Origin: a virus
Virus record (IMG/VR): IMGVR_UViG_3300044732_000823
Span: 1-48,494 of that record
Direction: 5' to 3' (one strand)
Length of the DNA stretch: 48,494 nt
The translations under genes were made by a program, and so were the position numbers. Every line of letters begins with the position of its first letter. Position 1 is the first letter of the stretch. The notes beneath the pieces were generated by a model, which saw only the letters and a list, made by a program, of their open reading frames with translations, had not been told where the DNA came from and made no database searches. Of the stretch, positions 1-48,494 are shown one piece after another.

Positions 1-1719
1 ACACGCAAATAGCTTTTGACCATCGTACTCAAAGTACATTCCGTTTTGATCGTTAAATAGTCCAAGTCTTGTTGAAGATCCTGCCCAATTTGTTACAGTA
101 ACAAGAGCATTGTCTCCACTTGGATTTTTATTTGTAGTGCTAATTGCTGTAGAAATTGTAGTTTCAAAACTAAAAGTATTTTCGTCAATAATACCAGTTA
201 CTAGGAAGCTACCGTTGTATGGATTTACATCAGTTCCCACGACCTGCACACCACTAATTGTTACTTTGGCATTTTCCTGAAGACCATGATCCTGTACAGT
301 TTTAACAACAATTGTGGCATCCCCTACAGTTGTGTTTGAATAAATTTCAGTAATGTCGTAGCTTGGGGTCAGCTTGGTTCCAGTAGAAAACTGAATTGCT
401 TTTCCTGATTGATACCTAAAGGTTCTTCTGGATTGTCTTACCTGCTGAACATTTACAACATTGTTTCCAGTTGCTAAAAGAACTCCACCGTTATATGCGG
501 TGTGCTGAACATAAGCATCTGGCTTACAATAAAGCTTTGATCCAGATACTGTTGCTGCTGGGGAAATATTTGTTACGTTGTCTCCAGTTACAGTAAAACT
601 AAAGATTTTTGGAGTTGGCGTAGAAGATACTACCCAAGATCCGTTTAAGAATGTATTGGTAGTTGCACCATTAATAAGAACTGGGGTTCCTGGAACTAGT
701 CCATGTGGATTTGGAGTTGTTACGGTTGCAACGGATCCTGCAACTTCAACCGTAAAGGAAGAAGACCCTGGAACATTTGCTCCATCAAATAGGTCTCCAC
801 CATAAATGCTAGTAAGGTTGCTGTCTTTAATAGTATCATTTCCAACACGACCATTTGCAAGATATGTAAACATTTTGTTTACATCAACTGTTGGGGTTCC
901 ATTAGTAAACGTTGTAATTGCTGATCCTGCAATTGAAGTTGCTACCATAAATGAATTAGCTAAAACTGTCTTAACATAGTAAACAGTGCTTGTTGATACG
1001 CCAGAAGTGCTTGCAGCACTAAATCTAATTGGTTGGTTTGCTGAAAGTCCATGAGCATTTGCGGTAAACACACCAGAAGAAACACCTGTAATTGACGGTG
1101 CAGCTGGCTTTGTTACAATAAACGTTCCTTCGGCTGCATCATTTGTTGTTTCTTGAATACTAACAACACTATTTGAAACAAGACCATGATCTGATTCGGT
1201 CAATACATATACTCTTGATTTTCTTGCAGTTGTGGTTCCGTCTCCAACAATATCTGCTACAGCTAAAGAGTTTCCGCCAGTACCTTTTGAAAAGAAAGAT
1301 GGGTAGTTGGCTACCAAGGAGACAGTTTCCCATTTAGAAGGTTGGGTTCCGTATTCGAAGTCTGTGTCAATTAAAGACTGTGGGTTTGCAACACGCATCT
1401 TACCAACAGCATCAACTAGCAAGTCTGACGGTGTAATTTTTTCATCGTACTCTTCATAAACAATTTGAAGCTTGTCTTTAGAGTCCATCTCGTTACAGTT
1501 GTAATTTAATACAATTGTTGTTGTTGAGGAAGATGCTGATCCAGCAACGGTATAAGATGTGGCATTTAAGTCTGGGTCTGAAAAATTATAAATTACCTGA
1601 TTTGTTGTTACGTTTGTAATCAACATTAGGCTTTCTCTCTGAATTACTCTTGGGAGAATAATTTTATCCTCAGAAGGTATGAAAGTATAATACGTTTCCT
1701 GCATTACCTTTTTAGCCAT
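1..1719 (-). CDS. Tail fibre/tip structural protein, 3' end cut by window edge
   Basis: The reading frame is open from an ATG at 1719 to the window edge (573 codons, no stop), so only the N-terminal part is present. It begins MAKKVMQETYYTFIPSEDK and contains at least four spaced HGL motifs (SDHGL, AHGL, PHGL, DHGL), each followed by a short valine-rich beta segment. This repeat pattern is common in beta-rich phage tail-tip and fibre proteins; the neighbouring 1731-5561 gene has a related TNHNFVVGKTVTV segment. It is the last gene seen in the leftward tail operon and starts 11 bp after the upstream stop, with an AGGTGG-like Shine-Dalgarno site. Inference: a virion surface or adhesion protein. 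The exact role cannot be assigned without the missing C-terminus. Confidence 0.7.
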   Translation of the reverse strand, partial: MAKKVMQETYYTFIPSEDKIILPRVIQRESLMLITNVTTNQVIYNFSDPDLNATSYTVAGSASSSTTTIVLNYNCNEMDSKDKLQIVYEEYDEKITPSDLLVDAVGKMRVANPQSLIDTDFEYGTQPSKWETVSLVANYPSFFSKGTGGNSLAVADIVGDGTTTARKSRVYVLTESDHGLVSNSVVSIQETTNDAAEGTFIVTKPAAPSITGVSSGVFTANAHGLSANQPIRFSAASTSGVSTSTVYYVKTVLANSFMVATSIAGSAITTFTNGTPTVDVNKMFTYLANGRVGNDTIKDSNLTSIYGGDLFDGANVPGSSSFTVEVAGSVATVTTPNPHGLVPGTPVLINGATTNTFLNGSWVVSSTPTPKIFSFTVTGDNVTNISPAATVSGSKLYCKPDAYVQHTAYNGGVLLATGNNVVNVQQVRQSRRTFRYQSGKAIQFSTGTKLTPSYDITEIYSNTTVGDATIVVKTVQDHGLQENAKVTISGVQVVGTDVNPYNGSFLVTGIIDENTFSFETTISTAISTTNKNPSGDNALVTVTNWAGSSTRLGLFNDQNGMYFEYDGQKLFAC

Positions 1720-1730
1720 TTATTTCCACC

Positions 1731-4700
1731 TTATCCTAATGCTACATCCGCTGCTTTGAACGGATATATCCTTGCTGTCTTATTTTTTACTGGTCCTGGA
1801 AAAACTCTTACATTAATAGTTGATCCAAGTGGAGGAGATTCAGAAAACTTTATTCTTCCTTCTGTGTCCAGTGTAAATCCTCTGTAGGATAAAAGACCAG
1901 ACTGCCAGACATATTCTTTGTTTTGAATAAATCCTGACTGAATTACTCCATTTAATGAAACTACTAGGTTTAATGGGTTTTTAACAGTTACGTCTTTGTA
2001 GTTATACTTGGGCGTAAATGTGTTTCTTCTACCATTAAAAGAACTAGAAAAATCATCTAGCTCAATTATATCAGAATAAAATCCAATTACCTCTCCTGTA
2101 ACTTCTAAATCTTTAACTTTTAGCTTATTTCCGTATGGATCAATAGTAATTGGAGCTACGTCTGGCTTTGAGGCTCCAATCCAAAGGGAATAGTTTTTGT
2201 CAAAGCTTATAATTTTTCCACTAGGGAAAGAATATGCAACTACTCCAGGATCTATAGATGTTGGTAGCTTGTCTGGGAACACTGCTTGATAAGTAAATTG
2301 ATTAGATGCTGGAACATCTATAATTTCAAACTCTCCAACAAAATCGTCTGATAGGTAGGAGGTTTCTCTGAACCCTGTAACAGTTACTGTTTTTCCAACA
2401 ACAAAGTTATGATTTGTACTGGTAGTAATTGTTACTTTATTATCTGTTGCAGACAAACTTGATACAACGTAAGAGGTGTAGGTTCTAGAAAAAGCTGCTG
2501 CTGTTGGACTTGGTTCTGGAGTCTTAGGAGCATAGTTTAAATATCCATCTCCATACAACACAATTCCTGTTGCATCTTCTTTATCTTCTACAATATTTCT
2601 ATCATTATCAACAAATCCAATAATTGGAAAGTACCCATCGTTTAATGGTTCAAAAAGTTTGTTGTATTCTGTGCTTGTTGAATCTACTGGAATATTTGAT
2701 AGGTAGAGGTTTTCTCCAGTTACCATGTTTAGCAAAGAAAGTTTGGTTGAGTTTGTAGGATAAATATAAACATTGTAAAAATATTCTCCAGGATTTGCTG
2801 CATCTTCAGAATAAGTTGTTTCAATCTTAGATATTTCAATAGCCGTACTATTTTCTTCTCCAACAAAAGTTGTAAGATATGAAGAATTTTTAACATATGT
2901 TTTTGGTAAGTAGGTTGGAGTAACATATGTAACAGACCCACCATTAACAAATCCACCAATTTCATCAACGGTTCCGTCACCATTGGAGTCTGAGTTTTCT
3001 CCAAGTATTGGACCTGGAACAGAGTCCGTAAGTAACTCATAAGTATTTTCTGTTGTTCTTGGTAAAACTCTAGCCCCAAATGTAGCAAAGCCAGAAGTTT
3101 CTGAATCTTCAATAGAAAATATTGGTAGACTTAATACAAGATAGGCACCTGAAGCAGAGTATGTGACTGCTGGAGCAAAAGTGTTATTTGAATAATCTGT
3201 TAAAACATTTTGTTTTTGTGCAGTAATAGTTACGCTTGTAGTTGTTACTGTTTTAACATAGTAGGTTGTATTTGACAATATTCCAGTCAAAAAGGATCCA
3301 GAGTCTGCAAGGAATATTTCGTCAAATCTAATTTCGTCTCCAACTTGATATTTTGTATTTGCCAAATCTATTGGAATTGCTGTAAGATCTGTTCCAGCTA
3401 AACTAATTTTTTCTGGATTTTCAATGTCTGTGTAGAACTGAGTCCTAATTATTGTTTCAAATTTATAAGCATAAAAGTTTTGATCTTTAATAAAAATAGT
3501 AATATTTGGATTTTCATATAAGGATAATTCTGTATCACTTATAACACTATCAACGTTTCCAACAAAATATCTTCTTGTGCCTTCAATAACATATATTGAA
3601 TATCCTCGTCTAAGTTCTTGGGTAAACTTTGTTTCACTACCAGTTACAATTTTAGTTCTTTGATTTGCTGTAATTTTACCAGTTACTGTTGGAAGACTAC
3701 TTACTAGTTTTCCAACTCTAATTGGTGCACTTTGAGTAATATTTTCAATTGGGTTTGAATGAAATCCAGATTGCAGATAAGCCGTAGCATTTGATGTTCC
3801 AGAAAAAAGACCTCCAGAGCCAGCAACCCAACCAAAATCATTTCCACCAATTTGTGCAGAGTTTGCAAATACATCAGAACCACGGATTCTAGATCCGATA
3901 ATTTCTGTAGAAGATATTGTTGCATTAGACATTAAAGGTGCTGTAAGAGTTAGCTTATTGTCATACCATCTTAGATAGTGTGTTGCGTCTCCAATTTTAA
4001 ATCCATTTGTTGTGGAGTACCAATAATTATTTGCATCTAGTCTTATACCAACACCACCAAGACCATATCCGTTTGCTGTGCTAGGAGAAGATAACGGGTC
4101 ATGGTATCCGACACCCATTGCATTTGTAACTAGAGGAACTGGAGTAAGTGCACTAGACTCAATGTATCCTCTTAGTATACCGTTAATTTTAAGAACTGAA
4201 CCTGTAGGGTTCCAGCTAAGACCAGAACCAAGAGAAAACTTTCCAGTTCCTTCTGCATAAAATGGAGCAGACTCAAACCCACCAGTTCCAATTTGAATGT
4301 TTGTTAGTGCATCTGTAGTTCCACCAGTTAGCTTAATCTTATTTGTTCCAGTACCAATATTTACTGTATTTGTAAATGTTCCACCAGTAGCATTAATAAT
4401 TGCATTTACATTTAAATCAGTTCCGTCCCAGTAAATATATTTATCTGCAGATCCAACTCTAAACTTTCCTTCATCGTTTTTATTCCAGTATTGAAACTCA
4501 TCAACAATTATAGATTCTGCTTCTAGGGATCCACTAATGCTTACGTCTCCGTTTTTAAATACTTTGAATACGTCTCCAAATTGAACAACAGCATCTTCTG
4601 GATTTACAACATAGTCTGGGTTCTTTAAGAAGTATTTATTTCCCCATGGATTGCTACTACTATCAGTTCCTCCAGCCTTTATAACACCTTCGGCAATTAT

Positions 4701-5561
4701 CCAACCATCTTCTCCACCAAGGTATCCAGTTTCTGCTCTTATGTCTCCAGTTACAGAAAACTCATCACCGTCCCAGGATATTCCTCTGAATGTAGTAGTT
4801 CCTTCTAATATTCCACCAGCTCTAAAAGTACCATCTGAATACCAGTAGTTGTTTGCGTCAATTCTAATTCCGTCATCGCCGTCAACAGATACGTTGGCTC
4901 CGAGCCTCATTGCTCCGCCGTTAACAGTTAAGTATCCTTCAAAGTTTCCAGATGTTGCTTCAATTTCTCCTCTTACATGGAGATTATTAAGTATTGCATT
5001 TCCCTGAGAACTTAAAAGCCACCCTTTTGAACCTGCTACTCTTTGAGACCAAATTTCTCTAGAAGCAAAAATTTTGTTTGTTGGAAAGCCATCTCCACCC
5101 AATGTTGTCTCTATAGTTAAAGTTCTTACTTCTCCAGTTTCAAGTCGATAGGTAATAAATACTTTTGTGGGCTGACCAGCCAAAGAATGTCCAGTTGGAT
5201 ACACAAAAGAATAAGACATGTCAAGAACATTGTTTCTTCTTTCTGCATCTGGTGTTCCTAGTTTTGCTCCGTAATAAGAGCCTTCAGGGTCTGAATTAAT
5301 AGTCACAACTTCTCTTAAAGAATTTTGACCATATTCGTCTGTGACTTGTAAATATTGACCAACTTCTAAATTGAAATATCCATTTTGAGAATCATAAAGA
5401 TCAATTTCAATTGCTACTTTTGGAATGAAACCGTCAAAGTTTTTTGAAGACAGATTATCTGTTATCATCTTGGTGGTATCAGAATCTACGTCATAAAAGC
5501 CAAATAGTGTAGTTGTTGGTCCAGTAAGAGTTGACCTACTTCCAGTAGAATTTCTAGGCAT
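1731..5561 (-). CDS. Large minor tail / fibre protein (1276 aa)
   Basis: A long beta-rich protein. Two copies of a GIRIDANNYWYS / GIRLDANNYWYS motif followed by short glycine-rich stretches, and several GxxxWxxG-type segments in the N-terminal half, are typical of actinophage minor tail proteins that carry receptor-binding shafts. The C-terminal 130 residues form a compact domain (FNGRRNTFTPKYNYKDVTV and LVVSLNGVIQSGF) of the kind found at the ends of fibres and in virion structural proteins. The ATG at 5561 was chosen because it overlaps the upstream stop as TAATG and has an AAGG-type site upstream; an in-frame start 27 bp further upstream is possible but would lie inside the previous gene. 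Likely part of the tail tip; receptor specificity unknown. Confidence 0.72.
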   Translation of the reverse strand: MPRNSTGSRSTLTGPTTTLFGFYDVDSDTTKMITDNLSSKNFDGFIPKVAIEIDLYDSQNGYFNLEVGQYLQVTDEYGQNSLREVVTINSDPEGSYYGAKLGTPDAERRNNVLDMSYSFVYPTGHSLAGQPTKVFITYRLETGEVRTLTIETTLGGDGFPTNKIFASREIWSQRVAGSKGWLLSSQGNAILNNLHVRGEIEATSGNFEGYLTVNGGAMRLGANVSVDGDDGIRIDANNYWYSDGTFRAGGILEGTTTFRGISWDGDEFSVTGDIRAETGYLGGEDGWIIAEGVIKAGGTDSSSNPWGNKYFLKNPDYVVNPEDAVVQFGDVFKVFKNGDVSISGSLEAESIIVDEFQYWNKNDEGKFRVGSADKYIYWDGTDLNVNAIINATGGTFTNTVNIGTGTNKIKLTGGTTDALTNIQIGTGGFESAPFYAEGTGKFSLGSGLSWNPTGSVLKINGILRGYIESSALTPVPLVTNAMGVGYHDPLSSPSTANGYGLGGVGIRLDANNYWYSTTNGFKIGDATHYLRWYDNKLTLTAPLMSNATISSTEIIGSRIRGSDVFANSAQIGGNDFGWVAGSGGLFSGTSNATAYLQSGFHSNPIENITQSAPIRVGKLVSSLPTVTGKITANQRTKIVTGSETKFTQELRRGYSIYVIEGTRRYFVGNVDSVISDTELSLYENPNITIFIKDQNFYAYKFETIIRTQFYTDIENPEKISLAGTDLTAIPIDLANTKYQVGDEIRFDEIFLADSGSFLTGILSNTTYYVKTVTTTSVTITAQKQNVLTDYSNNTFAPAVTYSASGAYLVLSLPIFSIEDSETSGFATFGARVLPRTTENTYELLTDSVPGPILGENSDSNGDGTVDEIGGFVNGGSVTYVTPTYLPKTYVKNSSYLTTFVGEENSTAIEISKIETTYSEDAANPGEYFYNVYIYPTNSTKLSLLNMVTGENLYLSNIPVDSTSTEYNKLFEPLNDGYFPIIGFVDNDRNIVEDKEDATGIVLYGDGYLNYAPKTPEPSPTAAAFSRTYTSYVVSSLSATDNKVTITTSTNHNFVVGKTVTVTGFRETSYLSDDFVGEFEIIDVPASNQFTYQAVFPDKLPTSIDPGVVAYSFPSGKIISFDKNYSLWIGASKPDVAPITIDPYGNKLKVKDLEVTGEVIGFYSDIIELDDFSSSFNGRRNTFTPKYNYKDVTVKNPLNLVVSLNGVIQSGFIQNKEYVWQSGLLSYRGFTLDTEGRIKFSESPPLGSTINVRVFPGPVKNKTARIYPFKAADVALG

Positions 5562-6760
5562 TAGACACCACTTGCCTTTTGTGACCAAATAATTGCTTCA
5601 GGGTCCGACACTCTTGGCTCTGAATCTTCACTTTGAAGCCAGGATCCTTCCCAAGTTGATCCAACTTTTTTGTATCTTGCAATAGTAAAATAATATTCTT
5701 TGTTGTAGTTTGTTTCAGTAAACACGCCAGGATTTCCACCATCATCTAGGAATGCAACGTTGTTTACATTTAACGAGTCCATATTTATTGGAATACCATC
5801 TCTTGTATCTGCATCGTTTGAAGTTCCTCTCAATAAAGTATTCATGGCACTAGTAGAGTATTGAATTGGATTATCAATTGCAACAAATGGTGTATGGTCC
5901 ATGTTGTGCCATGTTCCTAATGTTCTATTTTTATATGCAAATACTGGAATGTCTATAACGTTTTGATCTCTAAATAATGGAAAATTATCTGGAATTTGAA
6001 TGTTAACGTTATGATGTGCTTTTGTAATGATTAACTTACTAGAGCTTGACGGCACTCTTGGAATATATACTGTTCCAACTGCCGTATTTGGATTTTTGTT
6101 TTTGGCACCCAATGCCCTTCCATCAAACTCAAACTTAGTCCAGCTAGACGGTCTTTGATTTGACTTGCTTCCAGTTTTTGTATATTGATGCTTATAGTGA
6201 CCAGCTTGACCCCTACACCAAGCAGCAGCAATTGCACCATCTGACATATTTGTAGTTTGAATTTCTGCAGATGTTCCAGATCCAACAATGCTTGTTATTG
6301 ACTGCCTAACATTGCAAACCATGTAAGTTGATTTTTTGTCAACAACCTGATAGTCATATGTATCGTAATAGGAGTCAGCATCTTCATAGTTTGAAAGACC
6401 AGTTGCCGTATTTCCATTTGCACCAAACCTAATAATACTTCCTACTCTTACTTTGCTGTATCCACTACCGTTTACCCAAAAAGTATAGGTTCTAGACCTA
6501 TCAGCTGCTGACCAGTGTGTAACATTAAATGTTGCTGTTGTTGCTCCAGTTCCAGGAGTTACTCTGTCGTCTTCGTATTTTTCGTCTTTTATGTCTAATA
6601 TTCCAACTGGAGTGTAGGAAGATATTAAGTCTGGTGCAGAAGGTACTACAAACTCAATCGAAGGAAGGACAATATTTTGTTGTGCTCCAGCCTCAGCACT
6701 GACAACCATCCTATATCTTTTTCCAGGAACTAAACCTCTTACATATCCAGTTACAGGCAT
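5561..6760 (-). CDS. Minor tail protein with fibronectin-like N-terminus (399 aa)
   Basis: Starts MPVTGYVRGLVPGKRYRMVV, which reads like the end strands of a fibronectin type III domain (YxxxV, GLxPGxxY), so this gene may hold a shifted or partial FN3 unit before a region with no domain I recognise (residues about 60-399, rich in aromatic residues and short turns). It lies between two other tail genes with a 1-bp overlap downstream (TAATG) and a 2-bp gap upstream, so it is co-translated with them. No catalytic motif is visible. Role inferred from position: a tail-tip or fibre-attachment protein. Confidence 0.6.
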   Translation of the reverse strand: MPVTGYVRGLVPGKRYRMVVSAEAGAQQNIVLPSIEFVVPSAPDLISSYTPVGILDIKDEKYEDDRVTPGTGATTATFNVTHWSAADRSRTYTFWVNGSGYSKVRVGSIIRFGANGNTATGLSNYEDADSYYDTYDYQVVDKKSTYMVCNVRQSITSIVGSGTSAEIQTTNMSDGAIAAAWCRGQAGHYKHQYTKTGSKSNQRPSSWTKFEFDGRALGAKNKNPNTAVGTVYIPRVPSSSSKLIITKAHHNVNIQIPDNFPLFRDQNVIDIPVFAYKNRTLGTWHNMDHTPFVAIDNPIQYSTSAMNTLLRGTSNDADTRDGIPINMDSLNVNNVAFLDDGGNPGVFTETNYNKEYYFTIARYKKVGSTWEGSWLQSEDSEPRVSDPEAIIWSQKASGV

Positions 6761-6762
6761 AG

Positions 6763-7755
6763 TTAAACCGCCTTATTAAAGCCAAAGCTCAAATAGTATT
6801 CAATATCTACTGCTTCTGAGGCACCTTTAGTAATTAAGTTTCCAGAACCAAGAACAGTTCTTGAAACCATTCCATAGGTTGTATCTAGATTATTGTTGTC
6901 ATTAATTCTAATTGCATCAATAATTACATCTGAGTTTTCTGATTTAATTTCTATTGCATTAATATTTCCCCAGCTTGGAGTTAAAGTGCTTGTAAAAGAA
7001 CTTCTTAAAATGTCTTTAATAACATAGGTTGTTCCAGTAGTTGCTGTAAAATCTGTTTGAAAATAGTTAGCGTCATTAGTTAAAAACTTAATAATAATTT
7101 TTGGAGTGTCTCCAGTTTTTTTAGAGTACGCTATTGAAATGTTATCTTCAATGTTAAATGCATTTTGTCCTGAAGATGAGAATTGACTAAAAGTCTTATT
7201 GATTCTTAAGACTTCATCTTTTTTTAAAAATAGGGCTGTAGAACCAACTCTAAATCCTCCAGAAAAATCTGTGGGTGCTGTAGAAATATATCCAGATGCT
7301 GATGGAGGATTTCCAGAAACAGAGCTAATTCCAGTTCCAGACCTAAGCCATCCGTCTGCAGATTCTCCAGAAACTAAAAGCTGTTCTGAAAGAGGCTTGC
7401 TTTCATCTGGGTTGCTTGGAAATATTCCAAGTTCATGAATTGTAAAAGAGTCAGCGGAGGATGGGAGGGTTCCTCTAAAAACCATTGCGTCATAGTTTCC
7501 ACTATTATCTAAGAATGCTAAACGAACTGGAATACTGCTTACGGAAAACCCAAGTCTAGTATCGGGTATTAGTCCGTCAGAATTTGCTGCTTGATTTGCA
7601 ACTGAAGATATTCCAACTTGAATATTACCACCAATACTTGGAATCAAGCCCATCAAAGCCTTTAAAACAATTGCACGTCCTGCAACTGTCATTTGATTTT
7701 CTTTTTCTGCTACTAATTTTCCATCTTTATAAATTCTGTAAATTCCCTGCATCAT
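6763..7755 (-). CDS. Tail fibre-like structural protein (330 aa)
   Basis: N-terminus MMQGIYRIYKDGKLVAEKEN followed by a GNIQVGISS ... LGIFPSN pattern resembles phage tail-fibre/tip proteins that open with a small beta domain (ITELGIF-type strand). The rest is a predicted beta-sandwich carbohydrate-binding-like region. Two in-frame ATGs (7755 and 7752) are available; the TTG six bases further up is unlikely. There is no clear Shine-Dalgarno site; instead a TATAAT hexamer ends 6 bp before the ATG at 7755, which would suit a leaderless transcript. Function beyond virion structure is not known. Confidence 0.6.
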   Translation of the reverse strand: MMQGIYRIYKDGKLVAEKENQMTVAGRAIVLKALMGLIPSIGGNIQVGISSVANQAANSDGLIPDTRLGFSVSSIPVRLAFLDNSGNYDAMVFRGTLPSSADSFTIHELGIFPSNPDESKPLSEQLLVSGESADGWLRSGTGISSVSGNPPSASGYISTAPTDFSGGFRVGSTALFLKKDEVLRINKTFSQFSSSGQNAFNIEDNISIAYSKKTGDTPKIIIKFLTNDANYFQTDFTATTGTTYVIKDILRSSFTSTLTPSWGNINAIEIKSENSDVIIDAIRINDNNNLDTTYGMVSRTVLGSGNLITKGASEAVDIEYYLSFGFNKAV

Positions 7756-7761
7756 AAACAA

Positions 7762-7767
7762 ATTATA
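7762..7767 (-). promoter_or_regulatory. Candidate -10 (TATAAT) for a leaderless transcript
   Basis: A perfect TATAAT on the minus strand sits 6 bp upstream of the ATG at 7755. With a normal -10 to start-site distance, transcription would start at or next to the ATG. Leaderless mRNAs are common in Actinobacteria. No good -35 is seen. Confidence 0.4.
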
Positions 7768-7772
7768 CCATT

Positions 7773-8516
7773 TTAACTAATATCATAGCATTTTATTGTA
7801 TAAGCAACGTCATATCCAAACCCTTGTATGTCTGGAAGTTCTAGCTTTAAATCATAAAATGATGTTCTATTATCTATTCTTGGCGTACCTCCTATAAAAT
7901 CTAAGTTATCCTTTTTTTGTCCAAAACTATTTAATTTGGTAGAAGATGTAACTAGGTCTCCAATTGTATTTGCAATAAGATTAATTACATTATTAAGCTT
8001 ATCTCTAACTTCTAATTCTGATAGCTCAACTCCTGATCTAGGTCTAATAATATTAGAAACTACCGCAGTTGACCTTTGGCTAGCATCATCTGATTCAAGC
8101 ATGTATGATGCAATTTTATTAATTCCAGTAAAGTTATAAGCAAACAATAAGTTTTCTGCACTAGAAATAAGGTTTAAAGTAAGTCTTGTAACTTCTCTAA
8201 TGTATGCTTCTTGAAGATTTGGAGTTATTACCTGACCAGAACCTAATGGTATCTGGACTTGAGAAACTGGATAAATTTCTCTTGGATCTGGCTTATCTTT
8301 TTTATCTTTATTTTTATCATTGCCAGTTCCACCTTTGCCAGGCTTAACTTTTAAAGTAGAACTTGGGTCAAATCCAGGATAGACGTATGCTGGCTTTCTA
8401 TCCTCTCTTGCATTTGCTCTATTTGGGTCAGGTCTCTTTCCAAGTCTTTTATTTTCTCTTGCTGTTTCAGCATCAATTGTTTTTTTCTTTTTTAATGAAT
8501 CTGCATACTCACCCAT
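7773..8516 (-). CDS. Tail-associated protein, charged N-terminus (247 aa)
   Basis: Not assigned to a family. The first 80 residues are highly charged and low-complexity (LKKKKTIDAETARENKRLGKR, then a Lys/Asp-rich stretch near residues 60-80), likely disordered. The remainder (about 85-247) looks mostly helical, then ends in a short beta region (KLELPDIQGFGYDVAYTIKC). The gene starts almost on top of the upstream stop (TAA, one base, ATG), so it is translationally coupled to the giant tail-tip gene. The coupling argues for a tail role, possibly an assembly or tip component; this is inference. Confidence 0.6.
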   Translation of the reverse strand: MGEYADSLKKKKTIDAETARENKRLGKRPDPNRANAREDRKPAYVYPGFDPSSTLKVKPGKGGTGNDKNKDKKDKPDPREIYPVSQVQIPLGSGQVITPNLQEAYIREVTRLTLNLISSAENLLFAYNFTGINKIASYMLESDDASQRSTAVVSNIIRPRSGVELSELEVRDKLNNVINLIANTIGDLVTSSTKLNSFGQKKDNLDFIGGTPRIDNRTSFYDLKLELPDIQGFGYDVAYTIKCYDIS

Positions 8517-8517
8517 T

Positions 8518-11500
8518 TTATAACATCTCCCTTAATTCAACGTTCATAGAAATATCATCTGGTGTGGCGGAATAAGAAATTCTAGATAGTACATATGTCT
8601 TATCTCCATCCTCATCAACACAGTATCCTCTAGCCTTATAGAATACCTTTATCTTATCTCCAAGTTGAAGAAGTGGGTTTGGAAAAATTTCTGCAGAAAT
8701 AATAGTCTTTTCTTTAGATGCTTTTTTAGCAACCCAGTTTGCTAGTTTTCTTGCCATTTCTACTCCTGAAATATAGCTTCCAGAAATATTATAAGACTGC
8801 TCGCCGTATAAACGCTTGTTAATTTCAAGCTCCTGATTCTTTCTTTCTTCTATATCTAAAGAATTAATATAATCGTCAATGGCTACGGTTCCACCACCAA
8901 GTTTATCCAACAAAATTCCAGAAATGTATACAGGGATAGAGCTTTCAGAGTCAATTCTTACCGTTGCACCTGCTGTGCAATAAATCCAAAATTCTCCTCC
9001 AAATGAAGTATATTTAAAGTTTTTAACAATGTAGTCTGGCACTACTCTTCCTAACTCAATCAAAGAAGCAGAAAAAGTTGGGAATGGGAATCGAGCTTCA
9101 ATTTTTCTAACTTCTCTCACAAGGCATCCAAAGTCTTCGTAAAAAATTTGATAGTTGGTTCCTAAAATTTGTCTAGCTGAAGAGCTAAAGATTCCACGGT
9201 CAATTGCTTGATCAAAACCATACGGTTCTGGTGCAGAAAGAATTGGATCTGTTACAGAAACATTTATTCCATTTGGAATTGCTGTTGCATAAAAATACTC
9301 AAAAATTGCAGCGGAGTCATCTCTTACAAACATTGACACATCTTGTCTTGGAGAAATATATCCAGACTCTCCAACCTTTGCATCATCAATTGCTGTAAAT
9401 ACTAAAACGTCTTCAAAGTAAATATCAAATGCTCTATAGGAAGCTGAGTCATATGTAACAATGTCTAAACTAAAAGTAGTTCTCCACCCATCAGGATTTC
9501 CTAGTGCTGCGTAGGCTGGCTGTGCAGACTCATTTCCAAACTTAGCAGCATTAACTCTTGCAAAGCCAACGCCAAGAAGTTGCGGAGTTCTATCTGTTCC
9601 TGTAACTTTATAAAATCTAATGTTGTTGCTGTCTGGTTTGTCTGCTTCAAACGCATCTCCAGAAGTAGAAACTTCAAGGAAGTATCCGTTAGTTCCTGTA
9701 GTGGTTGAAGAATTGTACATTCCAATTCCAGCAAATGTTGAATTTGATCCTGATTCTAAAATTCTTAATTTTGCTCCAATTCTTATTGGATTAAATCCTA
9801 TAGCTTTTTTAAATCCAGATAAAAATTGTTGACCTTGATCTCTAATAATAAGTTGGTCGCTAGGTGGCAAATTTGCAGTAGAGTCTGAAGTTGTATATGA
9901 AGGTGGTCCAATTATTTTTGCATATCCAGCATTTGCATAAAGATATTCATTGACAGCAGCATCTCCAGTTGAAACCTTGGTTTGTGTTAAAAGATTTATT
10001 GTAGCTTTTACATTTGCCCCTGGTTGAGTTGAAGAATATAGCTTTGTAGAAAATGAAGACCAAGTAATTGCTTCTGGGCTATTTGATGTTATATGGCTTG
10101 CTATTATTGTTCCATCAAAGCCTCTGCCAGTTTTAGTAACAACATATTTATAAGAATTATTAGATAAATCTGGGCTAGAAATTACTGACATTTGAATATC
10201 AACAATTAGACCCACTGGGATAAAGCTTGCTCCAGATGGAGCCTTTAAAATTGCTGTTAATTTTTCTTCTTCGGAAAAGTAAATAACTAGGTCAGTAGAA
10301 AACCCTCTTCTTGAAACCTTATATAGAATACCGTTATATTTAACTAACTCATCATCAATAGAAACATATCCGTTATATTTTCTTTGGAAGGATGACGTTA
10401 AATGATCTTCTTGAATAAAAATTGTTAAATCATTTTTTTGAGTATCAGTTAAGCTATCATACGCCTCTCTGATGGCATCCTGCTCTGTTTGTGCGTCATA
10501 TCCACTTGTGTTAAAATAACTTAATCCATCTGAGGCATTTAAATTTTTCTGTAGTGCTCCAACAGCAAGCCAAGCATCTAAGTCTGTGTTAGAGGGCTGC
10601 CAGACGATATGAGGCACATATGAAAGGTTTCTATTTAAGTTAACCTCACTATATCCATTTTCTTTTACAGTATTAAGAATGTCTATATTTCCATCTTTCT
10701 TAAGAGACTCTTTGACAAGATTTATAGGCTTCTTTTCCATGCCCAAATGATCATACGCAACTTCTCCTGCAGTAATTGGAGGGACAATTGTATCCTCAAA
10801 GCTTTCGATATTGCTTGTATATTTATCATTTAAGAAAAGATACTCGCTATCTCCTGAATCTAATTCGCCAATATCTCCTACAAGCCAGTAGTCATATAGG
10901 TCTGTCTTGTTTGCAACCGCCTCTTTAGTCATTGCAACAAGATTATTAAAACTATCAAAGAATATGGATAGCTGGGCAGACCTTGCTATTTCGTTTAAAA
11001 CTTCTGCAACAGACTCTTCTTTTCTACATCTAAAGAAGTCCAAAGGAATATCTTCATATTCATAAGCCAGCTCCTCTTTACTTTTAACAAAGCTAAATCT
11101 ATTATATCCAGCATTGTCTAAAAGAATTTTAATAATTGCAGATACTTTAATTCCATTTCTTGCAGCAAGTAGCATGTCAGGTGCTGGTTTATCTTTTAAG
11201 AAACGCATGGAGTCTTCTAGGGATACAGAGACTTTCCAGTTAGATTCTTCATCCCAGCTTTCTGCATATAAAACCTTTACTGGAACAAACTTTTGAATTT
11301 GACCAGAAGTAATAACATTTAGAATTGTAAACTTAACATTTGGCTTTAATAGGTCGTCAAGAATTGAGTCAACATTTTTATTGCTAATTAAATTATCTTC
11401 ATTAAATAAGTCTATAGATCCTGTAGATGAAACAATAGATCCTACTGGCAATCCAAGAGAAGCATCTCCAATAGTAGTGTCAACAGAAAATGCTTCTGTA

Positions 11501-12705
11501 TATCCAGTAAAATCTACAACCATTCTTGGAGATATTTCAATAATGTCTAGTGTTGCGTTTTCCTTTGACATTGTTTGTGCGGAAAATCTGATGCCAGTTA
11601 TTAGTTCTACATCTAGTCCAGATACTCCATCGGTTGGAATCTTAAATGATGACAAAGCGTTTTCTTCTTCAGCTCCACCAGCAAGAGACCATGCAACTGT
11701 GCCACTAACCTTTTTACCAGTAATTCTAACAATGCCATCAGATAATGATGGTGTGTCTATAAAATTAATACCTGCAACGGCACTAAGGTTTCCTGTTAAA
11801 TTTTTGTCAAGAGTAACTAATCCATCAACTCCGACAGACTCTACATATGTTTCAGTTGGTATGTTTGCGGTTGATCCTGATTGAACAACTCTCATTCCAA
11901 CATAAATTCCTGAACTATCCGTTAGGGTTATGTTTTTAGATCCACTAGTTCCAGATACGGTTTTTAATTTTGCTGCAGCCAATCTTGTGTCATCATTTTC
12001 AAAATATACAGTTGACCAAGTTGTGCTTCCAGATTTTAAAACTTGTATTGTAAAGTCTTTAGCGTAACCATTTACAGTCTGCGTTTTAACAACAATTTTA
12101 TTTGTTTTTAAAACTCCATCATAAACAACAAAGGCATTGTTTCCCTTCATTGTAAAATCACTTCCAGACCTTCCAATTAGTTCATGAGTGATTGCTGGGG
12201 AAACACTTGAATTTGGTTTGCAATATCTAAAAGAATTCCAGTACTTAAATCCCTGATTGTTTGAAAGAGGATAAAGTCTAACTGGGGACTGCAAAATATT
12301 GTAAGACTTAACTGTTTTAGAATCTTCAATAATTGTTGTAGAGGTCTGGGACCCAATTCCATAAATAATTCCTGGATCTGGTCTGTCCACTTCAATAACA
12401 TTGTATAAGCTACAAAGATCTTTTCTTTCCTTATTTTCTTTTGGAATTTGAGTGCTATCTACAGATACTGTATTGTAAAGATTGCCATTATCCCATCCAC
12501 CTAAATCCGTTGTAACAAATGTTTTTGAATATGTTGGGTCGCTAGAACCGCTTGATTTAGCATCAATGTATATTGGATAAGAACCAATATAGTTAATTTT
12601 ATAATAGGAGTTGTGGTTCCACTCTGCTAAAATTTTATGCTTAGAAGATACAGTGGATCCTTTTTTGTAAATGGAATCTATTGTTGTTAATCCTGTAGTT
12701 AACAT
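8518..12705 (-). CDS. Giant tail-tip (hub-like) minor tail protein (1395 aa)
   Basis: Located two genes after the tape measure, the position of the tail-tip/hub protein in siphoviruses. Residues about 400-620 (SLEDSMRFLKDKPAPDML ... YNRFSF ... SVAEVLNEIARSAQLSIFFD) resemble the phage tail-hub segment in which the protein builds a local basis before the receptor-binding part. The far C-terminus (LLQLGDKIKVFYKARGY ... TYVLSRISYSATPDDISM) matches the usual end of such proteins, a small beta domain describing orientation and integrals. A long central region (about 850-1150) is beta-rich and may be a carbohydrate-binding insertion. ATG at 12705 overlaps the preceding gene's stop. Family assignment is by pattern and position, not by a database search. 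Confidence 0.7.
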   Translation of the reverse strand: MLTTGLTTIDSIYKKGSTVSSKHKILAEWNHNSYYKINYIGSYPIYIDAKSSGSSDPTYSKTFVTTDLGGWDNGNLYNTVSVDSTQIPKENKERKDLCSLYNVIEVDRPDPGIIYGIGSQTSTTIIEDSKTVKSYNILQSPVRLYPLSNNQGFKYWNSFRYCKPNSSVSPAITHELIGRSGSDFTMKGNNAFVVYDGVLKTNKIVVKTQTVNGYAKDFTIQVLKSGSTTWSTVYFENDDTRLAAAKLKTVSGTSGSKNITLTDSSGIYVGMRVVQSGSTANIPTETYVESVGVDGLVTLDKNLTGNLSAVAGINFIDTPSLSDGIVRITGKKVSGTVAWSLAGGAEEENALSSFKIPTDGVSGLDVELITGIRFSAQTMSKENATLDIIEISPRMVVDFTGYTEAFSVDTTIGDASLGLPVGSIVSSTGSIDLFNEDNLISNKNVDSILDDLLKPNVKFTILNVITSGQIQKFVPVKVLYAESWDEESNWKVSVSLEDSMRFLKDKPAPDMLLAARNGIKVSAIIKILLDNAGYNRFSFVKSKEELAYEYEDIPLDFFRCRKEESVAEVLNEIARSAQLSIFFDSFNNLVAMTKEAVANKTDLYDYWLVGDIGELDSGDSEYLFLNDKYTSNIESFEDTIVPPITAGEVAYDHLGMEKKPINLVKESLKKDGNIDILNTVKENGYSEVNLNRNLSYVPHIVWQPSNTDLDAWLAVGALQKNLNASDGLSYFNTSGYDAQTEQDAIREAYDSLTDTQKNDLTIFIQEDHLTSSFQRKYNGYVSIDDELVKYNGILYKVSRRGFSTDLVIYFSEEEKLTAILKAPSGASFIPVGLIVDIQMSVISSPDLSNNSYKYVVTKTGRGFDGTIIASHITSNSPEAITWSSFSTKLYSSTQPGANVKATINLLTQTKVSTGDAAVNEYLYANAGYAKIIGPPSYTTSDSTANLPPSDQLIIRDQGQQFLSGFKKAIGFNPIRIGAKLRILESGSNSTFAGIGMYNSSTTTGTNGYFLEVSTSGDAFEADKPDSNNIRFYKVTGTDRTPQLLGVGFARVNAAKFGNESAQPAYAALGNPDGWRTTFSLDIVTYDSASYRAFDIYFEDVLVFTAIDDAKVGESGYISPRQDVSMFVRDDSAAIFEYFYATAIPNGINVSVTDPILSAPEPYGFDQAIDRGIFSSSARQILGTNYQIFYEDFGCLVREVRKIEARFPFPTFSASLIELGRVVPDYIVKNFKYTSFGGEFWIYCTAGATVRIDSESSIPVYISGILLDKLGGGTVAIDDYINSLDIEERKNQELEINKRLYGEQSYNISGSYISGVEMARKLANWVAKKASKEKTIISAEIFPNPLLQLGDKIKVFYKARGYCVDEDGDKTYVLSRISYSATPDDISMNVELREML

Positions 12706-13253
12706 TACACTTCCACCAGGCTAATAGACACATCCCACAAATCATTATGTTGTCCTCTTTTTACAATAGAAAAATCAAAATCATCAAAGAAAACATTATA
12801 CTTTTCAACATTGTTTACTGAGTTTCCTGATACAGATGCATCATATACTAATAGCATCCAAAAATCTGAAAAGTTTGCTTCATACCAAGCCTTAATATCT
12901 TGACCTGCACCAAAGCCATCTGAAGTAATTTTATTTGAAAGACCATCTGGACTTGCTGGAGTTGGTCTAGTTTTTCTAGACGGAAGGGATTCCCAAGAAG
13001 TGCTAAAAGTCATTTTATCTGCAATGTGAACAGAACGCATTGTTCCATCAATCATTCTTCTTTTAGACTCAAGTCTTTGTGGGGTTACAGAGAGAGCGGA
13101 CCTGTTGTCATCTGTTAAGTAAAGCACTTGTCCAGAACCAAAGTCCCATCTTCCTGTTGGCGTTCCACTAGATAGCTCTGCTGTTGGATTAGATGTAGAT
13201 AATATAATAAGAGAAGGCTTACTAAAAGTTTTATCTAAATATGCTTGTGCCAC
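12705..13253 (-). CDS. Distal tail-like protein (182 aa)
   Basis: The gene directly after the tape measure and before the tail-tip protein, where the distal tail protein is found in siphoviruses. It is a beta-rich protein (TGRWDFGSGQVLYL; RRMIDGTMRSVHIADKMTFS; DFWMLLVYD; DLWDVSISLVEV at the end) with the size expected of the N-terminal ring domain of distal tail proteins. It starts with GTG at 13253 in a TAGTG overlap with the tape-measure stop. Function by context; no motif alone proves it. Confidence 0.6.
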   Translation of the reverse strand: MAQAYLDKTFSKPSLIILSTSNPTAELSSGTPTGRWDFGSGQVLYLTDDNRSALSVTPQRLESKRRMIDGTMRSVHIADKMTFSTSWESLPSRKTRPTPASPDGLSNKITSDGFGAGQDIKAWYEANFSDFWMLLVYDASVSGNSVNNVEKYNVFFDDFDFSIVKRGQHNDLWDVSISLVEV

Positions 13254-16200
13254 TAGCTAGTCCTCCCAAAACTTCTTCTATCTTCTTCTCTGCTAATAGC
13301 AGTAACAATTTTTTGTGCAATCTTATTTGGATCCATTGAAGGACCAGATGCATCAACGCTGATGTTGTAGGTGTTACTGCTAGATACCATTGTACCACTA
13401 TCTATTGGAGAAACACCAGATGCTGATGGCATTCCAAATTTTAATTCTCCAATTCCATCTTTTAATTGTTGTGTAAGTGGCTTAGTTAAAACAAGCTCTC
13501 CCTTATGTAGATTAGCAAGACCATCAGACATTGTTTCTCCACCAATTCTCATTCCTGGAGGATTAAATCCATTCTTAAGTGCTGACCATTCAAAGTGTAG
13601 GTGAGGACCTGTGGAATTTCCAGTGTTTCCAGTCTCACCAATGAAGTCTCCAGCATTAACAGTTCCTCCTTGACCATGTGAATCTAAGTGAGCATATAGG
13701 GATTCTGTTCCGTCAGCATGTTTGATTGTTACATACTTTCCGAAGGAACTATTTCCTTTATTAAGATTTGATGCAGTTCCTCCTGCCATTGCATAAACAC
13801 CAGTTCCAGTTGGAGTAGCGTAGTCAATTGCAGTGCCGTATCTTGCACTGTGAGGGTTTCCACTTGGGTAAGTTCCTCTTGCAGATACTTTGTAGGTTCC
13901 ACGAAGAATTCTTGCAACTTTTCCAAGTTGTTCTGGAATAGATGTTGTCTTTCCAGTTCCTCCACCATCTGAATTTTCTGGCTCTTCATTCATTGCACTT
14001 GCTGCTGCTTTTACTAAAGCATTTGCTGAAGTAATTGCACTAACTGCAGTTTTAACTCCACCTGCAAAAGCTGCTGCTGCTGTAATTGCCTCTCCTCCAC
14101 CAACACGATATCCCTCAGTAGTGCTAGTTCTTGTAATCATGCCTCCAGTTCCAGCATTAATTCTGTCTAGTGTATCTTTTCCAATTCTTTTAACTGAGTC
14201 AGCCTTAACAACGTATTCTCCATTTGAAAGTTGAGCAGAAATTGAGTCTGATGTTCCAGTACCTGGACCGCTAACATATCCACCCTTTGCAAATCTATCC
14301 GATGCCTTTACTCCACTTCCTCCATTTTTAGGTAAAGATTTTTGAACCAAAGTTTTTAGGTCTGTTGGATCTACACCAAACTCTTCTGCAGATTTTTGCA
14401 CTTCTGCATCAAAGACGGATTGGAAGTTATTTCCAAATGATGTTGCAAGGTCATTCATAATATTTTTTGAGTGTGCTGGCATATTTGCAGCAACGTTTGA
14501 TATTGCTTCAGCATACTTAGTTAAATCTTTTCCAAGCTTGTCTCCAACTGGAGTGTTTATAAATTCTTGAAGTGCAGCCTTAGAATCATCAAATGCTTTA
14601 ATTTCTGCAGACTTATTTGTTTGAATTTGTATTGCTTCTTTTTGAAGAGCAGCCATTCTGTTTTCATGACGCTCTCCTTCTTTATCCATAAGCTCTTGAT
14701 TCTTTTCAAGTTGGTCTTGAAGTGTTCCAACTTCTGCATCTGCTTTTTCTTTAATTGCATCTATTGTTTTTTCAATGTCTGTAACTCTTGCATCTGTAAG
14801 ATCTTCAATTTTTTTAATTTCTTCTTCTTGAGCATTTGACTGAGCAGCTGAAGCCATTTCATCTCTTGCTTGCAAGAATCCAATAACGTCTCCACTTGCA
14901 AGGGCACCAAGTCCACCCAAAGCTGTTTGTTGCTGGCTAGCTAAGAAAGAAGACTCGTCTTTTTGTGACTGAAGTGCCTTTAAGTATTTATCAGAACTTT
15001 CCTCAATTGCATCAATTTCTTTTTCTTTTGTTTTAATCTGTTCGTCTGCAGCTTTTTGAATTCCCTTAATTTCTTTTTGAATAGCCTTATTTCGTTTTTC
15101 TATATTTTTTTGGAAATTTTTTGTACGCTCTTCTTCTGATGCTTGGGCATTTTCATTGTTTACTGCAAGTTGATCAAAGTATGCGGTTCTTACTTGAATT
15201 TCTTTATCAATCTCATCTATTACACGTTGAGCATCTGCAATTGCTCGTGTATTAGTTGAAGCAAGTGCATCTGTAGATGCTAAAACAAGATATAGCTCTT
15301 CTGCTTTAGCTTTTGATACATCTAGGTCTTCAATAAATTTTGACAAATCAATTTGTGCTGCTGTTGCTTGCACCAATGCTGCTTTTAATCTAGTATCTTC
15401 TAGACTATCTCCTAAATTATTAATTGTGTCATAGACTTCATCACCTTCTTTAAAGCCCATACCTTCTAGCTGTGTTGAAAAAGATTTATTTAAGGTGTCT
15501 GAAATATCTTTATCTGATAGCCCCTTAGATGCACCTTCTTTATATGCAGCAGCAATGCCATCTTCAATAATTTTAAATCCTTCACTTAAATCTGATGATG
15601 TAAGACCAGCCTTTATTAATTCTCCAAATCTACCTTCAGCATTTGCTAACTCAGTGTCCCATATGGTGCTGTTATCTCCAAATAAAGACCCAATATTACT
15701 TGTAAATGATTCTCCAATTGCTGCGGTTGCTTGCTCTGGTGTTGTAATTCCATTTATCTGACTGCTAACACGAGTAAGCCCTCCCATTTGACCACTAGCT
15801 TGTGCTAAAACAGAAAGAACTTCTTTGGCTTGCTCTGGATTAAATCCTTGCTGCAACATTTTTCCATATTGTCCAAGGAATATTGAAGCTGGATCACTAG
15901 ATTCTTTAAGTTGCTCAACAAGTTTTTTATTTTCTTCTTGTTCTAAAATTGCTTTCTTTAATTCTGGATCTACAGTAACTGCTGCTCCTGCAGCTGCAAA
16001 TCCCATATCTTTTGCAATTTTTGCATTTTCCAACATTGCTGAATTAATAGTTTTAAGTTCAATTCCATAATACTCTGCAGCTTTTGTTTGCTCTGCAAAT
16101 AAAGATGCACCTTCTTTACGAGCATTATTAATTGCTTTTTGATATGCAACGAAGGCAGCAGTTCCAAGAGCAATTGCTGCAACTAGAGCAATTCCAACTG

Positions 16201-19200
16201 GACCACCCAAAAGACCCACTGTTGATAGAGCACCTCTAGCAAGAGCAGCACCCTTGCCAGCTCCTCCAGCTTTAGTTGCTACTGCACCCATAACCCTTCC
16301 AGCACCAACCTGTTGTTTTGCCTGTGCAATACCAGCCTCCCTACTTAAAGAACGACCAGCACCTTCCATTCCTACTGGAATTCTTTGTGGTGCAACACCA
16401 CGATATGCCATAGATGCATTTTTTAAGTTTCTGGCTTTAGCACCCATTCCCATGCCTCCGCCACCAATTCCACGAACCTGTGCAATTGTAGCAAATGCAG
16501 AAATTGCAGATGATGCAATAAGAAGATTATTTGTAAGACCATTAAGTGCCTCATTAGTTCCAGTAATTGCAGGAAGTGTAAATGCTGCAGTCATAGCTAA
16601 ACCGCCAATAGCACCTGCCTTTTGTCCTCTAATGGCTTTCTTTTGAGCCTTAATATCTTGCCCATCTCTAATTCCATCTTCAGCCATTTTTGCATCTACA
16701 TAATCAGTAACCGCTAGGGTTTCATTACTTGCAACATTAACTACTCCACCCTTTGTCTTTGCTCTTCTTGTAGGAGGATGATTTTCTCTTTGTTGCTTGG
16801 TTGGGCTTCCACCAGTTACTTTTCTTGGAGATTTAGGGACTCCAGTTTTTCTGGCATATGGTGTATCGTTTTCTTTCATTTCTCCAGTTATTGGATCTTG
16901 TATTTTGTCTGCCTTTGATGCAATTGTTCCTTCTGGAGTGTATTTTAACAAAGCAGCTGCTGCAGCCCAAGACCTTGCACCAGTAGAAACTTTATTATTT
17001 CTAGAGGCAATCCCCATAGCATTTAAAAACATCTCTCTTTGCTTACCAGATATTGGATGTTTTCCATTTAAAATTTCTTCTATATATTTTCTTTTTTCAG
17101 CTACTGGAACACCCTTTAGTTCCGAAGCAGCCTGAGTTAAAGCTTTTTCAAATTCAATTTTATTTCTTTCACGCATTAAATACTGAAGACCTATATTTTC
17201 TGCAGCAGGTATCCAAGCCGTGTTTGTCATTCTGTATATTTTCTGTCCAGTTATTGGATCAATTTCTGGAGTTAAGTGAGTGGCGTTTATTTTTGCCATT
17301 TGTGCAACAAGTCTATCACTTATACCAAGAGATTTTTGATTCTTTTTTAATTCTTTAAAAGCAGCATCTTCTTTTTCTGAAACTTTTTGTTTTTTTCTTT
17401 CTGCTTGAATTTCTGAAGGAGCTCCCAAGGAATCAGGTCTTTGTCTTGATGGTCTTGCTCTGCTAACTCCAGAATCAAGTACCCATTGTTTAGCTGGCTC
17501 ACCAAGAACGGCTCTTGTATTATATTTTTTACCTTGCTTGTCAAGAGCTTCTAACTCTGCAGTTAGTGATGCAATAAATTTTTTAAATTCAGAAGGACTA
17601 TCTTTATACTTATCCATTCCTCTTAAAACAAATGATTCAAGTGCTTGAGCTTTTTGATCACTAACTGAATTTTTTCTAATTCTTAAAATAGTTTTATTTG
17701 CAAGCTTTTCTGTACTTCCACCTTTTTGAAGTCTAATAAAATCAGTAAGGTTTGATCCTGGTCCAGAATGACCACCCTTTTGGAATCTTGGTGATCTATT
17801 AAAATTAATGTCTTCTAGAAGTGGACCATATTTTGCTGCAGCTTTTTTATTTACTACAAACTCTCCAGGCTCAAGAAGTGCTGGTACCTTATCTCCATCT
17901 CCACTTCCAGGAACATAAGGTTGACCACCTTCTGCAAGTTTTGCTTTCTTACCACCCTTTGGTCCTCTTCCAGAAGTTTTTGTTCCAGGTACAAATAATT
18001 GACCACTTAATGTAACTTCTTCTCTTAAATTTGCAAGATATGCTTCCATAGCTATATTTAACTTATCAAGGGACGATCTTTGATTATTGTATCCACTTGT
18101 AAGTACGTCTGAAGCCTTGGATGCTGCAAGCTGTGTGTCGTCTAACATTTCAAATTTTTCTGTCCTTAGTCCTGCAAGTGCAGCACCAAGCTTAGTAATA
18201 GACATTGCAGACTTAGTTATGTATCCAAGAAAGTTTCCAAATACACCAGCAAGCATAATCAAAGGACCTGCAACTAGTGTAAATCCTGTTGCAACCTTTA
18301 AAAAGCTTTTAACTGGTCCTGGTAGATTACTTGCATACTCAACAAGCATTTGAATAAGATTTGCTGTTTTTTCAAGGAATGGTATAACGGAATCTGTAAG
18401 AACTTGACCAACTGGGATCAGAGAAGCCTTAATAGCCTCCATGGATCTTTGGAAACGCATTGAAGAAGACTCTGTAAGAGTTCTAATTTCACCATTTGCA
18501 ATCTTTGCAAGATCTTGTGAAGAGGCTCCCATAAGTTTTAGTACTTCTACGGTCTGTGATCCTGAAGCATTTAAGTTATCAAATAATGCAGAAATTCTTG
18601 CAAACTGATACTTACCAAAAAGCTGTTCAATAATTTGTGCTTTTGCAAATTCATCCAGTCCAGACAATGCTTCTTGAAAAGCCATAATTGTTGGCATAAG
18701 CTTTCCCTTATTTGCTTTTACAATTCCGTCAAGATCAATTCCGTATTGCTTTGCTGTCTCTGATGCCTGTCTTGTTGGGTTGATAAGGGAGGCGAGACCA
18801 GACTTGATAGCATTTGCACCTTCGGCTGCATTCACGCCTCCCTCTTTCATTGCTACGAGTAGAACCGCTAAGTCTTTAACGTCTCCACCAAGAGAATTAA
18901 TAACTGGACCAACACGAGGTATTGCTTCAGTTAAGTCTTGGAGTGATGCGGATGTTTGGTTTTCAACAGCGTTAAGGAAGTTAATTGATTCTGCTAACTC
19001 AGTTGTACTCATATTAAAAGCACCTTGAAGTGCGAGGGTTGCCTTCATTGCTTCTTGTCTATCAACCTCACCAAGTACGGCTAGGCGTGTTGTCTGTGCA
19101 ACTGAGTCTAAAAGTTTTTGTCCTTCTAGTCCAGTTGCTGCTAAGTCTGCTGCCAGACCTGCTGTTTCTTTTGCTGCAATACCATATTTACCAGCAAAGT

Positions 19201-19927
19201 CTTTTGATAGTTGCTCAACTTGGGATCTCATTGTATTTGTTGCTTGTTGATTTGCACCAACAAGGTCTGATCCATAAACCTTTGCAAATCTTGTGAGCTC
19301 TTTGTCTACTTCTCTAAATGTTTTAGACACTGCTGCACCAAAAATTGTTAATGGAACTGTAAGACCAACAGTAAGCTGACGACCAGCCCACTGAGTATTT
19401 TTACCCCAGTTAATAAGTTGTGTTGCACCATCGTTTACAAGTTTATTGAAGATGGAAAATTGTTTTTGGCTAATAGCCATTTTTGTATTAATATCGCTGG
19501 TATCAATTGTAAGAGGAGTGACCAGCATTCCTTGCTGACGACCACCCTTATTTTGTCCCATTCCAATAAGTTGAGACTGTGCTCTTCTTACTTCATCTTC
19601 AGCAAGCCTTCTAGCCATGCTATTCTTTTTATAAGCCTGTGCTGCTTCTTTGTAATATTGACGAAGGGTTAACTGATTTTTTTGAAGGGCTTTTCCAAAT
19701 CTTTCTACGTCACTTGTAAGGTCAACAATTTGAGCATTGAACCCACCAACATTTCCAAGACTGGACATAAAAGAACCTGCACGAGCATTTCTTACCTTAT
19801 TGGCTTCATTATCAAGCGACTTGAAAGCAGCATTAAGTACAGTAATGTCTTTTACAAGTGATCTAATTTGTGTTTGGGCAGGACCAAAATTTGCATCATA
19901 ACTAAAAGTAGACCTAACGTCTGACAC
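13253..19927 (-). CDS. Tape measure protein with C-terminal M23 peptidase domain (2224 aa)
   Basis: Sets tail length and carries a cell-wall-degrading module. Residues about 150-480 hold the conserved tape-measure core (IFGAAVSKTFREVDKELTRF, GIAAKETAGLAADLAATGLEG, ALKG/MKEGGVNAAEGANAIKSG), followed by hydrophobic segments (near 560 and 1140-1280) and coiled-coil arms around 1590-1750. Glycine motifs of the GEFVVN type recur at about 710, 1890 and 2145. The C-terminal region (about 2015-2130) is M23-like: ATPTGTGVYA, SLYAHLDS and GPHLHFE (H2109, H2111). The usual first zinc motif HxGxD is altered: D2035 is present but the position four residues before it is Gly. At about 0.15 nm per residue the tail would be near 330 nm. 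Starts with GTG (TAGTG overlap). Confidence 0.93.
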   Translation of the reverse strand: MSDVRSTFSYDANFGPAQTQIRSLVKDITVLNAAFKSLDNEANKVRNARAGSFMSSLGNVGGFNAQIVDLTSDVERFGKALQKNQLTLRQYYKEAAQAYKKNSMARRLAEDEVRRAQSQLIGMGQNKGGRQQGMLVTPLTIDTSDINTKMAISQKQFSIFNKLVNDGATQLINWGKNTQWAGRQLTVGLTVPLTIFGAAVSKTFREVDKELTRFAKVYGSDLVGANQQATNTMRSQVEQLSKDFAGKYGIAAKETAGLAADLAATGLEGQKLLDSVAQTTRLAVLGEVDRQEAMKATLALQGAFNMSTTELAESINFLNAVENQTSASLQDLTEAIPRVGPVINSLGGDVKDLAVLLVAMKEGGVNAAEGANAIKSGLASLINPTRQASETAKQYGIDLDGIVKANKGKLMPTIMAFQEALSGLDEFAKAQIIEQLFGKYQFARISALFDNLNASGSQTVEVLKLMGASSQDLAKIANGEIRTLTESSSMRFQRSMEAIKASLIPVGQVLTDSVIPFLEKTANLIQMLVEYASNLPGPVKSFLKVATGFTLVAGPLIMLAGVFGNFLGYITKSAMSITKLGAALAGLRTEKFEMLDDTQLAASKASDVLTSGYNNQRSSLDKLNIAMEAYLANLREEVTLSGQLFVPGTKTSGRGPKGGKKAKLAEGGQPYVPGSGDGDKVPALLEPGEFVVNKKAAAKYGPLLEDINFNRSPRFQKGGHSGPGSNLTDFIRLQKGGSTEKLANKTILRIRKNSVSDQKAQALESFVLRGMDKYKDSPSEFKKFIASLTAELEALDKQGKKYNTRAVLGEPAKQWVLDSGVSRARPSRQRPDSLGAPSEIQAERKKQKVSEKEDAAFKELKKNQKSLGISDRLVAQMAKINATHLTPEIDPITGQKIYRMTNTAWIPAAENIGLQYLMRERNKIEFEKALTQAASELKGVPVAEKRKYIEEILNGKHPISGKQREMFLNAMGIASRNNKVSTGARSWAAAAALLKYTPEGTIASKADKIQDPITGEMKENDTPYARKTGVPKSPRKVTGGSPTKQQRENHPPTRRAKTKGGVVNVASNETLAVTDYVDAKMAEDGIRDGQDIKAQKKAIRGQKAGAIGGLAMTAAFTLPAITGTNEALNGLTNNLLIASSAISAFATIAQVRGIGGGGMGMGAKARNLKNASMAYRGVAPQRIPVGMEGAGRSLSREAGIAQAKQQVGAGRVMGAVATKAGGAGKGAALARGALSTVGLLGGPVGIALVAAIALGTAAFVAYQKAINNARKEGASLFAEQTKAAEYYGIELKTINSAMLENAKIAKDMGFAAAGAAVTVDPELKKAILEQEENKKLVEQLKESSDPASIFLGQYGKMLQQGFNPEQAKEVLSVLAQASGQMGGLTRVSSQINGITTPEQATAAIGESFTSNIGSLFGDNSTIWDTELANAEGRFGELIKAGLTSSDLSEGFKIIEDGIAAAYKEGASKGLSDKDISDTLNKSFSTQLEGMGFKEGDEVYDTINNLGDSLEDTRLKAALVQATAAQIDLSKFIEDLDVSKAKAEELYLVLASTDALASTNTRAIADAQRVIDEIDKEIQVRTAYFDQLAVNNENAQASEEERTKNFQKNIEKRNKAIQKEIKGIQKAADEQIKTKEKEIDAIEESSDKYLKALQSQKDESSFLASQQQTALGGLGALASGDVIGFLQARDEMASAAQSNAQEEEIKKIEDLTDARVTDIEKTIDAIKEKADAEVGTLQDQLEKNQELMDKEGERHENRMAALQKEAIQIQTNKSAEIKAFDDSKAALQEFINTPVGDKLGKDLTKYAEAISNVAANMPAHSKNIMNDLATSFGNNFQSVFDAEVQKSAEEFGVDPTDLKTLVQKSLPKNGGSGVKASDRFAKGGYVSGPGTGTSDSISAQLSNGEYVVKADSVKRIGKDTLDRINAGTGGMITRTSTTEGYRVGGGEAITAAAAFAGGVKTAVSAITSANALVKAAASAMNEEPENSDGGGTGKTTSIPEQLGKVARILRGTYKVSARGTYPSGNPHSARYGTAIDYATPTGTGVYAMAGGTASNLNKGNSSFGKYVTIKHADGTESLYAHLDSHGQGGTVNAGDFIGETGNTGNSTGPHLHFEWSALKNGFNPPGMRIGGETMSDGLANLHKGELVLTKPLTQQLKDGIGELKFGMPSASGVSPIDSGTMVSSSNTYNISVDASGPSMDPNKIAQKIVTAISREEDRRSFGRTS

Positions 19928-20597
19928 TAATCTTCACCTATCAATGAGTATGACATTCCAACGTCTGAGGTAAAGCCATATTCCATGGCTCTAGCTGCTT
20001 CATCACTACCTGTCAATTTCTTCATTGCCCTCGCTTGAATTTCTTGGTAAGACGCTGGAGCATCACTTCCAGGTCTTCCAGAAGAACCTTCGTCAAGTTT
20101 AACTCCCTGCAATGCAGCAAAAAACTTTTGACTTCGTTCGTCTTTCTTGTAAATAGCCTCAAGTGTTGCCACAAGTTCAGGCATAGAAAGAGAACTTTCT
20201 AGTTCTTCATAATCCTTCCAGTGACCTAAAAGGAAAACTTCTGATTCTAGAGCAGCTAGGTCTAGTTCTGACCAACTAGTTCCTGAGCTGCTGCTAGCAG
20301 GTTTGGGTCGTTCAACCTAATGTCTGCTGCTACCTCTAGAATTTTATACATTGTCTGAAGGTCCAGAGCATCTTCTAGCTTTTCTGGATCATCTGCCAAT
20401 ACTGGATGGTACTGCTTAAATGCAATTTTTGTGCATTCTAGCAAAACACTAAGAAACTCATCTTCTGTTTCTGCTGAAGTTGCAGTTGCCCATACCTTCA
20501 TTACTTCTCTTAAGTTTTTAATATTTAATGGTTTAATTGTTACTTCAGTACCGTCTAGTAGTTCTAGGTCGATACTTTCATAGATTTTTGTTGCCAC
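19927..20597 (-). CDS. Tail assembly chaperone, -1 frameshift product (G-GT type, 223 aa)
   Basis: The upstream frame starts at a GTG (20597) with a strong AGGAGG site. At 20301-20307 the minus strand reads C CCA AAC in zero frame, a canonical X XXY YYZ slippery heptamer. A -1 slip continues in a frame open to 19927: after residue 99 the protein reads PASSSSGTSWSELDLAALES, then a FLLGHWKDYEELESSLSMPEL segment that I recognise from the second frame of actinophage tail chaperones. The product is 99 + 124 residues; coordinates should be read as 20597-20301 joined to 20301-19927. The pair of products chaperones tape-measure assembly in this phage class. It sits directly upstream of the tape measure and overlaps its GTG. 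Confidence 0.88.
20262..20597 (-). CDS. Tail assembly chaperone, unshifted product (G type, 111 aa)
   Basis: Zero-frame product of the same start as the fusion protein, ending at TAG 20262 shortly after the slippery site (...AAAQELVGQN). It is acidic and mostly helical (LNIKNLREVMKVWATA; EDEFLSVLLECTKIAFKQYH; TMYKILEVAADIRL), typical of the abundant short chaperone that coats the tape measure during tail assembly. The 5' region has a TATAAT and an AGGAGG site, so it has its own promoter after the terminator of the tail-tube gene, which fits the need for a defined ratio to the tube protein. Confidence 0.85.
   Translation of the reverse strand: MATKIYESIDLELLDGTEVTIKPLNIKNLREVMKVWATATSAETEDEFLSVLLECTKIAFKQYHPVLADDPEKLEDALDLQTMYKILEVAADIRLNDPNLLAAAQELVGQN
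20301..20307 (-). other. Programmed -1 ribosomal frameshift site CCCAAAC
   Basis: On the minus strand the sequence C CCA AAC lies in zero frame of the chaperone gene. Both P- and A-site tRNAs can re-pair as CCC AAA after a one-base slip. The -1 frame is open without a start codon of its own for 39 codons between the site and the first internal ATG, which is the expected pattern for a trans-frame gene. Confidence 0.85.
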
Positions 20598-20623
20598 AAT
20601 TTCCTCCTGTGTGATTCCTTTTA

Positions 20624-20652
20624 ATTATATAGTATTTCTCATACAAATGGAA
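20624..20652 (-). promoter_or_regulatory. Candidate promoter for chaperone / tape-measure operon
   Basis: Minus strand: TTCCAT, 17 bp, TATAAT (20629-20624), about 27 bp before the GTG start of the chaperone gene, with AGGAGG in between. It lies immediately downstream of the tail-tube hairpin, so it can restart transcription. The -35 is weak. Confidence 0.45.
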
Positions 20653-20653
20653 T

Positions 20654-20677
20654 AAGGTGGGTCCTAAGACCCACCTT
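20654..20677 (-). terminator. Hairpin after the major tail protein gene
   Basis: Perfect 10-bp inverted repeat AAGGTGGGTC / GACCCACCTT with a 4-base loop, 20 bp past the tail-tube stop. The U-tract is poor (ATTCCATTTG on the minus strand), so it may be a partial terminator or an mRNA 3'-end stabiliser. It separates the abundant tube protein from the less abundant chaperones. Confidence 0.65.
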
Positions 20678-20696
20678 AAACCTATTAAATTATAAC

Positions 20697-21401
20697 TTAG
20701 GCTGTTCCGTATACACGGTCAATTACCTTGCCATAAGTCTGATTGCCATCTGGAGCGTTGTACTCTGATTCAGAGGCAGGAAGAAGACGGAAAGATACAG
20801 GGAATACTGTAGCTTCATTTCTTCTAATACCAACTGTAACAGTTTCCATAGAAAGGGCTCGGTATCCAACGTAAAGACGCTCTACCTTCTTTCCAGCTGC
20901 AACACCACCTACTGCGGTCTTTGAATCTGGTCCAGGACCAACTACAAGAACTGATCTTTCTACTGGAGAGTATCCAAGAGCACCACCATTTAGGAAGACT
21001 GTTTCTTGAGCACCGTTGTTTCCATTAGATCCACCTGTTTTGTCACCGTCTTTGCCACCAATGGTAACAAGAAAGTTCTCTAGAGTTGCTTCTGTGAATG
21101 TTGTATTCAACATAACACGCTGACCTTGCTTGAAGATCTTTGCTACGTCAAGAAGCTGATCTACCTGTACTTCACCGTAATCTGGTTCAAAGGACATTTC
21201 TGCACCTTCTGAAGTATAGCCAACGTGTCTCCACTTAGTATCATCAACCTTAGCAGGATCTGTGAAAGTATCAGCGTTTCCTGTTGAAGCTAATGTGTTT
21301 GGTGACTTTGCGATATCTGTTTCGTCATAGATTACGCCAGCATCTTTACCAATGTAAAGGACACCAGCACCTACGATAATATTTTTTGCACTATAAGACA
21401 T
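20697..21401 (-). CDS. Major tail (tube) protein (234 aa)
   Basis: Position (after the tail-completion genes and before the chaperones), size and sequence fit the tail tube subunit. The N-terminus MSYSAKNIIVGAGVLYIGKD, then a TEGAEMSFEPDYGEVQVDQL segment and an acidic middle, are features of this actinophage tube family. It has a strong AGGAGGTG site 11 bp before the ATG and is followed by a hairpin, both matching a highly expressed gene. It would form stacked rings around the tape measure. Confidence 0.87.
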   Translation of the reverse strand: MSYSAKNIIVGAGVLYIGKDAGVIYDETDIAKSPNTLASTGNADTFTDPAKVDDTKWRHVGYTSEGAEMSFEPDYGEVQVDQLLDVAKIFKQGQRVMLNTTFTEATLENFLVTIGGKDGDKTGGSNGNNGAQETVFLNGGALGYSPVERSVLVVGPGPDSKTAVGGVAAGKKVERLYVGYRALSMETVTVGIRRNEATVFPVSFRLLPASESEYNAPDGNQTYGKVIDRVYGTA

Positions 21402-21460
21402 TTATTTATTTACACCTCCTGCCAAAATAAATTTTTTTAGCTTTTCAGCGTTTCCTCAAG

Positions 21461-21466
21461 ATAATA
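21461..21466 (-). promoter_or_regulatory. Possible -10 for the major tail protein gene
   Basis: Minus-strand TATTAT about 60 bp upstream of the tail-tube ATG, in the 80-bp gap after the preceding stop. No recognisable -35, so support is weak; it is noted because this highly expressed gene has an unusually long leader in an otherwise packed operon. Confidence 0.3.
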
Positions 21467-21481
21467 GTACCATGACCATAC

Positions 21482-22042
21482 TTATGATTTAGTATACTCA
21501 TACGTCAGGATAAGGCTGGAAATTTTTCTGTCATCTTCTGCTCTATCTCCAAGGAAGTCTAAATCTGGACTTTCCTGGTCTGCTCTAATATACTTAAATC
21601 TAATATTATTGCTTGCTTGTGCTGAGTTATTGATTTCCTGAGCAGACTCGTCAAATTTCTTTACTAAGTCAAAAATGTAGTTTTTTACATACTGAATGTT
21701 GGCAATATCTTGTTGTTGTTCAGAGCTTGTTACAAAATAGAATATAGTTTGTGCTTTTTCAAGTGCCCACATTGTTCCTTTTATTGGAGGGTAGATGGTA
21801 TCGTAAATAATGTAGGTAGAAGGATATAGAGTATTTGGATTTGCCACCCTAAGGTCGGCAACCATTTGGTCCATGCTTTTTCCAGCCTCTAAAAATAATA
21901 TTCTTGAACCATCGGTAATTCCGTTAGGAAGAGAGGTATTGAATGATTTTACGTTCCAGACACCATGGATCTCTTGAGTTCCAGCAATTGCCTTGTTATA
22001 AAGATACTTATTAATAATATGAATTGGAAGCTCTAGTGCCAT
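21482..22042 (-). CDS. Tail terminator-like protein (186 aa)
   Basis: Immediately upstream of the tail tube gene, where the tail terminator (tail-completion) protein is usually found. Alpha/beta protein (MALELPIHIINKYLYNKAIAG; TLYPSTYIIYDTIYPP; SSLILTYEYTKS) with QQDIANIQYVKNYIFDLVKKF as a long helix; the ending strand pair is common in this family. Its ATG overlaps the stop of the preceding gene. It would cap the tail tube and join the head connector. Assigned by position and size. Confidence 0.6.
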   Translation of the reverse strand: MALELPIHIINKYLYNKAIAGTQEIHGVWNVKSFNTSLPNGITDGSRILFLEAGKSMDQMVADLRVANPNTLYPSTYIIYDTIYPPIKGTMWALEKAQTIFYFVTSSEQQQDIANIQYVKNYIFDLVKKFDESAQEINNSAQASNNIRFKYIRADQESPDLDFLGDRAEDDRKISSLILTYEYTKS

Positions 22043-22767
22043 TATCTTGACCTCTTAGAAATTTTTCCTGCAGATGCTGCTGCTTGCATAGCCATACCTG
22101 AAATTGTACCACTAGAAATCTTACGAAGTACTAGTTTTGTTTCTGATAATATTGCTCTTTCTATTCTTTCATAAAATCCAAGGTCAATAAGGACCTCGTT
22201 TGCTCTAGATGACATAAATTGATTAAAGGTTTCAGTAAAGGAATTTTGTACTGCTACGCCTCCAGGGTTTGCAACATAGCTTTGCTTTGAAAAAACAAGC
22301 TCTCCGTCAACTTCAAAAACTAAAGACTTTGCTCTTTTTGGAGTAATTGTTACTGGGGTTCCAGACTCCATGATAAGTGCTTTAGACTTAAATACCTGAC
22401 CACTTTCACCAGGAACTTTTGATGACAAAAAACTATATTGTAAAACTGCTTTATTTTTATCAGAGGTTACGTTTGACTTAAATAGTCTTGCTCTTGGATC
22501 TCCAGATTGACCAGGCTCATATATATGATGGTATTTAGTTGGATTTACTCTTGCTAAGTGATCTATATAAGACTCAAAATATTTAGATATGTGTCGTAAT
22601 CCATACTCTTGTATTCTTACTTTTTCTTCATTAGATAGCCTATTTATTAGCTCTGCCTGAAAGTGTGCAGTTGCTGCTATTTTTTGAGATAGCTCTCCAG
22701 TCCTAACAGATTTAAATTTTGTTTTTTTTGTTAATGAAGCAATTTTTGTGGAATCAATTCTAGACAT
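22042..22767 (-). CDS. HK97 gp10-like head-tail component (241 aa)
   Basis: Basic N-terminus (KIASLTKKTKFKSVRTGELS), helices, a beta core (ALIMESGTPVTITPKRAKSL; LVFEVDGELVFSKQSYVANP) and a C-terminal helix, which matches the general build of gp10/neck proteins that follow the head-closure gene. The gene order adaptor, stopper, this gene, terminator, tube supports the assignment. The C-terminus is basic (AGKISKRSR). Translation is coupled with the downstream gene by a 1-bp overlap. Confidence 0.6.
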   Translation of the reverse strand: MSRIDSTKIASLTKKTKFKSVRTGELSQKIAATAHFQAELINRLSNEEKVRIQEYGLRHISKYFESYIDHLARVNPTKYHHIYEPGQSGDPRARLFKSNVTSDKNKAVLQYSFLSSKVPGESGQVFKSKALIMESGTPVTITPKRAKSLVFEVDGELVFSKQSYVANPGGVAVQNSFTETFNQFMSSRANEVLIDLGFYERIERAILSETKLVLRKISSGTISGMAMQAAASAGKISKRSR

Positions 22768-23202
22768 TTAAACTCCATTTAACTTTTGAACTTCTGGTCT
22801 CATTAAAATTGTTTCATACTCAACAATATGTCCACGATGATCTGCTATTGGGGTGCTTCCACGAGGCTCAAATATGGTTGAACCATTAACTCCAGTTGAA
22901 GGACTTTCTTTCCAAATAACAAGACCGTCAGAGTTTTTAATATTTGCTACTTTTACTGTAGAGTCTAAAGTTACTCCAGCCCTTACTTTTACTAAACTAT
23001 TTGTTACTTTTAAAAACTCATCAATATTTACTGTGGTTGAGTTATCTCCAAGACCAGCCCTAACAATTCCTCTTGCAAGACACGGAATAGTTTGATTAAA
23101 AACCCAAGTTCTTGTAATAGATCCAGTAGTTGAGCTTTGTGAAATAGATGCTACATAAATGTCTGCGGTCATTGTATATGCTGATTTAGCGACACATGTC
23201 AT
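22768..23202 (-). CDS. Head-tail stopper/closure-like protein (144 aa)
   Basis: Small beta-rich protein: TADIYVASISQSS; TRTWVFNQTIPCLARGIV; ending IVEYETILMRPEVQKLNGV. Such barrel proteins with a disordered loop form the head-completion ring below the adaptor. It lies directly between the adaptor-like gene (stop at 23203) and the gp10-like gene. Assigned from size, fold pattern and order; no unique motif. Confidence 0.55.
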   Translation of the reverse strand: MTCVAKSAYTMTADIYVASISQSSTTGSITRTWVFNQTIPCLARGIVRAGLGDNSTTVNIDEFLKVTNSLVKVRAGVTLDSTVKVANIKNSDGLVIWKESPSTGVNGSTIFEPRGSTPIADHRGHIVEYETILMRPEVQKLNGV

Positions 23203-24120
23203 TTAAATCACCAGCATATTAAAGTTCTTGTAAGGTGCAATTAATGCATCAACTGCTAGATTTCCAGTTCCCAAGTAAATATTAGGGCTATACTCTAAAT
23301 CAAAAGCATCGTTCTTTACGGACTTTAATCCTGTATTTCTGTAGCTCCAGTCTCCACAACGCATATCTTCGACAAGCATAATAGTTGCTTCTTTAATTGC
23401 TAGTGGAACAAACTTCCATCCGTATTCTCCACGAACGGTATAAAGACTATTCTTTTCAAATCCACGCTCATTAGCAAGTACAGTTGGCTCTGCCCATTCA
23501 AATAAATTTGCACCTTCTTCAATAACCTTTAGTCTCATTTTGCTTTCTGAAATTGCAACTGGTCTATAAAACAAGTTAATTGCAGGATCTTCTGTGGAAT
23601 CAAAGATTATTTGGTCGTCTTTTACAACCTTATCAAATGACTCAACTCTTTTCTTGAGATCTAAGACATCACTTCCTTGACCATATGCCTGGATTGATTC
23701 ATAAGTAAATCCAAACTGATCACTAACTTTAGAGTCAATGATAAACCTAGCTCTTCTTTCTAAGGCTTCTAATTCTGTTTCTTGACCAGTTATACCAAGT
23801 GCATCCTGAATGTCTGTTACGGTTGCGTATGGTCTCACTAACGAGGCATATAGTGTATCTTCTGTAAAAGAAGCTTGATCAATTACTTGAAGATTAAGTT
23901 GAATTTTTCTATTATATTTTACAACATCATACGGGAGTGTAATATGAAATGGCTGGTAAGCAACTGGGGTAGTTACAGCAGTTTTCTTTTCTGCTTCATC
24001 AGCAATTAGATAAACTCCAAGAGATGTATCATAAACATCATAGATTAAGCTATCTGTTCCAGCAGGGGCTCTATATTCAATTACTAAAGCGTCTCCGTCA
24101 CTAGTTAAATATTCTTTCAT
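23203..24120 (-). CDS. Head-tail adaptor (connector) protein (305 aa)
   Basis: The central part (about 100-260) has the helical connector pattern: TVTDIQDALGITGQ followed by ELEALERRARFIIDSKVSDQ, then IKEATIMLVEDMRCGDW. This is the DNA-packaging connector fold seen in neck proteins after the capsid gene. The first 95 residues form an extra beta domain (ALVIEYRAPAGTDSLIYDVY), which is a frequent N-terminal extension in actinophages. Overlaps the previous stop by one base (TTAATGA). Likely attaches below the portal. Confidence 0.68.
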   Translation of the reverse strand: MKEYLTSDGDALVIEYRAPAGTDSLIYDVYDTSLGVYLIADEAEKKTAVTTPVAYQPFHITLPYDVVKYNRKIQLNLQVIDQASFTEDTLYASLVRPYATVTDIQDALGITGQETELEALERRARFIIDSKVSDQFGFTYESIQAYGQGSDVLDLKKRVESFDKVVKDDQIIFDSTEDPAINLFYRPVAISESKMRLKVIEEGANLFEWAEPTVLANERGFEKNSLYTVRGEYGWKFVPLAIKEATIMLVEDMRCGDWSYRNTGLKSVKNDAFDLEYSPNIYLGTGNLAVDALIAPYKNFNMLVI

Positions 24121-24542
24121 TAATCAATACCATAAAAAGACTTAATCTCTTCAGTTGTAGCCTTTCTAACTTCTCCTCTTGCTAAATTTAATATCTCTTC
24201 TGCCCTGCTTGCTGACATTACCTGAAATGGCTGCTCAAATGTAAATGTCACAATATTTGAAACATTTAGAGCACTTCTTGGGTGAACCATCTTTAAAACA
24301 ACATCGCTTTGAGGTGATGTTTCTACTTTTTCTTTTGTTTCTACTTTAATTTCTGTTTCTTCTTTAATTTCCGCTTCAACAAATGCAAAATCTTTGTCTA
24401 CTTTTTCTAAATAAGATTCCCAGGTATATCCTGATTCCTCAATGGCACCAAGGTAATCAACCTTTTTCTTCAAATCTTTAATATCAATATCTAGTACTTT
24501 ACAAATTGCTTTTAGCTCAAGAACTGTTTTCTTTTCAAACAT
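24120..24542 (-). CDS. Small acidic protein with SAP/Rho-N-like N-terminus (140 aa)
   Basis: Residues 1-35 (KKTVLELKAICKVLDIDIKD) resemble a SAP or Rho N-terminal helix-extended-helix motif, a nucleic-acid-binding fold found in several capsid-adjacent phage genes. A Glu/Lys-rich linker follows (about 75-95), then a small beta/helix region (NIVTFTFEQPFQVMSASRAE). It is the first gene after the capsid terminator and has its own TATAAT and a strong GGAGG site. Function unknown. Confidence 0.6.
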   Translation of the reverse strand: MFEKKTVLELKAICKVLDIDIKDLKKKVDYLGAIEESGYTWESYLEKVDKDFAFVEAEIKEETEIKVETKEKVETSPQSDVVLKMVHPRSALNVSNIVTFTFEQPFQVMSASRAEEILNLARGEVRKATTEEIKSFYGID

Positions 24543-24560
24543 GCGTCTGCCTCCACATTA

Positions 24561-24566
24561 ATTATA
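24561..24566 (-). promoter_or_regulatory. Candidate -10 (TATAAT) for the neck/tail operon
   Basis: Minus-strand TATAAT directly after the U-tract of the capsid terminator, 18 bp upstream of the ATG at 24542 with GGAGG in between. The -35 would fall within the terminator stem; no consensus there. It would let neck and tail genes be transcribed separately from capsid. Confidence 0.45.
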
Positions 24567-24569
24567 CTA

Positions 24570-24613
24570 CAAAAAAATAGAAGAAGGGCTACATTTCTGT
24601 AACCCTTCTTCTT
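24570..24613 (-). terminator. Intrinsic terminator after major capsid gene
   Basis: A stem of 10 bp (AGAAGAAGGG / CCCTTCTTCT), one mismatch, then 4 more pairs and a 4-base loop, followed on the minus strand by seven T residues. It starts 15 bp after the capsid stop. A textbook rho-independent terminator. Confidence 0.9.
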
Positions 24614-24627
24614 TGTGCTTAAGTTTA

Positions 24628-25686
24628 TTAAGCTGAAGGCTGACCAACTGCAATAGCTGATTTTTCTTCAAGTGCAACGCCCATACGAACGAATACTGTG
24701 TATTCCATAGTATCCTTCTTTGGCTTGAACTCACGATGTACAGTAACATCTCTCTGGAAGCCCCAAATACGGTTGCTTGGTACGGTTAGATCAACATAGT
24801 TGTCTGGGTACAAAGGAACTTCTAGTACTGGGAGTCCGAAGATTAGATACTGAGCACCTGCTGGTCCACCAATCTGTGGTAGAACACCATCAATCACTCT
24901 CTGTGCAACAGCCTCTGGAACACCACCTGCTCCGATTTGACGGAGTTCAGCGATTAGTTCCTGAAGATGCTTGCTGTTCATGTAGAACTTCAGATCCTGA
25001 CGGCGAGCCTTGAACTTACGAGGCAAAGCATTGTAGATAGTCTCCAATGCTTCTAGTGTTAGCTTTGTTGAAGCACCATCACCAGATTCAGGAGAAGTCT
25101 CCCAAATGTCGGTCAATGTTGCAGCAGCTGCTGCAGCTTCGTGGGCACCTGCATAGTTTGTATCAAGTGTCTGACGGATAAATCCTGCAAGGGTATTATT
25201 GTAAGTACCATTGCCAGACGATCCTGGACGACCATTGATTGCAATATCCTCAAGATCGTTACCGAACTGAGTTGCCATCAAACGTACAACGTGATCTTCC
25301 AACTGCTGACCTTCAATGTTATCCTCTAGGGATTCTGTTGAAAGTTCGTAGTCTAGACGGAACTTGGTTGTTGTTAATTCAATCTTTGTGAATGCTGGGG
25401 CAGCGTTTGAGCCTGTATCCTCAGCTTGTGTTGCCTTAGCAACAAGACGTGAACCAACACGAACCTTATCGAGTTCCATTGTATTACCACGCATAACTAC
25501 TCTACGACCATCATTGGCGAGAACCATCTCGTCAAAGATATAGTCGATAAATTGTGCTGACTGTGCTGGGTTTAGTACACCACCATTGTCACCTGTATTT
25601 CCCTGTGCTGTCATAGCACCTGGAGATTCAAGTGGGGAGAGAACTGTACCGCTAGCAGCAGCCTTTTCTAAAATATTATCACTCAT
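24628..25686 (-). CDS. Major capsid protein, HK97 fold (352 aa)
   Basis: HK97-type capsid protein of the phage_capsid family: long helical/loop N-arm with no large delta domain (consistent with a separate scaffold in the upstream gene), an E-loop region (RRVVMRGNTMELDKVRVGSR), spine-helix region (QQLEDHVVRLMATQFGNDLE) and the ending strands FGLPVLEVPLYP ... ALEEKSAIAVGQPSA. An AGGTGGTG site lies 12 bp before the ATG. Followed by a strong terminator, as expected for the most abundant virion protein. Confidence 0.93.
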   Translation of the reverse strand: MSDNILEKAAASGTVLSPLESPGAMTAQGNTGDNGGVLNPAQSAQFIDYIFDEMVLANDGRRVVMRGNTMELDKVRVGSRLVAKATQAEDTGSNAAPAFTKIELTTTKFRLDYELSTESLEDNIEGQQLEDHVVRLMATQFGNDLEDIAINGRPGSSGNGTYNNTLAGFIRQTLDTNYAGAHEAAAAAATLTDIWETSPESGDGASTKLTLEALETIYNALPRKFKARRQDLKFYMNSKHLQELIAELRQIGAGGVPEAVAQRVIDGVLPQIGGPAGAQYLIFGLPVLEVPLYPDNYVDLTVPSNRIWGFQRDVTVHREFKPKKDTMEYTVFVRMGVALEEKSAIAVGQPSA

Positions 25687-25709
25687 TTTTTATTTTTCAC
25701 CACCTTTTC

Positions 25710-27467
25710 TTAGTTAATATATTCTGCGGAACCGAGGAAACGCCCGCCCCACATTGACTTCTTCAATGTGGAATTATTTTCTGGAGCATTTTCCAATTCT
25801 CCAGACTTCTTTACTGCTGTATCTGACTCAACTGCGTCCACACGATTAATAATCTGTGAAATGGTTTCTTGAACCTCAGCTAGAGTCTTTGACAGCTCTT
25901 CTTGCTTTGTTGCAAAAGAACTTGTTACGTCTGCAACACTCTTTGCAACAGCATTTACAGATTCTGCACTTTTAGCTGTACCTTCTGATACAGTTGCAGA
26001 AATAAAATCTTTGATTTCGTCCAATGCTTTTACCAAGTCAATCGCTTCACCGTTATTTTCGGTGGAAGCGTCAGTGGCAACCTCATCTGACTTTTCTACA
26101 GATTCTTCTGTAGCAGCCTCTTCTACAGGAGCTTCTTCAGCTACTGCTTCTTCAGCTTCAGGAGCTTCTTGTGTTTCTACAACATCTTCTGCACCTTCAA
26201 CTACTTCGTCTACTTCAACAACCTCTTCGGTTGTTACTTCTTCATTATCAGCCACGATAACACCTCCTTCATTATTTTTGGTGGCAACTGACTCAATTTG
26301 GATATCTGTTCCAATTGCCTTATCTACTGTCTCTTCAGACAGCAATTCTTTTGTAGGAATTCCAAAGAATTTCTTTACCTTTGCATTCCAAGACCTTAAA
26401 GTTTTCATTTTATGTCCAACCTTTGTTTCCGTTGGTTTCCACGAATTTCCTTCTTTTCTATAAACCGTAATAACAACTGCAGGATCTTCTGGAGTTCCAG
26501 TTACAGTTACAGACGAGTTAGGTACATTAATTTTACCATTAGTTACTACTCTTGTTACCTTGCCACGAGCGGTGCCACCAGATGATCCCCACTGAACAAA
26601 ATCTCCAACAGAAAATGATGATTTTTTAACATCATCTTTATCTTTGTCTTTGTATTTAACTTCAGTTTGAATATCTGAAAACCTTCTTGATTGCTTTGGA
26701 TACTTCTTTGGAGTATCTTCACTTGTAATTACATTATTAGACTTTTCAAAGTGTGAGTCTAGTGCTTTTGCAATTGCTTTTGAAAGATCTTCACCTTCCA
26801 TGGTCTCTACCCATCCAATTGAATCAAGGTTTTTGTTGCATAGTGCACAATCCTTAGACTCTGACTCTCCAGTAAATGCAACACCGTCTGTTTCGCACCA
26901 AAAAACATTATCAATGTGGGACTTTTCAAAAATTCCTTCTGCTACGGTATTGGTTTTTTGAATTGAAAAAATATTTGCTAATTGATTTGCTGGTGAATCA
27001 ACAAGTGATAGCTCAACCAAATCATAGTCTTTAATAATTCTAACAGTGTGTTCTAGTTCTGGGTCATAGACATTATCTGAGTCTTTTACTGCTCCACCGA
27101 TTGAAAAGCCAGTAAGTGTTCCATCAAGAACCATTTCCCAGATATCTGAGGCACCCTTTGAAATATATGTATCTACAAATACTCCACTATATTGCTTGTT
27201 TGTTGCTTGATCGAAAAATGTTTCTGTTCTAAAGTTTACTACTTTTCCAGCAGGAATTGGCTGGTGCATGAGGCGAACATTTCCTCTAAAATTTTCAAAT
27301 GCTTTTTGAGATGCGTCAGCAGAAACACGATCACCTTGACGATCAATATTATCAAGTGTTGCAAAGCCAGAGACTATTCTCTTCTCTACATCAACTTTTG
27401 AGATAGGCATTGTCAGCGTTACCTGCTGACCATTAGTAGATAATGAAGCCTTTTGTAAATCTACCAT
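25710..27467 (-). CDS. Prohead protease fused to Cys-cluster, DUF2945-like and scaffold-like regions (585 aa)
   Basis: Residues 1-170 form an S78 (HK97-type) prohead protease: candidate triad H68 (RLMHQP), S122 (GFSIGG) and E152 (VELSLVDSP). Residues about 187-213 carry a C-x15-C-x2-C cluster. Residues about 283-360 (FVQWGSSGGTARGKVTRV, GTPEDPAVVI) match the DUF2945 Tudor-like domain. The region from 390 to 460 is very acidic Glu/Ala/Val repeat, followed by a coiled coil (470-560) and a basic end, which looks like a capsid scaffold. The ATG at 27467 was chosen; a GTG at 27488 is in frame but overlaps a TATAAT. Directly upstream of capsid. The mature protease probably cuts the scaffold part away. 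Confidence 0.85.
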   Translation of the reverse strand: MVDLQKASLSTNGQQVTLTMPISKVDVEKRIVSGFATLDNIDRQGDRVSADASQKAFENFRGNVRLMHQPIPAGKVVNFRTETFFDQATNKQYSGVFVDTYISKGASDIWEMVLDGTLTGFSIGGAVKDSDNVYDPELEHTVRIIKDYDLVELSLVDSPANQLANIFSIQKTNTVAEGIFEKSHIDNVFWCETDGVAFTGESESKDCALCNKNLDSIGWVETMEGEDLSKAIAKALDSHFEKSNNVITSEDTPKKYPKQSRRFSDIQTEVKYKDKDKDDVKKSSFSVGDFVQWGSSGGTARGKVTRVVTNGKINVPNSSVTVTGTPEDPAVVITVYRKEGNSWKPTETKVGHKMKTLRSWNAKVKKFFGIPTKELLSEETVDKAIGTDIQIESVATKNNEGGVIVADNEEVTTEEVVEVDEVVEGAEDVVETQEAPEAEEAVAEEAPVEEAATEESVEKSDEVATDASTENNGEAIDLVKALDEIKDFISATVSEGTAKSAESVNAVAKSVADVTSSFATKQEELSKTLAEVQETISQIINRVDAVESDTAVKKSGELENAPENNSTLKKSMWGGRFLGSAEYIN

Positions 27468-27508
27468 AGCATTCTTATTATATAACACTTTTGTTATTAT
27501 AGTGTTAA

Positions 27509-29071
27509 CTATTGTTGCTGTCTTCCTTCACCTTGGGTTGCTCTTGCACCAGTTCCTGAGTCTGCAGCATTACCAGTTCTTTCCTGATCTCTTCTTCTGT
27601 TTCCAGTTGCTCTTGCTGTTTGATCTGCTGCCTGTTGTGGCTTTAAGTCTACTGGTTCGTCTCCACCAGTAATTGGAGGAAGTCCAAGTCTTGGTCTAAC
27701 TTCATTTGGCATTACAACCTGCATTCTAAGATATCTTTCATCAATCTTTGATTGGGTATCTTCGTCAGTAAGAGTTAGTTCCTTAAAGTGAAGCTTAAAC
27801 ATATCAGTCTTTTCAGCAATGATTCTGTTAACTTTCTTTTCTAAAATGTCCTGCTGTGGTCTACATACCTGCTCTTTAAATGTCCTATCTGATTCACGAG
27901 CATTTGCAAGAGAAATGTTTTCTGCAGATCCAATTTTAGAAATTGGAGTTCTGTGAGCCATAAGAATTTCTTCACGATTTGCTCTTCTGTAGTTGTTAAA
28001 TGAAGAATCTTGGATACCATTTTCAATTGCCTCCATCTTCATTTCTACCTTATTTACACCATCGTCAGCAGGTAGTGGGACTACTACTGTTCTATGATTT
28101 TGACCACGCATATTATTTTGCATAAATTCAAATAGTTTTTGCTCTGCTTCTGGTGTAAACTTTGCACCCTTTAACCAGAAAATATATCTAGGAACTGCTT
28201 TGTTTTCAAAGTATTCTAGATTATATTTAGATGCAAATTCGTTTCCAGCCATTGCATTTTTAGCAGTTACAATTGGTGGAATTCCGTAATAAGTATTGGT
28301 TGGGGTATATTCTTTTAGGTGAATAATTTCGTTTGGACGAGGATCTGCACCAACTGGATTTGGCTGACTTACATCCTGAAAGTTTCTAAAGAATACTGCC
28401 TTACCATTTACGATCTGAACAAATCCATCACGAAGTCTACGGATACGCATTGTTGCTGCTGGAATGTGACCAATGTATCCAATTTCTCCAGCAGAAGTTC
28501 TACCAATTTCTAGGTATCCATTTCCAGTAGCTTCTTTATCAATGTACGCTTTCATTAAAGTAGCAGTAAATGTGTCGTCATCGTTGCGAGACTCAATCCA
28601 TTCTGTTACCTCTAACTTGACTCTTTCCATTTTTCTTCTTGCACGAGCAAGTTGATCCATATCTGTCATTTCTTCAAATCTTTGTTGAACCTGCAAGGTT
28701 TCTTGAAGTTCGTACCCAAGACCAACAATGTTAGAAACTTTTGCTTGAATAGCAGCATAGTTTGCAGAAGATACTTCAAAAATCTTTGCTAGTGAAGATA
28801 AGTTGTATGGAGGTTCAATTACATCAAATAGACCGTATCCATACTTGTCTGGAATCATTTGCTTGGATGATGCACCCTGACCACTCAACTCATTGTTGTC
28901 TGCTTTTTCTAATCTACGCTTTGCAGATCTACGAAAATTGTGGCTAAGACCAGAAAGAGAAAGGATCTCATCTCCAGACTTTTTAAATTCATCTGATCCA
29001 GTCCAGGGAGAATCTGCTTTAGGTGTTGAAAAAAGCTTTACTCCGCTTACTTCTCTATTATTTTCTTCCAT
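27509..29071 (-). CDS. Portal protein (520 aa)
   Basis: Portal of the PBSX/HK97-like class: YNLSSLAKIFEVSSANYAAI, then the wing and stem region (GNGYLEIGR; IGHIPAATMRIRRL), the clip and crown part (EIIHLKEYTPTNTYYGIPPI; EILMAHRTPISKIG; NARESDRTFKEQV). The C-terminal tail from about 470 is Gln/Arg/Thr-rich and probably disordered. The dodecameric portal would sit at the capsid vertex and pump DNA. ATG 29071 was preferred (MEENNREVSG...); the ATG at 29107 is an alternative that would overlap the preceding gene by 50 bp instead of 14. Confidence 0.92.
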   Translation of the reverse strand: MEENNREVSGVKLFSTPKADSPWTGSDEFKKSGDEILSLSGLSHNFRRSAKRRLEKADNNELSGQGASSKQMIPDKYGYGLFDVIEPPYNLSSLAKIFEVSSANYAAIQAKVSNIVGLGYELQETLQVQQRFEEMTDMDQLARARRKMERVKLEVTEWIESRNDDDTFTATLMKAYIDKEATGNGYLEIGRTSAGEIGYIGHIPAATMRIRRLRDGFVQIVNGKAVFFRNFQDVSQPNPVGADPRPNEIIHLKEYTPTNTYYGIPPIVTAKNAMAGNEFASKYNLEYFENKAVPRYIFWLKGAKFTPEAEQKLFEFMQNNMRGQNHRTVVVPLPADDGVNKVEMKMEAIENGIQDSSFNNYRRANREEILMAHRTPISKIGSAENISLANARESDRTFKEQVCRPQQDILEKKVNRIIAEKTDMFKLHFKELTLTDEDTQSKIDERYLRMQVVMPNEVRPRLGLPPITGGDEPVDLKPQQAADQTARATGNRRRDQERTGNAADSGTGARATQGEGRQQQ

Positions 29072-29390
29072 TACTAAACAACTCTTTCCAGTTTTCTGTA
29101 TCGCCATAAGGTGTCAATCCTTCAGCCATTCTTTCAATATCTTCTCTAGCCTGTGTATCTGTTGCTCTGCCAACTCCAGGCATAAATTTTGCAGTTCCTT
29201 CTGGCTTACCCCAATATGCTGCAGCATCTGCAAGTGCTTTCATTTTTGAAATATCATACTGGATGGATGGGACATTTAGAGTATTGCCATCATTGTCCAT
29301 AAATGGTTCTCCATTTGGCAGGACCCATACATAAATTCCAAGAGATGACTTGCTTTCTACAACACTTAACTTGTTATTTGATTTTGACAT
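29058..29390 (-). CDS. Small conserved-type protein before portal (110 aa)
   Basis: Not assigned. A compact protein: SLGIYVWVLPNGEPFMDNDG, then a helical segment (SKMKALADAAAYWGKPEG) and an ending with EDIERMAEGLTPYGD. Its place next to portal in an actinophage-type arrangement suggests a packaging or head role. The -10 TATCAT is only 6 bp from the ATG, so it may be read from a leaderless mRNA. Confidence 0.6.
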   Translation of the reverse strand: MSKSNNKLSVVESKSSLGIYVWVLPNGEPFMDNDGNTLNVPSIQYDISKMKALADAAAYWGKPEGTAKFMPGVGRATDTQAREDIERMAEGLTPYGDTENWKELFSNGRK

Positions 29391-29396
29391 ACCACA

Positions 29397-29402
29397 ATGA
29401 TA
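29397..29402 (-). promoter_or_regulatory. Candidate -10 (TATCAT) for the head operon
   Basis: Minus-strand TATCAT then TGTGGT and ATG, a 6-bp gap as in a leaderless promoter. The string GTGGTATGTC is shared with the start of the 37147 gene, which has TATAAT at the same distance. No clear -35. Confidence 0.42.
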
Positions 29403-29426
29403 CCATAATTAACGCCAATTTGTTAA

Positions 29427-32400
29427 CTAGCGTTCTGGAATTCTTGTTGATGCTGATGGAGTGGCAGTAGGCTTATAACTAACAATTTTTCTTTGAACAA
29501 TATCCCTTGTGTAATTATTTAAATCATCTCTTATAAAATAATAGTTTTTGTTATCTTTTCCACCAGAAACATAAACAACTTGAAAGTTTGAAGGATTTGT
29601 AAGCTTTGTAATAAAAATGTAAGGATCTGAAATAGCAGTAACCTGATATATTCCATTAAGAGAATTATTTGCTCCTTGATCTTTAAATAAAACTACTGTT
29701 CCTACACCTAATTGGACTCCATCAATTCTAGTTAAATCTTCAATTCCAGAGTAATTTAGTCTGTAGCTGCTTCCAGACAATTGAGAAATAGAGTATGCTT
29801 GATTTGAAGCAACATCTATATGTTGACTAGAAAATGAAGCTTGATTTGAAAGAGGCTGAAAAGTTCCTCTTGACGAAGTAAGGTCAGAGTCGTTTATGTA
29901 CATTGCAACTTGACTGGACGATCCATACCCTCTTCTTTCAACATATATACTAAATGCATTACTATAAATTCTTTTTACAGCATTTGCAGTTGGTCTTCCA
30001 CTTGTTATTAAAAGGTTATCTAACTGCCAAGCACTTCCTCCAAATCCAAAAATTAAAGGATTTGTGTTTGGAATAGCATTGCCTTCATTAAATACAATAG
30101 CGTAATGGTTCCAAACATTAATGTTGTATGTTTTTGCTGAGTCATAAGGATCTCCGTTAATGTAAAGCTTTGCTGTTCCAGTAGTAGGATGCAACACACC
30201 AGATTCTCTAGTTGACCATTTTATTTCTGTGGTCCCATATTTTAATAAATTAATGTCTGTAACTTCAGACTTTGCTCTAGCAGCAAACATTACAGAAAAA
30301 TAAGTTAAGTTTCCATTTGTTGGAGTTGTTGTTAGAGGTAGGCTAACATAATTTGATTTTTCATAAACCCCAGACCCAATAGATCCTACTTGTACTCCAG
30401 TATTAAAAGATCTATAAAGATCTGTTTTTGCTTTTACGTCTGCAATTTTTTTAAATGGAGTTTGAACAGAACTAGAAACTTGAGTATAAATTCTAGGATT
30501 TGATCCTCTACTATCTGTATTAATTTCTAAATATTTTAAAGAGTCATCTGTTTTTGCGTTATAAGAATAAATTCTTAAATAATTTAAAGATCCAGGATAT
30601 TTTTCATTGTCAAAAGACTTCAAGGTACCCTTTACACTAAAGTAAAGTTCTTTTACTTTTGGAGGAGAGCTTGCAAAATATGGAAGATAAAGGTATCTAA
30701 GATCTACTGCGTTTGCAGAAGATATAATTTCTGTTGTTACGCCATTAACAACTTTTTCTAAAGTATATTTAACATCGGCTATATTTGATCCTAAATCCAC
30801 TGCTATTGGAACCTTAATGTCATTAACCGATGTTTCTAAAAATTGAGTTTCAACCAAATCGGATAGGGAAAATCCAAATTCAAATGTTCCATTGACAGAA
30901 ATTCCAAATCTTTCTTCTGATTTTATTGGATAGGCTTGATAAAGCAAAGTTTTATATTTAGCTGGATATTGAGATATATTTGTAATTCCAGTCAAATCTT
31001 GATTATGAATATCTATTTGCCAAAACTTTCCGTCAAATCTTTTTGTCTGTCCAACAGTAATATTTGAAGGGATGTTTTCATTAAAAAATACTGGTGCTGT
31101 ACCAACTCTTATATAGCCATCTTGAAGTGGAAAAATGCTTCTGATGGTTGATGTTGTTTGATCTATTCCAGTGCTTGAGTCTTTAATTCCAACCTTTATT
31201 TTTCCATCACTTAAAACATATAGCGATATTACAAAAGTATTTCCTTGTAAAACAAAGCTTCCTCCACTTCCAGAAAGCATTTGTGTTGGAGTATTTCCAT
31301 TTATTGATTGTGTAATATTTACAACGGTTCCAGTAATTGTTGCTGAAATTGAACTATTAGAAGACTTTGAACCAATATAAAAAAGTTGCTGTTCATTGCT
31401 TCCATGACCTGTTGAAGGAATTGAAAACTTAAAAGAAACTCCAGAAGTTCTACTGTCTGTTATTCTTTCATAGTTTGAAACTTCAGCATAGGAGTATGCA
31501 TTGTCTGGGAATTGAATATAGTCAACGCTTGATTCTGTTCCAAACATATTTGACTTTGTTACTCCACTGTTAGAAGATAAATATAAATTAACTGGTGGCT
31601 GGGACTTTGTTACTAGGTTATCATTAACAAACTCCAACCTATTATAAGTAGTTGAAGGACTCCATGTAGAGCTACTGTAATAATCAATAGCTTTTACTGG
31701 TGCAGTTTCTTGCATAGTTAAGTCATATGAAGTTCCGCCATAATTTGCTGACAATGTTTTATTAATTGAATATCCAAGACCATAAACATAGTGTATTTTG
31801 CAAAGGTCAGTAGTTAGTTGGTAGTTATAGGTTGCGATTGTGTCAAAGGATACTGCTAAAAATGGGGGAGCAGAAGATGTTAGTGGTGCTGGAAATTTAA
31901 AGTTAAATTTTCTTTCTGATTCTGCACTTGGCTTTGTTAAAAATAAGTCTTTTTCAATTACTACTTTTCTTCCAGCTTTTCCATTAACAACAATTTGAAT
32001 TGAAGTTGGGCTGTATAAACAAACAACATGAAGTGGAGCATTAAAGTTTTCAACATGGACTTCTGATTCATAAAGGTACTTGCCGTAGTCACCAACCTTA
32101 AAAACTAAATATTCAAAATTTTTAATGTAAACTCCAGTATTTGAGTTTCCATAGTTGGTATTTTCTCCTTGAAGTTTAACTATTGCAGATTCTCCAAAAA
32201 TAATGTTTTCGTCTAATCTATCAAAGTTTTCTGGAAGCTCTAAATTCATCCAAAACTCAAAAGACAGGTTTTTCTTTTGACTTGAGGCAGAAAACATTCC
32301 TTGAGAAGGAACATAAAATAAGTTATTATCTGTAGCGTAATTATTTGTGCTCCAAGCACCAGCATTATTTACAGAAACTGTTCCAGAATATGTGATAGGT

Positions 32401-32552
32401 ATCTTACCTTTAAAAAATTTACCAGAATTGTATGCACCATTTGCACTTGCACCTTTAAATCCATCTGCAACAACATCAGATATGCCATCTGGCTCATCTA
32501 GAGCCCAGACGGTATCTGGATTATCTCGCATTATAAGAGTTGAATAAGACAT
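29427..32552 (-). CDS. Large protein with three LamG/ConA-like domains (1041 aa)
   Basis: Three predicted concanavalin-type jelly-roll regions. The first (about 85-225) has LSFEFWMNLELP ... LHVVCLYSPTSIQIVVNGK; the second (about 365-540) GVSFKFSIPSTGHGSN ... FWQIDIHNQDLTGI; the third (about 730-870) has YFSVMFAARAK ... WNHYAIVFNEG. Such repeats are used in phage fibres and minor tail proteins to bind glycans. The C-terminus has a small beta domain (LGVGTVVLFKDQGANN and YQVTAISDPYIF). The ATG has an AGAGGT site. It stands between RNR and portal, where terminase would be expected, which is unusual for a fibre gene. Confidence 0.7.
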   Translation of the reverse strand: MSYSTLIMRDNPDTVWALDEPDGISDVVADGFKGASANGAYNSGKFFKGKIPITYSGTVSVNNAGAWSTNNYATDNNLFYVPSQGMFSASSQKKNLSFEFWMNLELPENFDRLDENIIFGESAIVKLQGENTNYGNSNTGVYIKNFEYLVFKVGDYGKYLYESEVHVENFNAPLHVVCLYSPTSIQIVVNGKAGRKVVIEKDLFLTKPSAESERKFNFKFPAPLTSSAPPFLAVSFDTIATYNYQLTTDLCKIHYVYGLGYSINKTLSANYGGTSYDLTMQETAPVKAIDYYSSSTWSPSTTYNRLEFVNDNLVTKSQPPVNLYLSSNSGVTKSNMFGTESSVDYIQFPDNAYSYAEVSNYERITDSRTSGVSFKFSIPSTGHGSNEQQLFYIGSKSSNSSISATITGTVVNITQSINGNTPTQMLSGSGGSFVLQGNTFVISLYVLSDGKIKVGIKDSSTGIDQTTSTIRSIFPLQDGYIRVGTAPVFFNENIPSNITVGQTKRFDGKFWQIDIHNQDLTGITNISQYPAKYKTLLYQAYPIKSEERFGISVNGTFEFGFSLSDLVETQFLETSVNDIKVPIAVDLGSNIADVKYTLEKVVNGVTTEIISSANAVDLRYLYLPYFASSPPKVKELYFSVKGTLKSFDNEKYPGSLNYLRIYSYNAKTDDSLKYLEINTDSRGSNPRIYTQVSSSVQTPFKKIADVKAKTDLYRSFNTGVQVGSIGSGVYEKSNYVSLPLTTTPTNGNLTYFSVMFAARAKSEVTDINLLKYGTTEIKWSTRESGVLHPTTGTAKLYINGDPYDSAKTYNINVWNHYAIVFNEGNAIPNTNPLIFGFGGSAWQLDNLLITSGRPTANAVKRIYSNAFSIYVERRGYGSSSQVAMYINDSDLTSSRGTFQPLSNQASFSSQHIDVASNQAYSISQLSGSSYRLNYSGIEDLTRIDGVQLGVGTVVLFKDQGANNSLNGIYQVTAISDPYIFITKLTNPSNFQVVYVSGGKDNKNYYFIRDDLNNYTRDIVQRKIVSYKPTATPSASTRIPER

Positions 32553-32568
32553 AGGTACCTCTTATACA

Positions 32569-34512
32569 TTATACAGTTTTAGCGGTACCAAAATCACTTA
32601 TATCACAAGCCCCTGCAACACATGCAAGATCTTGAACACTAGTAGTTCCATCAAATGTTTCATAAATCTCTAACCATTTCCAATCAAGGTCTGCTGGAGT
32701 TTCAGAAACTAATGATTCATATTCTTCCTTTGTGCATTCTTGATATGGTGCTTGCTGATAAGTATGCTCTGAATAAGGTAAGAAAGATACGCCAGACATT
32801 TCATCAATATGGTCATATACCCAAGCACCTACTGCCATCCATTCACTTTCTTTAACAGAAACAGTAATAGAAGGCTTATGCTCTGCCCAATGTCTTTGGT
32901 AGGTAAGCCAGATATCTAAATGCTGTACGGCAGTTAAATCTTGACGAAGTGTTGCACCTTCTGGTGCAGCAATAGGAAATGAAAATACCATAGTGTCGTT
33001 TGGCTTCATTACATCTGGCTCATGCTTAATTCCCATATCTACTAAAAATGATGTAATTGGGTCTTTCATATCTCCACGAATTGTTCGTGTGTAATATTGA
33101 GAGTGCCATGGATGCATACCTGAAGATGCATTTACTAATTGAGAAACTGTGCCAGATGGCTTAACGCATGTAATTGCTGCTGCCTGGTTTACTCCAATTT
33201 CTTTAGCCCACTTTGCATTAACTTTAACTGCATGTTCACGCATTTCATCAAGCCACTTAGAAAGCTCTTCTACGCCTCTAGAACCATTCAGGACAGGATG
33301 AGATAGCTGACCTGTTAGTGAGACACCAAGTAAACTTTCTTCTTCTGAGTTCTTCTGCCAGATTTTTCTTAGGTACTTAAATCTAGTAAATGAGGATTGA
33401 ACGGTTCCAAGAATAGTTGCCAATTCAACCTTGTCTTTTAGTTCCTCAAGAGTGTCTGTATCACGAACAATAACTTCTGTAAGGTTACAGAACTGGTAAG
33501 GGCGTAGAATAATCTCAGAACATGGGTTTGTTCCAAAGTCTACAGTATGATCTCTACGACCATTCTTTTCTGCAACATTTTGTGCTGCTGCACGACTAAA
33601 GATTCCACGCTCTCCTGACTTTGAGTCATATAATGCTTTCCACTCATCCATAAATACTTCCATGGTTGGACGAGTTCCATAAACTGCAGAATTATTTGCA
33701 AGAGCTCTTTGACCTGAATATTCCCACCATGAACCAGACTTTGCTGCTGCCATATTTCTATCTTCTAGGTCTGAAAGTGAAATCATTGCTGACCTACGAA
33801 CTCCACCAACAACTACGACTTCTGCAATCTTACACATTAAGTCATGTGCCTCTAGTGGTGTAAGCTTTCTACCTGCTGCACCCTTAACAATTGCAATGGA
33901 AAACTTAAACAAACGATCTAATGGATCTGGACCAGATGCACGACCACCAAAAGTCTTAAGACGAGCACCTGCAGGACGAACCTGAGACATGTCCCAAGAT
34001 GGAATTTGACCTTGCCACAAAAGTGCAAGAAGTTCTTTTAATGATCGAGCCCATCCTGCTTTGGAATCTTCTACAACAATAGTGGTATCTGTTTTTTCAA
34101 AATGTTCGGAGATTTCTGGTAACTGATTTACATAACGTGACTCTACTGAATATCCAACACCAGTTCCACACATAAGAATATACATAGCTTCATCAAAGGA
34201 TCGGAGAGAATCTACTGGAAGGTAGGAGCAGTTGTAGAGGCATGTGCTATCACGATCTAAGGCAGGTCCAGCGGTCATTAAACCTCTCATGGATGGCATT
34301 ACCCTAGTTGTTAAAATAGCCTCTGAAATTTGTTTCTTAATCTTGTCAGACATAGAATATCCATTATGCTTTTCCAATGCTTCAAACATGTATGTAGTGT
34401 AACGACTTACTGTTTCGTCCCAATTCTCTCTACGATTCTCTGTTTCCATCCATCGTGCATATCGTGTTTTGTGAATTACCTGCTGATAAGCGGTGGGTAA
34501 AACATAAGTCAT
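32569..34512 (-). CDS. nrdJ: Ribonucleotide reductase, class II, B12-dependent, monomeric (647 aa)
   Basis: Reduces ribonucleotides to deoxyribonucleotides for phage DNA synthesis using adenosylcobalamin. The active-site motif NPCSEI (N329, C331, E333) and a cysteine 11 residues later (C342) match the Lactobacillus leichmannii-type enzyme; C95 in CLYNCSY is the other likely redox cysteine. The CVKPSGTVSQL loop and GVRRSAMI motif are also present. The C-terminus has a CVAGAC pair spaced as in that family, which reduces the active site. The second ATG (34512) is 9 bp after GGAG; the first overlaps it. It has its own promoter (34566-34594). No other nucleotide-metabolism genes are seen here. Confidence 0.93.
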   Translation of the reverse strand: MTYVLPTAYQQVIHKTRYARWMETENRRENWDETVSRYTTYMFEALEKHNGYSMSDKIKKQISEAILTTRVMPSMRGLMTAGPALDRDSTCLYNCSYLPVDSLRSFDEAMYILMCGTGVGYSVESRYVNQLPEISEHFEKTDTTIVVEDSKAGWARSLKELLALLWQGQIPSWDMSQVRPAGARLKTFGGRASGPDPLDRLFKFSIAIVKGAAGRKLTPLEAHDLMCKIAEVVVVGGVRRSAMISLSDLEDRNMAAAKSGSWWEYSGQRALANNSAVYGTRPTMEVFMDEWKALYDSKSGERGIFSRAAAQNVAEKNGRRDHTVDFGTNPCSEIILRPYQFCNLTEVIVRDTDTLEELKDKVELATILGTVQSSFTRFKYLRKIWQKNSEEESLLGVSLTGQLSHPVLNGSRGVEELSKWLDEMREHAVKVNAKWAKEIGVNQAAAITCVKPSGTVSQLVNASSGMHPWHSQYYTRTIRGDMKDPITSFLVDMGIKHEPDVMKPNDTMVFSFPIAAPEGATLRQDLTAVQHLDIWLTYQRHWAEHKPSITVSVKESEWMAVGAWVYDHIDEMSGVSFLPYSEHTYQQAPYQECTKEEYESLVSETPADLDWKWLEIYETFDGTTSVQDLACVAGACDISDFGTAKTV

Positions 34513-34539
34513 TAAAATCATCTCCGTTTAAAAAATATT

Positions 34540-34553
34540 TGATTCGCTGAATA
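34540..34553 (-). other. Small hairpin in the RNR leader
   Basis: TCGCT-ATTC-AGCGA on the minus strand, about 30 bp before the RNR start and just after the likely transcription start. A five-pair stem with a four-base loop; may stabilise the 5' end. No riboswitch (for example cobalamin-type) is visible in the short leader. Confidence 0.3.
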
Positions 34554-34565
34554 GCGAGTACCTCT

Positions 34566-34594
34566 ATTCTACACCATATTGGTCACAGTTCCAA
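34566..34594 (-). promoter_or_regulatory. Promoter of the RNR gene (TTGGAA-N17-TAGAAT)
   Basis: Minus strand: TTGGAA (34594-34589), 17-bp spacer, TAGAAT (34571-34566). Both hexamers match sigma-70-type consensus at four or five of six positions. It lies about 55 bp upstream of the ATG at 34512 and faces away from the rightward gene at 34622. Confidence 0.65.
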
Positions 34595-34606
34595 AATCAG
34601 GGTGTG

Positions 34607-34615
34607 TGATAAGAT
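34607..34615 (+). promoter_or_regulatory. Extended -10 (TGATAAGAT), probably leaderless
   Basis: TGA followed by TAAGAT, ending 6 bp before the ATG at 34622. There is no Shine-Dalgarno site between. Suggests leaderless expression of the short rightward gene. Confidence 0.45.
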
Positions 34616-34621
34616 TAAGTC

Positions 34622-34849
34622 ATGATAACAATACAAGAATTACATATTTACAATAAATTACAATCAGCTGGTGTAGTTGCAGAAATTAAATGTCCAGGAA
34701 ATCCAGATCATATGTATATGCTTCCTTGGTTTACAGAATCAGAAGAACCAGTATTTAAGTGCATAGCTTGTAATACAATATTACATTTAGGTAACGATTT
34801 AATAAAAAAGATTAAATTTCTAGTCAGTGAACTAGGAAGTAGTGTATAA
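34622..34849 (+). CDS. Small zinc-ribbon-like protein (75 aa)
   Basis: Rightward gene in an otherwise leftward region. The middle has C-x(6)-H-type and CIAC ligands (IKCPGNPDHMYMLPWF and FKCIACNTILHLG) with a spacing that could bind one zinc, preceded by a helix (ITIQELHIYNKLQSAG). Small zinc-ribbon proteins of this type are frequent in actinophages but without known role. Transcribed divergently from RNR and convergently with the fibre genes; an AT-rich palindrome follows. Confidence 0.65.
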   Translation: MITIQELHIYNKLQSAGVVAEIKCPGNPDHMYMLPWFTESEEPVFKCIACNTILHLGNDLIKKIKFLVSELGSSV

Positions 34850-34885
34850 TTGTTATTTATATAATATAGATAGTTTTAAAGTATT

Positions 34886-34904
34886 ATTATATTAATAATA
34901 TAAT
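34886..34904. terminator. AT-only palindrome between convergent genes
   Basis: ATTATAT-TAATA-ATATAAT, a perfect 7-bp inverted repeat in a 70-bp stretch of nearly pure A/T. Because genes converge here it could end both transcripts, but a stem without G/C is weak. It may equally be simple AT-rich spacer. Confidence 0.35.
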
Positions 34905-34920
34905 TTATATTAATTATATA

Positions 34921-35262
34921 TTAGGAAGCAGACGAAACATCTGCAGTAACTAAAATTGGACCAGTTAAAATTGTAGTCTTATTAGTTCCATTTGTCATTT
35001 CAACATCATAAACATAACTTTTATTTGGAACTAGATTTGCAGATTCAGTTGAAGGCAAAGTAACTTTGATAACTCCACCAAGCAAACTTTCTTTTGTAAC
35101 TGTAAGTGTTGCAGCTACTGTAGTCTTACCTTTTTCTTTTATCTGAGCAATAAAAGTTGAACTAGTAATATTTAAGAAAGTTGTTGATCCAGTTTTCAAA
35201 GTCATTTGAAAAGCAAAGGTATCTCCACGATAAATCTTGAATGATTTAAAGCCTGGAAGCAT
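34921..35262 (-). CDS. Fibre-attachment / BppU-like domain protein (113 aa)
   Basis: A single small beta domain (FKIYRGDTFAFQMTLKTG; FIAQIKEKGKTTVAATLTV; YVYDVEMTNGTNKTTILTGP) that looks like the N-terminal domain of baseplate upper proteins (BppU_N, DUF2479 type), which links receptor-binding proteins to the tail. Its ATG overlaps the end of the 463-aa fibre gene. It probably works with that protein in the virion. Confidence 0.62.
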   Translation of the reverse strand: MLPGFKSFKIYRGDTFAFQMTLKTGSTTFLNITSSTFIAQIKEKGKTTVAATLTVTKESLLGGVIKVTLPSTESANLVPNKSYVYDVEMTNGTNKTTILTGPILVTADVSSAS

Positions 35263-36653
35263 TAGCCAACAACTACCGTCTTAAGATCTGTAATCGAACT
35301 ATTTGTTGTTACTGTTACAGTGTTTGCATCAGTAACTACAATTGCAGCATCTACTTGGGCACCTGCAAGCCAGCAATTAACTGTTACATCTGAAGTTGCA
35401 AGACCATGTGTGATGGTATGTGTTGTTCCAGTTGTTGTTGTAACATACTTTCTAGCAATTGCAATTTCTGAACCAGAAATACCTGCTGTCCATTTATCAC
35501 TTGTTTCATTCCATAAGAACGAAGCATTTGTAGATGTTCCACGCTCAACTTCAATACCTGCGTTTAAAGAAGGAGTTCCAGTTACAGTTGAGTTAAGTAA
35601 GAACAAGTTATCTTCAACATTAATTGTTGAAGTTGAAACTGAGTTAATTGCACCAGCAACATCAAGGTCTCCGCTTACTGTAAGGGTTCCTGCAATTGTT
35701 ACATCGTTTGGAAGACCAACTTGGATTGTACCAGTTTTTACTGACCCAGCACCAGTTCCTGTTACTTCAATTTCATTTGGTGTTCCTTCTATGCTTAAAG
35801 CACCAGAGTTTGTTACAGTAACATCGCCAGTAGCCTGGTCAATTGTTATTCCTGTTCCTGCAGTAATTTCTGTTACACCAGTGTTAGTAAACGCTAGTGT
35901 TCCAGCACCACCTGCATTGTCTGTATAAACTACAGAAATTCCAGAGTGTGTTGCGGTTGTTACTAGGTTAGCAGCACGATCATCAACAGCTTCGTTGAAA
36001 TCTGAAATTGTTGTAGAAGCGTGGGTATGAGTATCATTTCCAACTGTTGCTTCAAAACTTACGTTTCCAAGATTTGTTACAGTTCCGCTACCAGTTACAT
36101 CTCCAGTAAGAGTAATTGAGAAATCTGATACGTCAAAGTCAAGGGTATTATCGGAATCATCATAGGATACTGAAATTCCACTTTCGGTATTTGATGTGAC
36201 CATTCCACCAACTGCATCTGCAACAGCTTCGTTAAAGTCTGAAATTTTTGTTGATTCAAGGCTAGGAATGTCTGCAGCTACAAGTGATCTAAATGTTGGA
36301 ATAGCTGCTGTTGAGCCAGAACCTGGACCAGCAAGAACAGTGTTAACTGCTGATGTATTCCATTCAAATCCTAGTGTTCCTGAAGCGTTAGCAGGAGATC
36401 CTGATACTGTAAATAGGTCTGGGGCATCTAGAGAGATAGAAATTGTTGGAACGTCATCGGTATAAGCGATTGTCTTCCATGCAGTTCCATTGTAAAGCTT
36501 TAGATGATTTTGGTCACCACCTGCACCAGTAAAGTAAATGATACGACCAGAAGTTAGGTCCGAACTAGGATTTGTTGAAAAATCCTCAAAAATAAATCTT
36601 TTTGCCTTGTTTAATCCAAGGTCTAAATCAACTGTAAACAGTCTTGATGCCAT
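35262..36653 (-). CDS. Tail fibre-like protein with repeats (463 aa)
   Basis: Repetitive beta fibre. The N-terminal domain includes GRIIYFTGAGGDQNHLKLYNG, the usual attachment segment of fibre proteins. Two near repeats follow: ISDFNEAVADAVGG ... SGISVSYDDSDNTL and ISDFNEAVDDRAAN ... SGISVVYTDNAGG, then a long region of thin beta-helix type (TGITIDQATGDVTVTNSG; DVTIAGTLTVSGDLDVAG). The last 60 residues form a compact beta domain with a HTITHGL motif. Likely a side or tip fibre; neighbours on both sides are also fibre-type. Confidence 0.75.
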   Translation of the reverse strand: MASRLFTVDLDLGLNKAKRFIFEDFSTNPSSDLTSGRIIYFTGAGGDQNHLKLYNGTAWKTIAYTDDVPTISISLDAPDLFTVSGSPANASGTLGFEWNTSAVNTVLAGPGSGSTAAIPTFRSLVAADIPSLESTKISDFNEAVADAVGGMVTSNTESGISVSYDDSDNTLDFDVSDFSITLTGDVTGSGTVTNLGNVSFEATVGNDTHTHASTTISDFNEAVDDRAANLVTTATHSGISVVYTDNAGGAGTLAFTNTGVTEITAGTGITIDQATGDVTVTNSGALSIEGTPNEIEVTGTGAGSVKTGTIQVGLPNDVTIAGTLTVSGDLDVAGAINSVSTSTINVEDNLFLLNSTVTGTPSLNAGIEVERGTSTNASFLWNETSDKWTAGISGSEIAIARKYVTTTTGTTHTITHGLATSDVTVNCWLAGAQVDAAIVVTDANTVTVTTNSSITDLKTVVVG

Positions 36654-36685
36654 GATAATCAGTTTTCCCTATTGAAGTAACAGGG

Positions 36686-37147
36686 CTAAGTTAGATACGC
36701 TGTACCGCTTGAAGCACTGTTCATTACAATTTTAACAGTATTACTGTTCAAATACACTAAGTCAGTTTCAAGAATTCTGCTTGAGTTGTCCAAAACTGTG
36801 ACGTTTGGATAAAAGTTTAAATTATGGTTAATTGTCCATTCATTAGAAATGACTGTTTGAGTGTGGACATGTCTAACATGATTTACTGGATTTGAGCCAA
36901 TATCTGGGTAATCAATTACAACTACCCCAGTTTTTCCATTAACTGAAGTTACTGCACTAATAGCCTCAACTACGGAAAGCTCAACATTAAAGTTTTCTTG
37001 TGAGGCAACCACATTAGCCTGACCAGTTTCAAAGTCATATGTGGTGGTTGATCCAACAGTACTAATTCCATCATTAATTACTGGAGCTAAAATTAGGGAT
37101 GCAAGAAGATTATCTTCTTCTACTATGATGGATGTAATATCAGACAT
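36686..37147 (-). CDS. Fibre/tip protein (153 aa)
   Basis: Contains VTSVNGKTGVVVIDYPDIGS, a motif frequent in phage tail-fibre and decoration proteins, then a beta domain (WTINHNLNFYPNVTVLDNSS; NTVKIVMNSASSGTAYLT) similar to the end domain of the neighbouring 463-aa fibre. Possibly the tip domain of the same structure. A TATAAT ends 6 bp before the ATG, which hints at a leaderless transcript. Confidence 0.68.
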   Translation of the reverse strand: MSDITSIIVEEDNLLASLILAPVINDGISTVGSTTTYDFETGQANVVASQENFNVELSVVEAISAVTSVNGKTGVVVIDYPDIGSNPVNHVRHVHTQTVISNEWTINHNLNFYPNVTVLDNSSRILETDLVYLNSNTVKIVMNSASSGTAYLT

Positions 37148-37153
37148 ACCACG

Positions 37154-37159
37154 ATTATA
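37154..37159 (-). promoter_or_regulatory. Candidate -10 (TATAAT) for the fibre operon
   Basis: Minus-strand TATAAT overlaps the stop codon of the glycosyltransferase gene and is followed by CGTGGT and then ATG. Together with the 29397 site it shares a GTGGTATGTC start region. Confidence 0.45.
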
Positions 37160-38096
37160 GCATTAAACGAGCTTCAACAGAATCTAAATGATCTCTTACT
37201 ACCTTTTCCCATTTCCACTCTTTATGAACGTCCAGTGCTCTTTTAGACTGAACCTCTAATATGCTTTCAATATTTTTTTCAGTGTGTTGCATAAGAGTAG
37301 CAAAATGGTTTAGGTCAGGTCTAAACATTTTTCCAGGATGTATAAGCTGCCAAGGATTATATACAAGTTCCGAATTAATAATTAGTTCTGGGCAGTGACG
37401 CTTGTAGTCGCACCATCCATCTGTCATAACTACTGGCATACCTGTGGCTAGTGCTTGTAGTGGCATAAGACCAAATCCTTCTCCCCAAGAAGGATAAAGC
37501 AAGGCGTGGTGCTGACCAACAAAGCTAGCAAGTTCTGAATATGTAACGGTGTCTATAACAACATTAATGTTTGGCTCATTAATTTCAAACTCACATGCAG
37601 AGTAAGCTTTAACAGTTAGCTCTACATCTTTTCTTCCAGCGTATAGTTCAAGAAATGTATTAATTACTTCTGGTAAATTTTTTCTGTAAGCGGGATGACC
37701 CATGTGAAGAAACTTTATCTTATCATCTACTTTTCTTTCAACAGGAGCCCAGGTATCATCAATTCCATGAGGAAATACATAAATTTCTTTGTCTGTAAAT
37801 TTACTAAATACATCTTTACAAAATTGATTAGGTACCCACATTTCATCAAGGTGGGAAATATATTCTTCCCACATAGGCTGAAGCTCAGTAGACTCCCAGG
37901 CTGTGTATCCAATTTTGTAAGAATCTTTTCCATGAAACTTATAGAATTGGGGATGGCTGAAAGTAACCTCAACTGGGTTCTCTCGTTCAATTAAAAGACT
38001 ATGATTTGTTTTGCCAATGTTGGTAATTATTTTATGTGTGGCATAGCCATACCCAGTCTTGATATTGCCATCGCAATTATTAAAACCAAACTTCAA
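37155..38096 (-). CDS. Glycosyltransferase, GT-B / GT4-like (313 aa)
   Basis: Nucleotide-sugar-dependent glycosyltransferase. The C-terminal half has the donor-binding pattern HALLYPSWGEGFGLMPLQAL followed by ATGMPVVMTDG, typical of family GT4. The usual second acidic residue of the E-x7-E motif (as in EGFGLMPLEA) is Gln here. The N-terminal half has GYGYATHKIITNIG and a YKIGYTAWESTELQ segment, as seen in family members annotated in phages. A TTG start is used (38096). It sits between a fibre gene and the lysis-type membrane genes. Substrate is unknown: virion glycoprotein, phage DNA base, or host surface sugar. Confidence 0.82.
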   Translation of the reverse strand: MKFGFNNCDGNIKTGYGYATHKIITNIGKTNHSLLIERENPVEVTFSHPQFYKFHGKDSYKIGYTAWESTELQPMWEEYISHLDEMWVPNQFCKDVFSKFTDKEIYVFPHGIDDTWAPVERKVDDKIKFLHMGHPAYRKNLPEVINTFLELYAGRKDVELTVKAYSACEFEINEPNINVVIDTVTYSELASFVGQHHALLYPSWGEGFGLMPLQALATGMPVVMTDGWCDYKRHCPELIINSELVYNPWQLIHPGKMFRPDLNHFATLMQHTEKNIESILEVQSKRALDVHKEWKWEKVVRDHLDSVEARLML

Positions 38097-38110
38097 GACT
38101 TTACTTTCTG

Positions 38111-38410
38111 TTAGTTGCGTTCTAGTTTGTCTAAACGCTCTTCAATACGACCAACGGCATCTTTAATAGATGTTCCATGGTTTGGTCTCATTTCAAAAGA
38201 TATGCAAGCAATTTCTTCTTCCATAAATCTTAGTCTTTCTTGCATTCCAGGACGACCATCAAATCCTGGTCTTGGTTCTTCACCAAAGTAATCATCTAGG
38301 AAGTGTATAAATCTTTTTACAAGCTTTGTAGCTTTATATAGTCCAACACCAATAACTCCAGTTGCAGTTATTGTTGCAGCAATGGTCATCAACCATTCAT
38401 TTGGAGTCAT
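38111..38410 (-). CDS. DUF2746-like single-pass membrane protein (99 aa)
   Basis: One N-terminal transmembrane segment (about 6-32, MTIAATITATGVIGVGLYKA) and a cytosolic part with DDYFGEEPRPGFDGRPGMQE and then a helix (GRIEERLDKLERN) is the DUF2746 pattern in actinophages. In those phages the gene lies next to endolysin and holin genes. It is adjacent to the holin-like gene here; no endolysin is visible. Role inferred: membrane component of lysis. Confidence 0.65.
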   Translation of the reverse strand: MTPNEWLMTIAATITATGVIGVGLYKATKLVKRFIHFLDDYFGEEPRPGFDGRPGMQERLRFMEEEIACISFEMRPNHGTSIKDAVGRIEERLDKLERN

Positions 38411-38432
38411 CGTCTATACACTTCCACAAAGA

Positions 38433-38774
38433 CTACTTTGAAGTAGTCTTCTTTGCTGTAGATTTTTTAGCAGGTGCCTTAGTTGCCTTTTTTGCAGGTA
38501 CAGCTGGTGCACTTGCAGTTTTTGCTTTTGGGGCTTGCTTTACTACCATCTCTGCAATATCAACTGCTTGCTTGGCTAGTGATTCTGGGGTTGCAGTCTT
38601 ACCGAATGCAATATCGTTCTTATTCATGTAGCGAATTGCTACTGGTGCAAATGCTGCGACTAGAGCAGATAAATAACTCTGCCATTCAGTAACACCTGCT
38701 AAGTACAATGCAATTGCTGCTGCTAGGAATGCTCTTCCGTATGACTGTAGCATTGCCATCTGTGACTTTGACAT
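38433..38774 (-). CDS. Holin-like membrane protein with AP/K tail (113 aa)
   Basis: Two hydrophobic segments in the first 60 residues (AFLAAAIALYLAGVTEW and YLSALVAAFAPVAIRYM) with a short loop, followed by a soluble helix (ATPESLAKQAVDIAEMVVKQ) and a tail rich in Ala/Pro/Lys/Thr. This layout matches actinophage r1t-type holins. The ATG at 38774 has GGAG 6 bp upstream. It likely makes membrane lesions for lysis together with the 38111-38410 protein. Confidence 0.7.
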   Translation of the reverse strand: MSKSQMAMLQSYGRAFLAAAIALYLAGVTEWQSYLSALVAAFAPVAIRYMNKNDIAFGKTATPESLAKQAVDIAEMVVKQAPKAKTASAPAVPAKKATKAPAKKSTAKKTTSK

Positions 38775-38815
38775 ATATTTCTCCAATGTTATTCCCGTTT
38801 GGGATTGTAATAACT

Positions 38816-38821
38816 ATTATA
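38816..38821 (-). promoter_or_regulatory. Candidate -10 (TATAAT) for the lysis/fibre genes
   Basis: TATAAT on the minus strand, 42 bp before the holin start. It follows a run of nine T residues and sits in the divergent region opposite the rightward promoter at 38893-38922. No -35 matches well. Confidence 0.4.
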
Positions 38822-38892
38822 CAGCAAAAAAAAATAAAATTTCGGCGGTGGCGTTCGGCGAAAAGAGAACAAACACCAACTCCCTATATAAC

Positions 38893-38922
38893 TTGACACA
38901 AGATAAAAAGAGTTGCTATAAT
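38893..38922 (+). promoter_or_regulatory. Consensus promoter TTGACA-N18-TATAAT
   Basis: Both hexamers are perfect and the spacer is 18 bp. It drives the two small rightward genes that begin at 38949 (26 bp downstream, with an AAAGGA site). The match predicts strong transcription soon after DNA entry. Confidence 0.85.
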
Positions 38923-38948
38923 AGGTAACTACGAACAAAGGATTATAT

Positions 38949-39194
38949 ATGTCAGAAGAACAAATTGACACAGAAGTAAAGAATATGAATGATAATCTAG
39001 GAACTATCCTATATATCATGTTAGGTCGAATTTATGATCTCCTGGTACTAATTGCAGATAGTCAAGATAAAGGTGAAGATGTATTAAAGCTTATGGAATT
39101 ACATCGTCAAGGTAATATTATGTCACCTCTACCTGCATTGAATGTACCAGATTTTGAATCAGAAGAAAAGTCTTCCACAACCCCCGAAAAATAA
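38949..39194 (+). CDS. Small acidic helical protein (81 aa)
   Basis: No family recognised. It is acidic, with an N-terminal helix (EEQIDTEVKNMNDNLGTILY), a hydrophobic helix (MLGRIYDLLVLIADSQDKGE) and a disordered end (NVPDFESEEKSSTTPEK). The first gene of a two-gene unit driven by a perfect promoter. The neighbour downstream is an HNH-like protein. Possibly an early host-takeover protein; that is only inference from its promoter. Confidence 0.65.
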   Translation: MSEEQIDTEVKNMNDNLGTILYIMLGRIYDLLVLIADSQDKGEDVLKLMELHRQGNIMSPLPALNVPDFESEEKSSTTPEK

Positions 39195-39197
39195 AAT

Positions 39198-39497
39198 ATG
39201 GGTATGCCAGTTAATCCTGAGAAAAGAGATGCTCAGAGAAAGTATTTAAATAACTTTAAGTTATCTAAAGGTTGTTTAGTATGTGGTTACAATAAGAATC
39301 CTGCAGTATTGCAGTTTGCTCATAAAGATCCTGCAGACAAATATAGAACTAGAACAGGTAGAGTTGTTAACCCAACTGATTTAATGAAGTATTCTTCAGG
39401 TTATAGCTTTAAGGTAATATTAGCTGAAATAGATAAGTGTGATGTTCTATGTGCTAATTGTCATGCTGAACAAACACACCCAGATTTTATAGTATAG
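39198..39497 (+). CDS. HNH-type zinc-binding nuclease-like protein (99 aa)
   Basis: Zinc-ligand pairs CLVC (residues about 26-29) and CANC (about 85-88) flank a FAHKDP segment and end in CHAEQTH, the order seen in HNH_3/zinc-type HNH proteins (C-x2-C ... H ... C-x2-C-H-x-x-x-H). The N-terminal MGMPVNPEKRDAQRKYLNNF is basic. A nuclease role is plausible; the catalytic His would be in the AHKD segment. It converges with the small heat-shock gene. Confidence 0.7.
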   Translation: MGMPVNPEKRDAQRKYLNNFKLSKGCLVCGYNKNPAVLQFAHKDPADKYRTRTGRVVNPTDLMKYSSGYSFKVILAEIDKCDVLCANCHAEQTHPDFIV

Positions 39498-39541
39498 ATA
39501 AGCAGTTTTAAGTCATGCTTAGGACTTATGAGTTTTAGTTA

Positions 39542-40000
39542 TTACCAAACTTCATAATGTTCGATATCTGATCTAGGTTCAATATTTTTTAGACAAATTT
39601 TAAGAAGCCCTTCTTCGATTGAAACTCCTTTATATGCTACTTTAACGTTTTCAGAAAGAGTAAATTGCTTTTTGAATTTTCTTGAACTAATTCCTTTATG
39701 AAGATAAATAAAGCCATCTTCAGGCTTTTCTTTGCTTTCTCCAATAACTGTTAAAACATTGCCTTCTCTGTAGACTTTGACTTCATCTTCTTTAAATCCA
39801 GCAATAGCTAGATGAATTTCATAATCCCACATTTCCCAGCCTTCGCCAAGTTCAGCGTATTCAGCCTTATTTTCATCAGAAATTTTGATTACGTTATATG
39901 GAGGATATGATGACTCATTTAGCATACTGTTTGCCTTGTCAAATAGGCTTTCAAATCCAATCAGAAATGGATTGATTGTTGACATAGTTGTACTTACCAT
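39542..40000 (-). CDS. Small heat-shock protein, Hsp20 / alpha-crystallin (152 aa)
   Basis: ATP-independent chaperone. The alpha-crystallin domain runs from about 70 to 145 (WDYEIHLAIAGFKEDEVKVY; LTVIGESKEKPEDGFIYLHK; GISSRKFKKQFTLSENVKV). The N-terminal arm (STINPFLIGFESLFDKANSM) is the usual oligomerising segment. A clear C-terminal I-x-I anchor is missing; the end is SDIEHYEVW. The ATG at 40000 has AAGGAG 7 bp upstream. Such genes are common in cyanophages and other aquatic phages and may help virion assembly or host stability. Confidence 0.9.
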   Translation of the reverse strand: MVSTTMSTINPFLIGFESLFDKANSMLNESSYPPYNVIKISDENKAEYAELGEGWEMWDYEIHLAIAGFKEDEVKVYREGNVLTVIGESKEKPEDGFIYLHKGISSRKFKKQFTLSENVKVAYKGVSIEEGLLKICLKNIEPRSDIEHYEVW

Positions 40001-40055
40001 TTTTTTGCTCCTTTTAAGCGAGTTAATTACAGTCCCGTTCGGCAACTGCTAGAAT

Positions 40056-40084
40056 ATTATAGCAAAATATAAAAAGATTGTCAA
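40056..40084 (-). promoter_or_regulatory. Consensus promoter TTGACA-N17-TATAAT of the Hsp20 gene
   Basis: Minus strand: TTGACA (40084-40079), 17 bp, TATAAT (40061-40056). Perfect in both hexamers and in spacing, 55 bp before the ATG. No HAIR or CIRCE-type heat-shock element is evident near it. Confidence 0.88.
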
Positions 40085-40197
40085 GTTTAGTGAGCAGTTT
40101 TCTGTCTTTACTCAGGACACTTACCCATCCCAAGGTAAACTTGTAGCTTTTGGCTATTTGATAGAGATACGCTTTTAGATTTACTCTCTACAGGGAC
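40085..40197 (-). ncRNA. Possible structured RNA or leader
   Basis: No gene fits here on either strand. Following a minus-strand TATAAT (40209-40204), the predicted transcript has several local stems: TAGAGA with TCTCTA, TAGC with GCTA around CAAAA, TTACC with GGTAA, and AGTG with CACT. It ends at the Hsp20 promoter, whose T-rich stretch (CTTTTTATATTTT) might act as a run-off. Family not recognised; it could be a small RNA or a long leader for Hsp20. Confidence 0.3.
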
Positions 40198-40203
40198 CCC
40201 TCA

Positions 40204-40209
40204 ATTATA
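40204..40209 (-). promoter_or_regulatory. Candidate -10 upstream of the putative RNA
   Basis: Minus-strand TATAAT (preceded by TTTGC). Its -35 position falls inside the 7-bp inverted repeat AATGTAC/GTACATT at 40213-40234, as an operator would. Confidence 0.4.
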
Positions 40210-40212
40210 GCA

Positions 40213-40234
40213 AATGTACTGCTTTAGGTACATT
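40213..40234. promoter_or_regulatory. Inverted repeat AATGTAC-N8-GTACATT
   Basis: Perfect 7-bp arms separated by 8 bp. Its size and symmetry fit a dimeric regulator's site, and it overlaps the -35 region of the minus-strand TATAAT at 40204-40209. It could also be a short hairpin in a rightward RNA. No T-run follows. Confidence 0.4.
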
Positions 40235-40272
40235 GTTATACAAACGTTATCTACTTGTTATCATTTTGTTAT
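40235..40272. repeat. Four GTTAT repeats at exact 11-bp spacing
   Basis: GTTAT starts at 40235, 40246, 40257 and 40268, a strict 11-bp period, so all four lie on almost the same face of the helix. The context is GTTATA, GTTATC, GTTATC, GTTATA. Looks like a phased protein-binding array (iteron-like), in a non-coding region. Confidence 0.6.
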
Positions 40273-40279
40273 ATATTAA

Positions 40280-40295
40280 TGTGATGTAGGTCACA
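40280..40295. promoter_or_regulatory. CRP/GlxR-type palindrome TGTGA-N6-TCACA
   Basis: TGTGATGTAGGTCACA has perfect TGTGA/TCACA half sites and a central TA, matching the actinobacterial GlxR/CRP consensus TGTGANNTANNTCACA. A plus-strand TATAAT follows at 40300-40305, so binding would cover the promoter region. There is no gene directly downstream on the plus strand. Confidence 0.5.
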
Positions 40296-40310
40296 TATAT
40301 ATAATCCTAT

Positions 40311-40375
40311 AAAATGTGAATGCAATTTTATATTTTAGATCTGCAGCTATACCCATTTTCACCAAAATGTGAATG
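40311..40375. repeat. Two AAAATGTGAATG repeats, 53 bp apart
   Basis: The 12-bp word AAAATGTGAATG occurs at 40311-40322 and 40364-40375, both followed within 2-3 bp by ATTTT. Each contains a TGTGA half site like the palindrome just before. The 53-bp distance is close to five turns of the helix. Confidence 0.5.
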
Positions 40376-40441
40376 AGATTTTTATTTGTATGATGCCGAA
40401 TTTTCAAAAAAGCTTTCAAAAAACATAGTGAGCACATAAAG

Positions 40442-40477
40442 AAAAAAACAAAATGCCCTAGACAATTTGTCTAGAGC
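40442..40477 (-). terminator. Intrinsic terminator of the leftward small-gene operon
   Basis: Stem CTAGACA / TGTCTAG with a 3-base loop (plus GC/GC pairs beyond one mismatch), followed on the minus strand by GGCATTTTGTTTTTTTC. Stem and T-run are as expected for a rho-independent terminator. It ends the operon that reaches 40513. Confidence 0.82.
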
Positions 40478-40515
40478 ATAATGCGGTTTTATTTTCAAAG
40501 CATAATGCGGTTTTA
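40475..40515. repeat. 17-bp direct repeat AGCATAATGCGGTTTTA
   Basis: Identical copies at 40475-40491 and 40499-40515, 24 bp apart start to start. The second overlaps the stop codon of the 24-aa gene; the first touches the terminator stem. Each contains the near-palindrome GCATAATGC. May be an RNA 3'-end element or a protein site. Confidence 0.6.
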
Positions 40516-40587
40516 GAAATCATCTATGCTTGCTAGGTATGCACCAATCATAACTAGTAACATAATGAATCCAAATAATAATTCCAT
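40513..40587 (-). CDS. Very small membrane protein (24 aa)
   Basis: ATG at 40587, 3 bp after the preceding stop, with GAGGGG about 8 bp upstream. The encoded peptide is a single hydrophobic helix (starting MELLFGFIMLLVMIGAYL) with two acidic residues at the end (SIDDF). It is the last gene before a terminator. Such micro-membrane proteins are often missed by gene callers; function unknown. Confidence 0.5.
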   Translation of the reverse strand: MELLFGFIMLLVMIGAYLASIDDF

Positions 40588-40590
40588 TGA

Positions 40591-40779
40591 CTACCCCTCG
40601 ATTGCTTCAATAACTATTGCACCAATAGCAGATACTAAACCAATGGCAACGGTTGCTATCATCACATTGACAGACATTCCATTGAGACCAATGACTAGTA
40701 GTTGTAACTCTAGTAGCAATGCAGGTAATGAGAATACCGCAATGCCTAGCAATACATCACGCAAGTGGAATAGAAACAT
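40591..40779 (-). CDS. Small membrane protein (62 aa)
   Basis: Two hydrophobic segments (about 7-30, VLLGIAVFSLPALLLELQLL; about 36-60, VNVMIATVAIGLVSAIGAIV) with a short loop. The length and topology would suit a small holin/antiholin or a superinfection-exclusion protein, but there is no motif to decide. Starts 3 bp after the zinc-finger gene's stop and is followed by the 24-aa gene, so the three are one transcript. Confidence 0.65.
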   Translation of the reverse strand: MFLFHLRDVLLGIAVFSLPALLLELQLLVIGLNGMSVNVMIATVAIGLVSAIGAIVIEAIEG

Positions 40780-40781
40780 AA

Positions 40782-40901
40782 TTATTCACCTGCCAATTCT
40801 TCGTCTACCTCGCACAAGATGCAGGTTAATTCTTCCCACACGGCTAGGGTATCTCCACACACGTTACAGTGTGTCTTGCTTGTTAGTTCCAAATCGTTCA
40901 T
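40782..40901 (-). CDS. Small zinc-finger protein (39 aa)
   Basis: Start ATG at 40901 is preceded by AAAGGAC. The protein has two CxxC pairs (CNVC near 13-16; CILC near 29-32) with HCNVCGDTLAVWEELTCILC between, i.e. a minimal zinc ribbon. First gene of the leftward cluster transcribed from a TGTCAGAC-type promoter. It may be a small transcription or translation modulator; not assigned. Confidence 0.6.
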   Translation of the reverse strand: MNDLELTSKTHCNVCGDTLAVWEELTCILCEVDEELAGE

Positions 40902-40934
40902 TTGATTTGTCCTTTCGTAGTTTCTAATAGTTTT

Positions 40935-40956
40935 AATCTAGCAGGGAGGTCTGACA
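40935..40956 (-). promoter_or_regulatory. Early promoter, minus-strand copy (TGTCAGAC-N8-TAGATT)
   Basis: Minus strand: TGTCAGAC (40956-40949), CTCCCTGC (8 bp), TAGATT (40940-40935), preceded by TG-C extended -10. It is 34 bp from the ATG at 40901. Same architecture as the rightward copies; shows that the motif follows the gene direction. Confidence 0.78.
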
Positions 40957-40962
40957 CTTTTA

Positions 40963-40986
40963 GAGTGTGGGCTATTGCCCACACTC
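40963..40986 (-). terminator. Hairpin overlapping the end of the Cys-rich gene
   Basis: Perfect 10-bp stem GAGTGTGGGC / GCCCACACTC with loop TATT; it includes the TAG stop of the 76-aa gene on the minus strand. The T-run is poor. It isolates that gene from the promoter just downstream. Confidence 0.65.
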
Positions 40987-41202
40987 ATCGCAATCTAGGC
41001 ACATACCTACATAACGTGGCACGAAATAAATCGTGTCCTGCATAAGGTTTGCGAAATTATCGCAGGTAGCACACTCAACCAATTCGGTTGCACTAGTGCA
41101 TTCAACGCATACCTGATGAGTAGCGTGTTCAAAACCCTTAACCAATACGGTCTGGGTAGGTGCGTCTAGTTCGCACCATTCGCAAATAGTTGCTGTTATC
41201 AT
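40972..41202 (-). CDS. Cysteine-rich zinc-binding protein (76 aa)
   Basis: Starts at ATG 41202 with GAGG 9 bp upstream. It has CEWC (7-10), CVEC (about 32-35), CATC (about 44-47) and CLDCDEC at the end, i.e. at least three CxxC pairs, which suggests two zinc-binding sites. No family recognised. An in-frame start further upstream exists but would run through the promoter-like area. It ends in a hairpin. Possible role: zinc-ribbon regulator of early phage expression; inferred only. Confidence 0.62.
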   Translation of the reverse strand: MITATICEWCELDAPTQTVLVKGFEHATHQVCVECTSATELVECATCDNFANLMQDTIYFVPRYVGMCLDCDECGQ

Positions 41203-41242
41203 TTCGATAACCTCACTTTCTTTAGGATAACCTTTATCCAAT

Positions 41243-41270
41243 AATCTAAGTAGACCACACACCCCTGACA
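41243..41270 (-). promoter_or_regulatory. Degenerate early-type promoter
   Basis: Minus strand TTGTCAGGG (41271-41263) and TAGATT (41248-41243), with 14 instead of 8 bp between the 8-bp core and the -10. The gene start is 41 bp downstream. It may be a diverged copy; weaker support than the others. Confidence 0.3.
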
Positions 41271-41315
41271 ATTTCAAGCCCAAACACCCTATTTCAGGTG
41301 AACATTTGGTGAACA

Positions 41316-41497
41316 ATAATCCACAACTTATACACAGCCTGTGGATAAAGTTATACACAAGTTATTAACACCTGTGGATAACCTGTGGAAAACGCCGACC
41401 ATTTTTTCTGGGCATTGTCAATTACGACACACCTACGAAATCAGTGGAAAATACACAGCGATTCAACGAAATACGTCTGTGGATAACCTGTGTATAA
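41316..41497. other. Cluster of DnaA-box-like 9-mers; candidate replication origin
   Basis: TTATCCACA-type words: TAATCCACA 41317-41325, TTATACACA 41328-41336, TGTGGATAA 41340-41348, TTATACACA 41351-41359, TGTGGATAA 41373-41381, TGTGGATAA 41478-41486 and TGTGTATAA 41489-41497. The 398-bp region 41203-41600 has no gene and separates the leftward and rightward small-gene operons, the usual place for an origin. Smaller pairs of boxes follow at 42615-42667 and 43123-43153. Confidence 0.5.
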
Positions 41498-41544
41498 AGA
41501 GTTTACCTAATGTTCATCTAACACATACCCCAAATGGGGCAAAA

Positions 41545-41567
41545 TTGTCAGACCCCTAGTGTATAGT
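41545..41567 (+). promoter_or_regulatory. Early promoter 1 (TTGTCAGAC-N8-TATAGT)
   Basis: TTGTCAGAC, CCCTAGTG, TATAGT; then an AAAGAGG site and ATG 34 bp after the -10. It is the first of the rightward series and matches best the TTGTC start of the RecA-NDp consensus. Confidence 0.8.
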
Positions 41568-41600
41568 GAAACTATAAGAACAAAAAGAAAGAGGTCACAA

Positions 41601-41786
41601 ATGACTTACTTAGTAACAAATAAGAGAGACGGTATCTCTAACGAATACATCTCTATTCATTCCGCCTTGCAAATGGTTGCAAGTTGCTATGACGGGGCAG
41701 GTATCACTTGCGAAATCGTAGACACCCAAACGGGTGAACAGGTAGAAATCTACCGCAATCCTCTAACAGGTTGGAAGGTGGCTTAA
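41601..41786 (+). CDS. Small hypothetical protein (61 aa)
   Basis: First gene of the rightward small-gene series. A compact alpha/beta protein (MTYLVTNKRDGISNEYISIH; SALQMVASCYDGAGITCEIV; ending NPLTGWKVA). No family recognised. ATG follows GAAAGAGG with an 8-bp gap. Overlap-free spacing with the next gene (TAA then ATG at once). Likely an early protein. Confidence 0.68.
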   Translation: MTYLVTNKRDGISNEYISIHSALQMVASCYDGAGITCEIVDTQTGEQVEIYRNPLTGWKVA

Positions 41787-41936
41787 ATGGCTTACACTAA
41801 AATAAAAAATGCACGACTTTTAGTTGATGCAGTAAATGATTTAGCACTAACGCTAAAGCACGACCCAGACAATCAGAGAATGATTGACCACTACAATCGC
41901 CAGATTGAAATGCTAACTAGGCGTGTCTACAGGTAA
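41787..41936 (+). CDS. Small basic helical protein (49 aa)
   Basis: Starts directly after the previous stop (TAAATGG). MAYTKIKNARLLVDAVNDLA, then a helix with NQRMIDHYNRQIEMLTRRVY. Two amphipathic helices and a basic end suggest a helical hairpin, perhaps a small dimer. No function can be assigned. Translationally coupled to 41601-41786. Confidence 0.6.
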   Translation: MAYTKIKNARLLVDAVNDLALTLKHDPDNQRMIDHYNRQIEMLTRRVYR

Positions 41937-41939
41937 AAC

Positions 41940-41961
41940 TGTCAGACCTCTAGTGTAAGAT
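41940..41961 (+). promoter_or_regulatory. Early promoter 2 (TGTCAGAC-N8-TAAGAT)
   Basis: TGTCAGAC, CTCTAGTG, TAAGAT; the gene start is 30 bp after the -10 with AAAGAAAGGG between. It begins only 4 bp past the previous stop, so no long cassette precedes it. Confidence 0.78.
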
Positions 41962-41990
41962 AAAACTAACAAACAAAGAAAGGGCATCTA

Positions 41991-42158
41991 ATGTCACTAA
42001 TCCAAATGGCTCTAATCATCTTAATACCTAGCATAGTTGCTGGGGCTCTTGCTTACTTAGTCGTAAGCGTTACACAACTAAAGGCTAATAAAAAAATGTG
42101 GGAACAAGCCTACACAAAATTAGCAATCGAACTTGAACTATCAAAGGCAGGTAAATAA
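41991..42158 (+). CDS. Small single-pass membrane protein (55 aa)
   Basis: N-terminal transmembrane segment (about 5-28, MALIILIPSIVAGALAYLVV) followed by a basic/helical tail (QLKANKKMWEQAYTKLAIEL). The type N-out/C-in small membrane protein is frequent among early phage genes acting on the host envelope. No specific family seen. The next gene starts at once (TAAATGA). Confidence 0.6.
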   Translation: MSLIQMALIILIPSIVAGALAYLVVSVTQLKANKKMWEQAYTKLAIELELSKAGK

Positions 42159-42323
42159 ATGACACGCAAAGACTACATTCAAGTTGCAAGCATTTTGAAT
42201 TCATACCACTTAGACATTGACTCGCAAGTGTTTGAGGATTTGCTTTCAGACTTTCAAATCTTTTTCAAAAAAGATAATTCTAATTTTGATTCAACACGAT
42301 TCAGAGATGCGGTGATGAAATAA
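42159..42323 (+). CDS. Small hypothetical protein (54 aa)
   Basis: MTRKDYIQVASILNSYHLDI, then a segment ending in FDSTRFRDAVMK. The pattern (RKDY..VA..L......F..L...F..F....N..FD...F...) is the small helical protein often found in actinophages and mycobacteriophages among early genes; role unknown. It ends in a TAATG overlap with the next gene. Confidence 0.65.
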   Translation: MTRKDYIQVASILNSYHLDIDSQVFEDLLSDFQIFFKKDNSNFDSTRFRDAVMK

Positions 42324-42475
42324 TGAAATTCGTTCACAATAAAATTGACGGAACTTTCGTAATTGGAATTAGTTTTTCAAATTACTACAGTAAAAAACTA
42401 AACAGAAAAAACACATCTTTAATTTTTGATTTAGGTTCGCATTCGTTTGCGTTTGTGTTGCGTGGTGAATACTGA
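42323..42475 (+). CDS. Small hypothetical protein (50 aa)
   Basis: Overlaps the previous gene by TAATG and the following one by TGATG. Predicted beta strands (TFVIGISFSNYYSK; SLIFDLGSHSFAFVLRGEY) with a basic loop. No known domain. Coupled translation on both sides supports that it is real. Function unknown. Confidence 0.5.
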   Translation: MKFVHNKIDGTFVIGISFSNYYSKKLNRKNTSLIFDLGSHSFAFVLRGEY

Positions 42476-42543
42476 TGAGAAATTTTTTGATCGTCTGCTT
42501 AACGCTACTGACTCTCTATGTGATAATGAAATTCACTGATTGA
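42475..42543 (+). CDS. Very small membrane peptide (22 aa)
   Basis: ATG in a TGATG overlap with the preceding stop. A hydrophobic helix (NFLIVCLTLLTLYVIMKF) between Arg at residue 2 and TD at the end. Followed 16 bp later by a terminator. Coding status rests on translation coupling and the sharp membrane-helix composition. Confidence 0.4.
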   Translation: MRNFLIVCLTLLTLYVIMKFTD

Positions 42544-42559
42544 AAATTAAACTAAAATT

Positions 42560-42594
42560 TCTGGGCGTGTCGTTTGACATTCCCAGATTTTTTT
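42560..42594 (+). terminator. Intrinsic terminator after the 41.9-42.5 kb operon
   Basis: TCTGGG (42560-42565) pairs with CCCAGA (42582-42587), and inside it TGTC pairs with GACA around GTTT; seven Ts follow. Together a two-part hairpin with a U-tract. It also starts a cassette: GCCGAC follows at 42595. Confidence 0.78.
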
Positions 42595-42713
42595 GCCGAC
42601 CCGTTTTCCACAAGTTATCCACAGCTCTTTACGATCCTGTGGAAAATCACTGGAATTCTGTGGATTATTGTTTACCTACTGTTCATCTTAGACACGCCTT
42701 GAGATACCAAAAA

Positions 42714-42735
42714 TGTCAGACCTCTAGTGTATGCT
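42714..42735 (+). promoter_or_regulatory. Early promoter 3 (TGTCAGAC-N8-TATGCT)
   Basis: TGTCAGAC, CTCTAGTG, TATGCT; the N8 is the same as in promoter 2. The start codon is 31 bp after the -10 with AAAGGGG between. DnaA-box-like words lie 50-100 bp upstream. Confidence 0.78.
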
Positions 42736-42765
42736 GAAAGCATAGTCAAAAGAAAGGGGTACACA

Positions 42766-42951
42766 ATGTACTCACTAAGAATCGAAGACCTATTGGTAGG
42801 TCAGCGTTACTACTCCAGTCGTGGATTCGCTGGAGAAATCATCACTGCTGAAAAGCGTGAAGACATGATGAGCGATAACGCTTATCTAATCTATGTCCGT
42901 CAAGACGGATTTCCTTACTACTGGTATTCAACTGTTGAGGTGACTAACTAA
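42766..42951 (+). CDS. Small hypothetical protein (61 aa)
   Basis: A small beta-barrel-like pattern (YSLRIEDLLVGQRYYSS; FAGEIITAEKREDM; NAYLIYVRQDGFPYYWYSTV). The content of aromatics and the YxS/GxI alternation would fit an SH3- or Tudor-like fold, but no family is recognised. First gene of its own operon; overlaps the next gene by TAATG. Confidence 0.62.
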   Translation: MYSLRIEDLLVGQRYYSSRGFAGEIITAEKREDMMSDNAYLIYVRQDGFPYYWYSTVEVTN

Positions 42952-43106
42952 TGAGTGAATTTATTTGTTGTTTCTGCGAATCCGAAATGGATAATGAGCA
43001 GATTATTTGCTGTGATACCTACAAAGGTAAAATGACCGTTTCAGAATTTGAACAGGTCTATGGCTATGAGTTTGAAGACCTGACCTATGAGTATCAGGAC
43101 TGTTAA
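42951..43106 (+). CDS. Small acidic Cys-rich protein (51 aa)
   Basis: CCFC near residue 6-9 and ICC near 19-21 make a compact zinc-type site; the second half is strongly acidic (SEFEQVYGYEFEDLTYEYQD). Start overlaps the previous stop. Acidic small proteins with a zinc knuckle can act as protein-binding inhibitors, but no evidence is available here. A DnaA-box pair follows directly (43123-43153). Confidence 0.58.
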   Translation: MSEFICCFCESEMDNEQIICCDTYKGKMTVSEFEQVYGYEFEDLTYEYQDC

Positions 43107-43231
43107 CAAATTGTTATAAAGTTTATCCACAGGACTTCCCCACCTGTGGATAACTTGCAACACGCCGACACTTTTAAGGCTATTTGTCAAGTTACGACAC
43201 TATTAAAATAATCGTGGGGATTCACTGAAAA

Positions 43232-43253
43232 TGTCACACCTATGTGCTAGTAT
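43232..43253 (+). promoter_or_regulatory. Early promoter 4 (TGTCACAC-N8-TAGTAT)
   Basis: TGTCACAC variant, CTATGTGC, TAGTAT with TGC extended -10. The start codon is 31 bp after. Preceded by a full cassette (GCCGAC 43164, TTACGAC 43192, TTCACTGAAAA just before the motif). Confidence 0.78.
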
Positions 43254-43283
43254 CGGAGATACCTACTAAGAAAGCAGATAGAC

Positions 43284-43817
43284 ATGAATGCAACTGACTT
43301 ATACCGTAACATTGCTAAGACCGCAACACCCGCACAAATTGAACAAGCAACCCAATGGTATGCAGATGCAGAACTACTTGCACACGATCTAATTAGAATT
43401 TACCAATCACGAAACATAAGCGTGACAGTAGAAAATACCGCAAGCATAATTTCTGCATTCTCACCTCGTCAACGTTGGTCACGCAACATGGCACAAGCAA
43501 TAGAATTTGCTCATGGTGGAAAACCTGCAGGACTAAAAAACAATTTGCTAATGGCAGAAAATTCTTTAACAATGGGATTCGATGCACTTAAAGGTCAAAA
43601 GACAAATGCATTCGCAAAAGCAATTGCAGGTGATGAAAGTGCAATAACAATTGATGTATGGATGTGTTATGCAGCAGGATTAGAAACCAATGCACCTAAC
43701 AAAACACAATACCGAGAATTGTCTAAGGCTGTTGAAATAATTGCAAGCGAAATGAAAATGACACCTAGAGTTATGCAAGCCCTGATCTGGATTGTGTTTA
43801 GGGGCAGTGCAGCTTGA
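43284..43817 (+). CDS. Conserved phage protein, DUF7178-like (177 aa)
   Basis: Recognisable pattern from phages: IISAFSPRQRWSRNMAQAIE, then GLKNNLLMAENSL ... GQKTNAFAKAIAGDESAITI followed by DVWM. In such proteins this part resembles a helix-hairpin-helix base excision glycosylase fold (final D in TIDVWM is at the place of a catalytic Asp in HhH-GPD enzymes), but catalytic activity is not shown. It is the largest gene of its operon and is followed by a hairpin. Possibly a DNA-binding or modified-base recognition protein. Confidence 0.7.
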   Translation: MNATDLYRNIAKTATPAQIEQATQWYADAELLAHDLIRIYQSRNISVTVENTASIISAFSPRQRWSRNMAQAIEFAHGGKPAGLKNNLLMAENSLTMGFDALKGQKTNAFAKAIAGDESAITIDVWMCYAAGLETNAPNKTQYRELSKAVEIIASEMKMTPRVMQALIWIVFRGSAA

Positions 43818-43821
43818 CAAA

Positions 43822-43837
43822 GCCAGGGAAACCTGGT
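43822..43837 (+). terminator. Small hairpin within the cassette after 43817
   Basis: GCCAGG-GAAA-CCTGGT, a 5-6 bp stem with a stable GNRA-like loop, then GTCGGC and TTTT. The same place in the last cassette (47850-47875) has a related sequence (TTGACAAAG, GGGAAA, GTCGGCAC). Probably a weak terminator. Confidence 0.5.
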
Positions 43838-43913
43838 CGGCACGTTTTCCCAATAAAGTCAAGTTACGACATTATTAAAAAAACCACGAGAATTTCACTG
43901 AAAACCTAGAAAT

Positions 43914-43935
43914 TGTCAGACCATTGTGATAAGGT
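43914..43935 (+). promoter_or_regulatory. Early promoter 5 (TTGTCAGAC-N8-TAAGGT)
   Basis: TTGTCAGAC (43913-43921), CATTGTGA, TAAGGT with TGA extended -10. ATG is 30 bp after. Here TCACTGAAAA lies one helical turn further upstream than in other cassettes. Confidence 0.76.
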
Positions 43936-43964
43936 ATAACCATACCTACGAAGAAAGGAACACT

Positions 43965-44201
43965 ATGTTCACTTTACACAACCCAATGAAAGTGATGAAC
44001 GAACGCTATGTCGTTACCTCACACCCTTGCCCAACTTGCAATGAAACTAAAACAGTTTCAATTTCTTCTGCTGAACTATTTGCATACCACCAAGGTGGCT
44101 TAGCCCAAACTGTATTGTCTGCCTATGATGCAGATGTGCGTGAGCGTTTTATTACAGGTATCTGTGGTACTTGTTGGGATGAAATGTTTGGGGGGGAATA
44201 A
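43965..44201 (+). CDS. Zinc-ribbon protein (78 aa)
   Basis: CPTC (about 20-23) and CGTC (about 68-71) are the pairs of a zinc ribbon separated by a helical segment (ISSAELFAYHQGGLAQTVLS). Similar proteins are widespread in actinophages (PCPxC...xxxv.....e.....G...Q...). Start ATG at 43965 has GAAAGGA; a longer in-frame reading would run through the promoter. It may interact with host ribosomes or RNA polymerase; not known. The stop overlaps the next ATG. Confidence 0.7.
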   Translation: MFTLHNPMKVMNERYVVTSHPCPTCNETKTVSISSAELFAYHQGGLAQTVLSAYDADVRERFITGICGTCWDEMFGGE

Positions 44202-44365
44202 TGTCAGACCTCTATGGTAATGTAGGTACTATGATGAAATTACCTGCAAGCCCCGAACAACTTAGGGCAAGACTAGAATTGCGTAGGAGTAATGCATCCG
44301 CTAAGCACCGCAACAAAAAGAAATACACCCGTAAGTCAAAATACAAAAACCTACTAGGAGAATAA
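44201..44365 (+). CDS. Small basic protein (54 aa), promoter inside its 5' end
   Basis: The ATG overlaps the previous stop (TAATG). The first codons ATG TCA GAC CTC are themselves the promoter core. The encoded protein is basic (RARLELRRSNASAKHRNKKK; TRKSKYKNLLGE) and fits a nucleic-acid-binding peptide. A second start pair ATGATG at 44231 lies 7 bp after the -10 of the internal promoter, giving a 44-aa leaderless form. Both forms are possible. Confidence 0.6.
   Translation: MSDLYGNVGTMMKLPASPEQLRARLELRRSNASAKHRNKKKYTRKSKYKNLLGE
44202..44223 (+). promoter_or_regulatory. Early promoter 6, inside coding sequence (TGTCAGAC-N8-TAATGT)
   Basis: TGTCAGAC, CTCTATGG, TAATGT, with the ATG of the 54-aa gene directly before it. 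N8 spacing is kept exactly. Downstream, ATGATG follows after 7 bp, suggesting a leaderless start. Confidence 0.55.
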
Positions 44366-44366
44366 A

Positions 44367-44651
44367 ATGGGATTAAACTTTGCAACAGAGTTATCCGCTA
44401 TGGATACTATGCCAATTGAGCAACAAATTAATTTGCACTTGCAATACAATTTCTATCCACCCGTGCCATCGTCAATGGTACAGGCTTGCATAGATGCAAT
44501 TAACGCAATTTGTAATGAAGATTACTTTGCTGAAATTGAATTACCACAAGGCGTTGAGTATCGTGGTAGTAACTTTGCACCTGCACAAGCAATTGCAGAC
44601 AATCACCGCTTAGATGCTTGGCTAATGGAATTAGATTGGGATGATGAATAA
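44367..44651 (+). CDS. Small acidic hypothetical protein (94 aa)
   Basis: Unknown. Helical and acidic, with MPIEQQINLHLQYNFYPPVP, then a helix (MVQACIDAINAICNEDYFAE) and an acidic end (RLDAWLMELDWDDE). ATG follows a stop by 1 bp with CTAGGAG as the ribosome site. Pattern (EQQI..HLQ.N.YPPVP..M...C..AI......) is seen in other actinophages as an early-region protein. Its stop lies 1 bp before the next start. Confidence 0.68.
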   Translation: MGLNFATELSAMDTMPIEQQINLHLQYNFYPPVPSSMVQACIDAINAICNEDYFAEIELPQGVEYRGSNFAPAQAIADNHRLDAWLMELDWDDE

Positions 44652-44652
44652 A

Positions 44653-44991
44653 ATGGGTGCAAGAATTAATTTCGTATTTGATGACGGAACAGATAGTCTA
44701 GTTAATCTTTATTCACATTGGGGTGAAAATACTTGGCAAGATGATTTAGCAGGTGCGTTATTCCACGCACAGATAAGACAGGGTGACCATTCATACTTTA
44801 CCCGTATGGTTATTTCACACTTAATTAAAGATGACCTAATGAGAGAAACTGGATTTGGAATCTTTGCAATTAACCGTTCAGAAATTAATAACAATTTTGA
44901 TAAGACAGTTGTATTAGATTTAGTAAACAACACAGTCACAGATTGTGACACTCAAGAAGTAATCCCATTCTATGGAAAGGTAACAGCGTAA
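44653..44991 (+). CDS. Hypothetical protein (112 aa)
   Basis: Starts at ATG 44653, just after the previous TAA (an in-frame ATG at 44641 would overlap). It reads MGARINFVFDDGTDSLVNLY, SHWGENTWQDDLAGALFHAQ, and a GFGIFAINRS segment; this is a pattern of a small conserved phage protein with a beta-rich core (GxRINFxFxDG ... LYSHWG), known from actinobacterial phages as hypothetical. The stop overlaps the following ATG. Confidence 0.68.
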   Translation: MGARINFVFDDGTDSLVNLYSHWGENTWQDDLAGALFHAQIRQGDHSYFTRMVISHLIKDDLMRETGFGIFAINRSEINNNFDKTVVLDLVNNTVTDCDTQEVIPFYGKVTA

Positions 44992-45140
44992 TGGCTAAAA
45001 TGAAAACAGTTGAGATAGTACTAATGGAAAACCACCCAGACGGTATCTATACAGAAGCAGACGTGTGGGAAGCAATTGCAGAAGCACACGGATTAGATTA
45101 TTCAGAGATTGCAGATGGAGATTTAGCAGAATGGCTATAA
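44991..45140 (+). CDS. Small acidic hypothetical protein (49 aa)
   Basis: Overlaps the stop of the preceding gene (TAATGG) and the start of the following one by 10 bp. Basic start MAKMKTVEIV, then a strongly acidic helix (IYTEADVWEAIAEAHGLDYS). No family known. Compact operon position suggests a co-expressed small protein. Confidence 0.55.
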   Translation: MAKMKTVEIVLMENHPDGIYTEADVWEAIAEAHGLDYSEIADGDLAEWL

Positions 45141-45259
45141 AACTATTTAATCGTAAGCAAGAAGTGTCAGACCCGTATGTTACACTAGACAAAATGATGT
45201 CAGAAATGGCATCAACCGAAACGTACATTGAGTACCTACGAGAAAGAGAAAAGGTATAG
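45131..45259 (+). CDS. Small hypothetical protein (42 aa) with internal promoter
   Basis: ATG at 45131 overlaps the previous gene by 10 bp. It reads MAIKLFNRKQEVSDPYVTLD and a helix with a basic end (YIEYLREREKV). The segment VSDPYVT is coded by an early-type promoter, and ATGATG at 45194 lies 7 bp after its -10, which could give a 22-aa leaderless product. Function unknown. Confidence 0.5.
   Translation: MAIKLFNRKQEVSDPYVTLDKMMSEMASTETYIEYLREREKV
45165..45186 (+). promoter_or_regulatory. Early promoter-like site inside a gene (TGTCAGAC-N8-TACACT)
   Basis: TGTCAGAC, CCGTATGT, TACACT within the 42-aa gene, followed by AGACAAA and ATGATG. Same layout as promoter 6. It would serve the genes from 45260 on. 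Chance match cannot be excluded. Confidence 0.45.
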
Positions 45260-45415
45260 TTGGAATTATTTATTGGTATACTGGCTATGTTATTTGCTTT
45301 GGGCTTTGTAATTGGATTGATTTCTAAGATTTCTTGGCTTGAAGATAAAATAGATAGTGATACAAATGGAGCATCAGAACTTGACAAATACAAAACCTAT
45401 GATTGGGAATTATGA
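45260..45415 (+). CDS. Small single-pass membrane protein (51 aa)
   Basis: TTG start right after the previous TAG. It has a transmembrane segment (about 2-22, ELFIGILAMLFALGFVIGLI), then an acidic soluble tail (WLEDKIDSDTNGASELDKYK). Ends with TGA overlapping the next ATG (ATGA). Type and position are like those of other small membrane proteins in this region; no family. Confidence 0.5.
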   Translation: MELFIGILAMLFALGFVIGLISKISWLEDKIDSDTNGASELDKYKTYDWEL

Positions 45416-45627
45416 TTACTGAATATAAAGAGATTGACACCTTAGTTGGAATGACAATTGAGCCTGGGGATATCGTCAAGCTTCCAGACAATAGCATTGT
45501 TTGCATTACTCGCACAGAGCCAACCATAACTGGGTATGACTTATTCTTCTTAGATTTATTTGAAGATGAAGAGTTGTGCTATTCATTATCCGATGATGAA
45601 TGTGTGTCTTTGCTTCAGTTTGACTGA
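45412..45627 (+). CDS. Small beta-rich acidic protein (71 aa)
   Basis: Starts in an ATGA overlap. Reads MITEYKEIDTLVGMTIEPGD, IVKLPDNSIVCITRTEPT, then an acidic end (FLDLFEDEELCYSLSDDECV). The GDIVKLPDNSIV...I...... pattern resembles a small SH3/KOW-type barrel. Not assigned to a family. Last gene of its operon; a cassette with GCCGAC follows. Confidence 0.6.
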   Translation: MITEYKEIDTLVGMTIEPGDIVKLPDNSIVCITRTEPTITGYDLFFLDLFEDEELCYSLSDDECVSLLQFD

Positions 45628-45718
45628 GGCAAGACCGCCGACACAAATCTAGATCCATGTCAAGTTTTACGAGCGTGATTATGGTCACACGAAAAATATC
45701 ACCCAAAGTCTAATAAAA

Positions 45719-45740
45719 TGTCAGACCCCTGTGCTATGAT
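45719..45740 (+). promoter_or_regulatory. Early promoter 7 (TGTCAGAC-N8-TATGAT)
   Basis: TGTCAGAC, CCCTGTGC, TATGAT with TGC extended -10. The start codon is 34 bp after. An ATG directly before TCAGAC makes an in-frame extension of the next gene, which is judged not used. Confidence 0.8.
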
Positions 45741-45774
45741 GATAGCATCAACAACAAATAGAAAAGAGAAGCAA

Positions 45775-45930
45775 ATGGAGAAAATCCAAACACCAACTGT
45801 TGGCTCACAGTTCACAACTGCTAAGTCAGGCGTAACAGGAACAGTTCAGGAAGTAATCAAAAATACTACTGGCTCACTCCGTATTCGTCTTGATGTAAAT
45901 GGTCAAGACCGTTGGACTACTGTAAAGTAG
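45775..45930 (+). CDS. Small hypothetical protein (51 aa)
   Basis: ATG at 45775 after AAAGAGAAG. A compact beta protein (TVGSQFTTAKSGVTGTVQEV; SLRIRLDVNGQDRWTTVK) of a type frequent in actinophages; the pattern resembles a small SH3-like barrel. No specific function. Monocistronic: own promoter upstream and a strong hairpin downstream. Confidence 0.66.
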   Translation: MEKIQTPTVGSQFTTAKSGVTGTVQEVIKNTTGSLRIRLDVNGQDRWTTVK

Positions 45931-45942
45931 TTAAATAAGTTT

Positions 45943-45975
45943 AGGTGGGGTGTTTCTTACCCTTGCACCCCACCT
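45943..45975 (+). terminator. Strong hairpin after 45930
   Basis: AGGTGGGGTG / CACCCCACCT, a perfect 10-bp GC-rich stem with a 13-base loop, followed by TAAAAC. Without a long U-tract, but isolates the gene from promoter 8, which starts just behind. Confidence 0.7.
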
Positions 45976-45981
45976 TAAAAC

Positions 45982-46003
45982 TGTCACACCTACCTGCTAA
46001 GAT
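45982..46003 (+). promoter_or_regulatory. Early promoter 8 (TGTCACAC-N8-TAAGAT)
   Basis: TGTCACAC, CTACCTGC, TAAGAT with TGC extended -10; start codon 30 bp after with AAGGAG. Lacks the GTCGGC/TTACGAC cassette, which is replaced by the terminator stem. Confidence 0.78.
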
Positions 46004-46032
46004 AAACTTACCTACAAAACAAGGAGACCCAA

Positions 46033-46518
46033 ATGGGACTAGACATGTATCTTCGTGCTAACGAGTATGTATCACGCAACGACTGGACTCGTAATGACAA
46101 TGGTGAATTAGTTGATAGCCCTAACTCATTGTTTACACAAATTGTTAAAACTCTTGAGTTAGAAAACATTATTGACAATACTGGCTTTGCTGGAATGACC
46201 ATTGACCTTCCTATGGGTTACTGGCGTAAGGCTAATCAAATCCATAACTGGTTTGTTGAAAACTTAGCAGACGGTGTTGATGAATGTCAGGTTATTACTG
46301 TACGCAGAGAAGATTTAGAAACTCTAAAAGATTTGTGCGTTGAAGTTCTTGCAAACAAATCACTTGCAGAAGATTTATTACCAACTGGTGCAGGTTTCTT
46401 CTTTGGTTCAACCACTTATGATGAATACTACTATGGTGACTTGAATGACACTATTGGTATTATTAATAAGTGTCTTGAAAGCAAGTTTGATTACTTTGAG
46501 TACCAAGCATCTTGGTAG
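46033..46518 (+). CDS. Conserved phage protein, MGLDMYL type (161 aa)
   Basis: Widespread phage protein of unknown function with typical features: N-terminal MGLDMYLRANEYVS, GYWRKANQIHNWFVEN, then EDLETLKDLCVEVL and the C-terminal LLPTGAGFFFGSTTYDEYYYGDL followed by a helix. The start has AAGGAG. The three conserved blocks form one domain spanning the full length. Alone in its operon; the tRNA follows. Confidence 0.82.
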   Translation: MGLDMYLRANEYVSRNDWTRNDNGELVDSPNSLFTQIVKTLELENIIDNTGFAGMTIDLPMGYWRKANQIHNWFVENLADGVDECQVITVRREDLETLKDLCVEVLANKSLAEDLLPTGAGFFFGSTTYDEYYYGDLNDTIGIINKCLESKFDYFEYQASW

Positions 46519-46532
46519 TAGGTTACATCCGA

Positions 46533-46562
46533 AACCAAAACCTGCTACAGCCACGCAGGTAA
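46533..46562 (+). terminator. Weak hairpin after 46518
   Basis: CCTGC ... GCAGG (about 46541-46560) with a 9-base loop and TAAAATAAG after it. Possible end of the preceding transcript. Beyond it the 95-bp gap to the tRNA holds another short repeat (CTGAG/CTCAG) and nothing else recognised. Confidence 0.35.
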
Positions 46563-46613
46563 AATAAGGGGGACAGTCCTGAGCACCATACTCAGACTAT
46601 AAACTGCTCATAT

Positions 46614-46687
46614 GGTCTGTTAGCTCAATTGGTTAGAGCACTACCCTGTCACGGTAGAGGTTGTGGGTTCAAGTCCCATACAGATCG
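46614..46687 (+). tRNA. tRNA-Asp (anticodon GTC)
   Basis: Full cloverleaf: acceptor GGTCTGT / ACAGATC with discriminator G, D-arm GCTC-AATTGGTTA-GAGC, anticodon stem CTACC/GGTAG with loop CTGTCAC (anticodon GTC), T-arm GTGGG-TTCAAGT-CCCAT. CCA is not encoded (GCAAAA follows). It sits between a gene and a cassette of promoter 9. The only tRNA found; it may help phage translation or come from a host/prophage event. Confidence 0.93.
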
Positions 46688-46778
46688 CAAAAGTGGGTCG
46701 GCAGCTTTATAACAGGAATATAACAATTACGAAATGCTTACGAATTCACAGGAAATAACACGAGATAAGTTTGGTAAA

Positions 46779-46800
46779 TGTCAGACCCCTATGCTATGAT
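46779..46800 (+). promoter_or_regulatory. Early promoter 9 (TGTCAGAC-N8-TATGAT)
   Basis: TGTCAGAC, CCCTATGC, TATGAT with TGC extended -10; the start GTG is 33 bp after. The preceding cassette has GTCGGC 46697, a TTACGAA variant 46727 and TTCACAGGAAA. Confidence 0.8.
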
Positions 46801-46832
46801 AAATCTATCAAACACTAACAAAGGAAATAAAC

Positions 46833-47828
46833 GTGTCTATTGACCAAATTGAAATCGTAGATGGCAAGGCTTCTTACGCTTCCTTGCGTGTACCTGCCTA
46901 CCACCAACTTGGAACTGTATTCCAAAATGAAGTAACCACATCAGAGATGCTAGAACTAGCAAACCTTGATAACTGGGATGTACGTCTTGAAGATGTTGCA
47001 CTACCTGAAAACTACACATCAGTAAAGTCTAACTTTCTTGTTGTTCGTAATCATCCAGCAGACAAGCATCCAGATGTTTTGTCTGTTGTAGGTGAGCGTT
47101 ACAAGGTATTACAGAATGAAGAACTGTTTGCATTTGGTGACAACTTACTTGACGGTGGACGTTGGGAAGTTGCTGGTTCTCTAAAGCAAGGTAGACTTGT
47201 CTTTGGTGCATTAGCACTTGAGCGTGAAACCGTACTTGACCCAACAGGTGTTGCAGATGTAGTTAAGAATTACCTTGCTATCTCTACAAGCCACGATGGT
47301 TCTAGTGCTGTTCAAGCAACTGTTACTCCAATCCGTATGACCTGTATGAATACACACACCGCAGTATTCCGTAAGGGTGCTAAGCAGTCTTTCAAGTTGC
47401 GTCACACACAGTCATTAGACGGACGTGTTGCACAGGCTCGTCAAGCACTTGGTCTTGCTAACACTTACATTGACGAGTTTGAAGTTATGGCTAAGGCTAT
47501 GATTGAAAAGGAAATCACTAAGTCTAAGTTTGCTGAAATTGTTGCAACCGCTTACCCAATGCCAGACAAAGACACTAGAGGTGCTATGACTAAGTGGGAA
47601 AACAAGATTGAATTGCTAGATGAAATCTATGGTGGTGACACTAACGGAATGATTGCTGGTAATGCTTGGGGTGCTTACAATGCACTAACAGAACGCTTAG
47701 ACTGGTATCGCTCTGCCCGTAGTGAAAACAAGGAAAGCATCCTAATGGGTGCTAGTGGCTTTGACCCTGTTGTAAATGCAGAAAAGAATAAGTTGCTATC
47801 CATTGTGCGTGAGTTGGCTGGGGTCTAA
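46833..47828 (+). CDS. DUF932 / phage-plasmid-like protein (331 aa)
   Basis: DUF932 (TIGR03299) family: GTVFQNEVTTSEMLELANLD, NFLVVRNHPADKHPDVLSVV then GERYKVLQNEELF, GGRWEVAGSLKQGRLVFGAL, a central SHDGSSAVQATVTPIRMTCM and helices, then a C-terminal region ending in EKNKLLSIVRELAGV. Found in many phages and plasmids; its biochemical role is not firmly known. GTG start with AAAGGAA upstream. Operon of one gene with its own promoter; the cassette of promoter 10 follows. Confidence 0.88.
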   Translation: MSIDQIEIVDGKASYASLRVPAYHQLGTVFQNEVTTSEMLELANLDNWDVRLEDVALPENYTSVKSNFLVVRNHPADKHPDVLSVVGERYKVLQNEELFAFGDNLLDGGRWEVAGSLKQGRLVFGALALERETVLDPTGVADVVKNYLAISTSHDGSSAVQATVTPIRMTCMNTHTAVFRKGAKQSFKLRHTQSLDGRVAQARQALGLANTYIDEFEVMAKAMIEKEITKSKFAEIVATAYPMPDKDTRGAMTKWENKIELLDEIYGGDTNGMIAGNAWGAYNALTERLDWYRSARSENKESILMGASGFDPVVNAEKNKLLSIVRELAGV

Positions 47829-47943
47829 CCCCAGCACAACCCAGTTTCCTGACTTGACAAAGTTGGGAAATTGGGTCGGCACATTTAAGATCCAAAGCTC
47901 TTCTTACGACATTTAAGAAATACTCACGGGAATCACCAGAAAA
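47829..47943. other. Intergenic cassette of promoter 10
   Basis: No gene. Contains a hairpin-type CCCAGTTTCC ... GGGAAATTGGG, GTCGGC (47875-47880), TTACGAC (47904-47910) and ATCACCAGAAAA before the promoter. It shares TTGACAAAG, GGGAAA and GTCGGCAC with the cassette at 43815-43845. Confidence 0.55.
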
Positions 47944-47965
47944 TGTCAGACCTATGTGGTATGAT
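47944..47965 (+). promoter_or_regulatory. Early promoter 10 (TGTCAGAC-N8-TATGAT)
   Basis: TGTCAGAC, CTATGTGG, TATGAT with TGG extended -10. The ATG is 30 bp after with GAAAGAAG. Confidence 0.8.
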
Positions 47966-47995
47966 TTCATCATAACCTACTAGAAAGAAGAACCA

Positions 47996-48494
47996 ATGCC
48001 AAACTGGGTATTCAATTCACTTGTTGTATCAGGTGAGCAATCAGAATTAGATAAGATGGTTGCACAACTTAACCAGCCATTCGTAAAACATTTCCCTGAA
48101 CATAAATTTGAGAACAATGAAATTGTTTGGGTTGCTGACGAACAGCACTATGACAATCCTATTTTTGCTTTTTGGAACATTGTAAAACCAACAGACCTAG
48201 AAGCATACTATGCAACAGATACTTTCAAAGGTAACAAGAACATCAAGGTAAATGAAGATGGCAAAATGGATGGCGAATCTTTTATGCAAGAGTTTGTTCG
48301 CTCTATGAAAGAAGACCAAGACTGGTATCATTGGAACTGCCGTAACTGGGGAACTAAGTGGGATGTAGCAGTAGATAATAATAATGACTATCCTAACACT
48401 ATTAAAACAGTTAATGATGATGGTTCTATTTTATACCAATTTGAAACCGCTTGGAGTCCTGTTGGAGAGGTTCTAATGAAACTATCAGAACAAT
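47996..48494 (+). CDS. YubB/DUF1281-like protein, cut by window edge (166+ aa)
   Basis: Open from ATG 47996 to the edge. Recognised by PNWVFNSLVVSGEQSELDKM at the start, FAFWNIVKP in the middle, and WYHWNCRNWGTKWDVAVD with FETAWSPVGEV later; this is the ferredoxin-like api92/YubB (DUF1281-type) pattern from phages and plasmids. Function unknown. The N-terminal half and most of the C-terminal domain are present; the end lies outside. Confidence 0.82.
   Translation, partial: MPNWVFNSLVVSGEQSELDKMVAQLNQPFVKHFPEHKFENNEIVWVADEQHYDNPIFAFWNIVKPTDLEAYYATDTFKGNKNIKVNEDGKMDGESFMQEFVRSMKEDQDWYHWNCRNWGTKWDVAVDNNNDYPNTIKTVNDDGSILYQFETAWSPVGEVLMKLSEQ

Follow-up and report, generated by a model that had tools for sequence, protein, structure and literature searches.

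Introduction

The RecA-NDp promoters of mycobacteria and other actinobacteria, with the consensus TTGTCRGTG-N8-TANNNT, belong to the regulon of PafBC. This regulator is activated by single-stranded DNA and redirects sigma-A RNA polymerase from a position between promoter DNA and sigma region 4, with PafB contacting a -26 motif (PMC11804915). In Mycobacterium smegmatis, the WYL activator SiwR also serves a -26 promoter (PMC10693628). In the literature searched, no phage is reported to use PafBC. Repeated elements of another kind are the stoperators of mycobacteriophage L5, short asymmetric repeats oriented with transcription, which are repressor sites without a fixed -10. A first-pass annotation had described, in a viral DNA fragment, twelve copies of one early promoter with RecA-NDp architecture. 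Here we compare this array with the promoters of related phages and of a candidate host order.

Results

The window (the whole 48.5-kb stretch analysed, IMG/VR fragment IMGVR_UViG_3300044732_000823; GC 37%) carries a leftward block with genes for portal, head protease, capsid, tape measure and ribonucleotide reductase (RNR), and a rightward block (41-48.5 kb) of small genes without assigned function, DUF7178, DUF932 and tRNA-Asp. Cultured phages gave no megablast match to the window, and tblastn with the 94-aa ORF 44367-44651 gave no match either. The RNR and the DUF932 protein are ~63% and ~50% identical, respectively, to those of Streptomyces phages of the Jay2Jay group (Stanwilliamsviridae). 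Judged by these homologues and by the gene order beside portal, protease and capsid, the window is part of the genome of a Stanwilliamsviridae-like actinophage. Complete genomes of this family are ~125-135 kb, of which the window would represent only 48.5 kb. Jay2Jay and its relatives likewise have a divergent small-gene block adjoining the structural genes but, unlike the window, no array of such promoters. The window virus is a freshwater-type virus of actinobacteria; like hundreds of its relatives, it has copies of one promoter ahead of almost all genes in the presumed early block.

All twelve sites of the first-pass annotation were found at the exact positions given there, each with a spacer of exactly 8 bp from the 9-mer to TANNNT and each on the strand of its downstream gene:

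40935-40956, minus strand: promoter TGTCAGAC-CTCCCTGC-TAGATT; 33-nt leader; 39-aa ORF 40901-40782 (CxxC protein)
41546-41567, plus strand: promoter TGTCAGAC-CCCTAGTG-TATAGT; 33-nt leader; ORF 41601-41786
41940-41961, plus strand: promoter TGTCAGAC-CTCTAGTG-TAAGAT; 29-nt leader; ORF 41991-42158
42714-42735, plus strand: promoter TGTCAGAC-CTCTAGTG-TATGCT; 30-nt leader; ORF 42766-42951
43232-43253, plus strand: promoter TGTCACAC-CTATGTGC-TAGTAT; 30-nt leader; DUF7178 gene 43284-43817
43914-43935, plus strand: promoter TGTCAGAC-CATTGTGA-TAAGGT; 29-nt leader; ORF 43965-44201
44202-44223, plus strand: probable leaderless promoter TGTCAGAC-CTCTATGG-TAATGT; ATG at 44231, 7 nt downstream
45165-45186, plus strand: doubtful site TGTCAGAC-CCGTATGT-TACACT, within a 42-aa ORF; ATG 7 nt downstream
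45719-45740, plus strand: promoter TGTCAGAC-CCCTGTGC-TATGAT; 34-nt leader; ORF 45775-45930
45982-46003, plus strand: promoter TGTCACAC-CTACCTGC-TAAGAT; 29-nt leader; ORF 46033-46518
46779-46800, plus strand: promoter TGTCAGAC-CCCTATGC-TATGAT; 32-nt leader; DUF932 gene 46833-47828
47944-47965, plus strand: promoter TGTCAGAC-CTATGTGG-TATGAT; 30-nt leader; Api92-like ORF starting at 47996 and truncated where the contig ends

Other details of the first description needed adjustment. The box reads on as GACC rather than ending at GAC, and TGTCAGACC is its commonest form in relatives. Start codons had been placed about 30-34 bp downstream; this holds for ten sites, which have leaders of 29-34 nt and also carry an AAAGG/AAGGA-type ribosome site, but not for 44202 and 45165. 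The former is probably a leaderless promoter, and in a relative (L127) a site in a similar position lies 6 nt ahead of the ATG; the latter falls within an ORF and is doubtful as a promoter.

Searching the window for TGTCASAC-N8-TANNNT, we obtained 13 matches where dinucleotide shuffles predict 0.09, and a chance origin of the array was rejected on these numbers. The thirteenth match (19926-19905, minus strand) coincides with the codons after the GTG start (V-S-D) of the tape-measure gene; it looks like a coding coincidence and was set aside.

Short asymmetric repeats oriented with transcription recall the stoperators of L5-type mycobacteriophages, and TGTCAGAC, nearly palindromic (GTC-A-GAC) and present in many same-oriented intergenic copies, could in principle be the operator of a phage repressor. 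However, its distance to the -10 is fixed, the palindrome is broken in the TGG and TGTCACAC forms, the stoperator consensus GGTGGMTGTCAAG has no match in the window, and neither repressor nor integrase was seen among the annotated parts of the window. We regard an operator function as highly improbable.

The TGTC core of RecA-NDp promoters is present at all twelve window sites. RGTG, in contrast, is found at none of them, its place being taken by AGAC or ACAC, and the leading T of TTGTC is found at 2 of the 12 (relatives: A 46%, T 44%). In many relatives RGTG is present, at orthologous promoters as well. The PafBC-type architecture claimed for the array thus stands for core and spacing, and for the exact RecA-NDp form that related phages have at orthologous promoters, but given the missing RGTG and the rare leading T the window sites are better described as a phage variant of this promoter kind than as strict members of it.

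An initial pattern scan had returned many viral contigs with site clusters from a biased seed. To avoid this bias, 80 relative loci were fetched via the DUF932 protein, blind to the motif. In these loci TGTC[AG]G-N10-TANNNT occurred 622 times, whereas most other spacings gave 5-30 occurrences and a few gave ~50-130; at least three sites were present in 71 of the 80 loci. The preferred suffixes among 666 sites were AGACC (200), AGTGG (88) and GGTGG (18). With the -10 taken as -12/-7, the profile showed A/T at -31 to -29, TGTC at -28 to -25 (imposed by the search pattern), A or G at -24 and G at -23, followed by ACC, TGG, TCC or CCC, then by the TG of an extended -10 and TANAAT. By this numbering, the box falls where PafB reportedly contacts the -26 motif. 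The nearest downstream ATG peaked at 6 nt and at ~29-35 nt, which places the transcription start where TANNNT predicts it.

In most near-complete relatives, the sites gather in a single module. Four of them (G039, G003, G027 and G014) have 11-15 sites each (counts of 14, 11, 14 and 15, versus 1-2 in reversed controls), almost all within one divergent module of ~8-10 kb; G013 and G035, also near-complete, show weaker clusters of four and five sites.

At single promoters, different box forms replace each other. TGTCAGACC lies upstream of all 7 inspected orthologues of ORF 41601-41786 and of 15 of the 28 orthologues of ORF 46033-46518. At the DUF932-gene promoter, compared over 102 orthologous loci, we found AGACC 23, AGCCC 13, AGTCC 11, GGTGG 9 and AGTGG 5 times; some of these loci had been fetched with a TGTCAGACC seed, which biases the share of ACC upward but does not affect the coexistence of forms. 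Across these loci, the RecA-NDp form TGTCRGTGG and the phage form TGTCAGACC are alternatives at one orthologous promoter, so that one factor probably reads both.

In 7 of the 102 loci, a sigma-A -35 replaces the box (for example TTGACA-N17-TAAGAT in L137), and the window itself has ordinary sigma-A promoters outside the array:

38893-38922, plus strand: ordinary sigma-A promoter TTGACA-N18-TATAAT
40056-40084, minus strand: ordinary sigma-A promoter TTGACA-N17-TATAAT, oriented towards the leftward block

Apparently, the box is a replaceable substitute for the -35. This bears on whether the sites are plain extended -10 sigma-A promoters that need no activator, with the TGTCAG box as an accessory sigma/RNA polymerase contact. 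TGN precedes the -10 in most relatives' sites and, much as the first-pass annotation had it, in nine of the twelve window sites (in the first three, TG lies one base closer), as such promoters would have. Yet the spacing from box to -10 is rigid, relatives exchange the whole box for TTGACA, and ordinary TTGACA-N17/18-TATAAT promoters are kept elsewhere in the window; we consider activator-free promoters unlikely.

The factor could also be encoded by the phages. No WYL domain was found in 40 array phage records and no sigma-70 region 2 in 25, the records being mostly incomplete. Of 25 records, 15 encode WhiB, a mark of actinophages and another partner of sigma-A; each of the six near-complete array phages examined has it, together with a conserved 60-aa HTH protein. 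Because these two proteins are conserved, and because the dominant ACC form is phage-specific, WhiB or the small HTH protein might join sigma-A in binding the -26 box and so imitate the geometry of PafBC. Cultured relatives that encode WhiB lack the array, however, and boxes of the canonical host type are found at the same promoters; arrays are also present in L096 and L097, which have no ORFs in common with this clade, indicating a shared host factor. With neither WYL nor sigma factor found in the phage records, a phage-coded factor appears rather unlikely, if less so than promoters without an activator.

Among 13 cultured actinophage records, Stanwilliamsviridae relatives included, none showed array enrichment, and the array-less relatives include phages whose host genera are known PafBC users. 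Two canonical-looking sites are present in Microbacterium phage Antuna.

Scanning genomes for DUF932, we found a match in a 1.3-Mb actinobacterial MAG from an order of small genomes, which we take to be the Nanopelagicales. Only two named contigs were returned, one of them in a MAG of another phylum and probably mis-binned. DUF932 was present in 2 of 296 genomes of the candidate order, with the array in neither. The only link between this order and the array phages is the DUF932 contig of the actinobacterial MAG, and since that contig has no array, the link is weak.

The first-pass annotation had proposed that host genomes be scanned for the motif. In 61 genomes of the candidate order, TTGTCRGTG-N8-TANNNT occurred clearly above the reversed control. 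Upstream of recA, the order has TTGTCAGTGG-N7-TANNNT, and in nine genomes the motif is accompanied there by a LexA box (TTGTCAGTGGCNCCTGCTACCTT-TCGAACAgaTGTTCG); the motif also lies directly upstream of radA, recR and a dnaE-type gene (these genes were named from translated starts, not by family search). At many other sites of the order, an ATG follows after 6-8 nt, the geometry of leaderless mRNA. The scan thus recovered the RecA-NDp form at repair genes, but the ACC form is practically absent from these chromosomes (4 hits in 201 genomes versus 2 in controls).

WYL genes were present in 31 of 31 genomes of the order, nearly always two, ~950 bp apart. In the one genome verified (G071), the gene order is trmI-pafB-pafC-tatC; its PafB matched the PafB chain in the structure of the PafBC-RNAP complex (6e-39), with a near-identical RMFERDK segment, and its PafC matched PafC at 3e-26.

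DnaA boxes cluster upstream of three promoters of the array:

41317-41497: DnaA-box cluster upstream of the 41546 promoter; three exact TTATCCACA, others with one mismatch, many ~11 bp apart
42604-42667: DnaA-box cluster upstream of the 42714 promoter
43123-43153: two exact inverted DnaA boxes upstream of the 43232 promoter

The 80 loci contain 348 exact DnaA boxes against 13 expected (2-33 for permuted 9-mers). Those near a -26 promoter mostly precede the box by 55-120 bp, and none follows it. Upstream 8-mers in general were dominated by intergenic bias. The DnaA boxes may be an origin, a regulator or a DnaA sink. Tentatively, a large group of environmental actinophages may have one block wired to two genome-integrity proteins of the host, PafBC at the -26 box and DnaA ~55-120 bp upstream; such a block could sense replication state and DNA damage together, or draw DnaA from the host origin. 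We rate this possibility well short of even.

Discussion

We infer from these comparisons that the array promoters are probably used by the host's housekeeping (sigma-A) RNA polymerase, with host PafBC positioned at a -26 box. The -35 hexamer would give way to this box, with the sequence TGTCAGACC or, in relatives, TGTCRGTGG; an extended -10 (TGN-TANNNT) follows, and the HTH of host PafB, within the PafBC-RNAP complex, would read the box. The extended -10 may provide basal transcription of the block. Single-stranded DNA from replication or from breakdown of the host genome would then switch on host PafBC, and the activated complex would induce the small genes of the block together. The phage form ACC would be a lineage-specific variant of the host form TGG. 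The block is called early on a timing presumed from its position. Infection as such, through DNA entry or damage, had been suggested as the trigger; because PafBC needs single-stranded DNA, entry of bare double-stranded DNA is no obvious trigger, and single-stranded DNA from replication or host breakdown fits better.

The earlier proposal that host PafBC or a phage factor drives the block is favoured in its first half by pafBC in the candidate order and by the lack of WYL or sigma factors in the phage records surveyed; the order is only a candidate host, however, and the ACC form is practically absent from its chromosomes. Counting against PafBC are the absence of RGTG from the window sites, the near-confinement of the ACC form to the phage side, the weak link to the candidate order, the array-less cultured relatives, and WhiB in the near-complete array phages.

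Compared with the known RecA-NDp/PafBC regulon, the array shares the TGTC core, the purine followed mostly by G, the exact distance to TANNNT, a box centred at about -26, and an extended -10 as in the recA promoter of the candidate order. It differs in being dense, in driving phage genes without assigned function, in having TGTCAGACC in place of TGTCRGTGG, and in leaders mostly of 29-35 nt, whereas many non-recA host sites are leaderless. With the SiwR promoter it would share a WYL-type activator at -26, putative for the phage array; that promoter, however, has a GGA triplet at -26 and serves a single chromosomal operon (PMC10693628).

If this reading is correct, sigma adaptation lets phages of abundant actinobacteria in aquatic habitats exploit the LexA-independent response to DNA damage, a route of PafBC control that would be new for phages as far as the literature searched shows. 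The relatives would supply hundreds of natural promoter variants for PafBC biology, from which the tolerance of the -26 box (TGG versus ACC) could be defined, and whether infection itself sets off a mycobacterial-type damage response would become testable.

DnaA boxes and a repeated stretch upstream of the promoters

Clusters of DnaA boxes are located upstream of early-type promoters in the window:

41317-41497, DnaA-box cluster upstream of an early-type promoter
42604-42667, DnaA-box cluster upstream of an early-type promoter
43123-43153, DnaA-box cluster upstream of an early-type promoter

Counted in 80 related loci (collected by their DUF932 protein without regard to the motif), DnaA boxes were enriched about 26-fold; for those near promoters, the distance to the -26 box downstream was mostly 55-120 bp. 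At 41422, 43185, 43857 and 47904 of the window, there is also an intergenic repeat, (G)TCAAGTTACGACA, or just its TTACGACA portion; at several window promoters, a GCCGAC/GTCGGC-type sequence is followed by this repeat and then by the promoter. Motifs resembling the repeat were enriched upstream of promoters in relatives.

Promoter arrays in other phages

G039, a near-complete array-bearing relative, has a RecA/UvsX-like recombinase of its own, together with a RuvC-like resolvase and a Cas4-like nuclease (L378, 18889-19917); these are encoded in its leftward operon and not in the -26 promoter module. In the candidate host order, most genomes have, as a third protein with a WYL domain, one of about 735 aa (e.g., G040:C124:5895).

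The cultured Microbacterium phage Antuna (ON260825) carries two canonical-looking TGTCGGTG-N8-TANNNT sites, at 23073 and 28549; its reversed control showed zero such sites. An actinophage-like array with a DUF932 gene was present on L138, a contig of a Methylophilaceae MAG and probably a mis-binned phage contig.

Some array-bearing phages are of different composition (GC 46% in L097, 41% in L096, 52% in L116 and 50% in L122). No ORFs were found in common between L096/L097 and the DUF932-anchored clade, which suggests that promoter arrays arose or spread in several phage lineages.
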